A DNA stretch of 64,000 bases, taken from assembly GCA_903822425.1 (NCBI GenBank), contig CAIJOY010000023.1, positions 1 through 64,000 of the forward strand, in the 5' to 3' direction. This document shows, in pieces, positions 1 to 64,000 of this stretch. Below the pieces are notes generated by a model. It saw nothing but the letters and a program-made list of their open reading frames with translations. It had not been told where the DNA came from and ran no database searches. Origin of the DNA: an uncultured Actinomycetes bacterium. Its GTDB lineage: Bacteria > Actinomycetota > Actinomycetes > Nanopelagicales > Nanopelagicaceae. Both the position numbers and the translations under genes were made by a program. The number at the start of each line of letters is the position of its first letter. The stretch's first letter is position 1.

Positions 1-771
1 GGCTTGCATCGCGCCAATAGCCATCTCATCGGATTCACAAAAAATTGCTGTGGGCCGACTCGGGCGAGCCAGGAGTTCATCCATCGCGCGAGCTCCTCCA
101 TGCATCGTAAAATCTCCATGAACTTCTCGGCCCGGCAACCATTCGAGTTTATTTTCAGCGAGGACTTGCATAAAACCTAGGCGACGATCTTGCGGGACGC
201 TGAAATTAAACGGGTCATCTGGTCTGCCAGACATGAGAGCTATCTGCTTATGTCCTTGATTGACAAGGTGTTGCGTGGCTGTACGCGCACCGGCAACATC
301 ATCAATGGCGATGCTCGATACATTTTTATGGTGCATCCCCACTAGTGCTATCGGAATCTGTAGCGCCAACATTGATTCAAATTCTTCCTCCGTCGGAGGC
401 AGACTGATAACGATCAAAGCATCTACACGGCCTTTGAGTGCCTGATGCTGAAATAGGCGTTCACGACCTTTCATATGGCTAAAGTTGTACAGGAGTAAAT
501 CGAAACCGTGCTCACGTAATTCCTGTTCTGCACCGTTAATCACTTGGGCGAAATACCAACTCGAAATGTACGGCGCAACGATTCCTACACTCTTAGTTCT
601 TGTGTGAGGGGTTGGTCCTTTATCCGGGTCTATGAAATACCCAACTTTCTGTGCAGCTTCTTCAATCTTTTTGCGAGTGGCCGCATTAACGTGATGCATT
701 CCGCGAAGAGCACGCGAGACAGTTGCGGCTGACACGCCCGCCTCTGCCGCCACCTCTTTGATCCCAGCCAT
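1..771 (-). CDS. LacI/PurR-family transcriptional regulator, C-terminus cut by window edge
   Basis: This is a DNA-binding repressor of the LacI/GalR type, which usually controls sugar or nucleoside uptake genes in response to a small ligand. The 257 visible residues begin with the LacI helix-turn-helix (MAGIKEVAAEAGVSAATVSRAL, core GVSAATVSRAL), followed by the hinge and a periplasmic-binding-protein-like sensor domain (SVGIVAPYISSWYF near residue 60). Family members are about 330-345 residues, so some 80 residues lie beyond base 1. The ATG at 771 is preceded by a strong AGGAGG. It is divergent from the glycosylase at 892. The regulated operon is not identifiable here; self-regulation from the intergenic repeats is an inference. 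Confidence 0.93.
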   Translation of the reverse strand, partial: MAGIKEVAAEAGVSAATVSRALRGMHHVNAATRKKIEEAAQKVGYFIDPDKGPTPHTRTKSVGIVAPYISSWYFAQVINGAEQELREHGFDLLLYNFSHMKGRERLFQHQALKGRVDALIVISLPPTEEEFESMLALQIPIALVGMHHKNVSSIAIDDVAGARTATQHLVNQGHKQIALMSGRPDDPFNFSVPQDRRLGFMQVLAENKLEWLPGREVHGDFTMHGGARAMDELLARPSRPTAIFCESDEMAIGAMQA

Positions 772-801
772 GCAAAGAACCTCCTGCTTACTCTGAAAAA
801 C

Positions 802-828
802 CTGCAAAAGCATCTGCAAGGACTGCAA
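802..828. promoter_or_regulatory. Triple CTGCAA direct repeat upstream of the LacI-type gene
   Basis: CTGCAA occurs three times, at 802, 814 and 823, within the 120-bp spacer between the divergent LacI-type gene and the glycosylase gene. The spacing (12 and 9 bases) is uneven. It could be part of a regulator-binding region, but no typical LacI operator palindrome with a central CG is formed, so this is weak. Confidence 0.25.
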
Positions 829-839
829 AAATAGAGTAC

Positions 840-857
840 TTGCGGTCAAGAGCGCAA
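840..857. promoter_or_regulatory. Inverted repeat TTGCG-N8-CGCAA, possible LacI-family operator
   Basis: The arms TTGCG (840-844) and CGCAA (853-857) are perfect complements with an 8-base spacer, an 18-bp site between the LacI-type start and the glycosylase start. Its size suits a dimeric LacI-family repressor, and autoregulated LacI genes often carry their operator here. The short arms make chance occurrence quite possible. Confidence 0.3.
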
Positions 858-891
858 CAGCAAGGATCATTGCGAGGTAAGTTCACCTCCT

Positions 892-1521
892 ATGGCCCCC
901 GTTTCAGCACAAAAGATGAGGCGCGCAGTCCAGGAGATATCTGCACACGATGCCAAATTGGCCAAACATATTCAATCTCAACCGCTGTGCACTATCGGGC
1001 GAACTCCATCACCTGAAACGCATTTTGAATCTCTCGTTGCCTCTGTCATTTCTCAACAATTGGCAATCAAAGCTGCCGATACCATCCACGCACGTTTAAA
1101 AACGCTGGCTGGTGGAAAGATCACACCGCAGAAAATAGTACAACTTCAAGAAAGTGATCTCAGAAGTGCGGGTGTCTCTGGCGCAAAAATAAAGACAATT
1201 CAAGGCTTAGGCCACGCAGCTCTGACTGGAGAGGTTGCCATTAACGATTTGCACTTACTTGAGGATGATGAAGAGATATTTCGGCAATTAACTTCATTGT
1301 GGGGAATTGGACCTTGGACTGTCGATATGTTCATGATGTTCCAACTAGGGCGACTCGATATTTGGCCAACGGGAGACTTAGGTGTTCGCCGTGGATGGGA
1401 GAAAATACACTCTCTTAAAGAAGAGATTGAACCGAAGAAGTTAGAAATCATAGGTGAAAAATTTCGCCCCTACCGCAGCGTGGTTGCCTGGTATTGCTGG
1501 CGTGCTACAGATAGTAAGTAA
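892..1521 (+). CDS. DNA-3-methyladenine glycosylase II (AlkA-type, HhH-GPD)
   Basis: This base-excision repair glycosylase removes alkylated bases such as 3-methyladenine from DNA. The 209-residue protein has the helix-hairpin-helix at residues 136-143 (LWGIGPWT) and the downstream catalytic aspartate at D162 in PTGDLGVRRG, the HhH-GPD arrangement. The amino-terminal TBP-like domain of E. coli AlkA is missing, so it is a short AlkA/Mag-type enzyme. There is no Fe-S cysteine cluster as in Nth/MutY. It is divergent from the LacI-type regulator and convergent, 14 bases away, with msrAB. A GAGGT lies somewhat far (about 13 bases) upstream of the ATG. Confidence 0.88.
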   Translation: MAPVSAQKMRRAVQEISAHDAKLAKHIQSQPLCTIGRTPSPETHFESLVASVISQQLAIKAADTIHARLKTLAGGKITPQKIVQLQESDLRSAGVSGAKIKTIQGLGHAALTGEVAINDLHLLEDDEEIFRQLTSLWGIGPWTVDMFMMFQLGRLDIWPTGDLGVRRGWEKIHSLKEEIEPKKLEIIGEKFRPYRSVVAWYCWRATDSK

Positions 1522-1535
1522 GCAAAACCCAAGGA

Positions 1536-2435
1536 CTACTTTGGCTCCAAAATCATCGCAACAGAATTAATGCACCAGCGCTGATCAGTGGGAACGTCGT
1601 AACCTTCACCTTCGAAAACATGACCTAAATGTGAATCACAGTGAGAGCAACGCACCTCAGTTCGCACGCGTGGAGCTAAAGAGTGATCTTCAACCAAAGT
1701 GACTGCATCGGCTTGGGTGGGGGCATAGAAGGAAGGCCAACCACAACCTGAATGAAACTTCGTTTCACTTCGGAAGAGCTCTGAGTGACAGGCTTTACAC
1801 TTATAGACTCCGAGTGTTTCGGTGTCGACATATTCACCAGTAAATGGACGCTCCGTGGCGGCCTCTCGCAAGACGCTAAAAGAGAGCGGATCTAAACGAT
1901 TTCGAAGCTCACTTTCATCGATTCCCGATGGAAAGGCAATGCCAGTGTTGGAATGGCAATCGTAACCATCAGGATTCTTCTCAAGATATCTCTGGTGGTA
2001 CTCCTCGGCCGGCCAGAATTGCACTCCATCAGAACTAAGAATTTCGGTAACGATTGGCCCGTAATCTGAACTAGAAATAGCCTTTTGATAAATATCTTTG
2101 GAGGCGAGCGCCTCGCGTAATTGTTGGGAGTTTGTTGTATAGATAACGCTGCGATATTGAGAGCCAATGTCATTTCCCTGTGAATTCAAAGTCGTGGGAT
2201 CGTGCATAGTCCAAAACTCTTTGAGAAGGTCCTGATACGCAATAAGTTTTGGATCAAAATCAACACGCACCATCTCTGCATGAGCAGTTTCACCAGTGCA
2301 CACTTGCTTATATGTGGGTGTTGAAGTGGTACCACCCATATAACCCACTTCAGTTTTTAGCACACCATTGAGTTGCCAAAAACGACGTTCAGCACCCCAA
2401 AAACAACCCGTTGCAAAAAATGCGCTCTCAGACAT
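1536..2435 (-). CDS. msrAB: Bifunctional peptide-methionine sulfoxide reductase MsrA/MsrB
   Basis: The protein repairs both stereoisomers of methionine sulfoxide. The MsrA domain (residues 1 to about 160) carries the catalytic Cys11 in GCFWG. The MsrB domain (about 170-299) has two zinc-binding CxxC pairs (CKAC, CSHC) and the catalytic cysteine in RWCINS (C288). The A-then-B fusion with one start is a known arrangement. It is cytoplasmic, with no signal peptide. The gene is single, convergent with the glycosylase and divergent from tRNA-Arg. It fits with the other redox functions in the window (WhiB proteins, MshB). Confidence 0.96.
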   Translation of the reverse strand: MSESAFFATGCFWGAERRFWQLNGVLKTEVGYMGGTTSTPTYKQVCTGETAHAEMVRVDFDPKLIAYQDLLKEFWTMHDPTTLNSQGNDIGSQYRSVIYTTNSQQLREALASKDIYQKAISSSDYGPIVTEILSSDGVQFWPAEEYHQRYLEKNPDGYDCHSNTGIAFPSGIDESELRNRLDPLSFSVLREAATERPFTGEYVDTETLGVYKCKACHSELFRSETKFHSGCGWPSFYAPTQADAVTLVEDHSLAPRVRTEVRCSHCDSHLGHVFEGEGYDVPTDQRWCINSVAMILEPK

Positions 2436-2499
2436 GAGCGTATTCTCGCAGTGATGCGAGTTTTGTGCACGCGCTGATAACCTTGCATCTGACCCTTGC

Positions 2500-2571
2500 G
2501 CCCCCGTAGCTCAGGGGATAGAGCACCGCCCTCCGGAGGCGGGTGCGCAGGTTCGATTCCTGCCGGGGGCA
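2500..2571 (+). tRNA. tRNA-Arg (anticodon CCG)
   Basis: A complete cloverleaf can be folded. The acceptor stem pairs GCCCCCG (2500-2506) with CGGGGGC (2564-2570), with discriminator A2571. The anticodon stem CCGCC/GGCGG encloses the loop CTCCGGA, giving anticodon CCG at 2533-2535, which reads the arginine codon CGG. The T arm is GCAGG-TTCGATT-CCTGC. No CCA is encoded at the 3' end, so it must be added after transcription. Confidence 0.96.
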
Positions 2572-2772
2572 CAACTTTTGCGAAAAGGCGAGAAAGATCA
2601 CTCTTAATTGAGAAAATTGCTACCTCTGCATCCTTGTTAATGGGTGCGATAACAGGGAGAATGAGCGCCTTGGAAGGCGCATTGCTCCTACATGAACCTC
2701 CAGTTGTGGCGTTATTGAATGTAAAGCCTTGTTCTCAAAGATCGACGAATTTATGCGAAAGGTGGGTGCGGT

Positions 2773-3045
2773 ATGGATTGGCGACATCAATCTGCTTGCC
2801 GCGACGAGGATCCCGAGCTCTTCTTCCCAGTGGGCAATACCGGGCCTGCGATCACTCAGATTGAAGAAGCAAAGAAAGTTTGTAATCGCTGCATCGTCAA
2901 AGATCCGTGTTTAGCGTGGGCGCTAGAAAGTGGTCAAGATGCAGGAGTCTGGGGCGGATTATCCGAAGATGAGCGACGTGCACTTAAGCGCCGTGCTGCA
3001 CGTAATCGTGCACGCCTGATGGAGCAAAACCAAAATAGTTTTTAA
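2773..3045 (+). CDS. whiB1: WhiB-family iron-sulfur transcription factor, WhiB1-like
   Basis: WhiB proteins are actinobacterial [4Fe-4S] regulators that bind the primary sigma factor and sense redox state or nitric oxide. The 90 residues contain the four cluster cysteines C9, C37, C40 and C46 (C-x27-C-x2-C-x5-C), the GVWGG turn at 58-62 and a basic tail (SEDERRALKRRAARNRAR). The start MDWRH...CRDEDPELFFPVGN is the WhiB1-type amino terminus. The gene is followed convergently by pdtaS, the same neighbour as in mycobacteria (from memory), which supports orthology. A GGTGGG element precedes the ATG. Several longer reading frames here are shadows. Confidence 0.95.
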   Translation: MDWRHQSACRDEDPELFFPVGNTGPAITQIEEAKKVCNRCIVKDPCLAWALESGQDAGVWGGLSEDERRALKRRAARNRARLMEQNQNSF

Positions 3046-3059
3046 CCCTGAGCCCAGAA

Positions 3060-4529
3060 TTACAGTGGGAAAGTTACTATCGCTTGAGTTCCAGATGGCT
3101 GCGTCTCTAATGAGAGTTCTCCGTGTAGCTCATTTTCAGTTAAAGTCCGAACTATTTGCAATCCCAAATTCGATGACGCATCTATCTGGAAGCCAGCGGG
3201 CAAACCCACCCCGTCATCCCCCACGGTAATGCTGATGCGCTGAGGATCTCGCGCAATCGTAATCTGTAACTGGCTCCCTTTTTCGGAAAGGCCGTGCTCT
3301 AGCGCATTATGAATTAATTCAGTCACCACTAGGGCCAAGGGCGTCGCCAAGCGCGGCTCCAGCGTTCCGGCTAATCCCACTCGAACGATCGCGATCTCAC
3401 TCATTCGTGGGCTCAGTTCAAGTGCGTTAGTCACTAAGCGATCAAGTACTTCATCAAATGCCACTGACTCCTCTGAACTATTGGAGAGGGTTTCATGAAC
3501 AAGAGCTATCGAGGCAATTCGGCGAACTGCTTCCTCTAGTGCATTTCGAGCACTGGAATCTTCTATCCTTCGTGATTGCAATCTGAGCAACGCTGAAACC
3601 GTTTGCAAATTATTCTTCACTCGATGGTGAATTTCTCTAATCGTCGCATCCTTTGTTACAAGGGCCCGATCTCGACGCCGCAATTCTGTAACGTTATGAA
3701 GGAGAACGAGAGCACCGATCCGATCTCCGCCTTGAATTAAAGGCATTACCAGCAGGTCAATCGTTCCGCCCGAATTTTCACATTCCACGCGTTTGAGAGC
3801 TTTACCACTCAGTGCACTCCGAGTACCTTCTTCATGAGCATCACTTCGCGGATGGGCAATCGTGTCGGCAACTTCACCTAGTGAAAAACTCTCGAGTTCT
3901 TGGGCCCATCCAAGTCGGCTAAATGCAGAGCGTGCATTTGGACTTGCATAAGAAATCGCTCCGTTTACATCCAAACGAATCAGTCCATCTCCCGCGCGAG
4001 GCAGTGGATCAAATAACGAACCGGCATTGGCATATGGGAAAGTTCCTTCAGCCACCATGCGATAAAGAATGTTAGCAACTTCACGGTAATTAAGTTCTAA
4101 CCGACTAGGAGATCGCATTAATTCTGCATTTCGGTGGCGCGAAATAACTCCAATAACCAAACCATCAGAAACAACCGGAATAGTTTCTTCCTTGATCATT
4201 ATTTCGCCGATTTTTTCTGGATCAGAGTCACGAATAATTTCAGCATTCGAAAGTGCGCCATCTATCCGTGCTCTACTCCCCCAGGCAATTTCATCGCCAA
4301 TAACATCGTGTGCGAAGACCGTTGCTGCTGTCGTAGGCCGAATATGCGCTACTGCAATATGACCTGTTGGCCAGCTTTTTACATCTTTGCGGATAGGAAC
4401 CCAAAGGATGAGATCAGCAAATGATAGATCTGCAAGCATCTGCCAATCTGCAGTAAGTTCATGGAGGCGATGTATTTGTGCTTGCGATAAAGGGCTTCGA
4501 CCCTCAGTAAGTTTCTCTAGTGTTGGCAT
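3060..4529 (-). CDS. pdtaS: PdtaS-like sensor histidine kinase (HisKA_2)
   Basis: A soluble sensor kinase of 489 residues without transmembrane segments. The amino-terminal part (about 1-160) looks like the GAF-type domain of PdtaS, followed by a PAS domain (about 175-285). The HisKA_2 box REIHHRVKNNLQ has the phospho-acceptor histidine at 301 or 302. The ATPase domain has an N box (TELIHNALEHG) and G boxes (GDDGVGLP, NLGLQIV). In mycobacteria PdtaS phosphorylates PdtaR, an ANTAR antiterminator that acts on RNA. No PdtaR is visible in this window. It lies convergent to whiB1 and 15 bases downstream of a small conserved gene. Confidence 0.9.
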   Translation of the reverse strand: MPTLEKLTEGRSPLSQAQIHRLHELTADWQMLADLSFADLILWVPIRKDVKSWPTGHIAVAHIRPTTAATVFAHDVIGDEIAWGSRARIDGALSNAEIIRDSDPEKIGEIMIKEETIPVVSDGLVIGVISRHRNAELMRSPSRLELNYREVANILYRMVAEGTFPYANAGSLFDPLPRAGDGLIRLDVNGAISYASPNARSAFSRLGWAQELESFSLGEVADTIAHPRSDAHEEGTRSALSGKALKRVECENSGGTIDLLVMPLIQGGDRIGALVLLHNVTELRRRDRALVTKDATIREIHHRVKNNLQTVSALLRLQSRRIEDSSARNALEEAVRRIASIALVHETLSNSSEESVAFDEVLDRLVTNALELSPRMSEIAIVRVGLAGTLEPRLATPLALVVTELIHNALEHGLSEKGSQLQITIARDPQRISITVGDDGVGLPAGFQIDASSNLGLQIVRTLTENELHGELSLETQPSGTQAIVTFPL

Positions 4530-4544
4530 CTGAAAGTCTTTTCC

Positions 4545-4934
4545 TTAAGCCAGCCATTGGCCAAGATGGTCGGCAATTTCTTGGCTCGCAAACCAGGTGA
4601 GCTCGTCTTCTTCAGATTCTGAGACTAGAAGGGACTCAACTTGTGTCCATAATATTGGTGAGAGAAGTTCAATTTCTGCGCCCGACTCTGATCCCGTTTG
4701 AGCGCTGGTTAAATCAACGGCTAGAACAAATCCTAAAGGATTGGCGATCTTCTGTAACTGACGAGATTGCGCTGAAGCAAGCAAAGAAAGTTCGAACTCA
4801 CGCTCTTCTTCATCCACGTCAGGAAACTCTTCAAAAAAATAGCGAGTTGTCACAAAAGCATGTGGAGAGAGAAAACTTCCTTGCTCGAGGAACTCACTGA
4901 GAACCTGTGGCGTAACGGCTAGGTATCCTCGCAT
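4545..4934 (-). CDS. Small conserved actinobacterial protein (DUF6912-like)
   Basis: A 129-residue acidic protein of unknown function, starting MRGYLAVTPQVLSEFLEQG, with no signal peptide and no obvious catalytic motif. The start MR-x-Y-(L/V)-x-x-T, the internal AVTT/FVTT-type segment and the EEE(R/L)EFE stretch match my memory of the DUF6912 family, which is found next to SAF/ParA-like genes in actinobacteria. That assignment is tentative. It lies between the CpaE-like gene (19 bases upstream) and pdtaS (15 bases downstream) on the same strand, so co-transcription is likely. Confidence 0.7.
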   Translation of the reverse strand: MRGYLAVTPQVLSEFLEQGSFLSPHAFVTTRYFFEEFPDVDEEEREFELSLLASAQSRQLQKIANPLGFVLAVDLTSAQTGSESGAEIELLSPILWTQVESLLVSESEEDELTWFASQEIADHLGQWLA

Positions 4935-4953
4935 CCCCTAAGGGTATAAGAGA

Positions 4954-6054
4954 TTAGCCCTTGAGTTCGACCGCAAACTTGGCTATAGCTTTTCGCAGAA
5001 CTGAGCGGTCATCAATTTCTACAAGGGTGGCGTGATCTGCTTGTGCTTTGGTGACTGCTCGAAGATCTCGTGGAAGGGTGAAGATTCGTTCCGGACGTAG
5101 GACGGCAATTGCGGCCAGGAAAGCGCTTTCCAACTCGCCTTCCTTGCGGCTGGCAGATTTCATATTGAGCAAAACACTAACTTTTGCCCTCATCGCTAAT
5201 GCAGAAAAAGCGGTAACAAGATCTTTCAAACGATGAATTCCGATCGCATCGGCTCTGCCAATAAGTATCAACTCATCGGCGGTGTCGCACGACCAATGAG
5301 TAATGGCAGCAGTCCATCGCCTATCGGTTAAAGAATCTGCAACTTTTTCTATGGACCCCAAATCGATGATTATCAAATCAAATTCCTGCATCGCGCGTTC
5401 CATTTGTGTGCTGAGGCTCTGTGTGCGCTCTTGAGTAATCTCTCCCGCACTTAGGTGTGTTGCAATTATTTGCCAGGGTTCTCCTTCTTGCATGTTGCGT
5501 AATGCAAGCAAGGGGGCAATGGATGGGCGGCGCACATCTCCATCTAACAAAAGCACATCACGACCTAGCAAACTTGCCTCCATAGCAACATTAATTGCAA
5601 CTGTGCTGCACCCCGATGAGGTTGAGACACCGGCAAGAGCGATTACTTGCGCACGCCGGTGTGCTGAGGTTGGAAGCCGAGATTCACGAATCATCGGCGC
5701 GCGCAGTACACCTCGAACAATAGAGATCAGTTCTGTCGCATCTTGTGGCATTGAAAGGATCCCAGGGAAGTCGCTAGCGTCATTGTGATGTTGGGTAAAG
5801 CCGATTACTTGCCGCAGTTTTCTCCCATATTCTTGCAGCTTTTCAGGAGTGATACCGGAAAGATCTGGTGAGTAGATCAGAAGGGAGTTCTTGGCTACTT
5901 CTGCATTAGCCTGGATATATAGGATAAGTGATTCAACATTAATGGCACGGTATATGACACTCCAACCTTGCGAGTACAGAGTTCCCGCGACAAAACTTTC
6001 TGATTCAGAATTTGTAATTGCTGTAATAACTACAGGAAGTTCTATCTCAGCCAT
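4954..6054 (-). CDS. CpaE/MinD-like P-loop protein with a degenerate Walker A
   Basis: A 366-residue protein with an amino-terminal receiver-like region (about 1-115) followed by a ParA/MinD/CpaE-type domain beginning near 135. The nucleotide-binding loop reads AGVSTSSGCSTVAINVA (141-157), so both the signature lysine and the P-loop lysine of MinD are missing. The A' aspartate remains in VLLLDGD (171). CpaE proteins of Tad pilus systems localise the machinery and often have atypical loops. The start overlaps the upstream SAF gene by 8 bases, so the two are coupled. No TadA, TadB/C or pilin gene is visible nearby, so the pilus role is unproven. Confidence 0.72.
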   Translation of the reverse strand: MAEIELPVVITAITNSESESFVAGTLYSQGWSVIYRAINVESLILYIQANAEVAKNSLLIYSPDLSGITPEKLQEYGRKLRQVIGFTQHHNDASDFPGILSMPQDATELISIVRGVLRAPMIRESRLPTSAHRRAQVIALAGVSTSSGCSTVAINVAMEASLLGRDVLLLDGDVRRPSIAPLLALRNMQEGEPWQIIATHLSAGEITQERTQSLSTQMERAMQEFDLIIIDLGSIEKVADSLTDRRWTAAITHWSCDTADELILIGRADAIGIHRLKDLVTAFSALAMRAKVSVLLNMKSASRKEGELESAFLAAIAVLRPERIFTLPRDLRAVTKAQADHATLVEIDDRSVLRKAIAKFAVELKG

Positions 6055-6646
6055 TCAAACTCACCACAACTACACGGCCCGTAGACGTGGCTTCAAGAAC
6101 TTGAAGAACTCTCTTTTCATTGATAGCAATTGTCATGGAAAGATCACCTCCGAGATTTGCACCTTTTCTATCAATCCCAAGAATGTAGGCGTGTGCTAAA
6201 AGCAAAGTAGGGGGACCAATATCTGTATTCAATCTGGCATCACCAACGTGATAGAGGTTAATCAGCGCGCCTGCTTCGAGATTAATGGGGATATCTGATG
6301 CATGCACACTGATAGGTACCGAGGTAGTCTCTAGAACTTGCAGATCATTGCTCAGAGCTGAAACGGGAATCAATTCACCTGATTGAATGCTGCGAATCAC
6401 AATCGTGCCTTCTAAATTTTCCCCGGCGTTTACATAGTCAGAATTTCCATCCGGGAGAGATACACGAACAGCGGCAAGATCTCCCATTGTGATGATGTGA
6501 CCTGGGGGAAGGTTTTGGACCCCGCTCCACATCATGACCGTTCGATTAGACAAACTTGATAGCACAAATGCAGATATGAACGATGCGCTAATTAACGCAA
6601 TCGCAGTAACGAGTCGAGTCCGAGTTCTTCTTTTATACATTGTCAT
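6047..6646 (-). CDS. SAF-domain membrane-anchored protein (CpaB/RcpC-like)
   Basis: A 199-residue protein with a basic amino terminus (MYKRRTRTR), one transmembrane segment (about 12-32) and an extracytoplasmic SAF domain (about 43-105; NLPPGHIITMGDLAAV and GTIVIRSIQSGELI are typical). SAF domains occur in CpaB/RcpC pilus assembly proteins and in FlgA-like chaperones. It overlaps the CpaE-like gene by 8 bases, giving the CpaB-CpaE pairing seen in Tad/Flp loci but without the rest of such a locus. Function beyond an envelope role is inference. The 125-bp spacer to the divergent gene at 6772 probably holds its promoter. Confidence 0.75.
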   Translation of the reverse strand: MTMYKRRTRTRLVTAIALISASFISAFVLSSLSNRTVMMWSGVQNLPPGHIITMGDLAAVRVSLPDGNSDYVNAGENLEGTIVIRSIQSGELIPVSALSNDLQVLETTSVPISVHASDIPINLEAGALINLYHVGDARLNTDIGPPTLLLAHAYILGIDRKGANLGGDLSMTIAINEKRVLQVLEATSTGRVVVVSLNG

Positions 6647-6771
6647 AGTGAGTAACTAAAGAAGGTGAGGACAAATAATTCATTTGCCAATCCACAGTCA
6701 TCCGAAGGGATGAGTTAAACCTCCACTACTAGGGCGAGGCATTCTCCGGGCGCCAACGCAACAGTTGGGAT

Positions 6772-7284
6772 ATGACCACTTCTGCAAGAACTCTCCGAAC
6801 AATTTCACTACTACCAGTTTCCAGTATCGAGCCTGAACTTTGGGCCCACCCCATGCTTGCGCTCTACCGCCCAGATGAAGTTTCTGTTTTTGAAAGAAAA
6901 CCCTTGCTCTATGCAGTGCCTACTCGATTTAATGAAGAGTATGACCCTGATTTTTCTCCGCAGCCAACTTCAGCAAGTGAATTACCAGACATCGCTCAAT
7001 GGGCGCTGAAATTTGGAACAAGCGTTTTAGAAATATGGGCCGGCAAACGCCAACCTGCTCAACTTGCTCGGTGGTGTCACCGTGGAATTTATCCCGACCT
7101 TGTTAAAGCAGTAGGTTCTGAAAGTCACGTAGGCAAAATTCGCAAGTTACATCAAACTCAGCCACTTGATGGAATCTGCGAAACGATGATCACCGTTCGA
7201 TTTGAAGATCGCATACGAGCTCTAGTAATACGCTTTGAAGGAGTCGACCATCGGTGGCTTTGTACATGTCTGACCCTGCTTTAA
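6772..7284 (+). CDS. Rv3235-family protein (DUF6459-like)
   Basis: A 170-residue cytoplasmic protein of unknown function. Its pattern of a hydrophobic helix with EIWAGKRQPAQLARW, followed by a carboxy-terminal beta-rich part ending in RIRALVIRFEGVDHRWLCTCLTLL, resembles the actinobacterial Rv3235/DUF6459 family, which is found near secA in other genomes. The amino-terminal 80 residues are proline-rich and probably disordered. It is divergent from the SAF gene and ends 5 bases from the convergent secA stop. No enzymatic motif is visible. Confidence 0.7.
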   Translation: MTTSARTLRTISLLPVSSIEPELWAHPMLALYRPDEVSVFERKPLLYAVPTRFNEEYDPDFSPQPTSASELPDIAQWALKFGTSVLEIWAGKRQPAQLARWCHRGIYPDLVKAVGSESHVGKIRKLHQTQPLDGICETMITVRFEDRIRALVIRFEGVDHRWLCTCLTLL

Positions 7285-7289
7285 AAGTG

Positions 7290-9959
7290 CTAAGCAACAC
7301 CATGGCAGCGCTTGTACTTCTTGCCCGATCCACAAGGACACGGTGCGTTTCGCGAAGGTCCACCACTTGTCTGTACTCCAGATTCATCTGCTGCCGAATA
7401 TTGTAATTGAGTGGGAGCGGAATGATCTTGGATACCCTTAGCGTTAACGGATTTGCTACTTTCCTCGACACTAACTTCGACGTTGAAAAGGTATCCAGCA
7501 ATCTCTTCCTTAATGGCATCCATCATCGCAGCGAAGAGATCAAAGCCCTCGCGTTGATATTCCACAAGAGGGTCACGTTGAGCCATTGCACGAAGGCCAA
7601 TACCCTCTTGCAGATAGTCCATCTCATAAAGATGTTCGCGCCATTTTCGATCAAAAACCGAAAGGAGAACTTTGCGCTCAAGTTCGCGCATCACTTCAGA
7701 ACCTAATGCGCTCTCACGAGTGGCATATGCCGATATCGCATCATCAACTACTCGTTGTTCTAGATAATCTGTATCAAGGGCGCTACGACTTCCAAGTTCA
7801 TTTTCAAGATCTTTAATAGTAAATGAAATCGGGTAAAGAGCACTAAGAGCGGTCCATAACGTTTCTAGATCCCAATCTTCCGGAAACCCTTCACCAGTAG
7901 CCGCAGCCACATAAGCACCAAGAGTGTCTTTAAGGAAGGTCTGTACCTGGTCCTTAATATCCTCGCCCTCTAGAACTAGGCGACGTTCACCATAAACAAC
8001 TTGGCGCTGACGATTAAGAACATCGTCATACTTGAGAACGTTCTTGCGAATTTCAAAGTTTTGTGCTTCCACTTGTGTTTGTGCTGAGCGAATTGCATTA
8101 CTCACCATTTTTGATTCGATAGGAGCATCATCTGGAATTCCCGCTGCTGATAAGAACCGTTCCACAAGACCCGAATTAAAACGACGCATAAGATCATCTT
8201 GCAGAGAAAGATAAAAGCGGGACTCTCCTGGATCGCCTTGGCGCCCAGAACGACCGCGTAACTGATTATCGATACGCCGAGATTCGTGACGCTCAGTTCC
8301 CAATACATACAGGCCACCTAATTCGACAACCTGTTCATGCTCCTTTGACACAGCTGCTTTTTGTTTGGCAATCTCTTCAGGCCAAGCACTTTCATATTCT
8401 TCAGGGGTGTCTACTGGTGAAAGTCCGCGGCGTTGCAATTCGAAATCTGCCATAAATTCGGGGTTACCACCAAGCATGATGTCTGTGCCGCGACCAGCCA
8501 TATTGGTTGCAACCGTTACAGCTGCAATCGTGCCAGCGCGAGCAATGATTGCTGCCTCTCGCTCATGGTGTTTGGCGTTTAGCACCTCATGAGCGACACC
8601 ATTTTTGCGAAGCACTGCAGATAGTTCTTCAGATTTTTCCACGCTGACAGTTCCAATGAGAACTGGCTGGCCTTTGCGATGGCGTTCGACAATATCTTGT
8701 GCGACTGCTGCAAATTTTCCAGCTTCAGTTTTGTAAACTAAATCAGATTGATCTTTACGAACCATCTCACGGTTAGTTGGGATAGGAACCACGCCTAATT
8801 TGTAGATTTGATGGAATTCTGAAGCTTCTGTCATAGCAGTACCAGTCATGCCAGAAATCTTCTTATATAAACGGAAGTAGTTCTGCAAAGTAATTGTTGC
8901 CAACGTCTGATTTTCATCTTTAATTTCAATACGCTCTTTTGCCTCAAGAGCTTGATGCATGCCATCGCTATAACGGCGTCCAGATAGCACCCGGCCAGTG
9001 TGTTCGTCGACGATGAGGAGCTCGCCATTCATAACGACATAATCCTTATCGCGCTTGTAAAGTTCTTTAGATTTAACAGCGTTATTGAGATAGCCAATTA
9101 AAGGAGTATTGACTGACTCGTAGAGGTTGCCGATCCCCAGGAGTTCTTCAACTTTTGTAACTCCATCTTCAAGGATGCTCGTCGTGCGCTTTTTCTCATC
9201 TACTTCATAATGGATATCGCGTTGCAATTTGCCAGCAATGTTTGCAAATTCTAGATACCACTTAGTGGCTTTATCTGCGGGTCCGCTGATAATTAATGGT
9301 GTACGAGCTTCATCGATAAGAATTGAGTCAACTTCATCGACAACTGCAAAGAAATGTTCCCGCTGAACGCAATCTTGGAGATCCCAAGCCATGTTGTCGC
9401 GGAGATAATCAAAACCAAATTCATTATTTGTGCCATAAGTTATATCCGCAGCATATGCAGCACGTCGCTCCTGCGGAGTCATTGAAGCGAGAATGACTCC
9501 CACGTTCAATCCCAAGAAGCGGTGGATACGTCCCATCCATTCGCTATCACGTTCTGCTAAGTAGTCGTTAGTGGTAACAACGTGCACGCCTTTTCCTGCG
9601 AGGGCATTGAGGAAAGATGGAAGTGTCGCAACAAGGGTTTTACCTTCACCTGTGCGCATTTCAGCAATATTTCCACGGTGCAAAGCCGCGCCACCCATTA
9701 TTTGAACATCGTAATGTCGCTGGCCAAGAGTTCTCTTTGCCGCTTCACGAACAAGAGCAAAACTCTCCGGCAAAATATCATCCAGAGTTTCTCCGGCCCC
9801 AAGGCGAGCCTTGAGACTCTGAGTCATTTCTCGAAGCGCCTCATCGCTCATCTGCGAGATTGTTGCTTCATGAGCGTTCACGGCAGTAACAACTTTGGCT
9901 AAGTCGCGAAGAACTCGACCTTCCCCTGCGCGCAAAATGCGATCAAGAAACGCTGGCAT
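7290..9959 (-). CDS. secA: Preprotein translocase ATPase SecA
   Basis: The motor ATPase that drives unfolded proteins through SecYEG. At 889 residues it is full length. It carries Walker A in [11 protein letters not shown] (near 105), Walker B/DEAD-like [11 protein letters not shown] (near 210), the NBF2 motif MAGRGTDI (near 490), the scaffold and wing domains, and a carboxy-terminal zinc-binding SEC-C segment ([14 protein letters not shown]) for SecB or ribosome contact. It is the housekeeping SecA1 type. The upstream neighbour is comFC. The hpf gene that commonly lies between them in actinobacteria is missing here. Confidence 0.98.
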
Positions 9960-10014
9960 GCAACTACCTCTCTAGTTTTCAAAAATCGGCTGGCTTGAGA
10001 GCCTGTCCATGTGC

Positions 10015-10653
10015 CTATCGTAGGGGTAGAGCCACGCAAGCAGTAATCGCACCAACCACGCAGAAACCCGAACTTTTAAGCGCACGAATTGCCTCTTTCA
10101 GGGTGGACCCAGAGGTTACTAAGTCATCTACCAGTAGCACTTCTCGACCACCACCAAAGCGCTCTGATACAACCAACGCATGTGACAAATTTGCATTCCT
10201 CTCAATTGAATTAAGTAAAGATTGATCAGCAACTTTACGAGAATGAATCAGTATTTCCGAAATCTGCAGATTGTGCCGGTCTCCAAGACGTTGGGCTAAA
10301 TCAGTGACAAAATTGCGACCCCTTCTACGATTTGAAGATCGTTGTGACGGGATGGGAACCAAAAGTGGTTGAGATAAATTTTTAGTTAAGAATCTTTGAA
10401 GTGAGCAATCCAGTGCTGCGAACATGAATTCATCTGCTTCCCTTAACCCGTTTTCTTTAGCGGCCAGAAGGATTTTTCCAGCAACAGCGCTATAAGCAAC
10501 TTCGGAAAATATTGTTACCCCGCAAATATGACTAACAAGCTGACGAAATACCCAACTTTCCTGACAATCAGAACACAGGCCACTACTTCGAATACCGCAT
10601 CCAATACATCGTGGCGTAAAAATCAGTTCACTGACACAATTCAAACCCAACAT
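10015..10653 (-). CDS. comFC: ComFC-family phosphoribosyltransferase-like protein
   Basis: A 212-residue ComF/GntX-type protein. It has an amino-terminal zinc-finger-like CIGCG...CSDC (residues 16-29) and the PRPP-binding loop VLLVDDLVTSGSTLKEA near 175-190. ComFC is needed for DNA transformation in competent bacteria, but most actinobacterial copies have no tested function. The gene lies between mtrB and secA on the same strand, 42 and 55 bases away, in the order mtrA-mtrB-comFC-secA. Confidence 0.88.
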   Translation of the reverse strand: MLGLNCVSELIFTPRCIGCGIRSSGLCSDCQESWVFRQLVSHICGVTIFSEVAYSAVAGKILLAAKENGLREADEFMFAALDCSLQRFLTKNLSQPLLVPIPSQRSSNRRRGRNFVTDLAQRLGDRHNLQISEILIHSRKVADQSLLNSIERNANLSHALVVSERFGGGREVLLVDDLVTSGSTLKEAIRALKSSGFCVVGAITACVALPLR

Positions 10654-10695
10654 CTGCCTAGTATTAAGAAAGCTGAAGGCAGAGATGCTCTTTAT

Positions 10696-12267
10696 TTAGG
10701 CCAATGTGGAGGGGAAATCTTCTGGTTCTAATGCAATCAATCGATGAGAAATTGTGCCACCTGCGCGCTTAGGTAAAGTAACAACGAAGTGAGCTCCCGC
10801 GCCTGGCCTACCCCACGCCTCCAATTCCCCGTTGTGCAACCTGGCATCTTCCAGTGCAATGGATAAACCAAGACCGGTACCGCCGCGAGTACGAGCACGA
10901 GATGGATCGGCCCTCCAAAAGCGATCGAATACTCTCAAAGCAGCAGACTCTTCCATACCAAAACCGTAATCACGAATGCCTACAGCAACGGCATCATCAT
11001 CTTCGATGATAGTAATTTTGACGCTCCGGGCATCGCCATACTCAATTGCATTTGTGATCAAGTTTCTCAAAATGCGCTCAACCCGACGAGCATCGGCTTC
11101 AAGAAAAATTACGCTATCTGCTTGGGAAAACTCAATCTCAGAACCACGCTCTTTGGCTAACAGGGCAATATCTGAAACGCAACGGCCAACTAATGAGGCA
11201 ATGTTGATATTTACACTCTCAAGCACTGCAACTTCAGCGTCGAATCTACTCACTTCTAATAAATCTTCTAGCAATTTCTCAAATCGATCGATTTGAGCTA
11301 CGAGAAGTTCAGCGCTTCTAGCAACGCTTGAATCAAAATCCTCCTTAGCCCCATGGATTACTTCTGATGCCATGCGAAGGGTTGTGAGAGGAGTGCGCAG
11401 CTCATGGGAGACATCTGAAACGAATCTTTGCTGCACCAATGACAAATTCTCCAAGCGAGTGATCTGCTTTTGTAACGAGTCTGCCATTTCATTGAATGAA
11501 AGACCCAGCCTAGCAAGTTCATCCTTGCTATGAACCTGCATTCGCTGATTCAAATCTCCAGCTGTAAAGAGCTCGGCAATGATTGCAGCTTCACGTACTG
11601 GACGAACCACTTGACGCACCACGAGCCAAGTAATCAGTCCAATCAAAATAGTTAAAATCAAACCTGTCAGATCCAAAGATTGTCCGAGCAGATCCAAAGT
11701 AGCTTTCTGATTTTCTAAACTAAAGAGTAAATACATTTCATAGGTGCCAATCATCGGAATAGAAACTTTCTGGCCGACGGCCAAGCCCGGAGTAACCTTC
11801 CCTCCAGCGTAATAGATATTGGTTTCTGCCCACTGAGCTTGATCACTGCCTTGTACTTTCAAGCGGAGGTCTGCAGGAACAGATGCTGATGAAATGAGGT
11901 TGGAAGTTCTCTCATATTTTTTAGCACTGTTTGTTAATGCATCACTTAACAAGAAAGCCACTTCACGTCCATTTACTGAAGTTCCGATAAGTGTGGATGA
12001 GTTAATTACTACGTCATCGATAATTTGTTGAATAATTTGCTCATTTTCACCCTGTGCTAGAACCAAACGGTATTGGGCATTAAACACTGCTGAGCGAGTT
12101 TCAGAGAGTGAGGATTCTATTTTTACATTACGAATTCCATCAGAAAGCTGGCTATATAGGGCAGATCCTGTAAGCCATACAACTCCAAGGGAGAGTAGGA
12201 CGGTCGAGAAAATGATGCGAAAAGCTAATGAATGGCGGAATTGATTAAAGCGATTCCAGGCAAACAT
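10696..12267 (-). CDS. mtrB: Sensor histidine kinase MtrB
   Basis: The membrane sensor kinase of the MtrAB two-component system, which controls cell-wall and division genes in actinobacteria. It has transmembrane helices near 15-37 and 200-220 with an extracytoplasmic domain between, HAMP (about 225-275), HisKA with the phospho-histidine in SDVSHELRTPLT, and an HATPase domain (NAIEYGD N box, DYGFGM, GGTGLGLSI). I chose the ATG at 12267, one base after the mtrA stop. An in-frame GTG at 12309 would add 14 residues inside mtrA. The lipoprotein gene lpqB, usual directly downstream, is absent. Confidence 0.94.
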   Translation of the reverse strand: MFAWNRFNQFRHSLAFRIIFSTVLLSLGVVWLTGSALYSQLSDGIRNVKIESSLSETRSAVFNAQYRLVLAQGENEQIIQQIIDDVVINSSTLIGTSVNGREVAFLLSDALTNSAKKYERTSNLISSASVPADLRLKVQGSDQAQWAETNIYYAGGKVTPGLAVGQKVSIPMIGTYEMYLLFSLENQKATLDLLGQSLDLTGLILTILIGLITWLVVRQVVRPVREAAIIAELFTAGDLNQRMQVHSKDELARLGLSFNEMADSLQKQITRLENLSLVQQRFVSDVSHELRTPLTTLRMASEVIHGAKEDFDSSVARSAELLVAQIDRFEKLLEDLLEVSRFDAEVAVLESVNINIASLVGRCVSDIALLAKERGSEIEFSQADSVIFLEADARRVERILRNLITNAIEYGDARSVKITIIEDDDAVAVGIRDYGFGMEESAALRVFDRFWRADPSRARTRGGTGLGLSIALEDARLHNGELEAWGRPGAGAHFVVTLPKRAGGTISHRLIALEPEDFPSTLA

Positions 12268-12268
12268 C

Positions 12269-12954
12269 TCACGAGCCACCCGAGATGCCAGCTTTATAGC
12301 CAACACCACGCACAGTTATCACGATTTCAGGATTTTCAGCATCGTGTTCGATTTTAGCTCGAAGTCTTTGGACGTGAACATTTACCAAACGTGTGTCTGT
12401 TGAATGATGATAACCCCACACTTCACTCATCAATTCATCGCGAGAAAATACTCTGCCTGGCTCTCTGGCCAAGGCGACAAGAAGATCAAATTCCAGTCGT
12501 GTCAAAGTTATCGTTTTGCTACCTCGCGTCACTTGGTGTGCAACTAGATCAATAGCAATATCTGCAATCGTGATTTTTCCAGCAAGGCCAATATTGGTGC
12601 GTCGTAATCGTGTTCTGATTCTGGCTACTAGTTCCGATGGATGCCTGAAGGGTTTGATCATGTAGTCATCAGCGCCGGCTTCAAGTCCTAATACAACATC
12701 GTGCGTATCGCCTTTAGCGCTCAACATAACTATTGGAACCATAGATTCGGCTCGTATCAATTTGCATACGGCAATTCCATCCAGGCCAGGCAGCATTACA
12801 TCCAGGAGTACTAGGTCAGGTGGATTGTTACGAAATACCTCTAGTACTTCATCGCCACGGCTAACTAAATCGACATCTATTCCGGCTCCAGTCAAAACTA
12901 TGCCGAGCATCTCGGCAAGGTCCTGGTCGTCATCGACGACCATAACCAGAGTCA

Positions 12955-12955
<1 letters not shown>
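12269..12955 (-). CDS. mtrA: Response regulator MtrA
   Basis: An OmpR/PhoB-type response regulator, partner of MtrB. The receiver domain begins VMVVDDDQDLAEML, the phospho-acceptor aspartate is in LLDVMLPGLDG, and the conserved lysine is in MIKPF. The carboxy-terminal winged helix (about 130-228) ends VRGVGYKA. I chose the ATG at 12955, which shares its base with the TAA of the upstream sahH gene (TAATG). The longer GTG-type start at 12973 lies inside sahH. Length 228 residues matches the family. Synteny sahH-mtrA-mtrB is as in mycobacteria. Confidence 0.95.
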
Positions 12956-14292
<1,337 letters not shown>

Positions 14293-14328
14293 TCATAGGT
14301 TACCGCTTTAAGCCCATTTGCGCCCAAT

Positions 14329-15693
14329 TCACACGTTGATGATTGCTAGAACTTCCTCCGTGACTCGATCTAGCCTGAGCTGTGTCTTGGCTTCAACATT
14401 TAAGCGAAGTAAAGGTTCAGTATTGGAGGCTCGAACATTAAACCACCATGCTTGGGAGTTAACAGTTAATCCATCGAGCTGGTCAATTTCGATATCACTT
14501 TGCTGGCCGTAAATAGCTTCAATCCTAGAAATAACTTCTTGAGGATCATTCACTGTCGAATTAATTTCACCACTGATGAAATATCTTTGAAAGGGTTTAA
14601 GCAATTTTGATAGCGATCCCTTTTGAGAACCCAATGCAGAGATAGCATGGAGTGCAGCGAGCATTCCAGAATCTGCAAACCAGAAATCCCGAAAATAGAA
14701 ATGTCCGGAGTGTTCTCCCCCAAAAACTGCACCAGTTTCCGCCATGAGTTTTTTTATGTAAGAGTGCCCCACTCGTGACCTGATTGCTTTGCCGCCATTT
14801 TCTTCAATGACTTCAACAACTGCGCGCGAGGAAATTAAATTATAAATCACACTAGATTTTGGATGTTTGGCAAGTTCTCTCTGGGCAATCAGCCCTGTAA
14901 GAGCCGATGGATTAATAATTTCTCCATTTTCATCAACGAGGAAACATCGGTCTGCGTCTCCATCAAATGCCAAGCCAATATCAGCTTTATTCTTGATCAC
15001 CGATTTTTGCAGAGCTTTAAGGTTTGAAGGCTCGATTGGGTTTGCTTCGTGGTTAGGAAAATTCCCATCTAAATCAAAATACATTTCAACAACGCTTGCA
15101 TTTAGGCGGGAAAAGACCGCTGGCGCGGTGTGACCTGCCATTCCATTTCCTGCGTCTATAACAATCTTCAAGGGGCGAATCTCTGAAAGGTCAACGAGTG
15201 AGAGTACGTGGGTGACGTACTCATCCAACATATCCTGCAATCTTTCAACACCAGGCGGACGCATCGGTATGGGGTTGTCATCAAATACAAATCGCTCAAT
15301 TGTTAGCAGGCCTGACTCGCGACCAATTGGGCGAGCACCGCTTTTACAGAATTTGATTCCGTTATACGCGGCCGGATTATGACTTGCCGTGAACATCGCC
15401 CCGGGCAGGTTTAATTTTCCTGAGGCAAAATACAACATATCGGTGGATGCCAGCCCAATTCTAATGACATCCATGCCGTTAGACATTGCTCCATCAGCAA
15501 ATGCTTCAGCAAGTGAAGGGGAAGATTCGCGCATATCTTCTCCGATTACAAGTGTTCCTGGTTCACGCTCTTGTTCAAGAAATCTTGCGAAGGCTAAGCC
15601 TGTTCGAAATGCAAATTCAGGATTAATTTCAGATCCGACTAAGCCCCGAACATCGTAGGCTTTGAATACTTCTGGACGTTTGGCTTGAGCCAT
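14329..15693 (-). CDS. manB: Phosphomannomutase/phosphoglucomutase (ManB/PmmA type)
   Basis: It interconverts mannose-6-phosphate and mannose-1-phosphate (or the glucose forms) for GDP-mannose and polysaccharide synthesis. The 454 residues show all four alpha-phosphohexomutase motifs: phosphoserine S104 in TASHNP, Mg-binding DGDADR, sugar-binding GEHSGH and phosphate-binding RASNTEPLLR. The matching nucleotidyltransferase lies at 20901. The next gene upstream is DUF3499, 3 bases away; these and the DUF5719 and glycosyltransferase genes form a same-strand block. Confidence 0.95.
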   Translation of the reverse strand: MAQAKRPEVFKAYDVRGLVGSEINPEFAFRTGLAFARFLEQEREPGTLVIGEDMRESSPSLAEAFADGAMSNGMDVIRIGLASTDMLYFASGKLNLPGAMFTASHNPAAYNGIKFCKSGARPIGRESGLLTIERFVFDDNPIPMRPPGVERLQDMLDEYVTHVLSLVDLSEIRPLKIVIDAGNGMAGHTAPAVFSRLNASVVEMYFDLDGNFPNHEANPIEPSNLKALQKSVIKNKADIGLAFDGDADRCFLVDENGEIINPSALTGLIAQRELAKHPKSSVIYNLISSRAVVEVIEENGGKAIRSRVGHSYIKKLMAETGAVFGGEHSGHFYFRDFWFADSGMLAALHAISALGSQKGSLSKLLKPFQRYFISGEINSTVNDPQEVISRIEAIYGQQSDIEIDQLDGLTVNSQAWWFNVRASNTEPLLRLNVEAKTQLRLDRVTEEVLAIINV

Positions 15694-15696
15694 GAT

Positions 15697-16068
15697 TTAG
15701 GAAGGCACTGCGCGCAGGTGGCCACGTCGACCTAATTCTGCACTCTGCGAACTCGAAGTTCTTACGTCAGGAACTTCTAAAGAACTATTTGCAACCTCTC
15801 GAACTGCATCTGCAATTGCCATGAGATCATCAGTACTTGGTCCAGTATGCGCATCATCCAATACTTGACGGATTACATTCCAACCGTTTGGCACTGTGAG
15901 GCGATCACCATGTAGATCACAAAGATCATACGCATGAGGTTCGGAAAAAGTTGCAAGTGGTCCGACCACAGCAACCGACTCAGAATAAATATAAGTCAGA
16001 GTGGTCGTCGCTTTTCGGCGGCACCCGCCACGAGAGCAGGTTCTGCCTAAGCGAGCAGCTGAAGTCAT
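15697..16068 (-). CDS. DUF3499 family protein
   Basis: A 123-residue conserved actinobacterial protein of unknown function. It has an early cysteine pair (CSRGGC, residues 11-16), a later CDLH, and the segments ATTTLTY and AYDLCDLHGDRLTVPNGW that typify DUF3499. The two cysteines plus CxxH suggest a small zinc ribbon, which is an inference. It is placed 3 bases before manB and 52 bases after the DUF5719 gene, a neighbourhood conserved in actinobacteria. Confidence 0.88.
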   Translation of the reverse strand: MTSAARLGRTCSRGGCRRKATTTLTYIYSESVAVVGPLATFSEPHAYDLCDLHGDRLTVPNGWNVIRQVLDDAHTGPSTDDLMAIADAVREVANSSLEVPDVRTSSSQSAELGRRGHLRAVPS

Positions 16069-16120
16069 GTCCTAAACATTACTGGGCGAGGCAGAACTTA
16101 TCCTGCAAGACAAGCGCAAA

Positions 16121-17422
16121 CTATCGATTTATGACCCGGATATTTGAGATCGGGATGGCAGCGCGAGTGAGTGAACTTCCGGTCATTAATGGAAAGTATC
16201 CAATTCCACTGGCCGAAGAGATTATGCCCGCGGCGAATATCCCTGGGCTTACCGCAGATATTCTGATTTTAACCGCATCTTTAGGGGCGTTCCAGAGAGC
16301 CACATCAGCACCAGAGACAGTGGAGTTCTTAGTTTTACCATCGCTGAGTCGGGTTTCAATCTTGAGTTTGATGAGATCGCCCGTGAATATCAACATTGGA
16401 TCAAGGCCATTGATCGCAAGTGACATGTCAGTCAATTGTGGTGCACTCGAACTCCAAAGGAATTCACGGTGGCCGGCAAAAGTTAAAGAAGACATCACTC
16501 CCGCAACGATTGGTTGATCGGAGTGAATATGCAGAGCAAAGACTTGTGCATTAACAGTGGGATTAAGTGCTATGTCATTAACCGTCCCGTGCTTAAGCAG
16601 GCGGTTATCAAGACCCAACGGTGTGAAAGTTCCATCATTTGATACTAAATCCACCTGAATGTTGGCATCAATATCACCCGGTACCAAAACGCGGAGAAGA
16701 TGTAGGGGTGTCTTTTCTTTGCCCACTTGTTGCGGAACCGCTGGAATGACTAATTCACGTTCGGCTGAATTAACTGGGTTGATAACATCGCCACCTAAAC
16801 TGTGTAGTCCTTTTCCTCGCTCATCGAGCATGAATGCACTCACACGGCCAGAGCGAGGGCTGACTTTGAGCGCTAAACTTTTTTGACCAGGCGCCAACGA
16901 GTCAAGACGCACGAATACTGCAGAATTTGCTTTGATGGTGAGGGATTTACCGCTCTGCTCGCCACCTTCACTCCATACGGAAATATCAACCGTTGCATCA
17001 CTCAAGCCGCTATTTACTAGCTGCAAGCGCCCTTTACTTGTGACATCGCCGGTGCCACCAATAAACCATTGCTCTCCCTCTGGGGAAACGCAGATGGTGG
17101 AACCACCCCACACTCCCGAAAAACTTTGCCAAACAACTGCCGTGAGATCAGCGCTATCTAAGAGAATGGGGTCAGCGCCAATTGCATAGCGAGAACTCTG
17201 GACTGGTTTAAATGATGATAATTTTCCTGCCACTCTACGAAAAGGCGTGCTCTTATTTCCCGTGGATACCGTCGAGGTCATTCCAGAACTACTTGATGGG
17301 CATGCAGAAGCAGGAAAACTTTCAGAAAATCGATTGGAGTTGACCGAAGCACTGACCAAATTAGCAAAGGCCAGTGTTGTCGCGAGTAGAACAATTAGGG
17401 CCAAACTGCTGCGATTTTTCAT
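16121..17422 (-). CDS. Secreted DUF5719 family protein
   Basis: A 433-residue exported protein. An amino-terminal signal/anchor helix (SLALIVLLATTLAFANLVSA, about 5-24) is followed by a serine-rich stretch and a beta-rich extracellular domain. The segment around VWGGSTICVSPEGEQWFIGGTG and the following NSG/SEGG repeats match the DUF5719 family, which lies beside a large GT2 glycosyltransferase in many actinobacteria. Its start overlaps the stop of that glycosyltransferase (ATGA, 17419-17422), so they are translated together and probably act in the same envelope process. Function is not known. Confidence 0.82.
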   Translation of the reverse strand: MKNRSSLALIVLLATTLAFANLVSASVNSNRFSESFPASACPSSSSGMTSTVSTGNKSTPFRRVAGKLSSFKPVQSSRYAIGADPILLDSADLTAVVWQSFSGVWGGSTICVSPEGEQWFIGGTGDVTSKGRLQLVNSGLSDATVDISVWSEGGEQSGKSLTIKANSAVFVRLDSLAPGQKSLALKVSPRSGRVSAFMLDERGKGLHSLGGDVINPVNSAERELVIPAVPQQVGKEKTPLHLLRVLVPGDIDANIQVDLVSNDGTFTPLGLDNRLLKHGTVNDIALNPTVNAQVFALHIHSDQPIVAGVMSSLTFAGHREFLWSSSAPQLTDMSLAINGLDPMLIFTGDLIKLKIETRLSDGKTKNSTVSGADVALWNAPKDAVKIRISAVSPGIFAAGIISSASGIGYFPLMTGSSLTRAAIPISNIRVINR

Positions 17423-20400
17423 GTTAGTTCCTGAACGCTAATTTCACTCTTGCGTCGCCCCGCTGGCAAAGCCATCACCACAGTTGTGAGAAGCACTATT
17501 ACTTGAAGGGCAAGCCAACCTCGACGGCCCGTACCATCGTGAATCAGGGAGAATTCTCCTGCTTGTGTAAATTCAAATTGAGGAAGTCCTAGGTCATTTT
17601 TGGATAAAGGAATCCTTTTTCCTTCTTGAATTACTTGCCAAGCAGAATCAAAATTCTCGGCCACAGAGAGAACTCCCGGGCCCGAAGTTGCAGTATGAGC
17701 ACCCACCTGATCGGTGATCAACGACTTGGATTCTCCTTTTATATTTGTAAAAACTAGACGTTCACTGATGCCGCTGATACGCCACACAATTCCAGCGTGG
17801 GTTGCTGATGTGCGAACAAAACCACCTAAGCCATCAATAGAGCGCACAACTGCATCATCAACTGGATTCTTCATAAAAAGATACTTAATTCCATGAGCCG
17901 AGAGAACTTTGCTGCTGGTTAAGCCGCTCCCATCAACCATTTCACTGAGTGCTTGGGCGATGGCTGGGGAATCTGCAGGAGCTACATCGGCATCGCCTAA
18001 TTGCGCATCGGACTCTCGCACAATGTAATAGTTGAGTGTGGATAGCGAACTAGAACTTGAACTTCGCAAAACCAGAGTTTTCACACCAGGGACCACGGCT
18101 AGAAAAGCTGGCAAGACTGGTTCCTGGTTAGCTTGAACTGGAGAATCTGCCCCTTGGGTCAGTGTCCAAAGAACCGATGTAAAACTATAAGAGATAGTCA
18201 TTACAACAACGAGTGCAGCCAACATATGGCGGAAGTGGAAATGAGAACGCGCTAAGCGTTCTCGTAATCCATCCAGAATAATCACTCCGGCACACACCGC
18301 AGCAACGGTTGAAAACGCCAACCACGTTCCAACCCACAATCGTTGGCTAGTTTGGCTCCCGTGACCTGCAAGATAAAATGCTGACCCAACAACGGCGCAA
18401 GCCAAGGTAACTAATCCCAGGTGCGCATAACTTCGTGCGCTAGTGGAGGAGAACGCAGTTACCAGGAGAATCAGAATCCCAGGACTGACTGCCCACCAAG
18501 GCATTGACCCCATACCTCCAGGATTTCCTAGAGCCACAAGATTTGGAACTCCCCCTCCAACGACAAAACCAGGTTCAAGAAGCAAGCGCGAAGGACTCAG
18601 GAATGCATCAAATGACCATGGCAGTGTGAGAAACAATGGGGTGAAAAGTAAAGCGCATTCCCGTGTTATCCGAGCAATAAAAAGTTCTTTCTCACTGTTT
18701 TTTTGCCACGTGAGGTAATCCTTTACGCCTGTAGTTATCAAGAGAATCGCTAATGCCATATATGCCGGCAGTGAAAATGCTGTTAATGCACCGACAAGCA
18801 AACTCAAGCCAAAAATAAATCGCCACTGTATATTTTGGATTTTATCTAATTGAGGAATATAGCGAGCAATCTGTGGCAATAAGAGAAGGGTCATTAAGGT
18901 ACCGAGGCGACCTGAATTTATAGTTGCAACTGCAACTGGAGAAAAAGCATATGCAAGGCTGGCACCAAAAATAAGCCATGAGTTGCGTGAAAGCGTTCGC
19001 AAAAGACTGTACATAGACCAGAGAAGCAAAAGCGGAGCTGCCCAGAACAAAATTGTGACAAGGAGTGCAGCTTTACCAAAAAAGACTGTAGAGGCAAGAG
19101 CTAGCAGAAAAATCCAAGGAGGAGTGGGTGATCCACTTCCCATACCAACGCTGTGCCAGGAATCTGTGTACCTTCTCCAAAGATCGCTAGCCCCTTCCGG
19201 TGAAGTAGCGAGTGCGCCTCCTGTGAGATTTCCGAAACGATGGCGTGACCACATTGTTGTGAAGGCAATAACGCATACAACTCCAACTACTTCAGCACGC
19301 TTGAGTGCACTTCGCCACTTAAAGGCAGGGGCCGGAGTGAGTAAATCCTCATCCTCTGATTCTTGAATCAGGGAGTTCTGATTGGTCGTTGGTGCTGGGA
19401 AAATCTTTTCCCGAATGGCATCGAAGGCACGTGACGTAGTTAAGCGAAATTGTGAACTTCTGGGAGGAATGAAAGTAGAAACCACTCGTGATGAGACAAG
19501 TCTGTGCTCACGCCTTTGTGCTCGTGCTTTGCGCAACTCACTTGGATGTATGAGCAATAGCGCTATGGCAAGAATTTCATCAGAGGCATACCCAGGAAGT
19601 TTGGCAAGTAAATATCCGATCGCTCGAATAACAGCGCTCAAAAAAAGTGTTACCGCTAACCACGGCAGAAGCCACCACGAAGAGTTCGCAAGAAGTACAT
19701 ACGCCCCGTTGCGTCGATCTAATAAAAGGGGCCTATTAAAAAACGTGCTCTCGACATCAATCTGGCGACGTTCCGAGGCAGCAGCTTCAGCATGAAAAGC
19801 AACCGCATCAGTCACGACTATCACGGAGTGACCAGCTACACGCACTCGCCATCCAAAATCTACATCGTCGCGAAAGAGGGCCAAGTTTGGATCAAGCCCT
19901 CCAAAGTCTTCGAATATGTCTCGACGAATCAACATTCCTGCAGTGCTGACTGACAAAACTTCCTTAATTCCATCGTGTTGACCTTGGTCATACTCACGAA
20001 TTTCTAATCCACTCCAACGAGAGCCGTTGCTTGCAATGCTGATACCTGTCTCTAGCAAGTGGGTGTGGTCATACCAACCAAGTAGTTTTGGACCAGCAAC
20101 AACAACTTGTGGCCGATCCTCTAGGGCATCTAGCAGCGCTTGTAATGCTCCTGCTTGTGGTGCGCAATCATCATGGATCAGCCAGATCCATTCATCTTTA
20201 GTGGAAATATTTGAGGAGTAGCGAGAGGTTTCTGCTAAGCCAACTGCAATTGCTGCTCCATACCCAGTGTCTCTGGGTTGAGTCACTACATGGATACGTG
20301 CGCTTTTCAATAAATTAGCTGAGTTATCAATTGAACCGGTATCAACAGCAATCGTAAGATCTATTGGTCGAGTTTGGGATGCGAGAGATGCAACAACTTG

Positions 20401-20481
20401 TGGCAACCATGTAGCTCCGTCATGCGTAACAAGAATTGCAGTAACGCGACGAGAGTCTTCTTGCTTGGCTTGATCAGCCAT
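17419..20481 (-). CDS. Large membrane GT2 glycosyltransferase
   Basis: A 1020-residue protein: a cytoplasmic GT-A family 2 glycosyltransferase domain (about 10-250; ILVTHDGATWL, DTGSIDNS, the metal-binding acidic motif in HDDCAP, and FRDDVDFGWR) followed by about a dozen hydrophobic helices (about 270-790) and an extracytoplasmic tail ending in a last helix near 1000. It probably transfers sugars onto a lipid-linked or cell-wall glycan. Neighbours are whiB2 (14 bases upstream) and DUF5719 (4-base overlap). Substrate unknown. The fusion is continuous, with no frameshift seen. Confidence 0.88.
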   Translation of the reverse strand: MADQAKQEDSRRVTAILVTHDGATWLPQVVASLASQTRPIDLTIAVDTGSIDNSANLLKSARIHVVTQPRDTGYGAAIAVGLAETSRYSSNISTKDEWIWLIHDDCAPQAGALQALLDALEDRPQVVVAGPKLLGWYDHTHLLETGISIASNGSRWSGLEIREYDQGQHDGIKEVLSVSTAGMLIRRDIFEDFGGLDPNLALFRDDVDFGWRVRVAGHSVIVVTDAVAFHAEAAASERRQIDVESTFFNRPLLLDRRNGAYVLLANSSWWLLPWLAVTLFLSAVIRAIGYLLAKLPGYASDEILAIALLLIHPSELRKARAQRREHRLVSSRVVSTFIPPRSSQFRLTTSRAFDAIREKIFPAPTTNQNSLIQESEDEDLLTPAPAFKWRSALKRAEVVGVVCVIAFTTMWSRHRFGNLTGGALATSPEGASDLWRRYTDSWHSVGMGSGSPTPPWIFLLALASTVFFGKAALLVTILFWAAPLLLLWSMYSLLRTLSRNSWLIFGASLAYAFSPVAVATINSGRLGTLMTLLLLPQIARYIPQLDKIQNIQWRFIFGLSLLVGALTAFSLPAYMALAILLITTGVKDYLTWQKNSEKELFIARITRECALLFTPLFLTLPWSFDAFLSPSRLLLEPGFVVGGGVPNLVALGNPGGMGSMPWWAVSPGILILLVTAFSSTSARSYAHLGLVTLACAVVGSAFYLAGHGSQTSQRLWVGTWLAFSTVAAVCAGVIILDGLRERLARSHFHFRHMLAALVVVMTISYSFTSVLWTLTQGADSPVQANQEPVLPAFLAVVPGVKTLVLRSSSSSSLSTLNYYIVRESDAQLGDADVAPADSPAIAQALSEMVDGSGLTSSKVLSAHGIKYLFMKNPVDDAVVRSIDGLGGFVRTSATHAGIVWRISGISERLVFTNIKGESKSLITDQVGAHTATSGPGVLSVAENFDSAWQVIQEGKRIPLSKNDLGLPQFEFTQAGEFSLIHDGTGRRGWLALQVIVLLTTVVMALPAGRRKSEISVQELT

Positions 20482-20495
20482 AGCGCCAGTTGAGA

Positions 20496-20786
20496 TTAGG
20501 CGGGACGACGCTTAAGGCGGCGGCGTTCGCGTTCTGAAAGGCCACCCCAAATTCCAAATCGCTCATCATGAGCGAGGGCGTATTCAAGACATTCGGCGCG
20601 CACGTCACAGGACATGCATACTCGCTTTGCTTCACGAGTAGAACCACCTTTTTCGGGAAAGAATGCTTCAGGATCGGTCTGGGCGCATAAAGATCGTTCT
20701 TGCCAGGAAAGCTCAACGGTCTCACCAGTCACAAGTTGAATGCTGGGGCTTACAGGTCGAATATCTGACACTCGATACTCCTTCAT
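20496..20786 (-). CDS. whiB2: WhiB-family regulator, WhiB2/WhmD-like
   Basis: An iron-sulfur regulator of the WhiB2/WhmD type, needed for septation and cell division in relatives. Cluster cysteines appear in LCAQTD, VCMSC and ECLEYA, followed by the WhiB turn GIWGG and a basic DNA-binding tail (SERERRRLKRRPA). The segment TDPEAFFPEKGGSTREAKRVC is nearly invariant in WhiB2. I chose the ATG at 20786 (96 residues); an upstream TTG at 20819 would add 11 residues and is less likely. A 16-bp palindrome lies 41 bases upstream of the start. Confidence 0.94.
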   Translation of the reverse strand: MKEYRVSDIRPVSPSIQLVTGETVELSWQERSLCAQTDPEAFFPEKGGSTREAKRVCMSCDVRAECLEYALAHDERFGIWGGLSERERRRLKRRPA

Positions 20787-20826
20787 ACTTTCGGGTCCAC
20801 CCTGATGGCGGTTAACCAATAGATGA

Positions 20827-20842
20827 ATTACACGCGTGTAAT
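20827..20842. promoter_or_regulatory. Perfect 16-bp palindrome upstream of whiB2
   Basis: ATTACACGCGTGTAAT is its own reverse complement and lies 41-56 bases upstream of the whiB2 ATG, in the 114-bp gap between whiB2 and the upstream sugar nucleotidyltransferase. The position suits an operator overlapping the promoter. It does not match the GlxR/Crp or MtrA consensus as I know them, so the regulator is unknown. Confidence 0.6.
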
Positions 20843-20900
20843 CCCTTTAAGTCAAGTCAGATTGGGGGTCAATTTGCCTGTACTTACGCTCAAAAAGGGG

Positions 20901-21860
20901 TTATAGAGGAAATATTCCATCTTTTGCTACATAGCTATCGTGAATCTGCGCATTTTTTTCAACCACGGCCCCTTGTGCAATAAATGAACCAGTAACAACG
21001 GCATCGTCTTGAATCTGTGCCACATCCGAGACGATCGACCCATCGATTCGAGCACGTGCGCCGACAACCACTCCGCGACCCATTGCGCTACCGGATGAAA
21101 GGTGTGCAGTTACATCAATTGAGCAACCTTCCATGACTAGGAAATCAACTCCTTTGCCTAAAACCGCATCACGCGAGCCTTGAAGCAGTGCTGCTGGAGT
21201 TCCAATGTCTAACCAGTAGGCGTCGTCGATGATCCCAAAAACGTTCTTTCCCATTTTAACAAGTTCAGGAAAAATTTCACGTTCGATGCTGACTACGGTG
21301 TCGCGAGGAATTTGATTAATAATCGTTGGATTAAATATATAGCAACCGGCATTAATCGTATTGGTTACCGGATTTTCCATTTTCTCTAAAAACGCGGTTA
21401 CACGACCATCGGCATCTAGCGGTACGCACCCAAATGCTCGTGCGTCTGGAACATGCGTTAGGTGAAGGGTGACATCAGCCTCACGTTCTTGGTGCAATTT
21501 AATCTGTGCACTGAGATTATGAGAACTAAGGACATCACCATTAAAAATAACGATGGGTTCATTACCAGAAAGTTTCGAAGCAGCATTAGCTATTGCTCCA
21601 CCTGTTCCCAATGGTTCAGTTTCCACTGCATATTGGAGTTCCAGGCCCCACTTTGATCCATCTCCAAAGTAAGGAATGAAGACATCGGCAAGATAGGAAG
21701 TAGCAAGAACAATTGATGTAATACCCGCCGCCTTGGCTTTGAGCAATTGATGTTCGGTGACTGGCAACCCAGCAATGGGCAACATGGGTTTAGGAACGCT
21801 GCGCGTTAATGGCAGTAAGCGAGTTCCCTTTCCACCTACTAATAAAATCGCTTGGGTCAT
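20901..21860 (-). CDS. Sugar-1-phosphate nucleotidyltransferase, probably mannose-1-phosphate guanylyltransferase
   Basis: It activates a sugar-1-phosphate with a nucleotide. The 319 residues have the pyrophosphorylase signature LLVGGKGTRLLPLT-x3-PKPMLPI at the amino terminus, the catalytic FNGDVL motif near 108, and a left-handed beta-helix carboxy end (hexapeptide repeats around 235-315). The actinobacterial neighbour of whiB2 in this position is GDP-mannose pyrophosphorylase, and manB is nearby, so GDP-mannose is the best guess. ADP- or UDP-glucose activity cannot be excluded. It overlaps the aminotransferase gene by ATGA. Confidence 0.85.
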   Translation of the reverse strand: MTQAILLVGGKGTRLLPLTRSVPKPMLPIAGLPVTEHQLLKAKAAGITSIVLATSYLADVFIPYFGDGSKWGLELQYAVETEPLGTGGAIANAASKLSGNEPIVIFNGDVLSSHNLSAQIKLHQEREADVTLHLTHVPDARAFGCVPLDADGRVTAFLEKMENPVTNTINAGCYIFNPTIINQIPRDTVVSIEREIFPELVKMGKNVFGIIDDAYWLDIGTPAALLQGSRDAVLGKGVDFLVMEGCSIDVTAHLSSGSAMGRGVVVGARARIDGSIVSDVAQIQDDAVVTGSFIAQGAVVEKNAQIHDSYVAKDGIFPL

Positions 21861-22927
21861 TTCAGGCTGACTTTCATTAACCGCGATACCGCTTGATCAA
21901 TATGTTGATCAGTTGCAGTCAAAGCCACTCGTACATGCCGAGCCCCTTTGGCGCCATAAAAATTACCAGGAGTGGCCAAAATCCCAAGCTCAGCCAGCCA
22001 CGCCACTGATTCCCAATCACTTTCATTTCGCGTGCACCAAATATAAAGACCAGCGTGCGAGTACTCAATTGTGAAGCCCACTCTTTGTAAAGCTGGAGTG
22101 AGCGCATTTCTACGGGCGTTATACCTGCTTCGCTGTTGTTCGACATGTGAGCTATCTGAAAGTGCGGCAACCATCGCGTGCTGGACAGGAAGGCTCACCA
22201 TCATGCCTGCATGTTTTCGGACTTCGCGAATTCTAGAAATTAAGGCACTGTCGCCAATCAAGAAGGCTGCACGGTATCCAGCCATAGATGAGCGCTTTGA
22301 TAAAGAATGTATTGCAAGAATATTTGTGTTATCAGAATCGCTAAATTGCAATATAGATTGCGGAGCCGAAGTATCTCCAAACTCCAAGTAACACTCATCT
22401 GAAATAATTATAGAATTTTCACGGCGCGCCCACGCGATTGCTGATTTAAGTTCTGCCTCTGAGTGCACGCGACCTGTGGGGTTGGAGGGAGAATTAACCC
22501 ATGCCAGATCAGCCTTTGGCCAGGATTGGGCATCGATCCCAACTGCAGTGCCCTCTGCTTTGGCGATAATCGCACCGACTGAATATGTCGGATAGGCGAT
22601 TTCGGGAAATAGCACACTATCTACTTCTAAAATTGTTGGAATCCATGCGACTGCTTCTTTTGAACCAATTAACGGCAAGACATCAAAATCTCCAGTTGCA
22701 CCTAACTTTTGGCGCGCCCATAAAATAATTGCTTCACGCAATTGAGCTGTACCTGCAGTTGTGGGATAGCCCGGTGAATTTGTATTTTCACGAAGTGCTG
22801 CTTGGATAAATTCTGGAGTTGCATCTACTGGAGTACCTACGGAGAGATCAATTATTCCTTCAGGGTGAGAGCGAGCGCGGTCTCCATATGGAGCGAGCGC
22901 ATCCCAAGGAAAATCAGGTAGCTTCAG
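21857..22927 (-). CDS. dapC: Aminotransferase, probable N-succinyldiaminopimelate aminotransferase DapC, with CTG start
   Basis: A PLP-dependent class I aminotransferase of the lysine/diaminopimelate pathway. The PLP lysine lies in HSLSKRSSMAGYR and the substrate arginine near the carboxy end (HVRVALT). ATG/GTG/TTG-only calling would start it at 22741, losing the conserved amino end. The frame is open for 62 more codons and encodes LPDFPWDALAPYGDRA, VGTPVDATPEFI and GYPTTAGTAQL, typical of the family. The only suitable start is CTG at 22927, 7 bases after AAAGAG and 11 bases after the fdxA stop. Predicted length is 356 residues. The fdxA-dapC order is conserved in actinobacteria. Confidence 0.85.
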   Translation of the reverse strand: MKLPDFPWDALAPYGDRARSHPEGIIDLSVGTPVDATPEFIQAALRENTNSPGYPTTAGTAQLREAIILWARQKLGATGDFDVLPLIGSKEAVAWIPTILEVDSVLFPEIAYPTYSVGAIIAKAEGTAVGIDAQSWPKADLAWVNSPSNPTGRVHSEAELKSAIAWARRENSIIISDECYLEFGDTSAPQSILQFSDSDNTNILAIHSLSKRSSMAGYRAAFLIGDSALISRIREVRKHAGMMVSLPVQHAMVAALSDSSHVEQQRSRYNARRNALTPALQRVGFTIEYSHAGLYIWCTRNESDWESVAWLAELGILATPGNFYGAKGARHVRVALTATDQHIDQAVSRLMKVSLK

Positions 22928-22938
22928 AAAAAAACTCT

Positions 22939-23256
22939 TTAACTTTGATGAGGTGCAGCGGTTACATCTGCATGGTCTGTATTGGTTGGGCCGAGCTTTG
23001 CCGCTCCCCCTGGTGAACCAATCTCTACAAAGAATTCAGTGTTAACTTTGGTATAGGCGCTCCACTGAGAAGGCACATCATCTTCATAGTAAATTGCTTC
23101 AACTGGACATACTGGCTCGCAAGCCCCGCAATCCACGCACTCATCTGGCTGGATGTAGAGCATGCGACTGCCTTCATAAATGCAGTCAACCGGACATTCC
23201 TCAATACACGATTTATCTTTCACATCGATACACGGTTGAGCGATGATGTACGTCAT
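22939..23256 (-). CDS. fdxA: Seven-iron ferredoxin FdxA
   Basis: A small electron carrier with [3Fe-4S] and [4Fe-4S] clusters. The 105 residues carry the cysteine pattern PCIDVKDKSCIEECPVDC in the first half and CVDCGACEPVCPVEAI in the second, typical of actinobacterial FdxA/FdxC. The carboxy tail (about 85-105) is low-complexity. It is directly upstream of dapC, separated from its CTG by 11 bases, and divergent from the GNAT gene at 23359. The 102-bp gap holds the two promoters. Confidence 0.95.
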   Translation of the reverse strand: MTYIIAQPCIDVKDKSCIEECPVDCIYEGSRMLYIQPDECVDCGACEPVCPVEAIYYEDDVPSQWSAYTKVNTEFFVEIGSPGGAAKLGPTNTDHADVTAAPHQS

Positions 23257-23358
23257 GACAAGCTCCCATCTGGTTTCCTGGCGCCATTCTAATCACGCGC
23301 GGGCGAACGAGGCGATTTTGGCGCTCCACGGTCTACTCCAAGCAATTACCCTGTAACC

Positions 23359-24315
23359 ATGGGCCCAGGGGTAGATCTCATAGGACATCGCCTCACAATC
23401 CGTCTGCATGACCCAGAGGGCGGTTTTCGTGACATCGTCGGAGTTTTGGAATCCACAACAACTCTGCGCCGTCGTGATAATTCCATTGCCACATTTAATC
23501 CAGAACGCATCGCGATTTGGCGAGAAATACCCATTGTGGCTCCGCGGGCTGGCCATGGTGCGCCCCTTTCCGCGCGAATCCGCGAGATCGAATTAGCTGC
23601 CAATGAGACGTGGAAAGCTACCCATGAAAATTATCTCGGGGGTTGGTTGCTTCGGGCTTCGGGGCAATTCACCCTGCGAGCAAATTCTGTCCTGCCACTA
23701 GGTGAGCCACCTTTTGGAAACCCCGGAATCGAAATAGATGAAGCCATAGAAAAAGTGATTGCTTTCTACAACTCTCATAATCTCAAACCTGTCTTTCATA
23801 TTCCTTTGCCCACGTATTGCGAACTCGATGATCTTCTCGAGAAAAAGGGCTGGGAGAAAAAAGTTACGGTGGCAATCATGGTGAGTGATCTTGATCCGAT
23901 ACCAATGCCGCAAATTTCAGCAGGGAATTGGCAGTATTCAGATTCACCTACCCCACAATGGTTGGCCTTGCAGGCAGATGAAGCACTTGCACACATTATG
24001 ACTAGATCACCTGCAACCTACACACAACTCATGATCAACGACGCTGTTGTAGCAGTTGGAAGAGCTGCAATACATGATGGATGGGTTGTTTTGAGCCGAC
24101 TATTTGTGGATCCCAAGTATCGTTCACAAGGTTTTGGCCGGGCCACAATGGTGGCAATGCTTAACAACGCACTACTCGGCGGTGCGACCAAAGCGATGCT
24201 TCAAGTTGATTCTGGAAACGACACCGCGATTTCACTCTATGAAAACCTAGGATTTAATCAACACCACACGTATACCTACCGCATACTGCAACCGAGCAAA
24301 GATAACTCCTGTTAA
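23359..24315 (+). CDS. GNAT N-acetyltransferase with amino-terminal SH3-like domain
   Basis: A 318-residue acetyl-CoA-dependent acetyltransferase. Residues 1-70 form a beta-rich SH3-like segment (LIGHRLTIRLHD...GVLESTTTLRRR), followed by a linker and a GNAT fold whose acetyl-CoA loop is RSQGFGRA (about 256-263). A two-part protein of this size beside fdxA is common in actinobacteria and recalls the Cg3035-type N-acetylglutamate synthase of Corynebacterium. That assignment is from memory and uncertain. It is convergent with the small membrane gene at 24326. Confidence 0.75.
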   Translation: MGPGVDLIGHRLTIRLHDPEGGFRDIVGVLESTTTLRRRDNSIATFNPERIAIWREIPIVAPRAGHGAPLSARIREIELAANETWKATHENYLGGWLLRASGQFTLRANSVLPLGEPPFGNPGIEIDEAIEKVIAFYNSHNLKPVFHIPLPTYCELDDLLEKKGWEKKVTVAIMVSDLDPIPMPQISAGNWQYSDSPTPQWLALQADEALAHIMTRSPATYTQLMINDAVVAVGRAAIHDGWVVLSRLFVDPKYRSQGFGRATMVAMLNNALLGGATKAMLQVDSGNDTAISLYENLGFNQHHTYTYRILQPSKDNSC

Positions 24316-24325
24316 AAGCAGAGCA

Positions 24326-24640
24326 CTAGTTCTTGAGTGCGATGCTTATCAAAATGCTCAGCGAGCCTGCAATGATGAGGGCGTTACCAGTGGAGTTGCC
24401 TTCTACTAAAAGCTCATGGCCGACCCCTAACGTTCCAGCTTTTAGAACGATTACAAACCAAGCAACACCTGCCATGACTTTATATCGGCGCAATCCCCAA
24501 TGGCGGCCCAATAGCCAGATGCCCACTCCGCTGCCAAGCAAACTCAGCAACAAACCTAAGGGTGGATAAGCATTGTGAAGCAAGGCCGAAGCAGCTCCTA
24601 GCACTATTCCAAATCCTATTGAAAAAATAAATCTCATCAA
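24326..24640 (-). CDS. Small membrane protein next to mshB (DUF6113-like)
   Basis: A 104-residue protein with about four hydrophobic helices (residues 3-20, 25-45, 55-72, 85-102) and few charges. Its start overlaps the mshB stop (ATGA at 24637-24640), so it is co-translated with it. A small membrane protein at this position is conserved in other actinobacteria (DUF6113, from memory). No function is known, and no motif links it to mycothiol chemistry. Confidence 0.68.
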
Positions 24641-25509
24641 ATGATCACTCCGGCAAAAAGATCCGTCTCTCTACCGTCTTGGTTAAATGGCGCATGAGCT
24701 TTGCCTTGCACGAGTGAATAAAACTCTTGGCCCCACACTTGCAGACCCAAATTATTTGATAAGGCAAAAAACGGTCCATCTAAAGAAATCTGTGTTTCAT
24801 GGGCCTTCATAGCCGCCATTTTGGAATCTACGAAGGCAGTTCCGTCTACCAGTGCAGTTACCAATTCATCATCTTTGACAAAAGGTAGATCATCCACACT
24901 TTCGGCTCCAAAGAAATCAGAACCAATTTTCTTCATCTCTTCTATGCCGCGAGCGATAACAGATTTTGGCATCGCATTCCAATAAATTTTCTGAATCTTC
25001 CAGTCGGTTGCCAACTCTGCTGCACGCATTGCCACGCGGTGGGCTTGAATGTGATCAGGGTGTCCATAACCACCTATTTCATCATAGGTGATGAGAATAT
25101 GAGGTTTAACTTCATAAATAATATCAACCAGTAATTTAGCGGCAGAATCCACATCTGCTTGCCAAAAAACATCTGGCCGCTCGTTTTGCGTAGTTCCCAT
25201 CATTCCGCTATCTCTGAAACGAATTTTGTCGTTGCCTAGAAAACGAAAATCAGAAATTCCTAGTTCTTTCATCGCAGCTGCCAATTCGAGCTCACGGTGT
25301 TGACCTAGCCCATCACTCTGCGCACTTGCTAAGTGAGCTAAGCCAGGAACAAGCACTTCTCCTTCCTCACCTCGTGTGCATGTGACCAATGTGACTTGTG
25401 CGCCCATCGCGGCATACATCGCCATAGTTGCTCCATTGTTGATGGTTTCATCATCAGGGTGAGCATGAACCAAAAGCACGCGATAGCCCGAATAAGCAAG
25501 AGTTGTCAT
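24637..25509 (-). CDS. mshB: Mycothiol biosynthesis deacetylase MshB
   Basis: A zinc-dependent deacetylase that removes acetate from GlcNAc-inositol in mycothiol synthesis, the actinobacterial low-molecular-weight thiol. The PIG-L/LmbE motifs are HAHPDDE near residue 14 (zinc ligands and catalytic Asp) and [11 protein letters not shown] near 150. I chose the ATG at 25509 (290 residues), because the 22-residue extension from the upstream start is not family-like and runs into the divergent promoter of the TetR gene. A mycothiol conjugate amidase (Mca) is the main alternative, since it shares the motifs. Confidence 0.88.
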
Positions 25510-25595
25510 GGCTTCTATTGTGCCGTATCTACTTAAATTCCGCATATGACATCTGTTTGGCAACAAAATCCACACTTTCCATTACGCTATGTCCG

Positions 25596-26201
25596 ATGAA
25601 CACCAGCGATAACAAACCACGCCTTCCACGTGATGAGCGCCGAGCCCAACTGCTCAGCGCTGCACTCGAGGTTTTCACATCAGCTGGATACCACTCAGCG
25701 GCTATGGATGAAATCGCTGATCGCGCAGGAGTGAGTAAGCCAGTTCTCTATCAACATTTTCCTTCTAAATTAGAACTTTACTTAGCTGTGCTCGACATCC
25801 ATATCGATTCACTCGTATTTGCAATTCAAAAAGCAATTGCATCTACTCCCGATAATTCCAATCGCGTGCGAGCTACGGTGGTCGCGTACTTTAATTTCAT
25901 CGACAGCGAAGGTGAGGCATTCCGTTTATTATTCGAAAGCGATATGAGCGTGGAGCCTGCAGTTCGTGAACGACTCACTCGCATGACTTACGATTGCGCA
26001 GCAGCAGTAAGTGCAGTTATTTCCCTAGACACTGGATTGCCCCAGGAAGCGGCGATGCTTCTGGGAGTTGGACTAATCGGAAGTGCTCAAGTAACAGCGC
26101 GTCATTGGCTAGAGCGAGATAGTAAATTGACTCGTCAGCAAGCCACCGATCTCGTATCGAATGTGATTTGGCGTGGAATATCAGGTTTTCCTCGCACGTA
26201 A
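25596..26201 (+). CDS. TetR-family transcriptional regulator
   Basis: A 201-residue repressor with an amino-terminal TetR helix-turn-helix (RRAQLLSAALEVF...MDEIADRAGVSKPVLYQHFPSKLEL) and a helical ligand domain. The ATG at 25596 gives the usual short tail before the DNA-binding domain. The longer frame from 25503 would add 31 residues unlike the family. It is followed by DUF3107 and a DEAD-box helicase, a gene order also found in mycobacteria (Rv3208-Rv3208A-Rv3211 from memory). Ligand unknown. Confidence 0.9.
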   Translation: MNTSDNKPRLPRDERRAQLLSAALEVFTSAGYHSAAMDEIADRAGVSKPVLYQHFPSKLELYLAVLDIHIDSLVFAIQKAIASTPDNSNRVRATVVAYFNFIDSEGEAFRLLFESDMSVEPAVRERLTRMTYDCAAAVSAVISLDTGLPQEAAMLLGVGLIGSAQVTARHWLERDSKLTRQQATDLVSNVIWRGISGFPRT

Positions 26202-26258
26202 GGTCGATATGCATTTTCCAATTCGTTATAACCACGCTTGTCTCGGTAGGATTGCCCT

Positions 26259-26516
26259 ATGAGTACAAAGAAATCAGAACAAGGTCATAAAGCAGAAGTT
26301 CGCATCGCCATTACCAACGTTTCAGGTGAAGTAACTTTTGAAAGCCCAACCAGCGCTGCTGAAATTCGCACCTTGGTTTCGGCAGCTCTTGCTTCAGGTA
26401 CTCCGCTTATTCTTACAGATGTACGCGGAAAAGAAATCATTGTTCCTGCAGACAAAATAGGTTTTGTCGAAATCGGCGCACAATCTGAACGCCGAGTCGG
26501 CTTTGGCACACTCTGA
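26259..26516 (+). CDS. DUF3107 family protein
   Basis: An 85-residue conserved actinobacterial protein of unknown function (Rv3208A/TB9.4-like). It starts with a short charged tail, followed by EVRIAITNVSGEVTFES and the carboxy-terminal ADKIGFVEIG typical of DUF3107. One base separates its TGA from the likely GTG start of the helicase, so they are co-translated. Small size and lack of motifs prevent a functional call. Confidence 0.88.
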   Translation: MSTKKSEQGHKAEVRIAITNVSGEVTFESPTSAAEIRTLVSAALASGTPLILTDVRGKEIIVPADKIGFVEIGAQSERRVGFGTL

Positions 26517-26517
26517 C

Positions 26518-27861
26518 GTGACGACAACTTTTGCTGACTTACCCCTGAGAGCATCAACTATAGAAGCACTGCACGCACACGGATTTACCGCTCCCTTTGC
26601 AATTCAAGAAATGGTTCTTCCCATTGCCTTAAGCGATGGCGATGTCATCGGACAAGCGAAAACTGGAACCGGAAAAACTCTTGCTTTTGGAATTCCCTTA
26701 ATCGAACGAACGATTGCACCACAAGATGCCGAATGGGAGCAGTTCGAACATAAAGGCTCACCGCAAGCCCTAGTTGTTGTTCCTACCCGCGAACTCTGCG
26801 TCCAAGTAGCAAAAGATATTGAAGAGCTTGCAGGTACTCGTGGAATCCGCGTCTTGGCGGTCTACGGCGGCAGAGCTTTCGAACCACAGATTGAACAACT
26901 TCAATCAGGGGTTGAAATCGTTGTTGGTACTCCCGGGCGCTTACTTGACCTCTATCGTCAAGGTCAACTCAAGCTGAGCAAAGTGGCACGCTTAGTATTA
27001 GATGAAGCAGATGAAATGCTCGACTTAGGATTCTTGCCCGATGTCGAAAAGATTTTCACCAGCACTCCAATTCGTCAACAGACCATGCTCTTTTCGGCAA
27101 CAATGCCTGGCGACATCATCTCCTTAGCTCGAAGGTTCATGTCCCAACCCGTACATATTCGTACGCAAGATAACGATGATGAAAGTGCAGTGGTATCTCG
27201 CGTCGAGCAACACATTTTGCGTGCTCATGCTCTGGACAAAATTGAAATGCTTGCCAGGATCTTGCAAGCCGATGGTCGCGGTCCCACAATGGTCTTTTGT
27301 CGTACTAAGCGGACATGTCAGAAAACGGCCGATGATTTATTGGAGCGTGGATTTAGGGCTGCTGCAATCCATGGTGACTTGGGACAAAATGCAAGAGAAA
27401 AGGCACTAGCAGACTTTAAGGCTGGGAAATCTGATGTCTTGGTAGCAACCGATGTGGCAGCGCGTGGTATCGATATCGATGGAATTACACATGTAATCAA
27501 CTATCAATGCCCCGAAGATGATAAAACCTATGTTCATCGAATCGGTCGCACTGCCCGTGCTGGCGCACATGGCATTGGAGTTACATTTGTGGATTGGGAT
27601 GACATGGGACGTTGGAATCTCATCAATCAATCTTTGAAATTAGGTCTTGCCGAACCTATTGAAACTTATTCATCTTCGGATCATCTTTACACATCTATGA
27701 AGATTCCTGTTGGCTCTACGGGGCGAATGAAAGCTCCTACTTCTGTCAAGCAAAGTGAGAAGCCAGCTCGCGCGCACACTCCAAAAATGAAACCTGCAGC
27801 AGCACGGCCTGAGCGAACTGAGCGAACTAGAACTCGCAATAAAAAATTTAAAGAAAGTTAA
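26518..27861 (+). CDS. DEAD-box ATP-dependent RNA helicase (RhlE-like)
   Basis: An RNA-unwinding ATPase. The Q motif region (FADLPLRASTIEALHAHGFTAPFAIQ) leads to Walker A AKTGTGKT, PTRELC, DEAD in LVLDEADEMLDLGF, SAT, and carboxy-terminal RecA motifs (FCRTKR, VATDVAARGID, HRIGRTARAG). A basic tail (about 415-447, TERTRTRNKK) probably binds RNA. I prefer GTG at 26518, one base after the DUF3107 stop. A TTG at 26464 would add 18 residues overlapping DUF3107. It is convergent with marC, 6 bases away. Confidence 0.93.
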   Translation: MTTTFADLPLRASTIEALHAHGFTAPFAIQEMVLPIALSDGDVIGQAKTGTGKTLAFGIPLIERTIAPQDAEWEQFEHKGSPQALVVVPTRELCVQVAKDIEELAGTRGIRVLAVYGGRAFEPQIEQLQSGVEIVVGTPGRLLDLYRQGQLKLSKVARLVLDEADEMLDLGFLPDVEKIFTSTPIRQQTMLFSATMPGDIISLARRFMSQPVHIRTQDNDDESAVVSRVEQHILRAHALDKIEMLARILQADGRGPTMVFCRTKRTCQKTADDLLERGFRAAAIHGDLGQNAREKALADFKAGKSDVLVATDVAARGIDIDGITHVINYQCPEDDKTYVHRIGRTARAGAHGIGVTFVDWDDMGRWNLINQSLKLGLAEPIETYSSSDHLYTSMKIPVGSTGRMKAPTSVKQSEKPARAHTPKMKPAAARPERTERTRTRNKKFKES

Positions 27862-27867
27862 TAAACG

Positions 27868-28488
27868 CTACCAAGTGGAAGCAAAAGCTTTAACTGAATC
27901 CACCACCATTTGTACCGCTATCGCAGCCAACAATAATCCGGCTATGCGAGCAACTAGGGTAACTCCAGCTTCGCGAATGACCCGCAGAATTGTTGTGGAA
28001 GAAAGTAGCGCAATAGCAATCGCCAAGTGAACCGCAATCACAGCGGCGATTAACCCGACGGCGTGTGATGTTGTATGCACTTGACCAACAAATATCATTG
28101 TTGCAACTATCGCCCCAGGACCAGCAAGTAATGGCGTGCCTAGCGGAACAAGTGCGATATTGGCATCTGGCCCATTAGCGGCGGTTGAATCTTTGCCAGT
28201 AAGTAATTCCAGTGAAACGAGCAGGAGAAGTAACCCACCAGCACCTTGAAGTGCTGCGATAGAAATATTGAGGTAGTTCAGAATCAGCCGACCAAAGAGG
28301 GCAAAAATTGCGATGACTACAAGGGAAACGCCTGCAGCTTGCCAAGCAAGACGCTTACGTATCTGGGATGACTTATCGGCAACCAGCGCTAGGAATATTG
28401 GAGTGGCTCCTGGCGGATCCATAATTACAAAGAGCGTTACGAAAACTTGCAAAGCAAATGTAAAGGCACTGGAATTCGCTAATGTCAC
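27868..28488 (-). CDS. MarC-family integral membrane protein (UPF0056)
   Basis: A 206-residue membrane protein with six predicted helices. The amino-terminal FVTLFVIMDPPGATPIFLAL and the central GPGAIVATMIF are MarC-family signatures. MarC proteins were once linked to antibiotic resistance, but their function is unproven. Its start overlaps the PHP gene stop (ATGA at 28485-28488). It is the last gene of the minus-strand run from htrA. Confidence 0.9.
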   Translation of the reverse strand: MTLANSSAFTFALQVFVTLFVIMDPPGATPIFLALVADKSSQIRKRLAWQAAGVSLVVIAIFALFGRLILNYLNISIAALQGAGGLLLLLVSLELLTGKDSTAANGPDANIALVPLGTPLLAGPGAIVATMIFVGQVHTTSHAVGLIAAVIAVHLAIAIALLSSTTILRVIREAGVTLVARIAGLLLAAIAVQMVVDSVKAFASTW

Positions 28489-29330
28489 AATCGAACCACC
28501 CTTCTAGAATTTGCCATTGATTCTAAGCGTTCCCATTCTCCCGGATCAGTGGTGCACTCACCTAATTCATTGAGTTTGCCTGTCCCGTGATAATCACTTG
28601 AACCTGTCATTACTAAATTTAGCTCCCGCGCAATCAAGCGCAGACTCTCTCGTTCTGCGCTGCTATGGTCTCTGTGATCCACTTCTATTGCATTGAGTCC
28701 GGCAGTAACTAGCGGAGCAAAATCTGATGGAGTCAGAGTTGCTCCCCGGTGTGAAGCAAAAGCGTGAGCAATGACCGCCACTCCTCCTGCAGCGCGGATT
28801 TGCCTAATAGCCACTTCTGGAGTGGGTGCAAGGTGTGCAACATAAAACTGCGAGTCGTTGTTCAAAAGTCCTTGAAAAGCTTCATCCCGAGATTTTATAA
28901 AACCGCGGGCCACGAGTGCATCAGCAAGATGTGGTCGGCCCAGAGTTGCTCCCTCTGGTTTGGCTTGCTCAACATCTTCCATAGAGATGGCGATACCCGC
29001 ATCGTTGAGTAAAGCAATCATTTTGCGCATACGAGGAATTCGACTATCGCGAGTCTCCTCCAACATCACTTGCATCTGGGTGTTGCTTCCATCGAAAAGT
29101 AACCCGAGCATGTGAACGCTAATCCCAGCGTCGGTAAGGCAAGAGATTTCTGCTCCTAGAACCAATGAAAGATCGCCTCGAAGTGCTACTACCGCTTCAC
29201 TCCAGCCGGCAGTTGAATCATGATCGGTAATAGCCAGAGTGCTAATTCCTCGACTCAGTGCAGCATTAACAAGTGCTCGCGGAGAATCGGTTCCATCGCT
29301 GCATGTTGTGTGAGCATGTAAATCGATCAT
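28485..29330 (-). CDS. PHP-domain phosphoesterase
   Basis: A 281-residue metal-dependent phosphoesterase of the YciV/RnaAM-like PHP group, which includes 3',5'-nucleoside bisphosphate phosphatases and 5'-3' exonucleases. Metal-binding motifs are DLHAHTTCSDG at the amino end, TDHDST near 40, and HAFASHRG and GSSDYHG farther on. I chose the ATG at 29330, which forms ATGA with the upstream transporter stop. The longer start at 29441 adds 37 residues inside the transporter gene. Substrate is not predictable from sequence. Confidence 0.88.
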   Translation of the reverse strand: MIDLHAHTTCSDGTDSPRALVNAALSRGISTLAITDHDSTAGWSEAVVALRGDLSLVLGAEISCLTDAGISVHMLGLLFDGSNTQMQVMLEETRDSRIPRMRKMIALLNDAGIAISMEDVEQAKPEGATLGRPHLADALVARGFIKSRDEAFQGLLNNDSQFYVAHLAPTPEVAIRQIRAAGGVAVIAHAFASHRGATLTPSDFAPLVTAGLNAIEVDHRDHSSAERESLRLIARELNLVMTGSSDYHGTGKLNELGECTTDPGEWERLESMANSRRVVRL

Positions 29331-30247
29331 AAGACGGCCTCTACATGATCTGGTCGCGTGCGAAGGACTACTAAGCCGCAACCAATCAAGATCAGAATAA
29401 TCCCTGGGATCACACCTAAAGGTGGTTTTTGACCAAGCCACCAGAGAGCCAAAATAGCACTGACTGGTACTTCAAAGAAAACTACTAACGAAACAACTGC
29501 TGGAGAAACTCGCTTCAGTGCAGAACTAAACATCGTGTGTCCAAGAATTTGTGCGCCAAAAACTAAGCCGGCAACAATCCACCACTCTCTGGCATGAAAA
29601 TGCCAGAGTTGAAATGATGAAAAGACCGCTAAAGGAAGAGCTGTGAAGGCGCAAACGAAGTAACACACCGTTGTGTAAGACGTGGTTTCGATATGTTCTC
29701 GTGCGCGAGCTCCAGCCAACATATACAAAGCTGCCAGACCTGCGGCGACAAGAGCAGCTAAATCTCCAAGAAAAGATCGAACAGAAATATGTAAGTCAAC
29801 TCCCGAGACAAGCAAAACTCCGAGAAAACTGATAAACATTCCCAACCATGCTCGCGGTGGAATATGTCCACCAGTAAATTTTACAAAAATAGCTGCAAAT
29901 ATTGGTTGTAGCGCAGCTAAGGCAGTGCCAGTGGCAACGCTTGTATACCGCATCGCCAAGAAGAAACCGTAAAAGTGAAAAGCAAGTAAAATTCCGGCCA
30001 AGACTGACCATTTCATTCCTTCGCGATCTCTCCACTGCTTGTGTCGAATGGCAAAAGGCAAAGTCAATACGGCACCGCCAAGATTGCGCCAAAAAATTAG
30101 CGTGGGCACGGACATAAAACTTGTCGCGATCAACGGTCCGGAAGTTCCAATCCCTATGATTCCAAGCCCTAATCGCACCAAATCCGGGCGTGCTGGGATG
30201 CTGGTGTGACTTGTAACTTGATTAACACGTGGAGTTTTCTTATTCAC
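29327..30247 (-). CDS. EamA/DMT-family transporter
   Basis: A 306-residue membrane protein with about ten helices arranged as two EamA repeats, the drug/metabolite transporter fold (RhaT/YdcZ-like). Motifs include ISFLGVLLVSG and the second-half VFFEVPVSAILALWWLG. Such proteins usually export amino acids or metabolites; the substrate is unknown. It lies 13 bases downstream of mrp and overlaps the PHP gene by ATGA. Confidence 0.88.
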   Translation of the reverse strand: MNKKTPRVNQVTSHTSIPARPDLVRLGLGIIGIGTSGPLIATSFMSVPTLIFWRNLGGAVLTLPFAIRHKQWRDREGMKWSVLAGILLAFHFYGFFLAMRYTSVATGTALAALQPIFAAIFVKFTGGHIPPRAWLGMFISFLGVLLVSGVDLHISVRSFLGDLAALVAAGLAALYMLAGARAREHIETTSYTTVCYFVCAFTALPLAVFSSFQLWHFHAREWWIVAGLVFGAQILGHTMFSSALKRVSPAVVSLVVFFEVPVSAILALWWLGQKPPLGVIPGIILILIGCGLVVLRTRPDHVEAVL

Positions 30248-30260
30248 TTGCAGATCCCGC

Positions 30261-31382
30261 TTAGGTTGCTAAACCTAGGCGCACTCCCACTAAAGATTTC
30301 TTGCGCAAAACAATTTGGGCCGTAATCATTTCAATCGCCACCGAAGCAGGAGATTCTGGGTGTGCCAGGACTACTGGAGTGCCAGCATCTCCCCCGGTTC
30401 GCAAATCTGGACTGAAAGGAACTTTTCCTAAAAGCGGGACATCAGATCCCACTAATTCTGACAATCGTGTAGATGTGACTTCGCCACCACCAGTGCCAAA
30501 TAGGGAGATCGGTTCACCGCATTTCGGACAGGGAAATTCAGACATATTCTCGATCACTCCGATGACGTGTTGCTTGATTTGGTGAGCGATGCGTCCGGCA
30601 CGTTCGGCAACTTCAGCAGCTGCCACTTGTGGAGTTGTGACAACAATAATTTCCGATGTCGGAATGAGTTGCCCAAGTGAAATAGCCAGATCTCCCGTTC
30701 CGGGAGGTAAATCAATTAAAAGCAGATCCAAATCTCCCCAGTAGGCATCGCTAAGAAGTTGTTCTAGCACTCGGTGAAGTAATGGGCCGCGATATGCCAC
30801 AGCATCAGAGCGCTCTGGCTTAAACATTTCCATGGAGACTGTTTTTACGCCATATGCCTCAAGTGGAATAAACATTTGGTCAATTGCAGTTGGCCGCTGT
30901 CCCATCAGCCCCATGAGGCGCGGAATCGAATGACCGTAAACGTCGGCATCAAGTATTCCTACCCGTAAACCCTTTTGGGCTGCAGCTACGGCCAAGTTAA
31001 CGGTTAAAGAGGATTTACCCACCCCGCCTTTTCCAGATGCGATACCTACTACTCGCGTGAGCGAATCTGGTTGTGCAAAAGGGATAAATTTTTCACGACC
31101 ATTTCGCAGCAATTTCTTAACGTTATTTCTTTGCTCCTCAGACATCACTCCAAATTGGAGAGTCACACTCGTGACATCGGCAACAGAAGAAACTGCTTGT
31201 GTGACATCGGTACGAAGGCGGTCTTGCATCGGACAACCAGAGATCGTTAACAAGATTTTTACAGTAGCTACTCCAGAAGTAAATTCAACCGACTCCACCA
31301 TTCCTAAATCTGGGAGAGCGCGGTGTAGTTCGGGATCTTGAACTGTCGCTAGCGCTGCATGGATTAATTCAATGACGCTCAT
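30261..31382 (-). CDS. mrp: Mrp/ApbC-type iron-sulfur carrier ATPase
   Basis: A 373-residue P-loop ATPase that inserts iron-sulfur clusters into apoproteins. The amino-terminal MIP18/DUF59 domain (about 1-90) is followed by the MRP ATPase with deviant Walker A GKGGVGKSS near 115, LLIDLPPGTGD, and the cluster-binding CPKCG near 285. Its start overlaps the tatB stop by four bases (31379-31382). The htrA-tatB-mrp order is conserved in actinobacteria. Confidence 0.94.
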   Translation of the reverse strand: MSVIELIHAALATVQDPELHRALPDLGMVESVEFTSGVATVKILLTISGCPMQDRLRTDVTQAVSSVADVTSVTLQFGVMSEEQRNNVKKLLRNGREKFIPFAQPDSLTRVVGIASGKGGVGKSSLTVNLAVAAAQKGLRVGILDADVYGHSIPRLMGLMGQRPTAIDQMFIPLEAYGVKTVSMEMFKPERSDAVAYRGPLLHRVLEQLLSDAYWGDLDLLLIDLPPGTGDLAISLGQLIPTSEIIVVTTPQVAAAEVAERAGRIAHQIKQHVIGVIENMSEFPCPKCGEPISLFGTGGGEVTSTRLSELVGSDVPLLGKVPFSPDLRTGGDAGTPVVLAHPESPASVAIEMITAQIVLRKKSLVGVRLGLAT

Positions 31383-31672
31383 AGGACATCCGGATCAAGC
31401 TTGGCTACGAAACGATCTTCATCATTGTTAAGCGCTTCTGCTAGTTGCTTTTTCAGAAAAGTTTTAGGGTGCAAATCTGACGGTTGCAAATCTTCATACC
31501 CAGGTCCCAAGTTCTCACGTAATTGTTCAGTCGCCGTTTGTGAGAGCTTTTGCAGGCGTCGCACAAGCCTTGCAGCATCAGCAGCAAATTTAGGTAGACG
31601 ATCAGGGCCTACAAGAATTATGCCCAGAATCGCCAAACCGATCATTTCGCCCGCGCCAATATCAAAGAACAT
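31379..31672 (-). CDS. tatB: Sec-independent translocase subunit TatB
   Basis: A twin-arginine translocation component. It is a 97-residue protein with a short amino end, a transmembrane helix (MIGLAILGIILVG), the hinge motif GPDRLP, and an amphipathic charged helix (RLVRRLQKLSQTATEQL). GPxRLP and the position between htrA and mrp favour TatB over TatA. It is cytoplasmic-membrane located. TatA and TatC are not in this window. Confidence 0.9.
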   Translation of the reverse strand: MFFDIGAGEMIGLAILGIILVGPDRLPKFAADAARLVRRLQKLSQTATEQLRENLGPGYEDLQPSDLHPKTFLKKQLAEALNNDEDRFVAKLDPDVL

Positions 31673-31696
31673 GGCTTCAGCCTACTTGCGAATGCC

Positions 31697-32827
31697 TTAT
31701 GGCGCAGCCACCAAGGTAATGCTCACCTCATGCGTGACTTCTTTGCGAAGGTAGGAAAGTTTTACGATGTCTCCCACGCTCTTAGCGCGAATAGCAACGA
31801 TAAGTTCATCAGAATTATGAATCGTTTTACCATCAAAGACCGTAATCACATCTCCAGCCTTAATGCCAGCTTTTTGTGCAGGTCCTCCAGCACGAACTGA
31901 TTGTGGAAAATCACCGACCAGTGCGCCAATTCCGGTAAAAGAGGTATCAAGAGAAATTCCAATTATGGGGTAAGTGGCTTTGCCATTCTTAATTAATTGG
32001 GCAGCAGTTTTGCGCGCTTGATTAATTGGAATCGCAAAACCCAATCCAATCGATCCCGACTGACTTCCGACAGATGCGCCCAATGAAGCAATAGCAGATG
32101 TCACGCCAACAACTGCGCCAGTTGCATCAACAAGAGGTCCACCAGAATTTCCAGGGTTAATAGCCGCATCAGTTTGGAGAGCATTCATGAAGGAACTCTC
32201 TCCATTCGAGCCACCCGTCGTCACTGCACGATTTTTTGCACTAATGATTCCAGATGTCACTGTTCCAGAAAGTCCGAGAGGTGAACCAATTGCAATTACC
32301 GCATCACCCACTTGAATGGCATCACTGTCACCAAATTCCAGTGCTGGCAAATTTGTCGCAGAAATTTTGATAACGGCCAAATCGTAGGAAGCATCTCTTC
32401 CTAAAATTGTTGCGGGGAAAGTTGAACCACCATTTAGGGTTACAGTGATTGAGCCTCCACCAAGTGCTGCATTTTCAACAACATGGTTATTTGTCAAAAT
32501 GAATCCAGAGGAATCAATCACAAATCCTGAACCAGTTCCGCTGCCACTTGATGATCTTGTTGAGATTGAAACAACAGAGGGCAATACACGTTGTGCAATT
32601 CCGGCGACAGAATCTGGCGCACGTTCAATGCTTGACGATGAGGAAACGAGATTAACTCGATGCTGCACTAAGGATGAGATTTCTGGAAAATTCCCGAAAA
32701 CGCTTCCTACTAAGCCAGCGACAACTGCTAATCCAATTGCCGAGCCTGTGGAAATATATGACCGACGTGGACGCTGATGAGGTTCTGACCACCAACCATG
32801 TGGTGTTGGGTTTTCTTTCTCGGACAT
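31697..32827 (-). CDS. HtrA/DegP-like membrane-anchored serine protease
   Basis: An envelope quality-control protease of 376 residues. A cytoplasmic tail and one transmembrane helix (about 28-48) lead to a trypsin-like domain with the triad in LTNNHVVE (His), YDLAVIKI (Asp) and NPGNSGGPLVD (Ser). A carboxy-terminal PDZ domain (about 275-370, GPAQKAGIKAGDVI) follows. In mycobacteria this locus is sigE-rseA-htrA-tatB-mrp. Here no sigE or rseA is present between the upstream methyltransferase and htrA. A TATAGT lies upstream as a possible -10 element. Confidence 0.93.
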   Translation of the reverse strand: MSEKENPTPHGWWSEPHQRPRRSYISTGSAIGLAVVAGLVGSVFGNFPEISSLVQHRVNLVSSSSSIERAPDSVAGIAQRVLPSVVSISTRSSSGSGTGSGFVIDSSGFILTNNHVVENAALGGGSITVTLNGGSTFPATILGRDASYDLAVIKISATNLPALEFGDSDAIQVGDAVIAIGSPLGLSGTVTSGIISAKNRAVTTGGSNGESSFMNALQTDAAINPGNSGGPLVDATGAVVGVTSAIASLGASVGSQSGSIGLGFAIPINQARKTAAQLIKNGKATYPIIGISLDTSFTGIGALVGDFPQSVRAGGPAQKAGIKAGDVITVFDGKTIHNSDELIVAIRAKSVGDIVKLSYLRKEVTHEVSITLVAAP

Positions 32828-32887
32828 CTCAATCCCCTCTTTCTTTTTCTCTCAAAACTAGGCTTGAGTGAACTATAAAAATCCGAG

Positions 32888-32911
32888 AATTCAATGAGAA
32901 TTCATTGAATT
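32888..32911. promoter_or_regulatory. 10-bp inverted repeat between the O-methyltransferase and htrA
   Basis: AATTCAATGA and TCATTGAATT are perfect complements separated by GAAT. The repeat touches the O-methyltransferase stop codon and lies about 60-85 bases upstream of the htrA ATG. On the transcribed (minus) strand it is followed a few bases later by ATTTTT, so it may terminate the pepA-methyltransferase transcript. Alternatively, it could be an operator for htrA. Confidence 0.5.
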
Positions 32912-33536
32912 ATTTTTTAGTTGCGAGCAAAAGTCCATCTCCCACTGGGATCAAGGTACTTATCCAGACTTTACTGGCAGCTCGAATGCTTTTTCCCGCT
33001 TCTCGAAGTGCGATTGTCCGGGGGTCACGTTGTGCTGGATCTGAAACTTTTCCTCCCCCAAAAAATGAATCTATGACCAAAACTCCGCCTGAGCGCAACA
33101 TCCGTTCTGCGTGCTCGATCGCAAATTCTAGATCTTCTGGATCATGCCGGAGAAGTACAAGGTCATAGGCGCGATCAGTGAGTTTGCTCATGACATCCAT
33201 TACTGGGTTTGTAATCAATCGATAGCGCTGTGGTGAAATCTCATCTTCAGCGAAAGCGATCTTTGCAATTCGAGCGTGCTCCACTTCATCATCAATTGAG
33301 GTGACGATTCCACTTTCGATCATTCCACGCAGAAGGCACACAGTCCCGAGGCCAGAGCCAGTTCCTACTTCAACTACTGCTTGTGCCGAAATCAAATGTG
33401 CCAAGTAGCGCAAATAAGCACCGGTTCCGGGCGTGGTATCCCTAGCCCCAACTTCTATTCCACGAGCTCGTGCTGCAACTAGTACCTGGTCTTCAACTAT
33501 AAAATCCTCGGCATACTCGTGTGGATTAATTCTCAT
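32910..33536 (-). CDS. SAM-dependent O-methyltransferase (Rv1220c-like)
   Basis: A 208-residue class I methyltransferase of the caffeoyl-CoA/catechol O-methyltransferase type. The SAM-binding glycine loop is VVEVGTGSGLGTVCLL, followed by VTSIDDE, and VIDSFFGGGKV near the active site. The start at 33536 shares one base with the pepA stop (TGATG); the longer frame to 33554 lies inside pepA. Substrate unknown. In mycobacteria the ortholog lies beside sigE. Confidence 0.88.
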   Translation of the reverse strand: MRINPHEYAEDFIVEDQVLVAARARGIEVGARDTTPGTGAYLRYLAHLISAQAVVEVGTGSGLGTVCLLRGMIESGIVTSIDDEVEHARIAKIAFAEDEISPQRYRLITNPVMDVMSKLTDRAYDLVLLRHDPEDLEFAIEHAERMLRSGGVLVIDSFFGGGKVSDPAQRDPRTIALREAGKSIRAASKVWISTLIPVGDGLLLATKK

Positions 33537-35026
33537 CACAGTGAGGAAATCCAATCGATAAGGAGTCGGACACCAAAACCATTTCCGCCTTTTGGACTCT
33601 CACCAGAGTCAGTTTCACTCCTGGCAGTTCCGGCAATGTCTAAGTGAGCCCATGTGCGTTTACCCACAAAATGTTCAAGGAAAAGTGCAGCAGTGATAGA
33701 TCCTCCGGAAAATTTCACTGCATCTGCGGTGTGATTTAGGTCAGCGATTGAACTTCGAAGAGCGATTTCATAATCATCTACTAATGGCATGTGCCAAACT
33801 CGATCTCCATTTTTTTCACCGATTTCATGAAGTTTCTTGGCAAGTGCAGCATCGCGGCTATAAATAGCAGCATATTGTTTGCCTAGCCCGAGTGAAATAG
33901 CTCCAGTAAGCGTTGCGACATCAACCAAATAATCAGGCTCTAGATTCAAATCTGCATAGGCCAAGCCATCTGCCAAAACTAATCGACCTTCTGCATCTGT
34001 GTTAATCACTTCAACTGTGGTTCCACCGTAGTGCTTGATTACATCACTAGGACGTTGGGAAGTACCGGAAAGTGCATTCTCTGCACACATCAACAAAGCA
34101 GTGACACGAACTTTAGGAGCAATCTCCGGCATTGCGCCAACGACGTGCATCACTGCAGCAGCACCAGCCATATCGGTTTTCATGCCAATCATCGAATCGT
34201 ATGGTCGCTTCAGTGAAACGCCACCAGTATCAAAAGTGATCCCTTTGCCAACCAAAACTACATGTGGCCAATTCTTAGATCCACGTGGGGCGTAACTGAC
34301 TTGAATAAAGCGTGGGCCAGGGTTGGGTGATGAATTTCCTACCGCGCGAAGGCCGCCAAATTCTGCCAGATCTTTGCCAGCCAGAACCGTGACCGTGATG
34401 TCGCTCTTTTTCTCTAGCGCTTTTGCTTGTTTAGACATCCATGCAGGTGTTTTAATGTTGGAGGGAGTTTGAACTAAATCCCGTGTATGCCACACAGCTT
34501 TTACTAAAATATTTGCTTTCTCTACCTCGGCATTGTGAATGCCGCTCACCAATATTTTTGGTGTTTCGTTCTTGTTCTGGCCAGTTTTTTGAGTCCAAAG
34601 ATAAGTGGAAAGAGCGATTGCTATTGCGTGGCCTCTTAATTGTGACTTATCAGTAATTGCAATACTCGCTAAAGTCTTAGCCTTACCTTTGATTTTACGA
34701 CCCAAGGCAGAACCTGCAGCGCGTGCGTCGGAGTTGGATTGAGATCCCAATCCAACCATGTAGATTCTTTCGCATTTGCTACCAGTTGCACTTACCGGAA
34801 TTTCAAATATTTCGCCAGCTTTACCTGCCGCAGAAAAAAATTTAAGTTCATCCAGTAAATCAATTTCGAAGTGTGATTCGATTTTTCGTATCAGGCCACT
34901 TGCTACCGGAAAAGAATATTCCCCATCTACGTCCTTGATGAAACCAATCCCGATCGCATGAGAAGCTATAAGGGAATTTATCTCTAGTGGAACTCCCTGA
35001 ATTGATGGGATCGCCATGTTACTCAC
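33536..35026 (-). CDS. pepA: Leucyl aminopeptidase (M17, PepA)
   Basis: A cytosolic, two-metal aminopeptidase that trims amino-terminal residues from peptides. The 496 residues have the amino-terminal macro-like domain and the catalytic M17 domain with VGKGITFDTGG (metal-binding Lys and Asp), MIGMKTDMAGAAAV, and NTDAEGRLVLADGLAYA (the M17 signature). It is full length. It is translationally coupled to the O-methyltransferase downstream. Confidence 0.95.
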   Translation of the reverse strand: MSNMAIPSIQGVPLEINSLIASHAIGIGFIKDVDGEYSFPVASGLIRKIESHFEIDLLDELKFFSAAGKAGEIFEIPVSATGSKCERIYMVGLGSQSNSDARAAGSALGRKIKGKAKTLASIAITDKSQLRGHAIAIALSTYLWTQKTGQNKNETPKILVSGIHNAEVEKANILVKAVWHTRDLVQTPSNIKTPAWMSKQAKALEKKSDITVTVLAGKDLAEFGGLRAVGNSSPNPGPRFIQVSYAPRGSKNWPHVVLVGKGITFDTGGVSLKRPYDSMIGMKTDMAGAAAVMHVVGAMPEIAPKVRVTALLMCAENALSGTSQRPSDVIKHYGGTTVEVINTDAEGRLVLADGLAYADLNLEPDYLVDVATLTGAISLGLGKQYAAIYSRDAALAKKLHEIGEKNGDRVWHMPLVDDYEIALRSSIADLNHTADAVKFSGGSITAALFLEHFVGKRTWAHLDIAGTARSETDSGESPKGGNGFGVRLLIDWISSL

Positions 35027-35043
35027 CCGTGGTTAAGAGTTGA

Positions 35044-35226
35044 TTATTTCTTAACGAGCAGCAGAACTGCTGCATGCAAGGCACTGCCTAGGTTGTCGGC
35101 TTCTTCGCGATTAAGTTCGACAACAAGTCGACCGCCACCCTCTAGGGGAATACGCATGACCAAACTACGGGCTTCCTTGGTTACTTCCATGGGTCCATCA
35201 CCAGTGCGGGGTTTCATGGCTGCCAT
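35044..35226 (-). CDS. DUF3117 family protein
   Basis: A 60-residue actinobacterial protein of unknown function beginning MAAMKPRTGDGPMEVTKE, followed by RIPLEGGGRLVVELN, both nearly invariant in DUF3117. It starts at the first ATG, as most family members do. It lies between the orphan sigma region-4 gene and pepA on the same strand. It is too small for any structural inference beyond a likely beta-rich fold. Confidence 0.9.
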   Translation of the reverse strand: MAAMKPRTGDGPMEVTKEARSLVMRIPLEGGGRLVVELNREEADNLGSALHAAVLLLVKK

Positions 35227-35333
35227 GTTCAGTCTCCTTTGTGCATTCTTTAAACACGCCTACCGGCGAATCAGGGAGAAGTATCTCGCATTCATGGCCT
35301 AACTATGAAATTGAGATACAAGGGGGCAAAATC

Positions 35334-35522
35334 CTATAAATTTAGGCGTGAAGTCAGGCGACTTCGACCTATAACAATGACATTGACAACTGCCCTTTCG
35401 GGCACATGTAAAACTGCTGCAATTTCTTGCGCCGATAGATTTCGCAAATAGTGAAGAGTTAAAATAATGCGCTCTTCTTCAGGCAGGCTGGCAAGAAATT
35501 GTGCCAGCGTCTCTGCGGTCAT
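35334..35522 (-). CDS. Stand-alone sigma-70 region 4-like helix-turn-helix protein
   Basis: A 62-residue protein, almost entirely a sigma region 4 domain: LASLPEEERIILTLHYLRNLSAQEIAAVLHVPERAVVNVIVIGRSRL. The helix-turn-helix that normally reads the -35 element is LSAQEIAAVLHVPERAV. Regions 2 and 3 are absent and no fragments of them are seen upstream, so it is either a deliberately short regulator or a relic of an ECF sigma factor. It begins 24 bases after the LOG gene and may be co-transcribed with it. Confidence 0.75.
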   Translation of the reverse strand: MTAETLAQFLASLPEEERIILTLHYLRNLSAQEIAAVLHVPERAVVNVIVIGRSRLTSRLNL

Positions 35523-35546
35523 GGAGGCAATCCTACTGCCCGCCTA

Positions 35547-36077
35547 CTATGACAGAGCTGTAAGGGCGTCCTCTACATCCGTTGACCAATGCAGTAATTC
35601 GCGCTGACCAGGCTTCACAAAACCTTCTGCCTCTAAATGATCTAGCAAATCACGCAGTGGTTCGAACAAACCAAACGGATCCAAAATAATCACTGGCTTG
35701 TTGTGGAATTTTAGAAATCTTCCGACCCATATTTCAAAAAATTCTTCGAGAGTTCCGGGCCCTCCAGGTAATGTAATAAAAGCATCTGCTAAGTCTTCGA
35801 TCTTGCCTTTTCGCTCACGCATTGAACTAACAACATGAAGTTCATGACTATCTTTATCGGCGAACTCAATATCAACCAACGCTTGGGGAATTACGCCAAT
35901 AGTGTGTCCGCCACTTTCGCGAACTCCACGGGCAACAGCTCCCATCATCGAAATATGGCCACCGCCAGAAACTAAATCCCATCCGCGCTCACCCATTGCG
36001 CGCCCAAGATCGGAAGCGAGATCTACATACTTGGCGTGAATGCTCGGAGACGAGGAACAGAAGACGGCTATACGCAT
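35547..36077 (-). CDS. LOG-family protein (cytokinin riboside 5'-monophosphate phosphoribohydrolase type)
   Basis: A 176-residue Rossmann-like enzyme that hydrolyses nucleoside 5'-monophosphates to base and ribose-5-phosphate. It has the LOG motif PGGPGTLEEFFEIW (usual PGGxGTxxE) and LVSGGGHISMMG in place of the common GGGxxGLMG. It starts 29 bases from the divergent dapD. In mycobacteria an ortholog also lies near dapD. The physiological substrate in bacteria is uncertain. Confidence 0.9.
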   Translation of the reverse strand: MRIAVFCSSSPSIHAKYVDLASDLGRAMGERGWDLVSGGGHISMMGAVARGVRESGGHTIGVIPQALVDIEFADKDSHELHVVSSMRERKGKIEDLADAFITLPGGPGTLEEFFEIWVGRFLKFHNKPVIILDPFGLFEPLRDLLDHLEAEGFVKPGQRELLHWSTDVEDALTALS

Positions 36078-36106
36078 CTGCGAAGAATAGGGGCTACCCT
36101 TAACCC

Positions 36107-37039
36107 ATGTCGCCTCTTACGCCTGCAACTGCCAGCGGATATGCACTTGCGACGCTGGCACATGATGGAACTGTTCTTGATGCTTGGTTTCCAACGCCTG
36201 CACTGAGCAAGTTACCTGCTAGTGCTCCAGACTTATTCAAATCCTTGATTGGAAAAGATGTAGCAAGAAATGTAGAACGCACAATCATTTCTTGTGAAAT
36301 CAACACCGCAGATGCCCCCAAAGATGCAATAGATGCCTACCTGCGCCTGCACTTGCTCTCTCATCGCTTAGTTACCCCTCATGGACTTTCTCTGGATGGA
36401 ATATTCTCGCTGCTCACTAATGTGGTTTGGACATCGTTTGGACCTTGCTCACTTCAAGGTTTTGAAGAAACGCGAAGTAGATTGATCGCAAAGTACGGCC
36501 ATGTAACTGTTTTGAGTGTCGATAAGTTTCCACGCATGCTCGACTATGTCATCCCTAGTGGAGTCCGCATTGCTGATGCAGATCGTGTTCGATTGGGTGC
36601 ATACCTAGCATCTGGAACAACTGTTATGCATGAAGGTTTCGTGAATTTCAATGCTGGAACACTCGGAACTTCGATGGTGGAAGGACGAATATCTTCCGGT
36701 GTTGTAGTGGGAGATGGCACAGATATTGGTGGTGGAGCTTCAATTATGGGCACTCTCAGTGGAGGCGGAAAAGAAGTAATCTCTATCGGTGAGAAGTGTT
36801 TACTTGGTGCCAACTCCGGATTAGGGATTTCCCTTGGCAACAACTGTGTAATCGAAGCTGGCACCTACATCACAGCGGCAGCAAAAGTGCGTCTTCCTGA
36901 TGGGGAAATTGTTAAAGCTGGAGCATTATCCGGAGCCAATAATTTACTCTTTCGTCGTAATTCCTTAGATGGAAATCTCGAAGTAGTTTTAAAAACTGGG
37001 ACTTGGGGCGGACTTAACTCGGCGTTGCACTCGAACTAG
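36107..37039 (+). CDS. dapD: Tetrahydrodipicolinate N-succinyltransferase DapD
   Basis: It catalyses succinyl-CoA-dependent succinylation of tetrahydrodipicolinate in the diaminopimelate/lysine pathway, the step before DapC (also in this window). The 310-residue protein is the actinobacterial long form, with an amino-terminal domain and a carboxy-terminal left-handed beta-helix (SSGVVVGDGTDIGGGASIMGTLSGGG, SIGEKCLLGANSGLGISLG). It is convergent with, and overlaps by 26 bases, the SpoIID-like gene. Confidence 0.94.
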   Translation: MSPLTPATASGYALATLAHDGTVLDAWFPTPALSKLPASAPDLFKSLIGKDVARNVERTIISCEINTADAPKDAIDAYLRLHLLSHRLVTPHGLSLDGIFSLLTNVVWTSFGPCSLQGFEETRSRLIAKYGHVTVLSVDKFPRMLDYVIPSGVRIADADRVRLGAYLASGTTVMHEGFVNFNAGTLGTSMVEGRISSGVVVGDGTDIGGGASIMGTLSGGGKEVISIGEKCLLGANSGLGISLGNNCVIEAGTYITAAAKVRLPDGEIVKAGALSGANNLLFRRNSLDGNLEVVLKTGTWGGLNSALHSN

Positions 37040-38300
37040 GCACTGGATTCGCGCTACTCAACGGCGTAGGTGAGAAATCAAACCATGCTGAAGGTAATTT
37101 CACTTTACTTCTAAAAGCTTCGCCAGAGAGTTCATTGTGGACTCCAGAACTTGAAGTGGCAACAATTTTAGCTACAGTCTGACTAACGTTTCGGCTCACA
37201 ATCTCAAGTGAGGCAACATCGCTTAATCCGAATGCATCTGCAACCGTTGATGCATCCACTCCTCTTTCCCAGTGAAAATAGCGCGGGTTAAGCACTGGGT
37301 CCATGCTCCACGGATCACTTACCGAGGATATATATGGAACTAACTTGCCCCACACATCTTGGGCTGGAACGCTCACTCCAGCTGAAGAAGAAAAGAAGTA
37401 AGTAGCAATGGGCAATGACTTATAGAGAACCGCTAAACCAGTTTGGGAATCAGCCGAAGTTGAGTTGACTGCCTGCTTCCAAATCATTCCCCAACGGGGC
37501 TCAATTTCTTTGGAATAGCCGACAAAGTTTTGATCTTGCGAAATTGAATACAACTCACAATCACATGCGGCCCTCATTTTGCCAACTTTGCTGAGTGCGT
37601 AAGTTCGTGATGCGATCACCTGTGCTTGTAGCGCTGCCATTGGCCAAGAAGATGGAACTTCTCCAATCCCCCATAAATACTCATCATGCAATCTCAAAGT
37701 GTTTGTTGCCTCTATTCGATATCCAACAAGGGGGGCTTTAACTAATTTAATTTGGATTTGACCGTATCGGTATTTCGTTGTCGTCATTCCAATTTTGGTG
37801 CTGGCCACAGCGCCTTCACCGCGCCAACGCAGAGTCCAACTCTTGCCCTTAGTCAGCGTGACAAGGCGTCCATTGGCGTAGAGAAGATTTGGCACTATTG
37901 AATTTCCAAGCAAAGAAAAATTGATGCTAACTTTGGCTGGAATGACTTTATCAGCGACAACATCAGTAGCGTTTCCAATCTCGCCATTGAATAACTCTAC
38001 TGTTGCTAATTTTGTGTCTGTCTTGAGCGAGAAATTACTCAACAAATGCCCGATGTTTACGCGAATCAGTTGATCATCTTTAATCGGTTCCACAGTCACA
38101 TCTTTGTAGTAATACTTCAAGATATCCGTCGCACTTTTGCCCTCAAGCGCTTGACCGCGTGCACCAATTTGACTCATCCCCACGCCGTGACCATAACCGG
38201 CGCCTACAAAGTTAAAACTTACTGGCAGCTCAGTTGCTCTCGCTGGAGGAAAGCACAGGAGAAAGGAAAGGAGAATTACTGAAAACTTAGACATCCTCAT
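37014..38300 (-). CDS. Secreted SpoIID/LytB-domain protein
   Basis: A 428-residue exported protein with a signal peptide (FSVILLSFLLCFPPARA, about 6-22) and a SpoIID/LytB domain. The opening FVGAGYGHGVGMSQIGARGQALEG and the central YLWGIGEVPSSWPMAALQAQVIASRTYA are family signatures. SpoIID cleaves denuded glycan strands in spore formers; in non-sporulating actinobacteria such proteins are presumed cell-wall enzymes. The tail is serine/proline-rich. It overlaps the upstream exporter ATPase gene by 14 bases. Confidence 0.88.
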   Translation of the reverse strand: MRMSKFSVILLSFLLCFPPARATELPVSFNFVGAGYGHGVGMSQIGARGQALEGKSATDILKYYYKDVTVEPIKDDQLIRVNIGHLLSNFSLKTDTKLATVELFNGEIGNATDVVADKVIPAKVSINFSLLGNSIVPNLLYANGRLVTLTKGKSWTLRWRGEGAVASTKIGMTTTKYRYGQIQIKLVKAPLVGYRIEATNTLRLHDEYLWGIGEVPSSWPMAALQAQVIASRTYALSKVGKMRAACDCELYSISQDQNFVGYSKEIEPRWGMIWKQAVNSTSADSQTGLAVLYKSLPIATYFFSSSAGVSVPAQDVWGKLVPYISSVSDPWSMDPVLNPRYFHWERGVDASTVADAFGLSDVASLEIVSRNVSQTVAKIVATSSSGVHNELSGEAFRSKVKLPSAWFDFSPTPLSSANPVPSSSATPS

Positions 38301-39087
38301 TAATAGCAGCGCTCTTTCCTACATGCAGGAACTTCGCATAAGCATCAACGACTTCATCTGGATTGCCGCGCTGTATAAGTTTTCCTTTGTCTAACCACAC
38401 CACTTCATTACAAATATCAGTAATAGTTCCGAGAGCATGGCTCACAAGAATTAGGGCTCGTGAATCGCTACGAAGTTCTTTAATTTTGTTGAGGCTTTTT
38501 TCTTTAAACTTTGCGTCCCCTGTGCTCAAGGCTTCATCTACAATCAAAATGTCGGGCTTTACCGTGACGGCCACAGAGAAAGCCAAACGGGCATACATAC
38601 CTGATGAATACGTGCGCATTGGTGCATCAATCGCATCCCCAAGTTCGGCAAATTCGGCTATCTCATCGAAATGATCTTCAATTTCTCTACGCGTCATTCC
38701 TGCTGCTAAGCCACCTAATTGAACATTTTCGCGACCAGAAAGAGATGGACTAAAACCTACTCCAAGAGCAAGGAGAGTACTTACTTTGCCAAATACCTCT
38801 ACCTTCCCCTGCGACGGAGGTAAAATTCCGGAAATAACGCGCATCAATGTTGACTTACCGGCACCGTTTGAACCAACGACTCCCAACACTGACCCATAGT
38901 GAACATCGAGCATCACATCATCAAGAGCACGAACAACTCGAGTTTGTTTTGTACCCCTGCCCATAGATTTCAGGCGGGATTTCAGAGTTGGCCTACGATC
39001 AATGGTTGTTGTGTATGTCAGTCCTAAATGCTGAACTGAAACCGCAAGATCGCCAGTAGTGTGAATTGAATTAGACACGGACTGCAA
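38287..39087 (-). CDS. Polysaccharide export ABC transporter ATP-binding protein (Wzt/TagH type)
   Basis: The 266-residue ATPase of an ABC-2 polysaccharide or teichoic-acid exporter. It has Walker A GSNGAGKSTLMR, signature YSSGMYARLAFS, and Walker B with the Wzt-type DEALSTGDAKF. It lacks the carboxy-terminal carbohydrate-binding domain of long Wzt proteins, which suggests export that does not depend on a chain-end modification. It overlaps the permease gene by 17 bases and the SpoIID-like gene by 14. Confidence 0.92.
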   Translation of the reverse strand: MQSVSNSIHTTGDLAVSVQHLGLTYTTTIDRRPTLKSRLKSMGRGTKQTRVVRALDDVMLDVHYGSVLGVVGSNGAGKSTLMRVISGILPPSQGKVEVFGKVSTLLALGVGFSPSLSGRENVQLGGLAAGMTRREIEDHFDEIAEFAELGDAIDAPMRTYSSGMYARLAFSVAVTVKPDILIVDEALSTGDAKFKEKSLNKIKELRSDSRALILVSHALGTITDICNEVVWLDKGKLIQRGNPDEVVDAYAKFLHVGKSAAINEDV

Positions 39088-39904
39088 ACTCTCTCTCGCG
39101 CGATAAAAAGAAATAAGTGCCTAGCAGGAAGATGCCTAATGCCCAAGCTGCTGCAATCACAAGTGCTGAACCATGTGGTTGTTGGGCATGTACAACTGCG
39201 CGTGACCAGGAATCCAAAATCGAGAAGAGTGGATTGACCAATTCGATTTTTCGCAGTTGTGGCTTAATCGCTGAAGCTTCCCAAAGGATGGGAGATAGAT
39301 AAAGAAGAGTGCGGGTGAAATATGGTAAAAAATTTGCGATATCTCGAAAATACACATTGATACATGAGATCAGCATCGCCGCACCTAGGGAGAAAATAAC
39401 AGTGATAAGAATTATTGGCACAGCCCAGAGCATTTGCCAACCTACGGGCAGACCCAGCACAGTACGAAGGATTGCGAAGATTAGAAGGGTCGGAATGAAT
39501 TTAAAGATTGCAACAACCGTGGCTGAGATAGGCAACATGATGCGCGGGAAAGCTGTGTTAAGAATTAGGCGCTGGCCCGCAGTCACTGACTTCACTCCCC
39601 CTTGCAGGGTATTTGCTACAAGATAGAAAAGGAATAAACAGGCGGTGAGGTGCCCATAACGAGTCGTGTCACTGTGGCCCCCGATGATGACAATCAATAC
39701 AAAGTAGACACCAGAGAGTAAAAGTGGGTTGAGGATGAGCCAAACTTGTCCAAAGACAGAGTCAAAATGTTGTTCGTGTAGCTCTGAACGCGAATATTCA
39801 GCGATAAACGCACGCCGATTCCAGAGAGTGCGCCAATATTTTCTTAGCGGCGGAAGACCCTTTCTAAAGGGTTCATACACTTCGCTGGCCACTGGAGTTT
39901 CCAC
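39071..39904 (-). CDS. Polysaccharide export ABC transporter permease (Wzm type)
   Basis: A 277-residue ABC-2 membrane protein with six hydrophobic helices between about 45 and 270, and the amino-terminal amphipathic segment (LRKYWRTLWNRRAFIAEYSRSEL) typical of Wzm/TagG. It pairs with the overlapping ATPase gene downstream. It lies 28 bases after a GT2 glycosyltransferase, so the exported glycan is probably built by neighbouring enzymes. Confidence 0.92.
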   Translation of the reverse strand: METPVASEVYEPFRKGLPPLRKYWRTLWNRRAFIAEYSRSELHEQHFDSVFGQVWLILNPLLLSGVYFVLIVIIGGHSDTTRYGHLTACLFLFYLVANTLQGGVKSVTAGQRLILNTAFPRIMLPISATVVAIFKFIPTLLIFAILRTVLGLPVGWQMLWAVPIILITVIFSLGAAMLISCINVYFRDIANFLPYFTRTLLYLSPILWEASAIKPQLRKIELVNPLFSILDSWSRAVVHAQQPHGSALVIAAAWALGIFLLGTYFFLSREREFAVRV

Positions 39905-39932
39905 TGAGTAAGGCTACCGCAGTAGCTAACTC

Positions 39933-40898
39933 TCAATGTCGTTGCGCTGCCAATTTTCGAGGTGATGTCAGAAAACCTGCACCCCAAGACATCTGCATCG
40001 TAAGCAAAATTGCAGGTAGGCGAAGTTTTTCATCGATACTTTGGCCAAGTGCGATTGAGGAAGTGATTAGGAATGCAGAGTAAATACCTGCCGGAATGAA
40101 GAGAATTGGTGAGATGATAGATCCAGCTACGAGAGAAACACTTGCACCGATAAGTGCAAGTGGAGGTGCCAGATAACGCAAGTTCACAGTTCCTTGATGA
40201 CGTCGCATGACAACTCGGCGCCATCTTCCATATTCAAAATATTGTTTTGCTAGAGCTCGAAGTGTTGGTCGTGGTCGATACGTGACATGCAGCCGAGGAT
40301 CGAAGTACACGGTTCCCCCCGCTCTACGCAAACGATAATTTAGTTCCCAATCTTGAGCACGTGTAAATTCCTCGTCAAATCCGCCAACTGCTAAAAGTGC
40401 TGACTTGAGGAAACATCCGAGATATACGGTATCCACCGCTCCTGCGCCACCTCCGGTATGGAAGCTAGAGGCACCAACTCCTAATGGACTTCGCATCGCC
40501 CGTGCCACAGATTTTTCGAAGGGTGTCTTTCCGACAGCTCCCATAATTCCACCAACATTTACAGCCTTAGTCTGTGTAAGTATTTCCACAGCAAGGGCGA
40601 TGTAATCGGAGGGGATTTCTGCATGTCCATCGACACGAATAATGATGGAAAACTTTGAGTGCGCAATTGCCAGATTCAACCCGGCAGCAGTTCTGCCGGT
40701 GGGATTTTCAATAACAATTACGCGAGAATCTTGAGCACTCAATTTCCTAGCTACGTCTAAGGTCTTATCTTTAGAAGGGCCAACTGCAAGGATAATTTCC
40801 ATTTCACCGAGATATTCCTGAGAAAGAATTGCCCCAACTGCATTCGATAAATCTTCTTCCTCATTCAGCACGGGCAAAATTACAGAAACGCCGCTCAT
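39933..40898 (-). CDS. GT2-family glycosyltransferase
   Basis: A 321-residue family 2 glycosyltransferase. It shows SVILPVLNEEEDLSNAV at the amino end, the nucleotide-sugar DxD-like RVDGHAEIP near 90, and the acceptor-side EEFTRAQDWELNYRLRRAGG near 200, then two carboxy-terminal hydrophobic helices (about 245-305). It resembles succinoglycan-type enzymes. It is first in the minus-strand exporter operon. It is divergent from the LCP gene, with 101 bases between. Confidence 0.9.
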   Translation of the reverse strand: MSGVSVILPVLNEEEDLSNAVGAILSQEYLGEMEIILAVGPSKDKTLDVARKLSAQDSRVIVIENPTGRTAAGLNLAIAHSKFSIIIRVDGHAEIPSDYIALAVEILTQTKAVNVGGIMGAVGKTPFEKSVARAMRSPLGVGASSFHTGGGAGAVDTVYLGCFLKSALLAVGGFDEEFTRAQDWELNYRLRRAGGTVYFDPRLHVTYRPRPTLRALAKQYFEYGRWRRVVMRRHQGTVNLRYLAPPLALIGASVSLVAGSIISPILFIPAGIYSAFLITSSIALGQSIDEKLRLPAILLTMQMSWGAGFLTSPRKLAAQRH

Positions 40899-40999
40899 CT
40901 CAGATCACCCTCCGATCCAGATCGCTGACGTGAGAGATTTAACCCCGCAAAAAGTGTCTTCATAACCCCACAACGCTATCGCCCAAGTACGCTTCGCTA

Positions 41000-42109
41000 G
41001 TGAAATCCACGCGCCAGATCCGAATTACAACATACCTCTCTGTCGGAGTTGTCTTGGTAGCTGCATTCTCCTGGCTCAGCCTGGGCCATGTCAGCGGATC
41101 TCTGCACCGCATAGATGCTTTCGCAGGTTTGAAGGCGCGCCCTGAAAAGCCCTCCACTGCAATCAACTACCTGCTCGTGGGTTCAGATACGCGTGCCGGA
41201 TTAACTAAGGCAGAATTAAAAACTCTACGAGTCGGGACGCTGCAAACTGCGGCCGGTAAGCGCTCAGACACCATGTTGCTCGTTCACATTAGTAAGGCGC
41301 GAGATAAAGCAGTCATCATCTCGATACCTCGCGATACATACGTACTCATCCCAGCCCATAAGGGTTTTGATGGAAAACCCGTTGGAGAAACCCATAACAA
41401 ACTCAATGCAGCTTATGCATGGGGAAGTGCTCCATTACTGATCCAAACAATCGAATCAATAACTAATGTACGAATTGACCATTACGTCGAAATAAACTTT
41501 GCAGGCTTTGCTCATATGGTGGATGCCCTTGGCGGTATTCAAGTCTGCACGAAGAAAAATATTAATGACCCAAAGAGCCACTTGGTCTTATCCGCGGGAA
41601 TTCATACGCTTAACGGAGTCGAAGCCCTTAAATATGTCCGCACCCGAGATTTCGATGGCATGGGTGATCTTGGACGCATGCAACGCCAACAACAGTTTAT
41701 GAGTTCTGTTTTGCGAAAAGCTACGAGTTCTGGGGTTCTTCTCAACCCCATCAAACTTGTGAGCTTCTTCAATGCCGCAATGGCTACAGTCCAAACAGAT
41801 TCAGCCCTAAATAGCAATGACCTCATCACATTGGCCCAGCAAATGAAAAATCTTTCAGCAAGCGCCGTGCGCACCCTAACCGTTCCACTCTCTGATGTGA
41901 ATTATTCGGTACCTGGCGTAGGTTCTACAGTGAAGTGGGATTCAGTTCTGTCGGCCGAACTTTTCCAAAGAATTATCAACGATGAACCAGTCGTCGATGT
42001 CGTTACATCATCACCTTCACCATCCTCATCTGCTGCACCAACAACGACCATCGTTGATAAATTTAGGACTCGCACTGCCGATGAAAACCCTTGCGGCGCC
42101 CTGAAATAG
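41000..42109 (+). CDS. LytR-CpsA-Psr (LCP) family cell-wall glycopolymer ligase
   Basis: A 369-residue membrane-anchored enzyme that attaches lipid-linked glycopolymers to peptidoglycan. A signal anchor (about 8-30) precedes the LCP domain: NYLLVGSDTRAGLT, KRSDTMLLVHI, VIISIPRDTYV, HNKLNAAYAWG, and a later RTRDFDGMGDLGRMQRQQQF with the conserved arginines. The tail (about 330-369) is serine/threonine-rich. The start is GTG at 41000. It fits the neighbouring polysaccharide exporter. Confidence 0.93.
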   Translation: MKSTRQIRITTYLSVGVVLVAAFSWLSLGHVSGSLHRIDAFAGLKARPEKPSTAINYLLVGSDTRAGLTKAELKTLRVGTLQTAAGKRSDTMLLVHISKARDKAVIISIPRDTYVLIPAHKGFDGKPVGETHNKLNAAYAWGSAPLLIQTIESITNVRIDHYVEINFAGFAHMVDALGGIQVCTKKNINDPKSHLVLSAGIHTLNGVEALKYVRTRDFDGMGDLGRMQRQQQFMSSVLRKATSSGVLLNPIKLVSFFNAAMATVQTDSALNSNDLITLAQQMKNLSASAVRTLTVPLSDVNYSVPGVGSTVKWDSVLSAELFQRIINDEPVVDVVTSSPSPSSSAAPTTTIVDKFRTRTADENPCGALK

Positions 42110-42137
42110 CTATCGAATCGCCTGCGAGCCTCCTAGA

Positions 42138-43460
42138 ATGAGTCCTATGAAACAAGTTCTGTCAGTAATTGGTACCGGATATCTTGGCGCCACCCATGCA
42201 GCATGTATGTCATCGTTGGGTTTTACCGTAATCGGGATCGATACTGACCCAGGAAAAATTGAACAACTCTCCAAAGGAGAATTGCCATTCTATGAACCCG
42301 GGCTTGATGAGCTGCTCAGAACTGAAGTGGCTTCAGGCCGTTTAACATTTACGACAGATTTTTCTGCAGCAGCCAAAGCTGATATCCACTTCATCTGCGT
42401 AGGTACTCCACAAAAAGCTGGAAGTTTGGCCGCAGATTTAACATACGTTGAAGGTGCAGTAGCAGCAATTGCCCCCCACCTTAAAGCTGGTTCTCTTGTC
42501 GTTGGAAAATCTACCGTTCCAGTCGGAACTGCTCAAAAATTACTTGCCCAGCTCTCTATCACTGCTCCTCAAGCCGATTTAGCGTGGAACCCAGAATTCC
42601 TACGTGAGGGATTTGCTGTCGAAGATACGCTTCGTCCAAATCGACTCGTGGTTGGTGTAACAAATGATCGCGCTGAAGAAATTTTGAAACAGGTATACGC
42701 GCCAATTCTCGAACTCAAAACTCCGTGGATACGTGCAGACTTGCCTACCGCAGAACTTGTCAAAGTTGCTGCTAACTCTTTTCTTGCCACCAAAATTTCT
42801 TTCATTAACGCGATGGCCGAAGTGTGTGAGGCCGCAGGCGGAGATGTCACCGTGCTAGCCCAAGCCATCGGGTATGACCCACGTATTGGCAACCGATTCT
42901 TGCAAGCTGGAATTGGATTTGGCGGAGGATGTCTGCCCAAGGACATTAGAGCGTTCATGGCTCGTGCTGAAGAATTAGGAGCCAAGCAAGCGCTCGAGTT
43001 TTTGCGCGAGATTGACGCGATCAACTTACGCGCCCGCCAACGCGTGATCGATCTGGTCCGCGGTGAACTCTCAGATGACCTTTCTCTGTATTCAATTGCA
43101 ATTCTCGGTGCTGCATTTAAACCTGATAGCGATGATGTTCGTGATTCGCCCGCTCTAGATATAGCTGCGCAGTTAAGTGCTGCAGGTGCCAATGTAACTG
43201 TGCATGATCCTAAAGCGATGCCAAATGCTAAGAAACGCTTTCCTGCATTGAATTTTGCTCCTGATGCAAAGAACTGCGTTGCTGGATCGGATTTAGTTTT
43301 ACACCTGACTGAATGGCGCGAATACCGCGATCTTAACCCGACCGAACTTTTTGCTACCGTCAAAAATGCCATTGTGATCGATGGCAGAAATGCACTCGAT
43401 CGCGACAAATGGATTGCTGCTGGCTGGAAATTTCATGCTCTTGGCCGCACTAACGCATGA
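42138..43460 (+). CDS. ugd: UDP-glucose 6-dehydrogenase
   Basis: It oxidises UDP-glucose to UDP-glucuronate, a precursor for acidic polysaccharides. The 440 residues contain the NAD loop VIGTGYLGATHA, the substrate helix NPEFLREGFAV, the catalytic cysteine in FGGGCLPKDIRA, and the carboxy-terminal UDP-binding domain with GAAFKPDSDDVRDSP. An ATG three codons downstream (42147) is an alternative start. It is coupled to the CoA-binding gene by ATGA. Confidence 0.95.
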   Translation: MSPMKQVLSVIGTGYLGATHAACMSSLGFTVIGIDTDPGKIEQLSKGELPFYEPGLDELLRTEVASGRLTFTTDFSAAAKADIHFICVGTPQKAGSLAADLTYVEGAVAAIAPHLKAGSLVVGKSTVPVGTAQKLLAQLSITAPQADLAWNPEFLREGFAVEDTLRPNRLVVGVTNDRAEEILKQVYAPILELKTPWIRADLPTAELVKVAANSFLATKISFINAMAEVCEAAGGDVTVLAQAIGYDPRIGNRFLQAGIGFGGGCLPKDIRAFMARAEELGAKQALEFLREIDAINLRARQRVIDLVRGELSDDLSLYSIAILGAAFKPDSDDVRDSPALDIAAQLSAAGANVTVHDPKAMPNAKKRFPALNFAPDAKNCVAGSDLVLHLTEWREYRDLNPTELFATVKNAIVIDGRNALDRDKWIAAGWKFHALGRTNA

Positions 43461-43852
43461 CAAATAAAACAATCAATGAAGTGCTGGCTCTTCACACATG
43501 GGCAATTGTTGGTTTGAGCAATAATCCTGACCGAGCTGCATATGCAGTTGCAGCACTCCTCAAATCAAAAGGGCATCGCATCGTTCCAGTTCACCCAAAA
43601 GGTGAAAGTGTTCATGGGGAGCCTGGCTTCACATCCCTTGCTGCCATCGATTTCCCAATCGACGTTGTTGACCTATTCGTCAATTCATCCCTTGCTGGAG
43701 CAGTTGTGGATCAAGCTATTCACATAGGAGCAAAAGCAGTTTGGCTGCAGTTGGATGTCATTGATGAAGCCGCATGCGACCGAGCAGACCAGGCTGGTTT
43801 GCTTACGGTAATGGATCGTTGTCCCGCGATCGAATATCGCGGTAGAGATTAA
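43457..43852 (+). CDS. CoA-binding domain protein (YccU-like)
   Basis: A 131-residue single-domain Rossmann protein of the CoA_binding_2 family. WAIVGLSNNPDRAAYAVAALLKSKGHRIVPVHP gives the CoA-binding loop, and GAKAVWLQLDVIDEAA and VMDRCPAIEYR are carboxy-terminal signatures. Function of stand-alone members is unknown. It overlaps ugd by four bases and is convergent with purE, 8 bases apart. Confidence 0.9.
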   Translation: MTNKTINEVLALHTWAIVGLSNNPDRAAYAVAALLKSKGHRIVPVHPKGESVHGEPGFTSLAAIDFPIDVVDLFVNSSLAGAVVDQAIHIGAKAVWLQLDVIDEAACDRADQAGLLTVMDRCPAIEYRGRD

Positions 43853-43860
43853 TTCAGAAG

Positions 43861-44373
43861 CTAGAAACCAGTTTTCTGAGCACGTCGAGTTTTCAAATTT
43901 TCACCTTTTGATTGTGCTTCATCATGCATAGCCTTCATAGCAGTCGAAATCTTTTCTGCAATTGATTTGTCTGAAAGAGACAAAATTCGACCAGCTAGTA
44001 GGCCCGCATTTTTTGCATTGCCGATGCCGACTGTTGCCACAGGAATTCCAGCTGGCATTTGCACGATCGAAAGCAATGCATCCATTCCATCCAAATTCTT
44101 CAAAGCAATAGGAACGCCGATAACCGGAAGCGTGGTCAAGGAGGCAACCATCCCAGGCAAATGCGCCGCTCCCCCTGCGCCAGCAATAATTACTTTAATT
44201 CCAGAAGTTGCTGCGTTTTGTGCAAACTCCACCATTTCAAGGGGCATGCGATGAGCAGAAACAACTTGTGCGATGTAGGGAATTGCTAATTCATCCAAGA
44301 CTTTTGCCGCATCTTCCATAATGGGCCAATCTGAATCAGATCCCATGATGATCGCAACAGTTGGGTTACTCAT
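43861..44373 (-). CDS. purE: N5-carboxyaminoimidazole ribonucleotide mutase PurE
   Basis: It converts N5-CAIR to CAIR in purine synthesis, working after PurK. It has the class I signature [12 protein letters not shown], the catalytic SAHRMP, and [16 protein letters not shown] chose the ATG at 44373, which has GGAG 8 bases upstream, giving 170 residues and an 8-base overlap with purK. A GTG at 44385 would add four residues. The purK-purE pair is on the minus strand. Confidence 0.96.
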
Positions 44374-45484
44374 CAATTTCTCCACTCATGTAATCCAGCG
44401 CGTGTTGGACTCGACCCTGTAAGTCTAGAAGATCATTGCCTACCGCGGTTACATGGCCAATTTTTCGACCAGGCTTAGGTTGTTTACGATAATGATGAAA
44501 CTTTAAAGCCGGATCACGCGCCATTAAGTGAAGATACGGGCGATACATATCGGCTTGAGCAGATCCCAAAATATTACCCATGACAGCGATAGGCGCATTC
44601 ATGGCTGGATTACCCAAAGGCAAGTCCAAGATCGCTCGAAGATGTTGTTCGAACTGACTCGTAATGGCGCCATCGATACTCCAATGCCCCGAATTATGTG
44701 GACGCATGGCCAGTTCATTGACAAAGAGTTCCTCGCCTTTGACAAACATTTCTACTGCCATGACTCCAATGACACTTATTTCATCAGCAATTGCTAAGGC
44801 CAATCGCTGAGCCTTAATTGCCAACTCTTGTGAAATATTAGGCACTGGAGTAATCGTAGAAGTACAGATCCCATCATGTTGAATTGTTTGTGTTGGCGTC
44901 CAGGCAGAGGCTTGTCCGTGAGGAGAGCGTGCAATCATCACCGCAATTTCATAATCGAAATTAAGTAACTGCTCAACTAACACTCGATGATGGGTCCGCA
45001 ATAAGTCTTCTAATTCGACCGGGGTTTCAATTTTCCATACGCCACGACCGTCATAACCTCCAGAGAGAGTCTTGGCTATGAGGGGAAATTCAGTAACTGA
45101 GTGTGAATCCTCAACAATTTTCCAACTAGGTGAAGGAAACTTTTCTAATCGCTCCCGCATAAGTCCTTTATCTTGACTGAAAACAAATGCTTCAGAACTT
45201 GGTCTAACGACAACTCCATCAGCTTCTAGCGCCCTAATAATTGAAAGTGGAATAAGTTCATGTTCAAAAGTGATGAAATCACATTTTTTTGCAAAGGCAC
45301 GAACGGTCTCTAAGTCTCGAAAATCGCCCACCACATGATTTGCGATCTGCGCCCCAGAATCATCGGCATTCTCGGCAAGTAGAAGTAGGTCAACTCCTAG
45401 TGCTTGGGCTGGCGCAACCATCATGCGTGCTAATTGCCCAGCGCCAATAACTCCAACGGTTGGAAATGAATTACGCACTGGCAC
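44366..45484 (-). CDS. purK: N5-carboxyaminoimidazole ribonucleotide synthase PurK
   Basis: An ATP-grasp enzyme that carboxylates AIR with bicarbonate. The 372 residues have the amino-terminal loop [13 protein letters not shown], the ATP-grasp core ([27 protein letters not shown]) and the metal/substrate motif [17 protein letters not shown]. It is co-translated with purE and follows birA by 3 bases, so birA-purK-purE is probably one transcript. Confidence 0.96.
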
Positions 45485-45487
45485 AGC

Positions 45488-46252
45488 CTAGTTAGTCACT
45501 ATGTGGATGACATCTCCAACGCTCAACAGTTGACCTCCATCGATGATCAACGCTCCAGAAGGATCCAGCCCGTGGGCACTGGTTTTGCGCCGGCCACCAT
45601 CTGCTCCTACAACCTCAATTTTTTTGCCAATGGTAGAACTAGTGGCTTCGTATTCATCAAGCAAAGTTTCATCAAATGTATTCCAGCGATCAAAGAGATT
45701 CGCAAAATTGGTTAAAACTGCCACGAGTAATTCATTGCGATCACAATTGGCCCATCCTTCTAGCGCCAACGAAGTTGCACTTGGAACAGGAAGATCATCA
45801 GTAGTCAGATTTACATTTATACCTATTCCAATAACTACGCCTTCATCATTTATTTTTTCCGATAATAATCCAGATACTTTCTTTTCGTTAATGAGGACAT
45901 CGTTTGGCCATTTAAGATTTGAATCTAGTTTTGTGTTGATCGCTTTGGATACTGCTAATCCTGCGATTAAAGGTAGGAATCCCCAATCAGAATCTCGTGT
46001 TGGGCAAACAAAAAAAGAAAACAAGAGCGCAGATTGCGGTGGCGCTTCGAAAGATCTTTCTAATCTGCCACGACCGGAAGATTGAAATTCTGCAACTAAA
46101 ACTTCGCCGTGTTTTGAATTACCAGAACGGACCTTTGCTGATAAATCATTTTGTGTTGACCCAGTGAGTTCGACCACGCTTACTCGCCAGTAACTGTTTT
46201 TCAAGGCGGAATTTATGCGATCACTTTCTAGACTTCGTCGTATTGGCTCCAC
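45488..46252 (-). CDS. birA: Biotin-[acyl-CoA carboxylase] ligase BirA
   Basis: It attaches biotin to the carboxyl carrier domain, here probably that of AccA3 at 48615. It has the catalytic loop SSGRGRLERSFEAP, KWPNDVLINEKKVSGLL, and GIGINVN. There is no amino-terminal DNA-binding domain. The start is uncertain. The longest frame (46309) overlaps the divergent carboxylase gene, so I prefer the GTG at 46252, leaving an 18-base divergent gap; an ATG at 46288 is an alternative. Confidence 0.9.
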   Translation of the reverse strand: MEPIRRSLESDRINSALKNSYWRVSVVELTGSTQNDLSAKVRSGNSKHGEVLVAEFQSSGRGRLERSFEAPPQSALLFSFFVCPTRDSDWGFLPLIAGLAVSKAINTKLDSNLKWPNDVLINEKKVSGLLSEKINDEGVVIGIGINVNLTTDDLPVPSATSLALEGWANCDRNELLVAVLTNFANLFDRWNTFDETLLDEYEATSSTIGKKIEVVGADGGRRKTSAHGLDPSGALIIDGGQLLSVGDVIHIVTN

Positions 46253-46270
46253 GCCTAGTACCGTAGGGGT

Positions 46271-47842
46271 ATGAGCCGTGATCTGCATACAACCGCTGGA
46301 AAGATTCAAGACTTACGCGATCGATTAGATGAGGCCGTGCATGCTGGATCAGCGCGCGCCATTGAGAAACAACACTCTAAAGGCAAGATGACAGCGCGCG
46401 AACGTATATCCAAACTTGTAGATGATGGCTCCTTCACAGAGCTCGATGAGTTTGCTCGTCATAGATCCACCAACTTTGGCATGGAAAAGAATCGGCCATA
46501 CGGAGATGGTGTCATCATCGGATACGGCACTATCGACGGCCGCAACGTTGCAATTTTCTCGCAAGATTTTACCGTGATGGGTGGAAGCCTTGGAGAAGTA
46601 TTTGGTGAAAAAATGGTCAAGATTGCACAATTCGCATTGAAAAATGGAATGCCCCTCATTGGTATCAGTGATTCTGGCGGTGCACGAATTCAAGAAGGTG
46701 TTGCCTCTTTAAGCGGTTACGGCAAAATCTTTCGACTCAATGCACGCTCATCGGGCGTCATCCCTCAGATTGCCCTCATTTTGGGGCCATGCGCTGGAGG
46801 GGCGGCTTACTCACCAGCTTTGAATGATTTCACGATCATGGTGAATGAAACTTCACATATGTTTATCACTGGCCCAGAAGTCATTAAGACAGTGACGGGT
46901 GAAGAAGTTGGCATGGAAGAACTTGGTGGCGCACATACTCATAACGCGCGGACCGGAAATTCCCACTATTTGGCAGAGAACGAAGATGACGCTATCGATT
47001 ATGTAAAAGCGCTTCTTTCATACCTTCCAAGCAACAATGCAGACGGTGCTCCTGTTTTGCCAGCTACTGAAACTTTAGAACAAAAAGCTACAGACCATGC
47101 GCTTGATACATTAATTCCTGATAGCCCAAATCAGCCTTATGACATGAAGGTTTTGATTCAAGCTTTACTCGATGAATCCGAATTCTTGGAAGTTCATGCA
47201 CTCTTTGCTCCCAACATCATTGTTGGTTTCGGAAGAGTTGAAGGACATAGCGTGGGCATCATCGCAAGCCAGCCTCAACAACTTGCTGGAACCCTCGATA
47301 TTGATTCCAGCGAGAAAGCAGCACGCTTCCTGCGCTTCTGCGATGCCTTCAGTATTCCGATTATTACCTTGGTGGATGTTCCAGGATTTCTTCCTGGAAT
47401 TGAGCAAGAATGGAACGGAATCATTCGTCGCGGAGCCAAATTACTGTACGCATATGGTGAAGCCTCAGTTCCGCTAGTTACGTTGATTACTCGCAAAGCC
47501 TATGGAGGTGCATTTATTGTCATGGGCTCCAAATACATTGGTGCCGATGTTAATTTGGCATGGCCAAGTGCTGAAATTGCCGTAATGGGTGCCCAAGGCG
47601 CAGTCAACATCCTTTATCGAAAAGAACTCGGGGAAGCAAAGGACGAAGAATCGCTCCGGGCTTCGCTCATCACAGATTACAACGAAACTTTGGCAAATCC
47701 ATATCTGGCTGCCGAGCGCGGTTACATAGATGCAGTGATCGAACCCAATCAGACACGTGAGTACATCACGAAAGCCTTACGTAGTCTTCGAACAAAGCGT
47801 GATTCATTGCCTCCTCGCAAACACGGAAATATTCCGCTGTGA
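46271..47842 (+). CDS. Acyl-CoA carboxylase carboxyltransferase beta subunit (AccD5/PccB type)
   Basis: It transfers carboxylate from biotin to acetyl- or propionyl-CoA to make malonyl- or methylmalonyl-CoA. The 523-residue crotonase-fold protein has [37 protein letters not shown] in the first half and [26 protein letters not shown] in the second. Substrate range (acetyl vs propionyl) cannot be read from sequence by eye. Its last bases overlap the GTG of the small epsilon-like gene (GTGA). Confidence 0.94.
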
Positions 47843-48000
47843 TCGAATATACGATTACCTCTGGTAGCCCCACTTTGCAGGAATTAGCAGCGCTGGAATT
47901 TGCCTTTCAACTACACAAGCGACCAGAAGTTGTCATCGCCGAAGTCAAGAGTAAGTGGGCAAAACCGTTGTTGCGTGAACCCCTAGTAAGAAAAGCGTAA
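47839..48000 (+). CDS. Small acyl-CoA carboxylase epsilon-like subunit (AccE type)
   Basis: A 53-residue reading frame from GTG (47839-47841) to TAA (47998-48000), overlapping the beta-subunit TGA by four bases and ending directly before the maf ATG. Its [12 protein letters not shown], and later [13 protein letters not shown], match the (R/S)G-x-PT-x-EELAAL...W...LR-P pattern of the epsilon subunits that activate AccD5-AccA3 complexes. Position between accD and maf is the conserved place for accE. Short-ORF filters would miss it. Confidence 0.82.
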
Positions 48001-48618
48001 ATGCCAAACATTATTCTTGCTTCGGCATCTCCATCTCGTAAACGCTTGCTGGATGCAGCTGGCATTCATTCCAGCGTTCAAGTCAGCCGCGTCGATGAGG
48101 AAGCAGATATCTATCTGGCGATGACCCCTAAAGAGATGGTGATCGCGCTAGCTATTGTTAAAGCCCACACGGTCAGAGAAACACTTACTCAATCAGCTCT
48201 CATCATCGCGTGTGATTCAACTTTTGAATTCGAGGGCAAATCGCTAGGCAAGCCACTTACCTCTAACACAGCAAAAGAGCGGGCCCGCTTGCTCAGCGGA
48301 AAATCTGGTTTCCTTCACACAGGTCATTGCATCATCGACACCGAGCGCGGAATGGAAATTTCCGATATCGCGACGACAAAAGTTACCTTCTCGAAGATGA
48401 GCGAAGAAGAAATCGATGACTACGTCGCCTCCGGTGAACCTCTTGAAGTGGCTGGCGGATTTACTCTTGATGGCTTAAGTAGCGCCTTCATTTCATCAAT
48501 CGAAGGGGACTACTCCAATGTGATTGGCCTTTCGATTCCACTTTTGCGCCGCATGACTTCGCAATTGGGTTATTCCTGGCCATCACTCAAGCACGATCTC
48601 ATCGGGGCCGAAAAATGA
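48001..48618 (+). CDS. maf: Maf-family nucleotide pyrophosphatase
   Basis: A 205-residue house-cleaning enzyme that hydrolyses non-canonical nucleoside triphosphates (dTTP/UTP/m5UTP type). It has the amino-terminal [12 protein letters not shown], the catalytic acidic [10 protein letters not shown] and [13 protein letters not shown], and the [13 protein letters not shown] segment. It starts immediately after the epsilon-like gene stop and overlaps accA3 by ATGA. The accD-accE-maf-accA3 order is typical of actinobacteria. Confidence 0.94.
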
Positions 48619-50333
48619 AATCAGTACTCATCGCAAATCGCGGCGAAATTGCTGTTCGTGTGATCCGTGCATGCAAAGACCATGGTCTTAAATCAATCGC
48701 CGTGTACTCCAGCGAAGATAGAAATTCAATGCACGCGCAAATGGCTGATGCCTCCTACTCCCTAAAAGGTACAACGGCAGCTCAAACGTATTTGAATATT
48801 GAAGCCATCATCGAGATCGCCAAGAGTTCTGGAGCCGAAGGAGTGCACCCCGGTTATGGATTTCTTTCTGAGAATGCAAATTTTGCACAAGCAGTTTTGG
48901 ATGCTGGCTTAATTTGGATTGGTCCTCCTCCTGCTGCCATTAAATTGCTAGGTGACAAAGTTTCTGCACGCAAAATTGCAGCAAAAGTTGGCGCACCTCT
49001 CGTTGCTGGCACTGCAGACCCAGTAGCTGGGCATGAACAAGTCACCGCATTTGCCAAAGAGCACGGTCTACCAGTTGCGATCAAAGCGGCACATGGCGGT
49101 GGTGGCCGCGGGCTTAAAGTTGCACGCACGATGGAGGAGATTCCAGAGCTTTTCGCCTCAGCTGTTCGTGAAGCAATTGCTGGTTTTGGTCGTGGAGAAT
49201 GTTTCGTAGAACGATATCTCGATCGTCCTCGCCATGTAGAGACACAAGTTTTGGTCGATAGCAAAGGTCACGCTGTAGTTATTAGTTCGCGAGATTGTTC
49301 CTTGCAACGGCGTCACCAAAAATTAGTAGAAGAAGCACCGGCACCATTCTTAAGTGATGCTCAGAACGCAGAGCTCTATCGCTCAAGCAAAGCAATTATG
49401 AAAGAAGCTGGGTATGTCGGCGCAGGCACGTGCGAATTTCTTGTCGGAGTCGATGGAACTATCTCATTCCTAGAAGTGAACACACGCTTGCAAGTTGAAC
49501 ATCCTGTCAGCGAGGAAGTTTCTGGAATTGATTTAGTGCGTGAACAATTTCGAATTGCAATGGGTGAAGAGCTCGGTTATGACGATCCCGTTATACGTGG
49601 TCATTCGATCGAATTTCGAATTAATGGTGAGGACCCCGGCCGATCATTTCTACCGGCACCTGGGCGAATTACTGAATGGGCCTTGCCGACTGGACCAGGA
49701 GTGCGCGTCGATGCTGGGTTTAGAAACGGCGACATCATTGGTGGTAACTTCGATTCACTCCTAGCAAAACTCATTGTTACGGGAAATTCTCGTGAACAAG
49801 CTATAGAGCGAGCTCGCCGAGCATTAGATGAATTTCATATAGATGGACTTGCGACAGCGCTGACTTTCCACAGAGCAATTGTGCAAGATCCAGCATTTAC
49901 TCAAGATTTTAAGGTCTATACAAGTTATATAGAAAATGAATTTAAAAACACTATTCCTCAATTTGTTGCATCGAGTGCACACACTCAAACTCATGCTGCC
50001 CCAGAACACATTGTTGCCGAAGTTAATGGACATCGATTCGAGGTAACGCTGCATGCACCGGAACCAGTCCACAAACGCCACCGTGCAAAAGCTGGCATGA
50101 GTGGACTTGTAGCTGGTAATGGCTTACCTAGTCCAATGCAAGGCACTGTTGTTAAAATTGCTGCACCCGAGGGAACTCACGTTGAAGTTGGTGATTTAGT
50201 GATCGTTTTAGAAGCGATGAAGATGGAACAGCCATTGATGGCTCACAAATCTGGCATCGTAACAAACCTCACGGCGGTAATCGGAGAGACGGTGGCAAAC
50301 GGCGCCATTCTCTGTGACATTATTGAGGCATGA
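48615..50333 (+). CDS. accA3: Acyl-CoA carboxylase alpha subunit (biotin carboxylase plus carrier domain, AccA3 type)
   Basis: It carboxylates its own biotin with ATP and bicarbonate. The amino-terminal biotin carboxylase ([56 protein letters not shown]) spans about 1-450. The carboxy-terminal carrier domain has the biotinylated lysine in EAMKMEQPL, near residue 535 of 572. BirA at 45488 is the likely modifying enzyme. It overlaps the nucleoside phosphorylase gene by ATGA. Confidence 0.97.
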
Positions 50334-51166
50334 GCACTCTCGTTATTGATCCACTCTATGTAGACCCTCTTGGCACTGCAGAACTTGCCGCAGCACAAAT
50401 TGCCACACGCACAGCAATTGCGCGCCACGATGTTGCACTCGTCATGGGTTCGGGCTGGGTTGGAGCCACCGAGGCGCTGGGCACACCAACACATGAATTT
50501 AACGCAGAAGAAATAATCGGATTTTTACCACCATCGGTAGCCGGGCACTCTGGAAAAATAAGATCCTACGAAATCGACGGTCCTTCGGGATCCCTTCGAG
50601 CACTTGTTTTTCTAGGTCGCACGCATCTGTATGAAGGCAAAGGTATCGAACCTGTAGTACATAACGTTCGGACTGCTGTTAAAGCTGGTTGCAAAGTAGT
50701 CATTTTGACGAATGCTTGCGGCGGCATTAACACCACCTACCGTGTTGGACAACCAGTACTGATTCGTGACCATATTTCCCTCACTGCAACTAGCCCTCTT
50801 ATTGGTGCTAACTTTGTTGATTTAACCGACCTGTACAGCAAAAGAATTCGCACAATCGTGAAATCTGAAGATGCATCGCTACAAGAGGGTGTCTACGTAC
50901 ACTGGCGTGGCCCAACATATGAAACCCCAGCAGAAATCCTGATGATGCGCACAATGGGTGCAGATTTGGTGGGAATGTCCACCGTGCCAGAGGCGATTGC
51001 TGCACACGCCCTTGGTGCAGAAGTTCTGGGAATTTCCTTAGTTACAAACGCTGCTGCCGGAGTCACAGGGGAAAAACTTAACCACGAAGAAGTTATCGCT
51101 GCCGGAAAAGCTGCAGCAGAGCGTATGGGCGCACTTCTCAAAGGTGTTATTCCAAAGTTAATCTAG
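50330..51166 (+). CDS. Purine-nucleoside phosphorylase (trimeric PNP, PunA/DeoD type)
   Basis: It splits purine nucleosides with phosphate to base and (deoxy)ribose-1-phosphate. The 278 residues show the phosphate loop LVMGSGWVG, the histidine segment [41 protein letters not shown] and SLVTNAAAG. The trimeric type prefers guanosine and inosine. It is co-translated with accA3 and 4 bases before a phosphohexomutase/phosphopentomutase gene, as in mycobacteria (deoD-pmmB). It supplies ribose-1-phosphate to the nucleoside-catabolic region that follows. Confidence 0.93.
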
Positions 51167-51170
51167 AGCC

Positions 51171-52799
51171 ATGGATCCTCAACTACTTGCAGAAGTGAGC
51201 GCATGGATCGCTGATGATCCAGACCCAAAAACTGCAGAGTTGCTGCAAAATCTCGTGAGCGCTGGAAATGAAAAAGAATTAAAAAAATACTTTGCTGGTT
51301 TTCTCCAATTCGGTACTGCCGGATTGCGTGGACCAATGGGACCAGGACCATCATGTATGAATCGCGCTGTAGTGGGTCGTACCGCTGCTGGCATAGCCGG
51401 GTATATGAAAGTTCGTGGCTTAACTAGCGTAGTAATTGGACGAGACGCCCGTCATGGGTCGGAGGAATTCACACTAGAGAGTGCGCAGATTCTTAGCGGT
51501 GCGGGAATGAAAGTTTTTGTTCTTCCACGTCCACTTCCAACACCAGTTTTGGCTTTTGCCGTCAAGGAACTCGGTGTTGATGTGGGAATCATGGTCACTG
51601 CAAGCCACAACCCATCGCAAGATAATGGTTATAAGGTATATCTGGGTCCCACTGTTGACGGAATTGATTACAGCGGATCTCAAATCACTTCACCCACCGA
51701 TGGATATATTTCTCATGAGATCAATAAAATTACTTCGTTGTCGGCCACGCCCAGAGGTAGCAAGTGGATCAATTTAGATGACGATGTTGTCGAAAAATAT
51801 ATTCATCGCACAGCAAGACTCTCCACATCTCCTGGAGATCTCAAAATTGTCTACACGGCTATGCACGGCGTTGGAACTCAAACGATTCAACGGGTATTTC
51901 ATTCAGCTGGATTTGCTTCTTTTATTCTGGTGGACTCGCAAGCTCAACCCGATCCAGACTTTCCCACCGTGGCATTTCCTAATCCAGAAGAACCTGGCGC
52001 TATCGATTTGGCGTTGGAAACTGCTCGAACATTTGACGCTGACTTGGTTATCGCTAACGACCCAGATGCAGATCGTTGCGCTTGCGCCGTGAAAGATCCG
52101 ATTACTGGATGGCGCATGTTGCGTGGGGATGAATTAGGAGCCCTCTTGGGGGAATCCATCGCTCGCAAAAATCCCCAAGGTTCATTTGCAAACTCAATCG
52201 TTTCATCATCCATATTAAGCAAAATCGCTCGGCATTATGGTCTGGGCTTTCATGAAACATTGACTGGTTTCAAATGGATTGCAAAAGTGCATGATTTGGC
52301 ATACGGGTATGAAGAAGCGATCGGCTACTGCGTAGATTCACGCGGAGTCAACGACAAGGATGGAATTTCAGCAGCACTTGCCCTTGCCCAACTTGCTACC
52401 GACTTATCCAAGGAAGGTAAAACCCTTCTGGATCTTCTCAATGAAATTTGGAGTCGGCACGGTTTCCATGCCACCGAACAGATTTCCGTTCGTGTTGCAG
52501 AACTTTCAAAGATTCAAACCACAATGAATTCTCTTCGTGCGCATCCCCCAACTCATATCGCCGGTTACATGGTGGATTCATTAGATGACTTAATGCAACC
52601 CAAAGATCATTTGCCACCTACTGACGGATTACGTATCTGGCTGGCTGGAGATATCCGTATCATCATTCGCCCTAGTGGAACCGAACCAAAAGTAAAGTGT
52701 TATATAGAAGTTATAACCAAGGGAATTAAAGCTCACGAAGAAGCTACTGGGATTCTAGATGAGCTAAGGCCGATACTTCAGCAATTGCTTTCTTCTTAA
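51171..52799 (+). CDS. Phosphohexomutase/phosphopentomutase (PmmB type)
   Basis: A 542-residue long-form alpha-phosphohexomutase. It has FGTAGLRGPMGPG at the amino end, the phosphoserine in TASHNPSQDNGYKVY, Mg-binding DPDADRCA, and the carboxy-terminal phosphate loop RPSGTEPKVKCY. This long form next to a purine-nucleoside phosphorylase often acts as a phosphopentomutase converting ribose-1-phosphate to ribose-5-phosphate; glucose or mannose substrates are possible. Its stop overlaps that of the convergent RuBisCO-like gene (TTAA). Confidence 0.9.
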   Translation: MDPQLLAEVSAWIADDPDPKTAELLQNLVSAGNEKELKKYFAGFLQFGTAGLRGPMGPGPSCMNRAVVGRTAAGIAGYMKVRGLTSVVIGRDARHGSEEFTLESAQILSGAGMKVFVLPRPLPTPVLAFAVKELGVDVGIMVTASHNPSQDNGYKVYLGPTVDGIDYSGSQITSPTDGYISHEINKITSLSATPRGSKWINLDDDVVEKYIHRTARLSTSPGDLKIVYTAMHGVGTQTIQRVFHSAGFASFILVDSQAQPDPDFPTVAFPNPEEPGAIDLALETARTFDADLVIANDPDADRCACAVKDPITGWRMLRGDELGALLGESIARKNPQGSFANSIVSSSILSKIARHYGLGFHETLTGFKWIAKVHDLAYGYEEAIGYCVDSRGVNDKDGISAALALAQLATDLSKEGKTLLDLLNEIWSRHGFHATEQISVRVAELSKIQTTMNSLRAHPPTHIAGYMVDSLDDLMQPKDHLPPTDGLRIWLAGDIRIIIRPSGTEPKVKCYIEVITKGIKAHEEATGILDELRPILQQLLSS

Positions 52800-53890
52800 G
52801 AAACGCTGGCAACCATTGCTTGTGCGTTGTGCTCTAATGAACCACGTGAAAGTGCGCCGCCAATTAACAAAGCTAACGAAGTTCCATATATTTTGCGCAT
52901 TTCTGGAATTCGATCCAAGCTCATCCCGCCGGCCGGCGCGACCCAGATCGGTTTGAGCTTTCCCAATGGTTGTCGTGCCGATGTAGTGATGGACAAACAT
53001 TCTTCTTGAGTAAATGAGAATCGTCCGGAAAAATTAGGGAAAATGGAAATATCTGCTCCCGCCAAGCGCATTAGCGTTCCTAAAAGGATTGAATGTGAGA
53101 GTCCTTGATCGCGAGAGGTGAGCATAGAACCCAGCATGGCAGGATGTGATTGGATCGGAAGTGCAATCGAATCATCTTCAGCAATCGCACGCATCGCATC
53201 AAAACCACTGATTCCGGGGAGCAACAGAAGTGCACCGGCTCCTAGTGATTTCGCCTCATGCGCAGCTTGAAAAATTTGGTCGGCAGGCAGATTAAGTGAT
53301 GGGGCGTAGAGAGTTCGATTTCCAGATTTTTCATTTGCTTGAGCCACTGCACTTGCCACCGCTTCTACTCGCGTGCGCCAAGTTGCCCAAGGTTGATTGG
53401 CCAAACTGTGGTCATCCTTAATCATGTCAAACCCAGCAAGAGCAAGAACTGTTGCCATCTCTGCCAGCTCCGAAGCAGATGAGCCCATTGGTTTGAGTGC
53501 TGTGGTAATTAATGGACGAGTTGGTGCATCAAAGAGTTGGCGCAATCCGGGAACTCCAAAGCGTGGCCCCTTAAAATTCTTTAACACAGAATCCGGGAGG
53601 GAAATATCAGTAACACCTACGCCAGGAATTAATGACACATTCCCCCATAAAACATTGAGTAATTGTGGCAATTCACCGCCAACAACTCGTTGGTCATAGG
53701 AAATTACGACTTCGGTTTTGTTATTTACAGGACTACTGAGAGATTCGATCTGTCCTACTACATCGCGTTGAATTCTCGCGCTGGCCAGTTCAATTGGAAA
53801 CTCGATCGATTGTTCTACTCGAATCGCATCAGCTATTTCCTTTGCGTGTTCTCCTACGATTGAATAAGTGATCAAAATCCGATCAGACAT
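52796..53890 (-). CDS. RuBisCO-like protein (form IV)
   Basis: A 364-residue RuBisCO large-subunit homolog. Equivalents of active-site positions are K133 in ALKPMG (K175), K158 and D160 in GFDMIKDDH (carbamate lysine and aspartate), but H161 replaces the metal-ligand glutamate, P250 replaces the phosphate-binding arginine (SHPAM), and the KPMG motif lacks the second lysine. Loop 6 is not RuBisCO-like, so CO2 fixation is very unlikely. Known RuBisCO-like enzymes act on methylthioribulose-phosphate derivatives or on apionate-derived 3-oxo acids. It is last in a five-gene operon, 2 bases after the transketolase gene. Confidence 0.9.
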   Translation of the reverse strand: MSDRILITYSIVGEHAKEIADAIRVEQSIEFPIELASARIQRDVVGQIESLSSPVNNKTEVVISYDQRVVGGELPQLLNVLWGNVSLIPGVGVTDISLPDSVLKNFKGPRFGVPGLRQLFDAPTRPLITTALKPMGSSASELAEMATVLALAGFDMIKDDHSLANQPWATWRTRVEAVASAVAQANEKSGNRTLYAPSLNLPADQIFQAAHEAKSLGAGALLLLPGISGFDAMRAIAEDDSIALPIQSHPAMLGSMLTSRDQGLSHSILLGTLMRLAGADISIFPNFSGRFSFTQEECLSITTSARQPLGKLKPIWVAPAGGMSLDRIPEMRKIYGTSLALLIGGALSRGSLEHNAQAMVASVS

Positions 53891-53892
53891 TT

Positions 53893-54906
53893 TTAGAGAG
53901 CCTCAACTTTTGCACTGCTATGCACGCTGGCTGTACGAGATTGCATAAGGTCATTTTCGGCAATCTTCAAATCATTTCCGAGTAGGTTTTCAACGGTAGT
54001 AACCAGAGATTTAGCATCCAATCCGTACTCGCTCATTAAATACTTTTGGGAGGCACCATGGGCGTAGGTATCTTTTAGGCCAATCCGTCGAAGTGGCACG
54101 CCAATGGCATTTTCGGCCATCAACTCTGCAACAGCGCTACCAAGGCCGCCGATAATTGTGTGGTTTTCCATAGTAATGACACCAGACTTCGCATTCCCAA
54201 GGGCTGCAACTACTGCAGGATCTGTAAATGGTTTCAGTGTGGATACATGTAAATGCGTAATCCCTATGCCACGTTCTTGCAGAAGTGGAATAGCACGAAG
54301 CGCTTCTTCAGTCATGATTCCTGAAGTAATCAGGGTTAGATCTTTACCCGTTGAAAGTATTCGTGCGGTATTAAATTTAAATGGTTCGTTAGCTGGAAAG
54401 ATGCGACTCACTTCCCCGCGCAACATTCGAACATACACTGGTCCATCAACAGCATGAGCGACATCGAGCACGCTCATGGCCTCAGTTGCATCACCAACTT
54501 CCAAAATTGTCATATTAGGAATCGCTCTCAAAATGGCAATGTCTTCGATGGCTTGGTGAGTGACGCCACCAGGTGTCATGATTCCTGGTAAAAATCCAAT
54601 GAGACGCACTTTTAAGGATGGATAAGCAATAGACATCTGCAATTGATCAAGTGGACGTCGATAGAGAAACACGGAAAATGTATGTAGCCACGGTTCAAAT
54701 CCTTCGCGAGCTAATCCAGCAGCGAATCCCAACATATTTTGCTCGGCCATTCCCATGGAAAAGAAGCGATCTGGATATGTATCTCGCCATTTACCAACTT
54801 CGCAAGAATTTGTTAAATCAGCTGAGAGCACTAAAACTTTTGGCTTATCTTTTGCCCAATCAATAAAGTTCTGTTGATGAGGCCGTTGAACAATTTCGTA
54901 GCTCAT
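53893..54906 (-). CDS. Transketolase-like subunit, carboxy-terminal half
   Basis: A 337-residue protein with the pyrimidine-binding (PP-module) and carboxy-terminal transketolase domains. It has FSMGMAEQNMLGFAAGLAREG with the catalytic glutamate near 53, the FLPGIMTPGGVTHQAIEDIAI segment, and a carboxy domain from about 190. The split form resembles both archaeal-type transketolases and the two-part apulose-4-phosphate transketolase (AptA/AptB). Its start forms ATGA with the amino-half gene. A carboxy-terminal tail of about 20 residues is extra. The substrate is unknown; the operon suggests an unusual ketose phosphate. Confidence 0.85.
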   Translation of the reverse strand: MSYEIVQRPHQQNFIDWAKDKPKVLVLSADLTNSCEVGKWRDTYPDRFFSMGMAEQNMLGFAAGLAREGFEPWLHTFSVFLYRRPLDQLQMSIAYPSLKVRLIGFLPGIMTPGGVTHQAIEDIAILRAIPNMTILEVGDATEAMSVLDVAHAVDGPVYVRMLRGEVSRIFPANEPFKFNTARILSTGKDLTLITSGIMTEEALRAIPLLQERGIGITHLHVSTLKPFTDPAVVAALGNAKSGVITMENHTIIGGLGSAVAELMAENAIGVPLRRIGLKDTYAHGASQKYLMSEYGLDAKSLVTTVENLLGNDLKIAENDLMQSRTASVHSSAKVEAL

Positions 54907-55823
54907 TTGACCATCTCCGCATAGGCTCTTTCATACTTAGCACGCTCATCAGCACCCGTGAAGCGTAAATAATGCAAAACAGGTGCCCGTTCAGCCAGTA
55001 GCGGTAAACCTCGAACAGGATCTGTGTAACACAAGATCATGTGTGGGCTAGAGGTTGGAGCACTTGCAGCTGTCAAAATCGCTGCGGTGTCATGACCATC
55101 AACCACAGTGACATCCCAACCAAATCCTTTAATACGCGCTTCTAACGGTTCGATTCGCATCACGGTATCCATGGGACCATCACATTGTGCGCGGTTAACA
55201 TCAACAATCACACGCAGGTTATCTAAACCGTGGAATTTGGCAGCCTGCAAGGCCTCATATGTTTGGCCCTCTTGAAATTCGCCGTCACTCATAAAGACCC
55301 AAGTTTTTCCACTTTCCTTTTTGATTTTGCGGGCAAGTGCGATACCTCCGGCTTGCGAGAGCGCTTGAGAAAGTGACCCAGTTGTAGTTTCAAAACCAGG
55401 TGAATGTTCTGCTCCAATCATTTCAACGGTAGATCCATCACGATTGAAATGTTCAAGACCATCTTCACGTAGTCGACCCGTTTCGATAAGGGCGGCGTAA
55501 ATAACCAACGCATAATGTGCCGGGCTTGATATCAAGCGATCGTATTGCGCTGCCTTTGCTCCGTGGAATTGCGCCCCGGTCACGTAAGTGTGTAGACCAA
55601 CTGCAGGAACTCCAATAAATGTTGGTGGGTCAATCGGTTCGTCAAGTGGTGCAAAACTAAGAACGCCTCCATAAAGACAAGCAAGAAGTTCTGCTGCAGA
55701 ACATGCCTGGCTCATGTAGCCACCATTTTGGGCAATAGTGTGTGCCAAAACGCGCCGGCGTATTCCGGTTGCAATACGAGCAATATTATTGAGATCTGCT
55801 TGTGAATGTGTTGTCATAACCAT
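54903..55823 (-). CDS. Transketolase-like subunit, amino-terminal half (ThDP-binding)
   Basis: A 306-residue protein with the ThDP/Mg-binding domain of transketolase. The metal motif reads FMSDGEFQEGQTYEA...VIVDVNRAQCDG (SDGE instead of GDGE, with the Asn 26-30 residues later), and GSLSQALSQAGGIALARK precedes it. The early ACSAAELLACLYGGVL is also typical. It must pair with the next gene, with which it overlaps by ATGA, to give an active enzyme. It lies 11 bases after the aldolase-dehydrogenase gene. Confidence 0.86.
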   Translation of the reverse strand: MVMTTHSQADLNNIARIATGIRRRVLAHTIAQNGGYMSQACSAAELLACLYGGVLSFAPLDEPIDPPTFIGVPAVGLHTYVTGAQFHGAKAAQYDRLISSPAHYALVIYAALIETGRLREDGLEHFNRDGSTVEMIGAEHSPGFETTTGSLSQALSQAGGIALARKIKKESGKTWVFMSDGEFQEGQTYEALQAAKFHGLDNLRVIVDVNRAQCDGPMDTVMRIEPLEARIKGFGWDVTVVDGHDTAAILTAASAPTSSPHMILCYTDPVRGLPLLAERAPVLHYLRFTGADERAKYERAYAEMVK

Positions 55824-55834
55824 CTTCTCCCGAA

Positions 55835-57805
55835 TTAACGAGGGAATGCCGCCCCTACTCCACCATCGACAGCGATAACTGCCCCAGTTGTTCTAGATGA
55901 TTCATCGGATAATAGGAATGCAACAGTTTGCGCAACATCCACACTTCGAACTCGCGCTTTTAAGATATTTCTTGAAGCATAAAAATCTTCGAGCTCCTCT
56001 GGTTTCACGCCATGTGCTGCAGCACGTTGTTCGCGCACGCCGCCTTCCCATAATTTAGAATTATCAAATACAGCATCTGGGTTGATTGCATTGCAGCGCA
56101 CTCCCATTGAACCTGCCTCTAAAGCTGCAATCCGCATCAACTGCAGCATCCCTGCCTTGGTTACTGAGTAGCCACCAAAGCCGGCTCCCGGTGCGAAAGC
56201 ATTTTTGCTAGCAATATAAACAATTGAGCCACCAAGTTTTTGTTCCTTAAAAGTTGCTAGAGCCTTTTTTGTCATAAGAAATGCGCTTGTTAGATTTACC
56301 TCTAATCCTTTGCGCCACTTATCAGCCGAAAGGTCTTCCAAAGTATCGGAAACTCCAATCCCAGCATTAATAACAACCCCATCGAGGCCGCCAAAATGTT
56401 CCACCGTCTTGCCAATCGTGTCGTGAACAACTTGCTCGCTAGATTGATCCCCCAGCATGATGAGTGGCTCGGGTAGGGATCCGGCTTTGAACTCGGCACT
56501 CACTTCTTCGACACCCTTTGCATCCAAGTCAGCCAAAACTACATTGGCGCCCAAAGAACCCAAGTGAAGTGCAATTCCGCGTCCGATTCCAGAACCTGCG
56601 CCCGTGACAATAAAGATTTGGCCGGCAAATTTCTTTGGTGCAGGTTTAGATTGCAGTTTAAATAATTCCATTGGCCAATAATCAAATTGGAAAGTCTCTG
56701 AATCCGGTAATCCTTCGGCTGTCCCAAAAGCATCAATCACTGTTGCTGCAACCGTGTGGGTGTGGAGTGCAATATCAGCGAGTATTTTTGACTCAGCAAT
56801 TGTTGCCCCAGTTGTGACTGCCCCAAGGCCTGGAACTAAAACCACTTTAGGATCGTTGCCGTGTGAGACATAGCCCTGCGGAAGCAAAGATTTATTGGCA
56901 TTGAAATAATTTTCGTACTTTGAGCGAAATGTATTGACTCCAGCAGCAGGTTCATTGGCATCAATAACAGCAGACCATGGTCGCACACGCAACATGTGGT
57001 CGGCACTAGAGGTACCTGCAGCTACCAGCGCTGTAACATCTTGGCGATCTGCGAGAGCGCGTAAACGTGAATCACTGCGCAGAACTTGCTTCTTGCCTAA
57101 GGTTCCACGAAGCTGAAGTAGAACTCGTGTGAGCTCATCCCCCGTAAGATCTTGGTGAGAAAATTTTGAATCTGGTCTCTTTTGCAGCGAAGCTAAATAC
57201 TTTTCCGCTTTAGCAACTGCAATACCGGTCTTGGCATAACACTTATCAGTATCTTCATCCCAAACCACGATTCCGTGATGAGCAAGAATTACGCCTTCAT
57301 GATCACCGAGTTTCCCTACGATTTGCGATAGTTCAAATCCTGGCCTCTTCCAATCAACGTATGCAAAACCATCTCCGAGAGCTTCTGCTACGGCTCGATG
57401 ACCATCTTTGTGATTGGTGAGGGCACAAATGAGATCAGCATGCACATGATCAATATGCTTGAAAGGCAAGAATGCATGAAGCAAAGTTTCGATCGAAGGT
57501 CTGCGAGAAGTTGGATCTACCAGTGCGCGAGTCACGTAATCGGTCATCACTTCATCATCTAAAGCATTCATATCGCGTAGCGCTAACAATTCCTCGAGAT
57601 ATAGCGCTGGATAATCTTTTGCTGCCGCGTTGCCCATATCGGCACCGGAACCTTTAACCCAAAGAACATCTCTATCGCGGCCTAAGTGATCAGTGATTCG
57701 ACCCTTACTGGAAGTATTACCGCCGCCATAAACAACCAGGGATTGATCTGCTCCTAATTTTTGAGAACGAAGTACTAATTCTTCTAACGGTTTGTACTGG
57801 CTCAT
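55835..57805 (-). CDS. Class II aldolase fused to short-chain dehydrogenase (RhaD-type bifunctional)
   Basis: A 656-residue two-domain enzyme. The amino half (about 1-380) is a zinc class II aldolase: GGGNTSSKG for phosphate, HIDHVHAD (H117, H120, H122) and AHHG (H176/H177) for zinc. The carboxy half (about 390-656) is a short-chain dehydrogenase with TGAGSGIGRG and YSVTKAG. Relatives include rhamnulose-1-phosphate aldolase/lactaldehyde dehydrogenase. With MtnA upstream (ATGA overlap), a ketose-1-phosphate such as 5-deoxyribulose-1-phosphate or methylthioribulose-1-phosphate is a reasonable substrate, giving DHAP and an aldehyde for the dehydrogenase. This is inferred. Confidence 0.88.
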   Translation of the reverse strand: MSQYKPLEELVLRSQKLGADQSLVVYGGGNTSSKGRITDHLGRDRDVLWVKGSGADMGNAAAKDYPALYLEELLALRDMNALDDEVMTDYVTRALVDPTSRRPSIETLLHAFLPFKHIDHVHADLICALTNHKDGHRAVAEALGDGFAYVDWKRPGFELSQIVGKLGDHEGVILAHHGIVVWDEDTDKCYAKTGIAVAKAEKYLASLQKRPDSKFSHQDLTGDELTRVLLQLRGTLGKKQVLRSDSRLRALADRQDVTALVAAGTSSADHMLRVRPWSAVIDANEPAAGVNTFRSKYENYFNANKSLLPQGYVSHGNDPKVVLVPGLGAVTTGATIAESKILADIALHTHTVAATVIDAFGTAEGLPDSETFQFDYWPMELFKLQSKPAPKKFAGQIFIVTGAGSGIGRGIALHLGSLGANVVLADLDAKGVEEVSAEFKAGSLPEPLIMLGDQSSEQVVHDTIGKTVEHFGGLDGVVINAGIGVSDTLEDLSADKWRKGLEVNLTSAFLMTKKALATFKEQKLGGSIVYIASKNAFAPGAGFGGYSVTKAGMLQLMRIAALEAGSMGVRCNAINPDAVFDNSKLWEGGVREQRAAAHGVKPEELEDFYASRNILKARVRSVDVAQTVAFLLSDESSRTTGAVIAVDGGVGAAFPR

Positions 57806-58815
57806 AGGGATTCTCCTGCTTCAATCTCATAGGCACGTAATTCGGTAATGACAGCGGTAATAAATCGGGCAGGGGTTACATCAAAAGCGGGATTAAATGT
57901 TTTAGCTCCATCCGGAGCCATCTGTTTTCCAGCAATATGAGTGATCTCTTCGTCACCACGAATCTCAATATGAATTTGAGAGCCATCTTTAATACTGCGA
58001 TCTACGGTGGATTCTGGGGCAACTACCAAGAATGGAATTTTGGCTATATGACATGCAAGTGCAACACCAAGGGAACCAATTTTATTTGCACTATCACCGT
58101 TTTTTGCAATCCGATCAGCACCAATGAGGGCGGCATCTACTTTTCCGCCAAGAATTGCCATTGCTGCAGCTGCGTCAGGTTGGATGCGATAAGGGATTTC
58201 TGCCTTGGAAAGTTCCCAAGCAGTTAGTCGTGAGCCTTGCAACAGCGGTCGAGTTTCATCTGCAAATACTTCTTGAATTTTTCCACGCTTTGCTAGTTCT
58301 TTAATAACACCCAGTGCAGTGCCTGTTCCGGTGGTTGCTAAAGAACCTGTATTGCAGTGCGTCAATAAATTAAGCGGGCGATCTCCCAATTTCTTCACGA
58401 GCCAATCTGCTCCATTATTTCCCATTGCCAGATTTGCAAGGCGATCATCTTCAGCTAATTGCTGTGCTGCTTTAAGAACGGCATCGCGCCCTTGCGAGAT
58501 AAGTGGCCGAACTTGATTGACTCCCCATGCAAGATTTACCGCAGTTGGGCGAGCATCGCGCAGTGCATCTATTTCCGTTGCAAGGCGGTCATCACTCCAC
58601 CCAGAAGCGCGTGCTTGATCAAGTGCAAGTACAACACCAAATGCTCCTGCGACACCGAGTGCAGGTGCGCCACGTACGGCAAGGCGAACTATCGAATCCC
58701 GTAATTGTTCCAAAGAGTGCACTTCGATGTTTTTCTCGATAATCGGCAAGAGCGTCTGGTCGATCAAGACAATCGCGTTATCGCGCCACTGAATCGATTT
58801 AATCTCTGCCAACAT
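57802..58815 (-). CDS. mtnA: Methylthioribose-1-phosphate isomerase MtnA (or 5-deoxyribose-1-phosphate isomerase)
   Basis: It opens a 5-substituted ribose-1-phosphate and isomerises it to the 1-phospho-ketose. The 337 residues carry the MtnA signatures RGAPALGVAGAFG (48-60), the catalytic cysteine C154 in THCNTGSLATTGTG, the catalytic aspartate D234 in IGADRIAKNGDSANKIG, and NPAFDVTPARFITA at the carboxy end. It is of the mtnA rather than eIF2B or ribose-1,5-bisphosphate isomerase type. GAGGAG precedes the ATG. It is the first gene of the minus-strand operon. Confidence 0.94.
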   Translation of the reverse strand: MLAEIKSIQWRDNAIVLIDQTLLPIIEKNIEVHSLEQLRDSIVRLAVRGAPALGVAGAFGVVLALDQARASGWSDDRLATEIDALRDARPTAVNLAWGVNQVRPLISQGRDAVLKAAQQLAEDDRLANLAMGNNGADWLVKKLGDRPLNLLTHCNTGSLATTGTGTALGVIKELAKRGKIQEVFADETRPLLQGSRLTAWELSKAEIPYRIQPDAAAAMAILGGKVDAALIGADRIAKNGDSANKIGSLGVALACHIAKIPFLVVAPESTVDRSIKDGSQIHIEIRGDEEITHIAGKQMAPDGAKTFNPAFDVTPARFITAVITELRAYEIEAGESL

Positions 58816-59152
58816 GCCCGAATTGCTCCTCAGTATTTCTCGTTAAATCGTGTTCGTAACCTTACTTGAGGATCGATCTGTGACTTAACGCAGAAGAAAG
58901 GCCACATTCCCTTGGGAAAAGCCTCAACTTGTAGATGAGAGTTCTGCGAAAAGTTACCGCAACTTTATCTCTTCTCGCGTCGGCAATAAATGAAATTCAC
59001 GGCCCCTGTTATAGGCTCACCGTAACTTAACTTCCCTTTCCCCGGGAAAAAGCTACGTAGCAATTGTAATAATGTAGAAAAACGATTTCGACCCCCGTGT
59101 TGGAAAGAGTATTACGGTCAATTAAATCAATTGACCCCTCGAGAGGAGAAAG
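58816..59152. other. Divergent intergenic region between mtnA and the BMP transporter
   Basis: A 337-bp region, the longest gene-free stretch of the window, must contain both the mtnA-operon and the transporter promoters. It holds a near-palindrome TTTCCCCGGGAAA (59037-59049), the perfect palindrome GCTACGTAGC (59052-59061), an inverted repeat at 59116-59136, and a strong ribosome site (GAGAGGAGAAAG) before the transporter. Two GTTAC/GTAAC elements (58953, 59022) are too isolated to call regulator sites. No small gene or RNA with clear support is seen. Confidence 0.7.
59116..59136. promoter_or_regulatory. Inverted repeat GGTCAATT-N5-AATTGACC before the BMP transporter
   Basis: Perfect 8-base arms flank AAATC, 17 to 37 bases upstream of the BMP-protein ATG and just before its ribosome site. 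It overlaps a weak candidate -10 (TAAATC, with TTGGAA 17 bases upstream). This is the placement of an operator that blocks transcription, and in mRNA it could also form an 8-bp hairpin. The regulator is unknown, although a substrate-responsive repressor of nucleoside uptake is plausible. Confidence 0.6.
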
Positions 59153-60178
59153 ATGTTAAAGCGCATAACAGCAACAGCTGCTGCACTTGCCATTGCAACA
59201 ATCGGCTTCAGCGCACCTGCACAAGCAGTGGCAAAGCCTGATTGCAGCAAAGCAAAGTTTAAGATTGGCGTCGTAACCGACCTAGGAAAAGTTGATGACA
59301 AGTCATTCAACCAATCCGCATGGGATGGCGCAAAAGATGGTGCAAAGAACATCTCTGGCGGTTGTGCAACATATATCGAAACCACAGATTCAAAGGATTA
59401 CGCAAAGAACATGGCTCTCTTCGGTGATGCCAAGTACAACGTAATCGTCACAGTTGGCTACTTGATGCAAGATGCATCAGCAATCGCAGCTCTTAAGTAC
59501 CCAAAAATCAAGTTCATCGGCGTTGACCAGAACAACAGTTCAACAGCGGCAAACATGACTGGACTCATCTTCGAAGAAGATAAGTCTGGCTTCCTTGCTG
59601 GTTACCTCGCTGGTTACCTAACAAAGACAAATAAGGTCGGTGGCGTTCTTGCTGCTAAGGAAGTTCCACCTGTCTATCGTTACGGTCAGGGATATATCAA
59701 TGGCGTTGCATACGCTGCAAAAGAGCAGAAGAAGACCATCAAAACTTCTGTTGTCTACCACGAAGTTGGCGCAACCATGTTTAACGATTCACCATGGGGC
59801 GCAACAACAGCAGGTCAGCTACTGAGCCAGGGTTACGACGTAATCTTCGGTGCTGGTGGCGGAACCGGAAACGGTGCACTTGCCAAGGTAGCAACAAAGA
59901 AGGGCATGCTCTGCATCGGAGTAGATACCGATCAGTGGTTCACTGTTCCAGAAGCTCACCCTTGCTTAGTCACTTCAGCAATGAAGTCTCTAGTCTCAGG
60001 TGTTTCTGACCTTATCGGTCTAGCTCAAAGTGGCTGGTCCGGCGGCGAGTACATTGGTGATGCAGCAATCGCTCCATACCATGACCTTGCATCAAAGGTT
60101 CCAGCAGCAGTACAAGCAAAAGTTAATGCCATCACTCCTAAGGTTCTAGATGGAACTGTAAAGACAGGCGTTAAGTAA
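59153..60178 (+). CDS. BMP/PnrA-family substrate-binding protein of a nucleoside ABC transporter
   Basis: A 341-residue exported protein that captures ligand for the importer encoded downstream. It has a Sec signal peptide (about 1-25, ending APAQA), and the mature Bmp domain begins KFKIGVVTDLGKVDDKSFNQSAWDGAKD, typical of purine-nucleoside-binding PnrA/BmpA. No lipobox is present: Cys31 is preceded by AKPD and follows the predicted cleavage site, unlike most Gram-positive relatives. A long hairpin follows the gene. Substrate class (nucleosides) comes from the family; the specific nucleoside is inferred. Confidence 0.92.
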   Translation: MLKRITATAAALAIATIGFSAPAQAVAKPDCSKAKFKIGVVTDLGKVDDKSFNQSAWDGAKDGAKNISGGCATYIETTDSKDYAKNMALFGDAKYNVIVTVGYLMQDASAIAALKYPKIKFIGVDQNNSSTAANMTGLIFEEDKSGFLAGYLAGYLTKTNKVGGVLAAKEVPPVYRYGQGYINGVAYAAKEQKKTIKTSVVYHEVGATMFNDSPWGATTAGQLLSQGYDVIFGAGGGTGNGALAKVATKKGMLCIGVDTDQWFTVPEAHPCLVTSAMKSLVSGVSDLIGLAQSGWSGGEYIGDAAIAPYHDLASKVPAAVQAKVNAITPKVLDGTVKTGVK

Positions 60179-60204
60179 TAAGTAAGAAAATTCAATAGTC
60201 TCAC

Positions 60205-60253
60205 AACGAATAAGAGTGAAGGTGCACACTTTGCGCCTTCACTCTTATTCGTT
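60205..60253 (+). terminator. 21-bp stem-loop between the BMP protein and permease genes
   Basis: Bases 60205-60225 pair with 60233-60253: 18 perfect pairs (AACGAATAAGAGTGAAGG with its complement), then one G-U and two more pairs, closing a 7-base loop. It is followed by only three T residues, so it is not a classic full terminator. It more likely stabilises the upstream mRNA or lets only part of the transcripts continue, giving more binding protein than permease. Confidence 0.75.
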
Positions 60254-60268
60254 TAACTACTAGAGTGG

Positions 60269-61330
60269 ATGACTGTGAGCGACACCAAGAAAAAGGGTTT
60301 TGATCTAGGCAATTGGATGATCCCGATCATCGCAGTTGCGATTGCCATGTTTATTGCTGGCATCATGATGAAGTTACAAGGTGCTGATCCAATCAGCGCA
60401 TACAAAACTTTATTTACAACATCATTTGGTTCCGTAGCTGGCTTCTCGGCCACATTGGGTAAGGCAACCCCCCTTGTGCTTAGCGGCCTTGCCGTGACCA
60501 TCGGTCTTCGCGCCGGTCTATTCAATATTGGCGCACAAGGTCAACTGATCTCTGGGGCGCTAGCTACAGCGTGGGCTGGCTACGCCTTAACAGGGCTTCC
60601 TGCTTTCATTCATTTACCTATCGCCCTAGCTTTCGGGATCTTCTTCGGTGGCTTTGTTGGTTACATCGCAGGAGCGCTCAAGGCATATCGCGGAGTGCAT
60701 GAAGTTATTACAACGATCATGCTCAATAGCATCATCATGGCTCTATCTGATTATTTAGTTGTCTACCACTTCCGTGAGCCAGGCCAATTACTCACTCGAA
60801 CTTCAGAAATTCAAAAAAGCGCACGCTTGCCCTTTATTTTTAGTTTGCCCCTTGGTTTCTTTATCGCCATCGCTTGCGCGGTTCTGGCCTGGTGGATTAT
60901 GACAAATACCACCAGCGGTTTTCGGTTTGAAACAGTTGGTCGCAATAAATTTGCAGCATGGTATGCCGGCATTTCAGTCAAGCGCACTTTGGTAATGGCC
61001 ATGATGATTTCTGGTGGAATTGCAGGTCTTGGTGGTGCAGTAGAAACTCTTGGAGTTACCTATCGTTTTGAACCCGCTTTTAACGCAGGTCTAGGTTTTG
61101 ACGGAATTACCATCGCGCTCCTTGGCCGTGCACATCCTCTCGGAATTATTCCAGGTGCAATTTTGATTGGCGGCATGCGTGCAGGCGCATCCAACATGCA
61201 ATTTGTTGCGGGTGTGGCCACTGAACTTGTAGACCTGCTCATGGCACTCATTCTCTTCCTTGTAACGGCGCCATTGGTGACGCGCTTTTTTAAGAACACA
61301 ACATCCAAATCTGTAACGGGTGGGTGGTAA
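60269..61330 (+). CDS. Nucleoside ABC transporter permease 1 (BPD_transp_2)
   Basis: A 353-residue membrane protein with eight or more helices, of the branched-chain/ribose/nucleoside permease family. It has the LRAGLFNIGAQGQL and GFDGITIALLGRAHPLGIIPGA motifs typical of BmpF/NupB-type permeases. The amino end is a short cytoplasmic tail. A GTG at 60275 with better ribosome-site spacing is an alternative start. It follows the hairpin, and its last bases overlap the next permease region. Confidence 0.9.
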   Translation: MTVSDTKKKGFDLGNWMIPIIAVAIAMFIAGIMMKLQGADPISAYKTLFTTSFGSVAGFSATLGKATPLVLSGLAVTIGLRAGLFNIGAQGQLISGALATAWAGYALTGLPAFIHLPIALAFGIFFGGFVGYIAGALKAYRGVHEVITTIMLNSIIMALSDYLVVYHFREPGQLLTRTSEIQKSARLPFIFSLPLGFFIAIACAVLAWWIMTNTTSGFRFETVGRNKFAAWYAGISVKRTLVMAMMISGGIAGLGGAVETLGVTYRFEPAFNAGLGFDGITIALLGRAHPLGIIPGAILIGGMRAGASNMQFVAGVATELVDLLMALILFLVTAPLVTRFFKNTTSKSVTGGW

Positions 61331-61335
61331 CGCTC

Positions 61336-62319
61336 ATGAAATATCTATCAAAACGAAATCTCCTCATCGTTCTCATCGCAGCGGCCACCGCATATTTTTA
61401 TTCCAAAGATGGATCAGTGACAACTTCTGTTGTATCAACTGCAACATCCTTTGCACTCCCCCTTGCTCTTGCCGCAATGGTGGGAATCATGTGCGAACGC
61501 ACCGGTATTGTGAATATTGGAATTGAAGGAACACTTCTCACCTCAGCCTTCGTCGCATTCTTTGTTTCATCCCTTACCAGCAACATTCTTCTCGGATTAG
61601 CGGCATCTATTGCCGTAGGTTCGCTGCTAGGACTTTTGCTTGCAGTGATGGCAGTGACCTGGAAGATGGATCAAATTATTGCTGGAACGATAATTAACAT
61701 TTTGGCAACCGGTCTTACTTCTTTCCTCTACGTACAGGGACGCACAATTCCATCAACTTTTCCGGAATATGACATTCCAAAACTCATGAACCTTCCATTC
61801 TTTGGACCCGTTCTTTTCATGCACGGCCCGCTCTTCTACTTTGGACTTTTCGTCATCCTCTCCCTCTATGTGGCATTGTTTAAAACCACATGGGGTCTGC
61901 GCTCACGTGCTGTGGGTGAACATCCAAGCTCGGCCGACACGGCTGGAGTATCGGTTGCACGTCTTCGCTATATCAATGTTGCAATCGCTGGGGCAATCGG
62001 TGGTTTAACTGGATCCTTCTTAAGCTTAGAACTTGTTGGTTCATTTGAACGCGGTTTTACCGCTGGTAAAGGTTTTACCGCTTTGGCATTGATGATCTTC
62101 GGTCGCTGGAATCCTTTGGGAGCACTTGCTGCGGCCATGATGTTTGGAATGACACAAGCGTATGCAAATCAATTAATGATTGATCAAGTAATTCAGATCC
62201 CAACGCAATTTATTGGTGTCCTACCCTACATTTTGACGATCATTGTCCTTGCAATCTCGGCTGGGAAAGTTAGACCTCCAGCAGCTGAAGGACAACCCTA
62301 CGAGAAGGCGGATGCATAA
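61336..62319 (+). CDS. Nucleoside ABC transporter permease 2 (BPD_transp_2)
   Basis: A 327-residue second permease of the same family with about nine helices, MCERTGIVNIGIEGTLL near 55, and the carboxy-half RGFTAGKGFTALALMIFGRWNPLGA. I chose ATG at 61336, five bases after the permease 1 stop; a GTG at 61324 inside permease 1 would add four residues. Its TAA overlaps the ATPase ATG (TAATG). Two different permeases plus one fused ATPase is the usual BMP importer composition. Confidence 0.9.
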   Translation: MKYLSKRNLLIVLIAAATAYFYSKDGSVTTSVVSTATSFALPLALAAMVGIMCERTGIVNIGIEGTLLTSAFVAFFVSSLTSNILLGLAASIAVGSLLGLLLAVMAVTWKMDQIIAGTIINILATGLTSFLYVQGRTIPSTFPEYDIPKLMNLPFFGPVLFMHGPLFYFGLFVILSLYVALFKTTWGLRSRAVGEHPSSADTAGVSVARLRYINVAIAGAIGGLTGSFLSLELVGSFERGFTAGKGFTALALMIFGRWNPLGALAAAMMFGMTQAYANQLMIDQVIQIPTQFIGVLPYILTIIVLAISAGKVRPPAAEGQPYEKADA

Positions 62320-63827
62320 TGTCTGATCTACTTGAAATCACGGGCCTGACAAAACAGTTCCCTGGGGTATTAGCAAATGACAATATTTCACTCACAGTAA
62401 AAGCTGGCGAAGTTGTTGCGCTTTTAGGCGAAAATGGCGCTGGTAAGTCCACGCTTGTAAAAGCCGTTTTCGGTTTGATCAAGCCAGATAAAGGCCAGAT
62501 TAAGATTTCTGGAAACGTTATCGAATATGGCGATACTGCAGGAGTTATTGCGGCAGGCGTAGGAATGGTGCACCAACATTTCCAACTAGTCCCGGTTATG
62601 AGCGTTACTGAAAACATTATTTTAGGTGATGAGCCACGACGAGGATTTTTTATCAATCGGCAAAGCTCACGCAAACAGGTCATCGAACTTTCTAAACGTT
62701 ATGGCCTTGAAGTAGATCCAGATGCAATCATTGAAGATTTGCCAGTAGGTATGCAGCAGCGAGTGGAAATTCTTAAAGCACTTCGTAAGGATGTGAAGTT
62801 GTTGATACTGGATGAACCGACAGCGGTGCTGACGCCACAAGAAATCGATGAACTTCTTCTAGTAATTCGAAATCTTGCGAAATCTGGGGTTGGAATCGTT
62901 CTCATCACCCACAAACTTCACGAGGTTATGGCAGTTGCTGATCGAGTATTGGTTCTTCGCGGAGGTAAAGCCATCGGTTTCACCTCTCCCAAAGAAAGTG
63001 ATGAGGCGGGTCTTGCCCAAATGATGGTCGGACGTAGCGTCGTGTTGCGTGTTGACAAGAAACCTGCAAAACCTGGTAAAGCTGCCCTTGAAGTGAGGGG
63101 ATTACAGGTTCTGGATGATCGCAAGTTACTTTCAGTTAAGGGTGTTGATCTCACGGTGCACTCAGGTGAGATTCTTGGCGTTGCTGGCGTCGAAGGAAAT
63201 GGCCAACGTGAATTAGTGGAAGCCATTTGTGGAATGCGCCATCGTGTTTCTGGCCAAGTCTTAGTCGCTGGAGTTGCTACCAAAGATATGCACCCTCACG
63301 CTGTACACCTTGCCGGTATCTCTCATATTCCGGAAGATCGTGAAAAACACGGCCTTGTTGCGAATTATTCCATCGCCGATAATTTAGTTCTCAATCAATT
63401 TGATCAAGCGCCTTTTGCCAAAGGATGGGTACGCAACATTTCTCAAGTTAATAGCAATGCTGATGCTGTTGTTGAAAAATTTGATATCCGCACTCCATCT
63501 GCACAAAACCTCGCCAGTTCGCTTTCAGGGGGAAATAAGCAAAAAGTTGTTGTGGCGCGCGAACTCAGCGAGGACCTCAAAGTTCTTGTTGCGGCACAAC
63601 CAACTCGTGGAATCGATGTTGGATCTATTGAATTTATTCACAATCAACTCATCGCAGCGCGCGATCGTGGAGCGGCAGTCTTACTTGTGTCGGCCGAACT
63701 CGATGAAATTCTTTCTTTATCCGATCGAATAGCGGTTATGTCAGGTGGGGAAATAGTGGCAATCGTGGATTCAAAAGATGCCGATCGCAATTACATTGGC
63801 CGCCTGATGGCCGGCATGAAAGCCTAA
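62319..63827 (+). CDS. Nucleoside ABC transporter ATP-binding protein (double NBD)
   Basis: A 502-residue protein with two nucleotide-binding domains. NBD1 has the full Walker A GENGAGKST, LPVGMQQRVEI as signature, and LLILDEPTAVLTPQ. NBD2 has GVEGNGQREL without the P-loop lysine, LSGGNKQKVVVAREL, and VAAQPTRGIDVG where the catalytic glutamate is glutamine. This asymmetric pattern is normal for the sugar/nucleoside ATPase family. It is followed 5 bases later by the MTA-phosphorylase-like gene. Confidence 0.93.
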   Translation: MSDLLEITGLTKQFPGVLANDNISLTVKAGEVVALLGENGAGKSTLVKAVFGLIKPDKGQIKISGNVIEYGDTAGVIAAGVGMVHQHFQLVPVMSVTENIILGDEPRRGFFINRQSSRKQVIELSKRYGLEVDPDAIIEDLPVGMQQRVEILKALRKDVKLLILDEPTAVLTPQEIDELLLVIRNLAKSGVGIVLITHKLHEVMAVADRVLVLRGGKAIGFTSPKESDEAGLAQMMVGRSVVLRVDKKPAKPGKAALEVRGLQVLDDRKLLSVKGVDLTVHSGEILGVAGVEGNGQRELVEAICGMRHRVSGQVLVAGVATKDMHPHAVHLAGISHIPEDREKHGLVANYSIADNLVLNQFDQAPFAKGWVRNISQVNSNADAVVEKFDIRTPSAQNLASSLSGGNKQKVVVARELSEDLKVLVAAQPTRGIDVGSIEFIHNQLIAARDRGAAVLLVSAELDEILSLSDRIAVMSGGEIVAIVDSKDADRNYIGRLMAGMKA

Positions 63828-63832
63828 CTTCC

Positions 63833-64000
63833 ATGAAAATTGGCATCATCGCTGGTACTGGTTTTTATAATTTGCCAGCACTTGCTGGTGCCACACCAAC
63901 TCCGGTTGATACCCAATACGGTAAGGCACTCATCACCAGGGGCAAGTGGCACAATGCCGAGATAGTTTTTCTTACAAGGCACGGTGTGGATCACAGTGTT
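63833..64000 (+). CDS. 5'-methylthioadenosine phosphorylase-like protein, cut by the window end
   Basis: The first 56 residues of a phosphorylase: MKIGIIAGTGFYNLP at the amino end, then TPVDTQYGKALITRGKWHN and VFLTRHGVDHS. The GxxGGTG/AGTGFY, PYGKxxx and RHGxxH pattern belongs to the MTA/MTI phosphorylase (PNP type II) family. It starts 5 bases after the transporter ATPase, so it is part of that transcript. If it is MTA phosphorylase, it would give methylthioribose-1-phosphate, the MtnA substrate. The rest lies beyond base 64000. Confidence 0.85.
   Translation, partial: MKIGIIAGTGFYNLPALAGATPTPVDTQYGKALITRGKWHNAEIVFLTRHGVDHSV

Follow-up and report, generated by a model that had tools for sequence, protein, structure and literature searches.

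The analysed stretch of 64,000 nucleotides, hereafter the window, comes from the genome of an uncultured actinobacterium of the Nanopelagicaceae. Its minus strand carries an operon in which mtnA is followed by a gene coding for a class II aldolase fused to a short-chain dehydrogenase (SDR), by the two genes of a split transketolase and, in last position, by rlp, which codes for a RuBisCO-like protein (RLP) (Table 1). The successive gaps are -4, 11, -4 and 2 bp, the N-terminal transketolase gene overlapping the next gene by 4 bp and the C-terminal one ending 2 bp before rlp. The genes of a BMP-family importer, a candidate for the uptake of nucleosides or of methylthioadenosine (MTA), a sulfur-bearing metabolic by-product, are located upstream and are divergent from the operon. 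The complete MTIP gene (C23:63833-64567) is followed beyond the window by the gene of a MtaD-like deaminase (C23:64567-65886, positions via locus L028), both lying about 10 kb from rlp on the same contig.

Table 1. Features of the rlp region, with the evidence for each assignment.
Feature	Position	Strand	Basis
Purine nucleoside phosphorylase	50330-51166		beside the operon
Phosphosugar mutase	51171-52799		beside the purine nucleoside phosphorylase
RLP of the DeepYkr clade (KDDH), probable MTRu-1-P 1,3-isomerase, 364 aa	52796..53890	-	phmmer, Pfam, motifs, tree, AlphaFold/Foldseek
Transketolase C-terminal chain (Transket_pyr + Transketolase_C), 337 aa	53893..54906	-	PF02779/PF02780; 6YAJ 5.6e-63; own clade (starred support 99)
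Transketolase N-terminal (ThDP-binding) chain, 306 aa	54903..55823	-	PF00456; 6YAK_AAA 6e-32; altered motifs
Class II aldolase / short-chain dehydrogenase fusion (RhaD-like), 656 aa	55835..57805	-	PRK08324.1-4 2.4e-164, TIGR02632 2.4e-155 (both under the curated cut-offs)
MtnA, S-methyl-5-thioribose-1-phosphate isomerase, 337 aa	57802..58815	-	TIGR00512 equivalog, 382 bits, cut-off 279
BMP-family (PnrA-like) substrate-binding protein, ABC importer	59153..60178	+	PF02608 1.5e-39
ABC permease of the BMP importer	60269..61330	+	ORF, position; homologue beside rlp in L055
Second ABC permease of the BMP importer	61324..62319	+	ORF, position
ABC importer ATPase, start MSDLLEITGLTKQFPG...GENGAGKSTLVK	62319..63824	+	ORF in L028 (2320-3825)
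S-methyl-5'-thioinosine phosphorylase (MTIP), gene start	63833..64000	+	NF006599 equivalog, 244 bits, cut-off 223

The deaminase reaches 385 bits with PRK09045, below the cut-off of 540, and also scores, again below cut-off, to the 5'-deoxyadenosine deaminase PRK07228. In the related loci L043 and L055 the MTIP and MtaD genes directly follow rlp, and in L055 the same BMP transporter stands beside the three genes. MtnA and the S-methyl-5-thioribose kinase MtnK (TIGR01767, over cut-off) adjoin the transketolase-rlp pair in several loci, including Treponema L060, the kinase gene preceding that of the transketolase. This context of mtnA, MTIP, MtaD and MtnK ties the operon to the salvage of MTA or of 5'-deoxynucleosides. 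The aldolase-SDR fusion is a candidate for a second branch from MTRu-1-P or 5-deoxyribulose-1-P; in L036 (7002-8969) its gene is split in two ORFs of 554 and 100 aa by a frameshift or an assembly error. The genome also possesses its own DXS (L151), a canonical transketolase (L150) and an O-succinylhomoserine sulfhydrylase (TIGR01325, 552 bits, cut-off 510; the O-acetylhomoserine type scores below cut-off), and no PAPS reductase was found in it. Sequenced acI strains are devoid of assimilatory sulfate reduction and therefore need reduced sulfur (PMC5301498).

The initial annotation had drawn attention to the RLP for a histidine in place of the metal-ligand glutamate of RuBisCO. The open reading frame, which starts with ATG, is real, and the residues are numbered as described: K133 in ALKPMG, K158-D159-D160-H161 in GFDMIKDDH and S248-H249-P250 in SHPAM. 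The KDDH codons read AAG GAT GAC CAC and the same residues are present in relatives of 34-79% identity (alignment and motif table), which excludes both a sequencing error and chance. The protein matches the Pfam family RuBisCO_large (PF00016, 1.1e-21) and its best solved relative in phmmer is 3QFW (4.4e-68). Its AlphaFold model (mean pLDDT 95, pTM 0.93) displays a RuBisCO-like fold, for which Foldseek ranks 3QFW first (TM 0.90). Membership in RuBisCO itself was rejected, the equivalents of K201/D203/E204, K175/K177 and R295 showing replacement of E by H, of the second K by M and of R by P. The annotation had set the protein apart from RuBisCO and probably also from MtnW, which is in agreement with the motif, the NCBIfam scores and the tree. 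The proline of SHPAM is present as it stated but does not separate the RLP from MtnW, since the MtnW structures 4NAS, 2OEK and 2ZVI read AHPA; the separating residue is the histidine that replaces glutamate.

To place the family, 80 related RLP loci were assembled in a tree of 90 rows that included MtnW references; for OiaC and the Photo-clade RLPs the comparison relied on NCBIfam scores and Foldseek ranks only. A clade of 81 rows unites the 80 family members with 3QFW (starred support 99, as in Table 1), the MtnW references are outside (99, starred), and 3QFW groups with the Rhodopseudomonas loci (100, starred). At the K-x-D-E position, KDDH is read in 69 of the 80 loci and in 3QFW, KDDQ in the remaining 11, all from Nitrospira, and KDDE in the MtnW references, so that KDDH was rejected as a novel active site. 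3QFW carries ALKPQG, IKDDHG and AHPAM, and its Rhodopseudomonas relatives have likewise KDDH, KPQG and AHPA. RLPs of the DeepYkr clade are marked by KDDH combined with KP[M/Q]G and HP, a signature that the window RLP bears. The PDB entry 3QFW is titled as a Rubisco-like protein of Rhodopseudomonas palustris. This species has two RLPs and RLP2 corresponds to 2QYG, a Photo-clade protein; by elimination, 3QFW should be RLP1.

Two DeepYkr proteins, the R. rubrum RLP and R. palustris RLP1 (RPA2169), turn MTRu-1-P into MTXu-5-P and 1-methylthioribulose-5-P in a 3:1 ratio; their kcat is about 1.2-1.3 per second, and the role was confirmed with deletion strains (PMC5893883). Both are thus MTRu-1-P 1,3-isomerases, in vitro as well as in vivo (PMC5893883; PMC4958253). 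The window RLP falls inside the DeepYkr clade (99, starred), for which this activity is proven in the two species (PMC5893883), and the histidine is therefore a known subfamily signature, an ordinary finding that is already explained. The phylogeny and the motif comparison uphold the separation from MtnW and place the protein in a characterised clade that shares its KDDH. As to the suggestion of a subfamily with different chemistry, the subfamily does differ in its chemistry, but neither it nor its motif is new. As judged from sequence, the assignment of the window RLP as an MTRu-1-P 1,3-isomerase is well supported. It belongs to the half of the clade other than the cupin half, with 34-42% identity between the two.

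The Nitrospira RLPs (L069, L071, L075, L080-L083, L086, L087, L103 and L104) constitute a starred subclade in which glutamine (KDDQ) occupies the place of the third metal ligand and the GGRF and PAGG motifs are altered, and neither the RLP-type transketolase nor the cupin was found in their genomes; their sequences make them better candidates for odd chemistry than the window RLP. Some relatives of the same genus (L016, L017 and L018) possess, in small actinobacterial genomes, a protein of 418-478 aa with DFIKNDEPQG and YHRAG, like a true form II RuBisCO. Two loci titled Bifidobacterium breve (L037) and Bordetella parapertussis (L088) group with acI actinobacteria and betaproteobacteria and are probably mislabelled metagenome bins.

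The conserved split transketolase encoded next to rlp, which the initial annotation passed over, is of more interest than the histidine of the RLP. The RLP-linked chains form one clade (99, starred) apart from the Carboxydothermus split transketolase, from other split transketolases and from DXS. Alignment with the human and Carboxydothermus enzymes revealed fixed replacements of SGHPGGSLS by GGYMSQACS, SKGHAS by SPAHYA, GHPD...VPG by MIGAEHSPG and THAGL.VGEDG by LPGI.TPGG, whereas the ThDP glutamate and the THQ histidine are kept. The conserved sugar-channel histidines and aspartate of canonical transketolase are thereby missing. In established transketolase structures the replaced histidines, lysine and aspartate are sugar contacts, and a substrate different from that of ordinary transketolase is accordingly likely from the sequences.

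In Treponema L060 and L066 both chains are fused in one gene beside rlp, preceded in L060 by mtnA and a mtnK-like kinase gene. The model of the fused L066 protein is good for the domains and poor for the assembly (pTM 0.52), and Foldseek matched it about equally to transketolase and DXS, so that the structure favours neither chemistry. A split transketolase 47% identical to that of the window (L165, genome G055, 6850-8656) is sister to the RLP-linked clade; it is devoid of the altered motifs, its genome does not contain this RLP, and it possibly represents an ancestor-like function.

The transketolase genes adjoin rlp in 26 loci, and four further genomes have them at a place away from rlp (59-61% identity). 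The paired loci span at least six phyla, their carriers being acI and other actinobacteria, Chloroflexi, Acidobacteria, Aminicenantes, Treponema (as the fused gene) and Lachnospiraceae. Among 60 relatives, all genomes of the family of the window organism that have this transketolase contain rlp, and no rlp-less genome has it. In a sample of 396 Actinomycetota genomes it was detected in three, adjoining rlp in all three, one of these rlp genes being a fragment at a contig end. None of the open-access papers searched joins this RLP with a transketolase; an earlier description in other, subscription papers is possible.

In 30 loci, mostly from Proteobacteria and Meiothermus, rlp is followed instead by a cupin gene, and no locus has both partners. 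Genome-wide, over the 80 tree rows, a cupin is present in 4 of the 30 genomes with the transketolase versus 35 of the 50 without it (35 of 39 when Nitrospira is removed). The Fisher p of 7e-7 for this alternation overstates independence, since about four changes on the tree are enough to explain the transketolase state, a number with which an independent-pairs test cannot reach significance. Where rlp has only a cupin for neighbour, the transketolase is absent from the whole genome in every case. Six actinobacterial RLP genomes without transketolase carry a cupin elsewhere, namely five of the seven checkable genomes of the Planktophila lacus group, which lost or never had the transketolase, and G089. 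In the four loci examined, this cupin gene is divergent from that of O-acetylhomoserine sulfhydrylase, by which methanethiol is captured in the shunt as it is known (PMC4958253). In L152-L155 (acI) these two genes and a short conserved gene compose a compact methanethiol-capture module. A strict genome-wide exclusion was rejected: four acI genomes contain both partners, three actinobacterial RLP genomes and L093 contain neither, and the replacement is thus not absolute. No match to the cupin MTXu-5-P methylsulfurylase was found in the window genome, which is 98% complete. In L077 (Chitinispirillaceae, 5841-7484) a single ORF of 548 aa matches both RLP and cupin, an apparent isomerase-methylsulfurylase fusion that supports a functional link between the two proteins.

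On balance, we consider it probable that the RLP acts in the salvage of MTA or 5'-deoxynucleosides and that a dedicated split transketolase replaces the cupin in the use of the RLP product. This reading starts from the clade membership, the motif, the operon, the MTIP and MtnA assignments and the conserved pairing, all established at the level of the sequences; from them we infer the RLP substrate in this organism and the identity of its product with the transketolase substrate. The BMP transporter would import MTA and related 5'-deoxynucleosides, the MtaD-like deaminase would convert MTA to MTI, and phosphorolysis by MTIP would yield MTR-1-P. MtnA would then form MTRu-1-P, to be cleaved by the aldolase or taken over by the RLP, the aldolase-SDR protein providing a parallel branch like Ald2 in R. 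palustris. The RLP would 1,3-isomerise 5-methylthio-D-ribulose-1-phosphate to 1-methylthio-xylulose-5-phosphate, and possibly also act on 5-deoxyribulose-1-phosphate. The split transketolase would convert MTXu-5-P to glyceraldehyde-3-phosphate and a two-carbon methylthio unit on ThDP. Methanethiol, if lost from this unit, could be captured by the O-succinylhomoserine sulfhydrylase of the genome (TIGR01325).

More tentatively, and with less confidence than for the pathway as a whole, the transketolase may be a ThDP carbon-sulfur lyase: splitting of MTXu-5-P would give glyceraldehyde-3-phosphate and a methylthio-enamine on ThDP, and beta-elimination of methanethiol would leave acetyl-ThDP, whose acetyl group would come off as acetate or acetyl phosphate. 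This proposal is made by analogy with phosphoketolase, which expels water, and with sulfoacetaldehyde acetyltransferase, which expels sulfite. Actinobacteria generally make mycothiol and not glutathione (PMC6302742), and a route free of thiols may suit them for this reason.

The main substrate may be another than MTA, because the same upstream enzymes serve 5-deoxyribose salvage (PMC6079011). An operon that salvages 5'-deoxyadenosine, in which the RLP would convert 5-deoxyribulose-1-phosphate to 1-deoxy-xylulose-5-phosphate for isoprenoids and the aldolase and the transketolase would serve as overflow (to acetaldehyde and triose phosphate), nevertheless appears unlikely to us. Clusters of MtnK or MTAP, MtnA and class II aldolase are proven for such salvage (PMC6079011), an aldolase is present in the operon and the deaminase scores, below cut-off, to PRK07228. 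Use of 1-deoxy-xylulose-5-phosphate, however, would require no transketolase, and the genome has its own DXS; the phosphorylase is over the cut-off for the methylthioinosine equivalog, and the alternation with the cupin points to carbon-sulfur cleavage. Less credible still is a general ribose-1-phosphate route in which, after phosphorolysis of nucleosides, MtnA would make ribulose-1-phosphate, the RLP xylulose- or ribulose-5-phosphate, and an ordinary transketolase would feed the pentose phosphate pathway. The purine nucleoside phosphorylase and the nucleoside-type BMP transporter beside the operon would suit it, as would the ribose-1,5-bisphosphate isomerase cousins of MtnA-like enzymes (TIGR00511), but the neighbouring phosphosugar mutase could already turn ribose-1-phosphate into ribose-5-phosphate, a canonical transketolase is encoded in the genome, the RLP-linked one has lost residues with which ordinary transketolases hold their sugar, and MTIP and MtnK are methylthio-specific families. 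Finally, it is very improbable that the RLP is a diverged, MtnW-like DK-MTP-1-P enolase or an OiaC/OiaX-like protein of the apionate pathway, as the NCBIfam matches to MtnW (210 bits against a cut-off of 409, and 160 against 514) and to OiaX (NF042437, a partial match of 82 bits against 700) are far under the curated cut-offs, which range over 409-700 bits, the tree sets the RLP outside MtnW with 99 (starred) on both sides, KDDH stands where MtnW has KDDE, and none of mtnB, mtnX, mtnD or the apionate genes was recognised in the operon.

In the favoured reading, salvage with the transketolase in place of the cupin, what is new is the conserved RLP-transketolase pair, which the sequences suggest to be a variant of the known MTA-isoprenoid shunt with a predicted transketolase step. 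If this is true, bacteria without glutathione would complete a RubisCO-like methionine salvage by means of a ThDP enzyme cleaving a carbon-sulfur bond, and the link with the RLP would supply a defined candidate substrate for this transketolase family. With a lyase, the salvage branch would be independent of oxygen and need no glutathione, and its users would be freshwater actinobacteria, Chloroflexi, Acidobacteria, Aminicenantes, spirochaetes and gut Lachnospiraceae. In freshwater, no bacteria are more abundant than the acI actinobacteria; MTA-type compounds could be a sulfur source for them and methanethiol a product.

Compared with the RLPs of R. palustris (3QFW) and R. rubrum (Rru_A1998), the window RLP has the same fold, size, clade, KDDH, KP[M/Q]G, [AGS]HPA, GGRF and PAGG, and its genome too contains mtnA and a sulfhydrylase; it is however only 38-40% identical to 3QFW, the two fall in different halves of the clade, the genome has no cupin, and rlp adjoins the split transketolase and the aldolase-SDR fusion. 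The split transketolase of Carboxydothermus hydrogenoformans (6YAJ/6YAK), of which 6YAJ is the closest solved structure to the C-terminal chain, resembles that of the window in its two genes, domains, ThDP motif, GMAEQNM glutamate and THQ histidine, whereas the window enzyme has GGYMSQACS, SPAHYA, MIGAEHS and LPGI.TPGG for the ordinary SGHPGG, SKGH, GHPD and THAG..GEDG. In the clusters of 5-deoxyribose salvage (DrdKIA) and of the DHAP shunts there is neither RLP nor transketolase, and the window aldolase differs by its fusion to an SDR. With the MTA-isoprenoid shunt of R. rubrum type the window genome shares MtnA (TIGR00512) and the MTI phosphorylase (NF006599), both over cut-off, but the cupin is missing. 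The cupin methylsulfurylase of that shunt, Rru_A2000, and the transketolase share the presumed step after the RLP and alternate across genomes, yet they are unrelated in fold and cofactor, the one being a thiol (glutathione)-dependent cupin and the other a thiamine-diphosphate enzyme.
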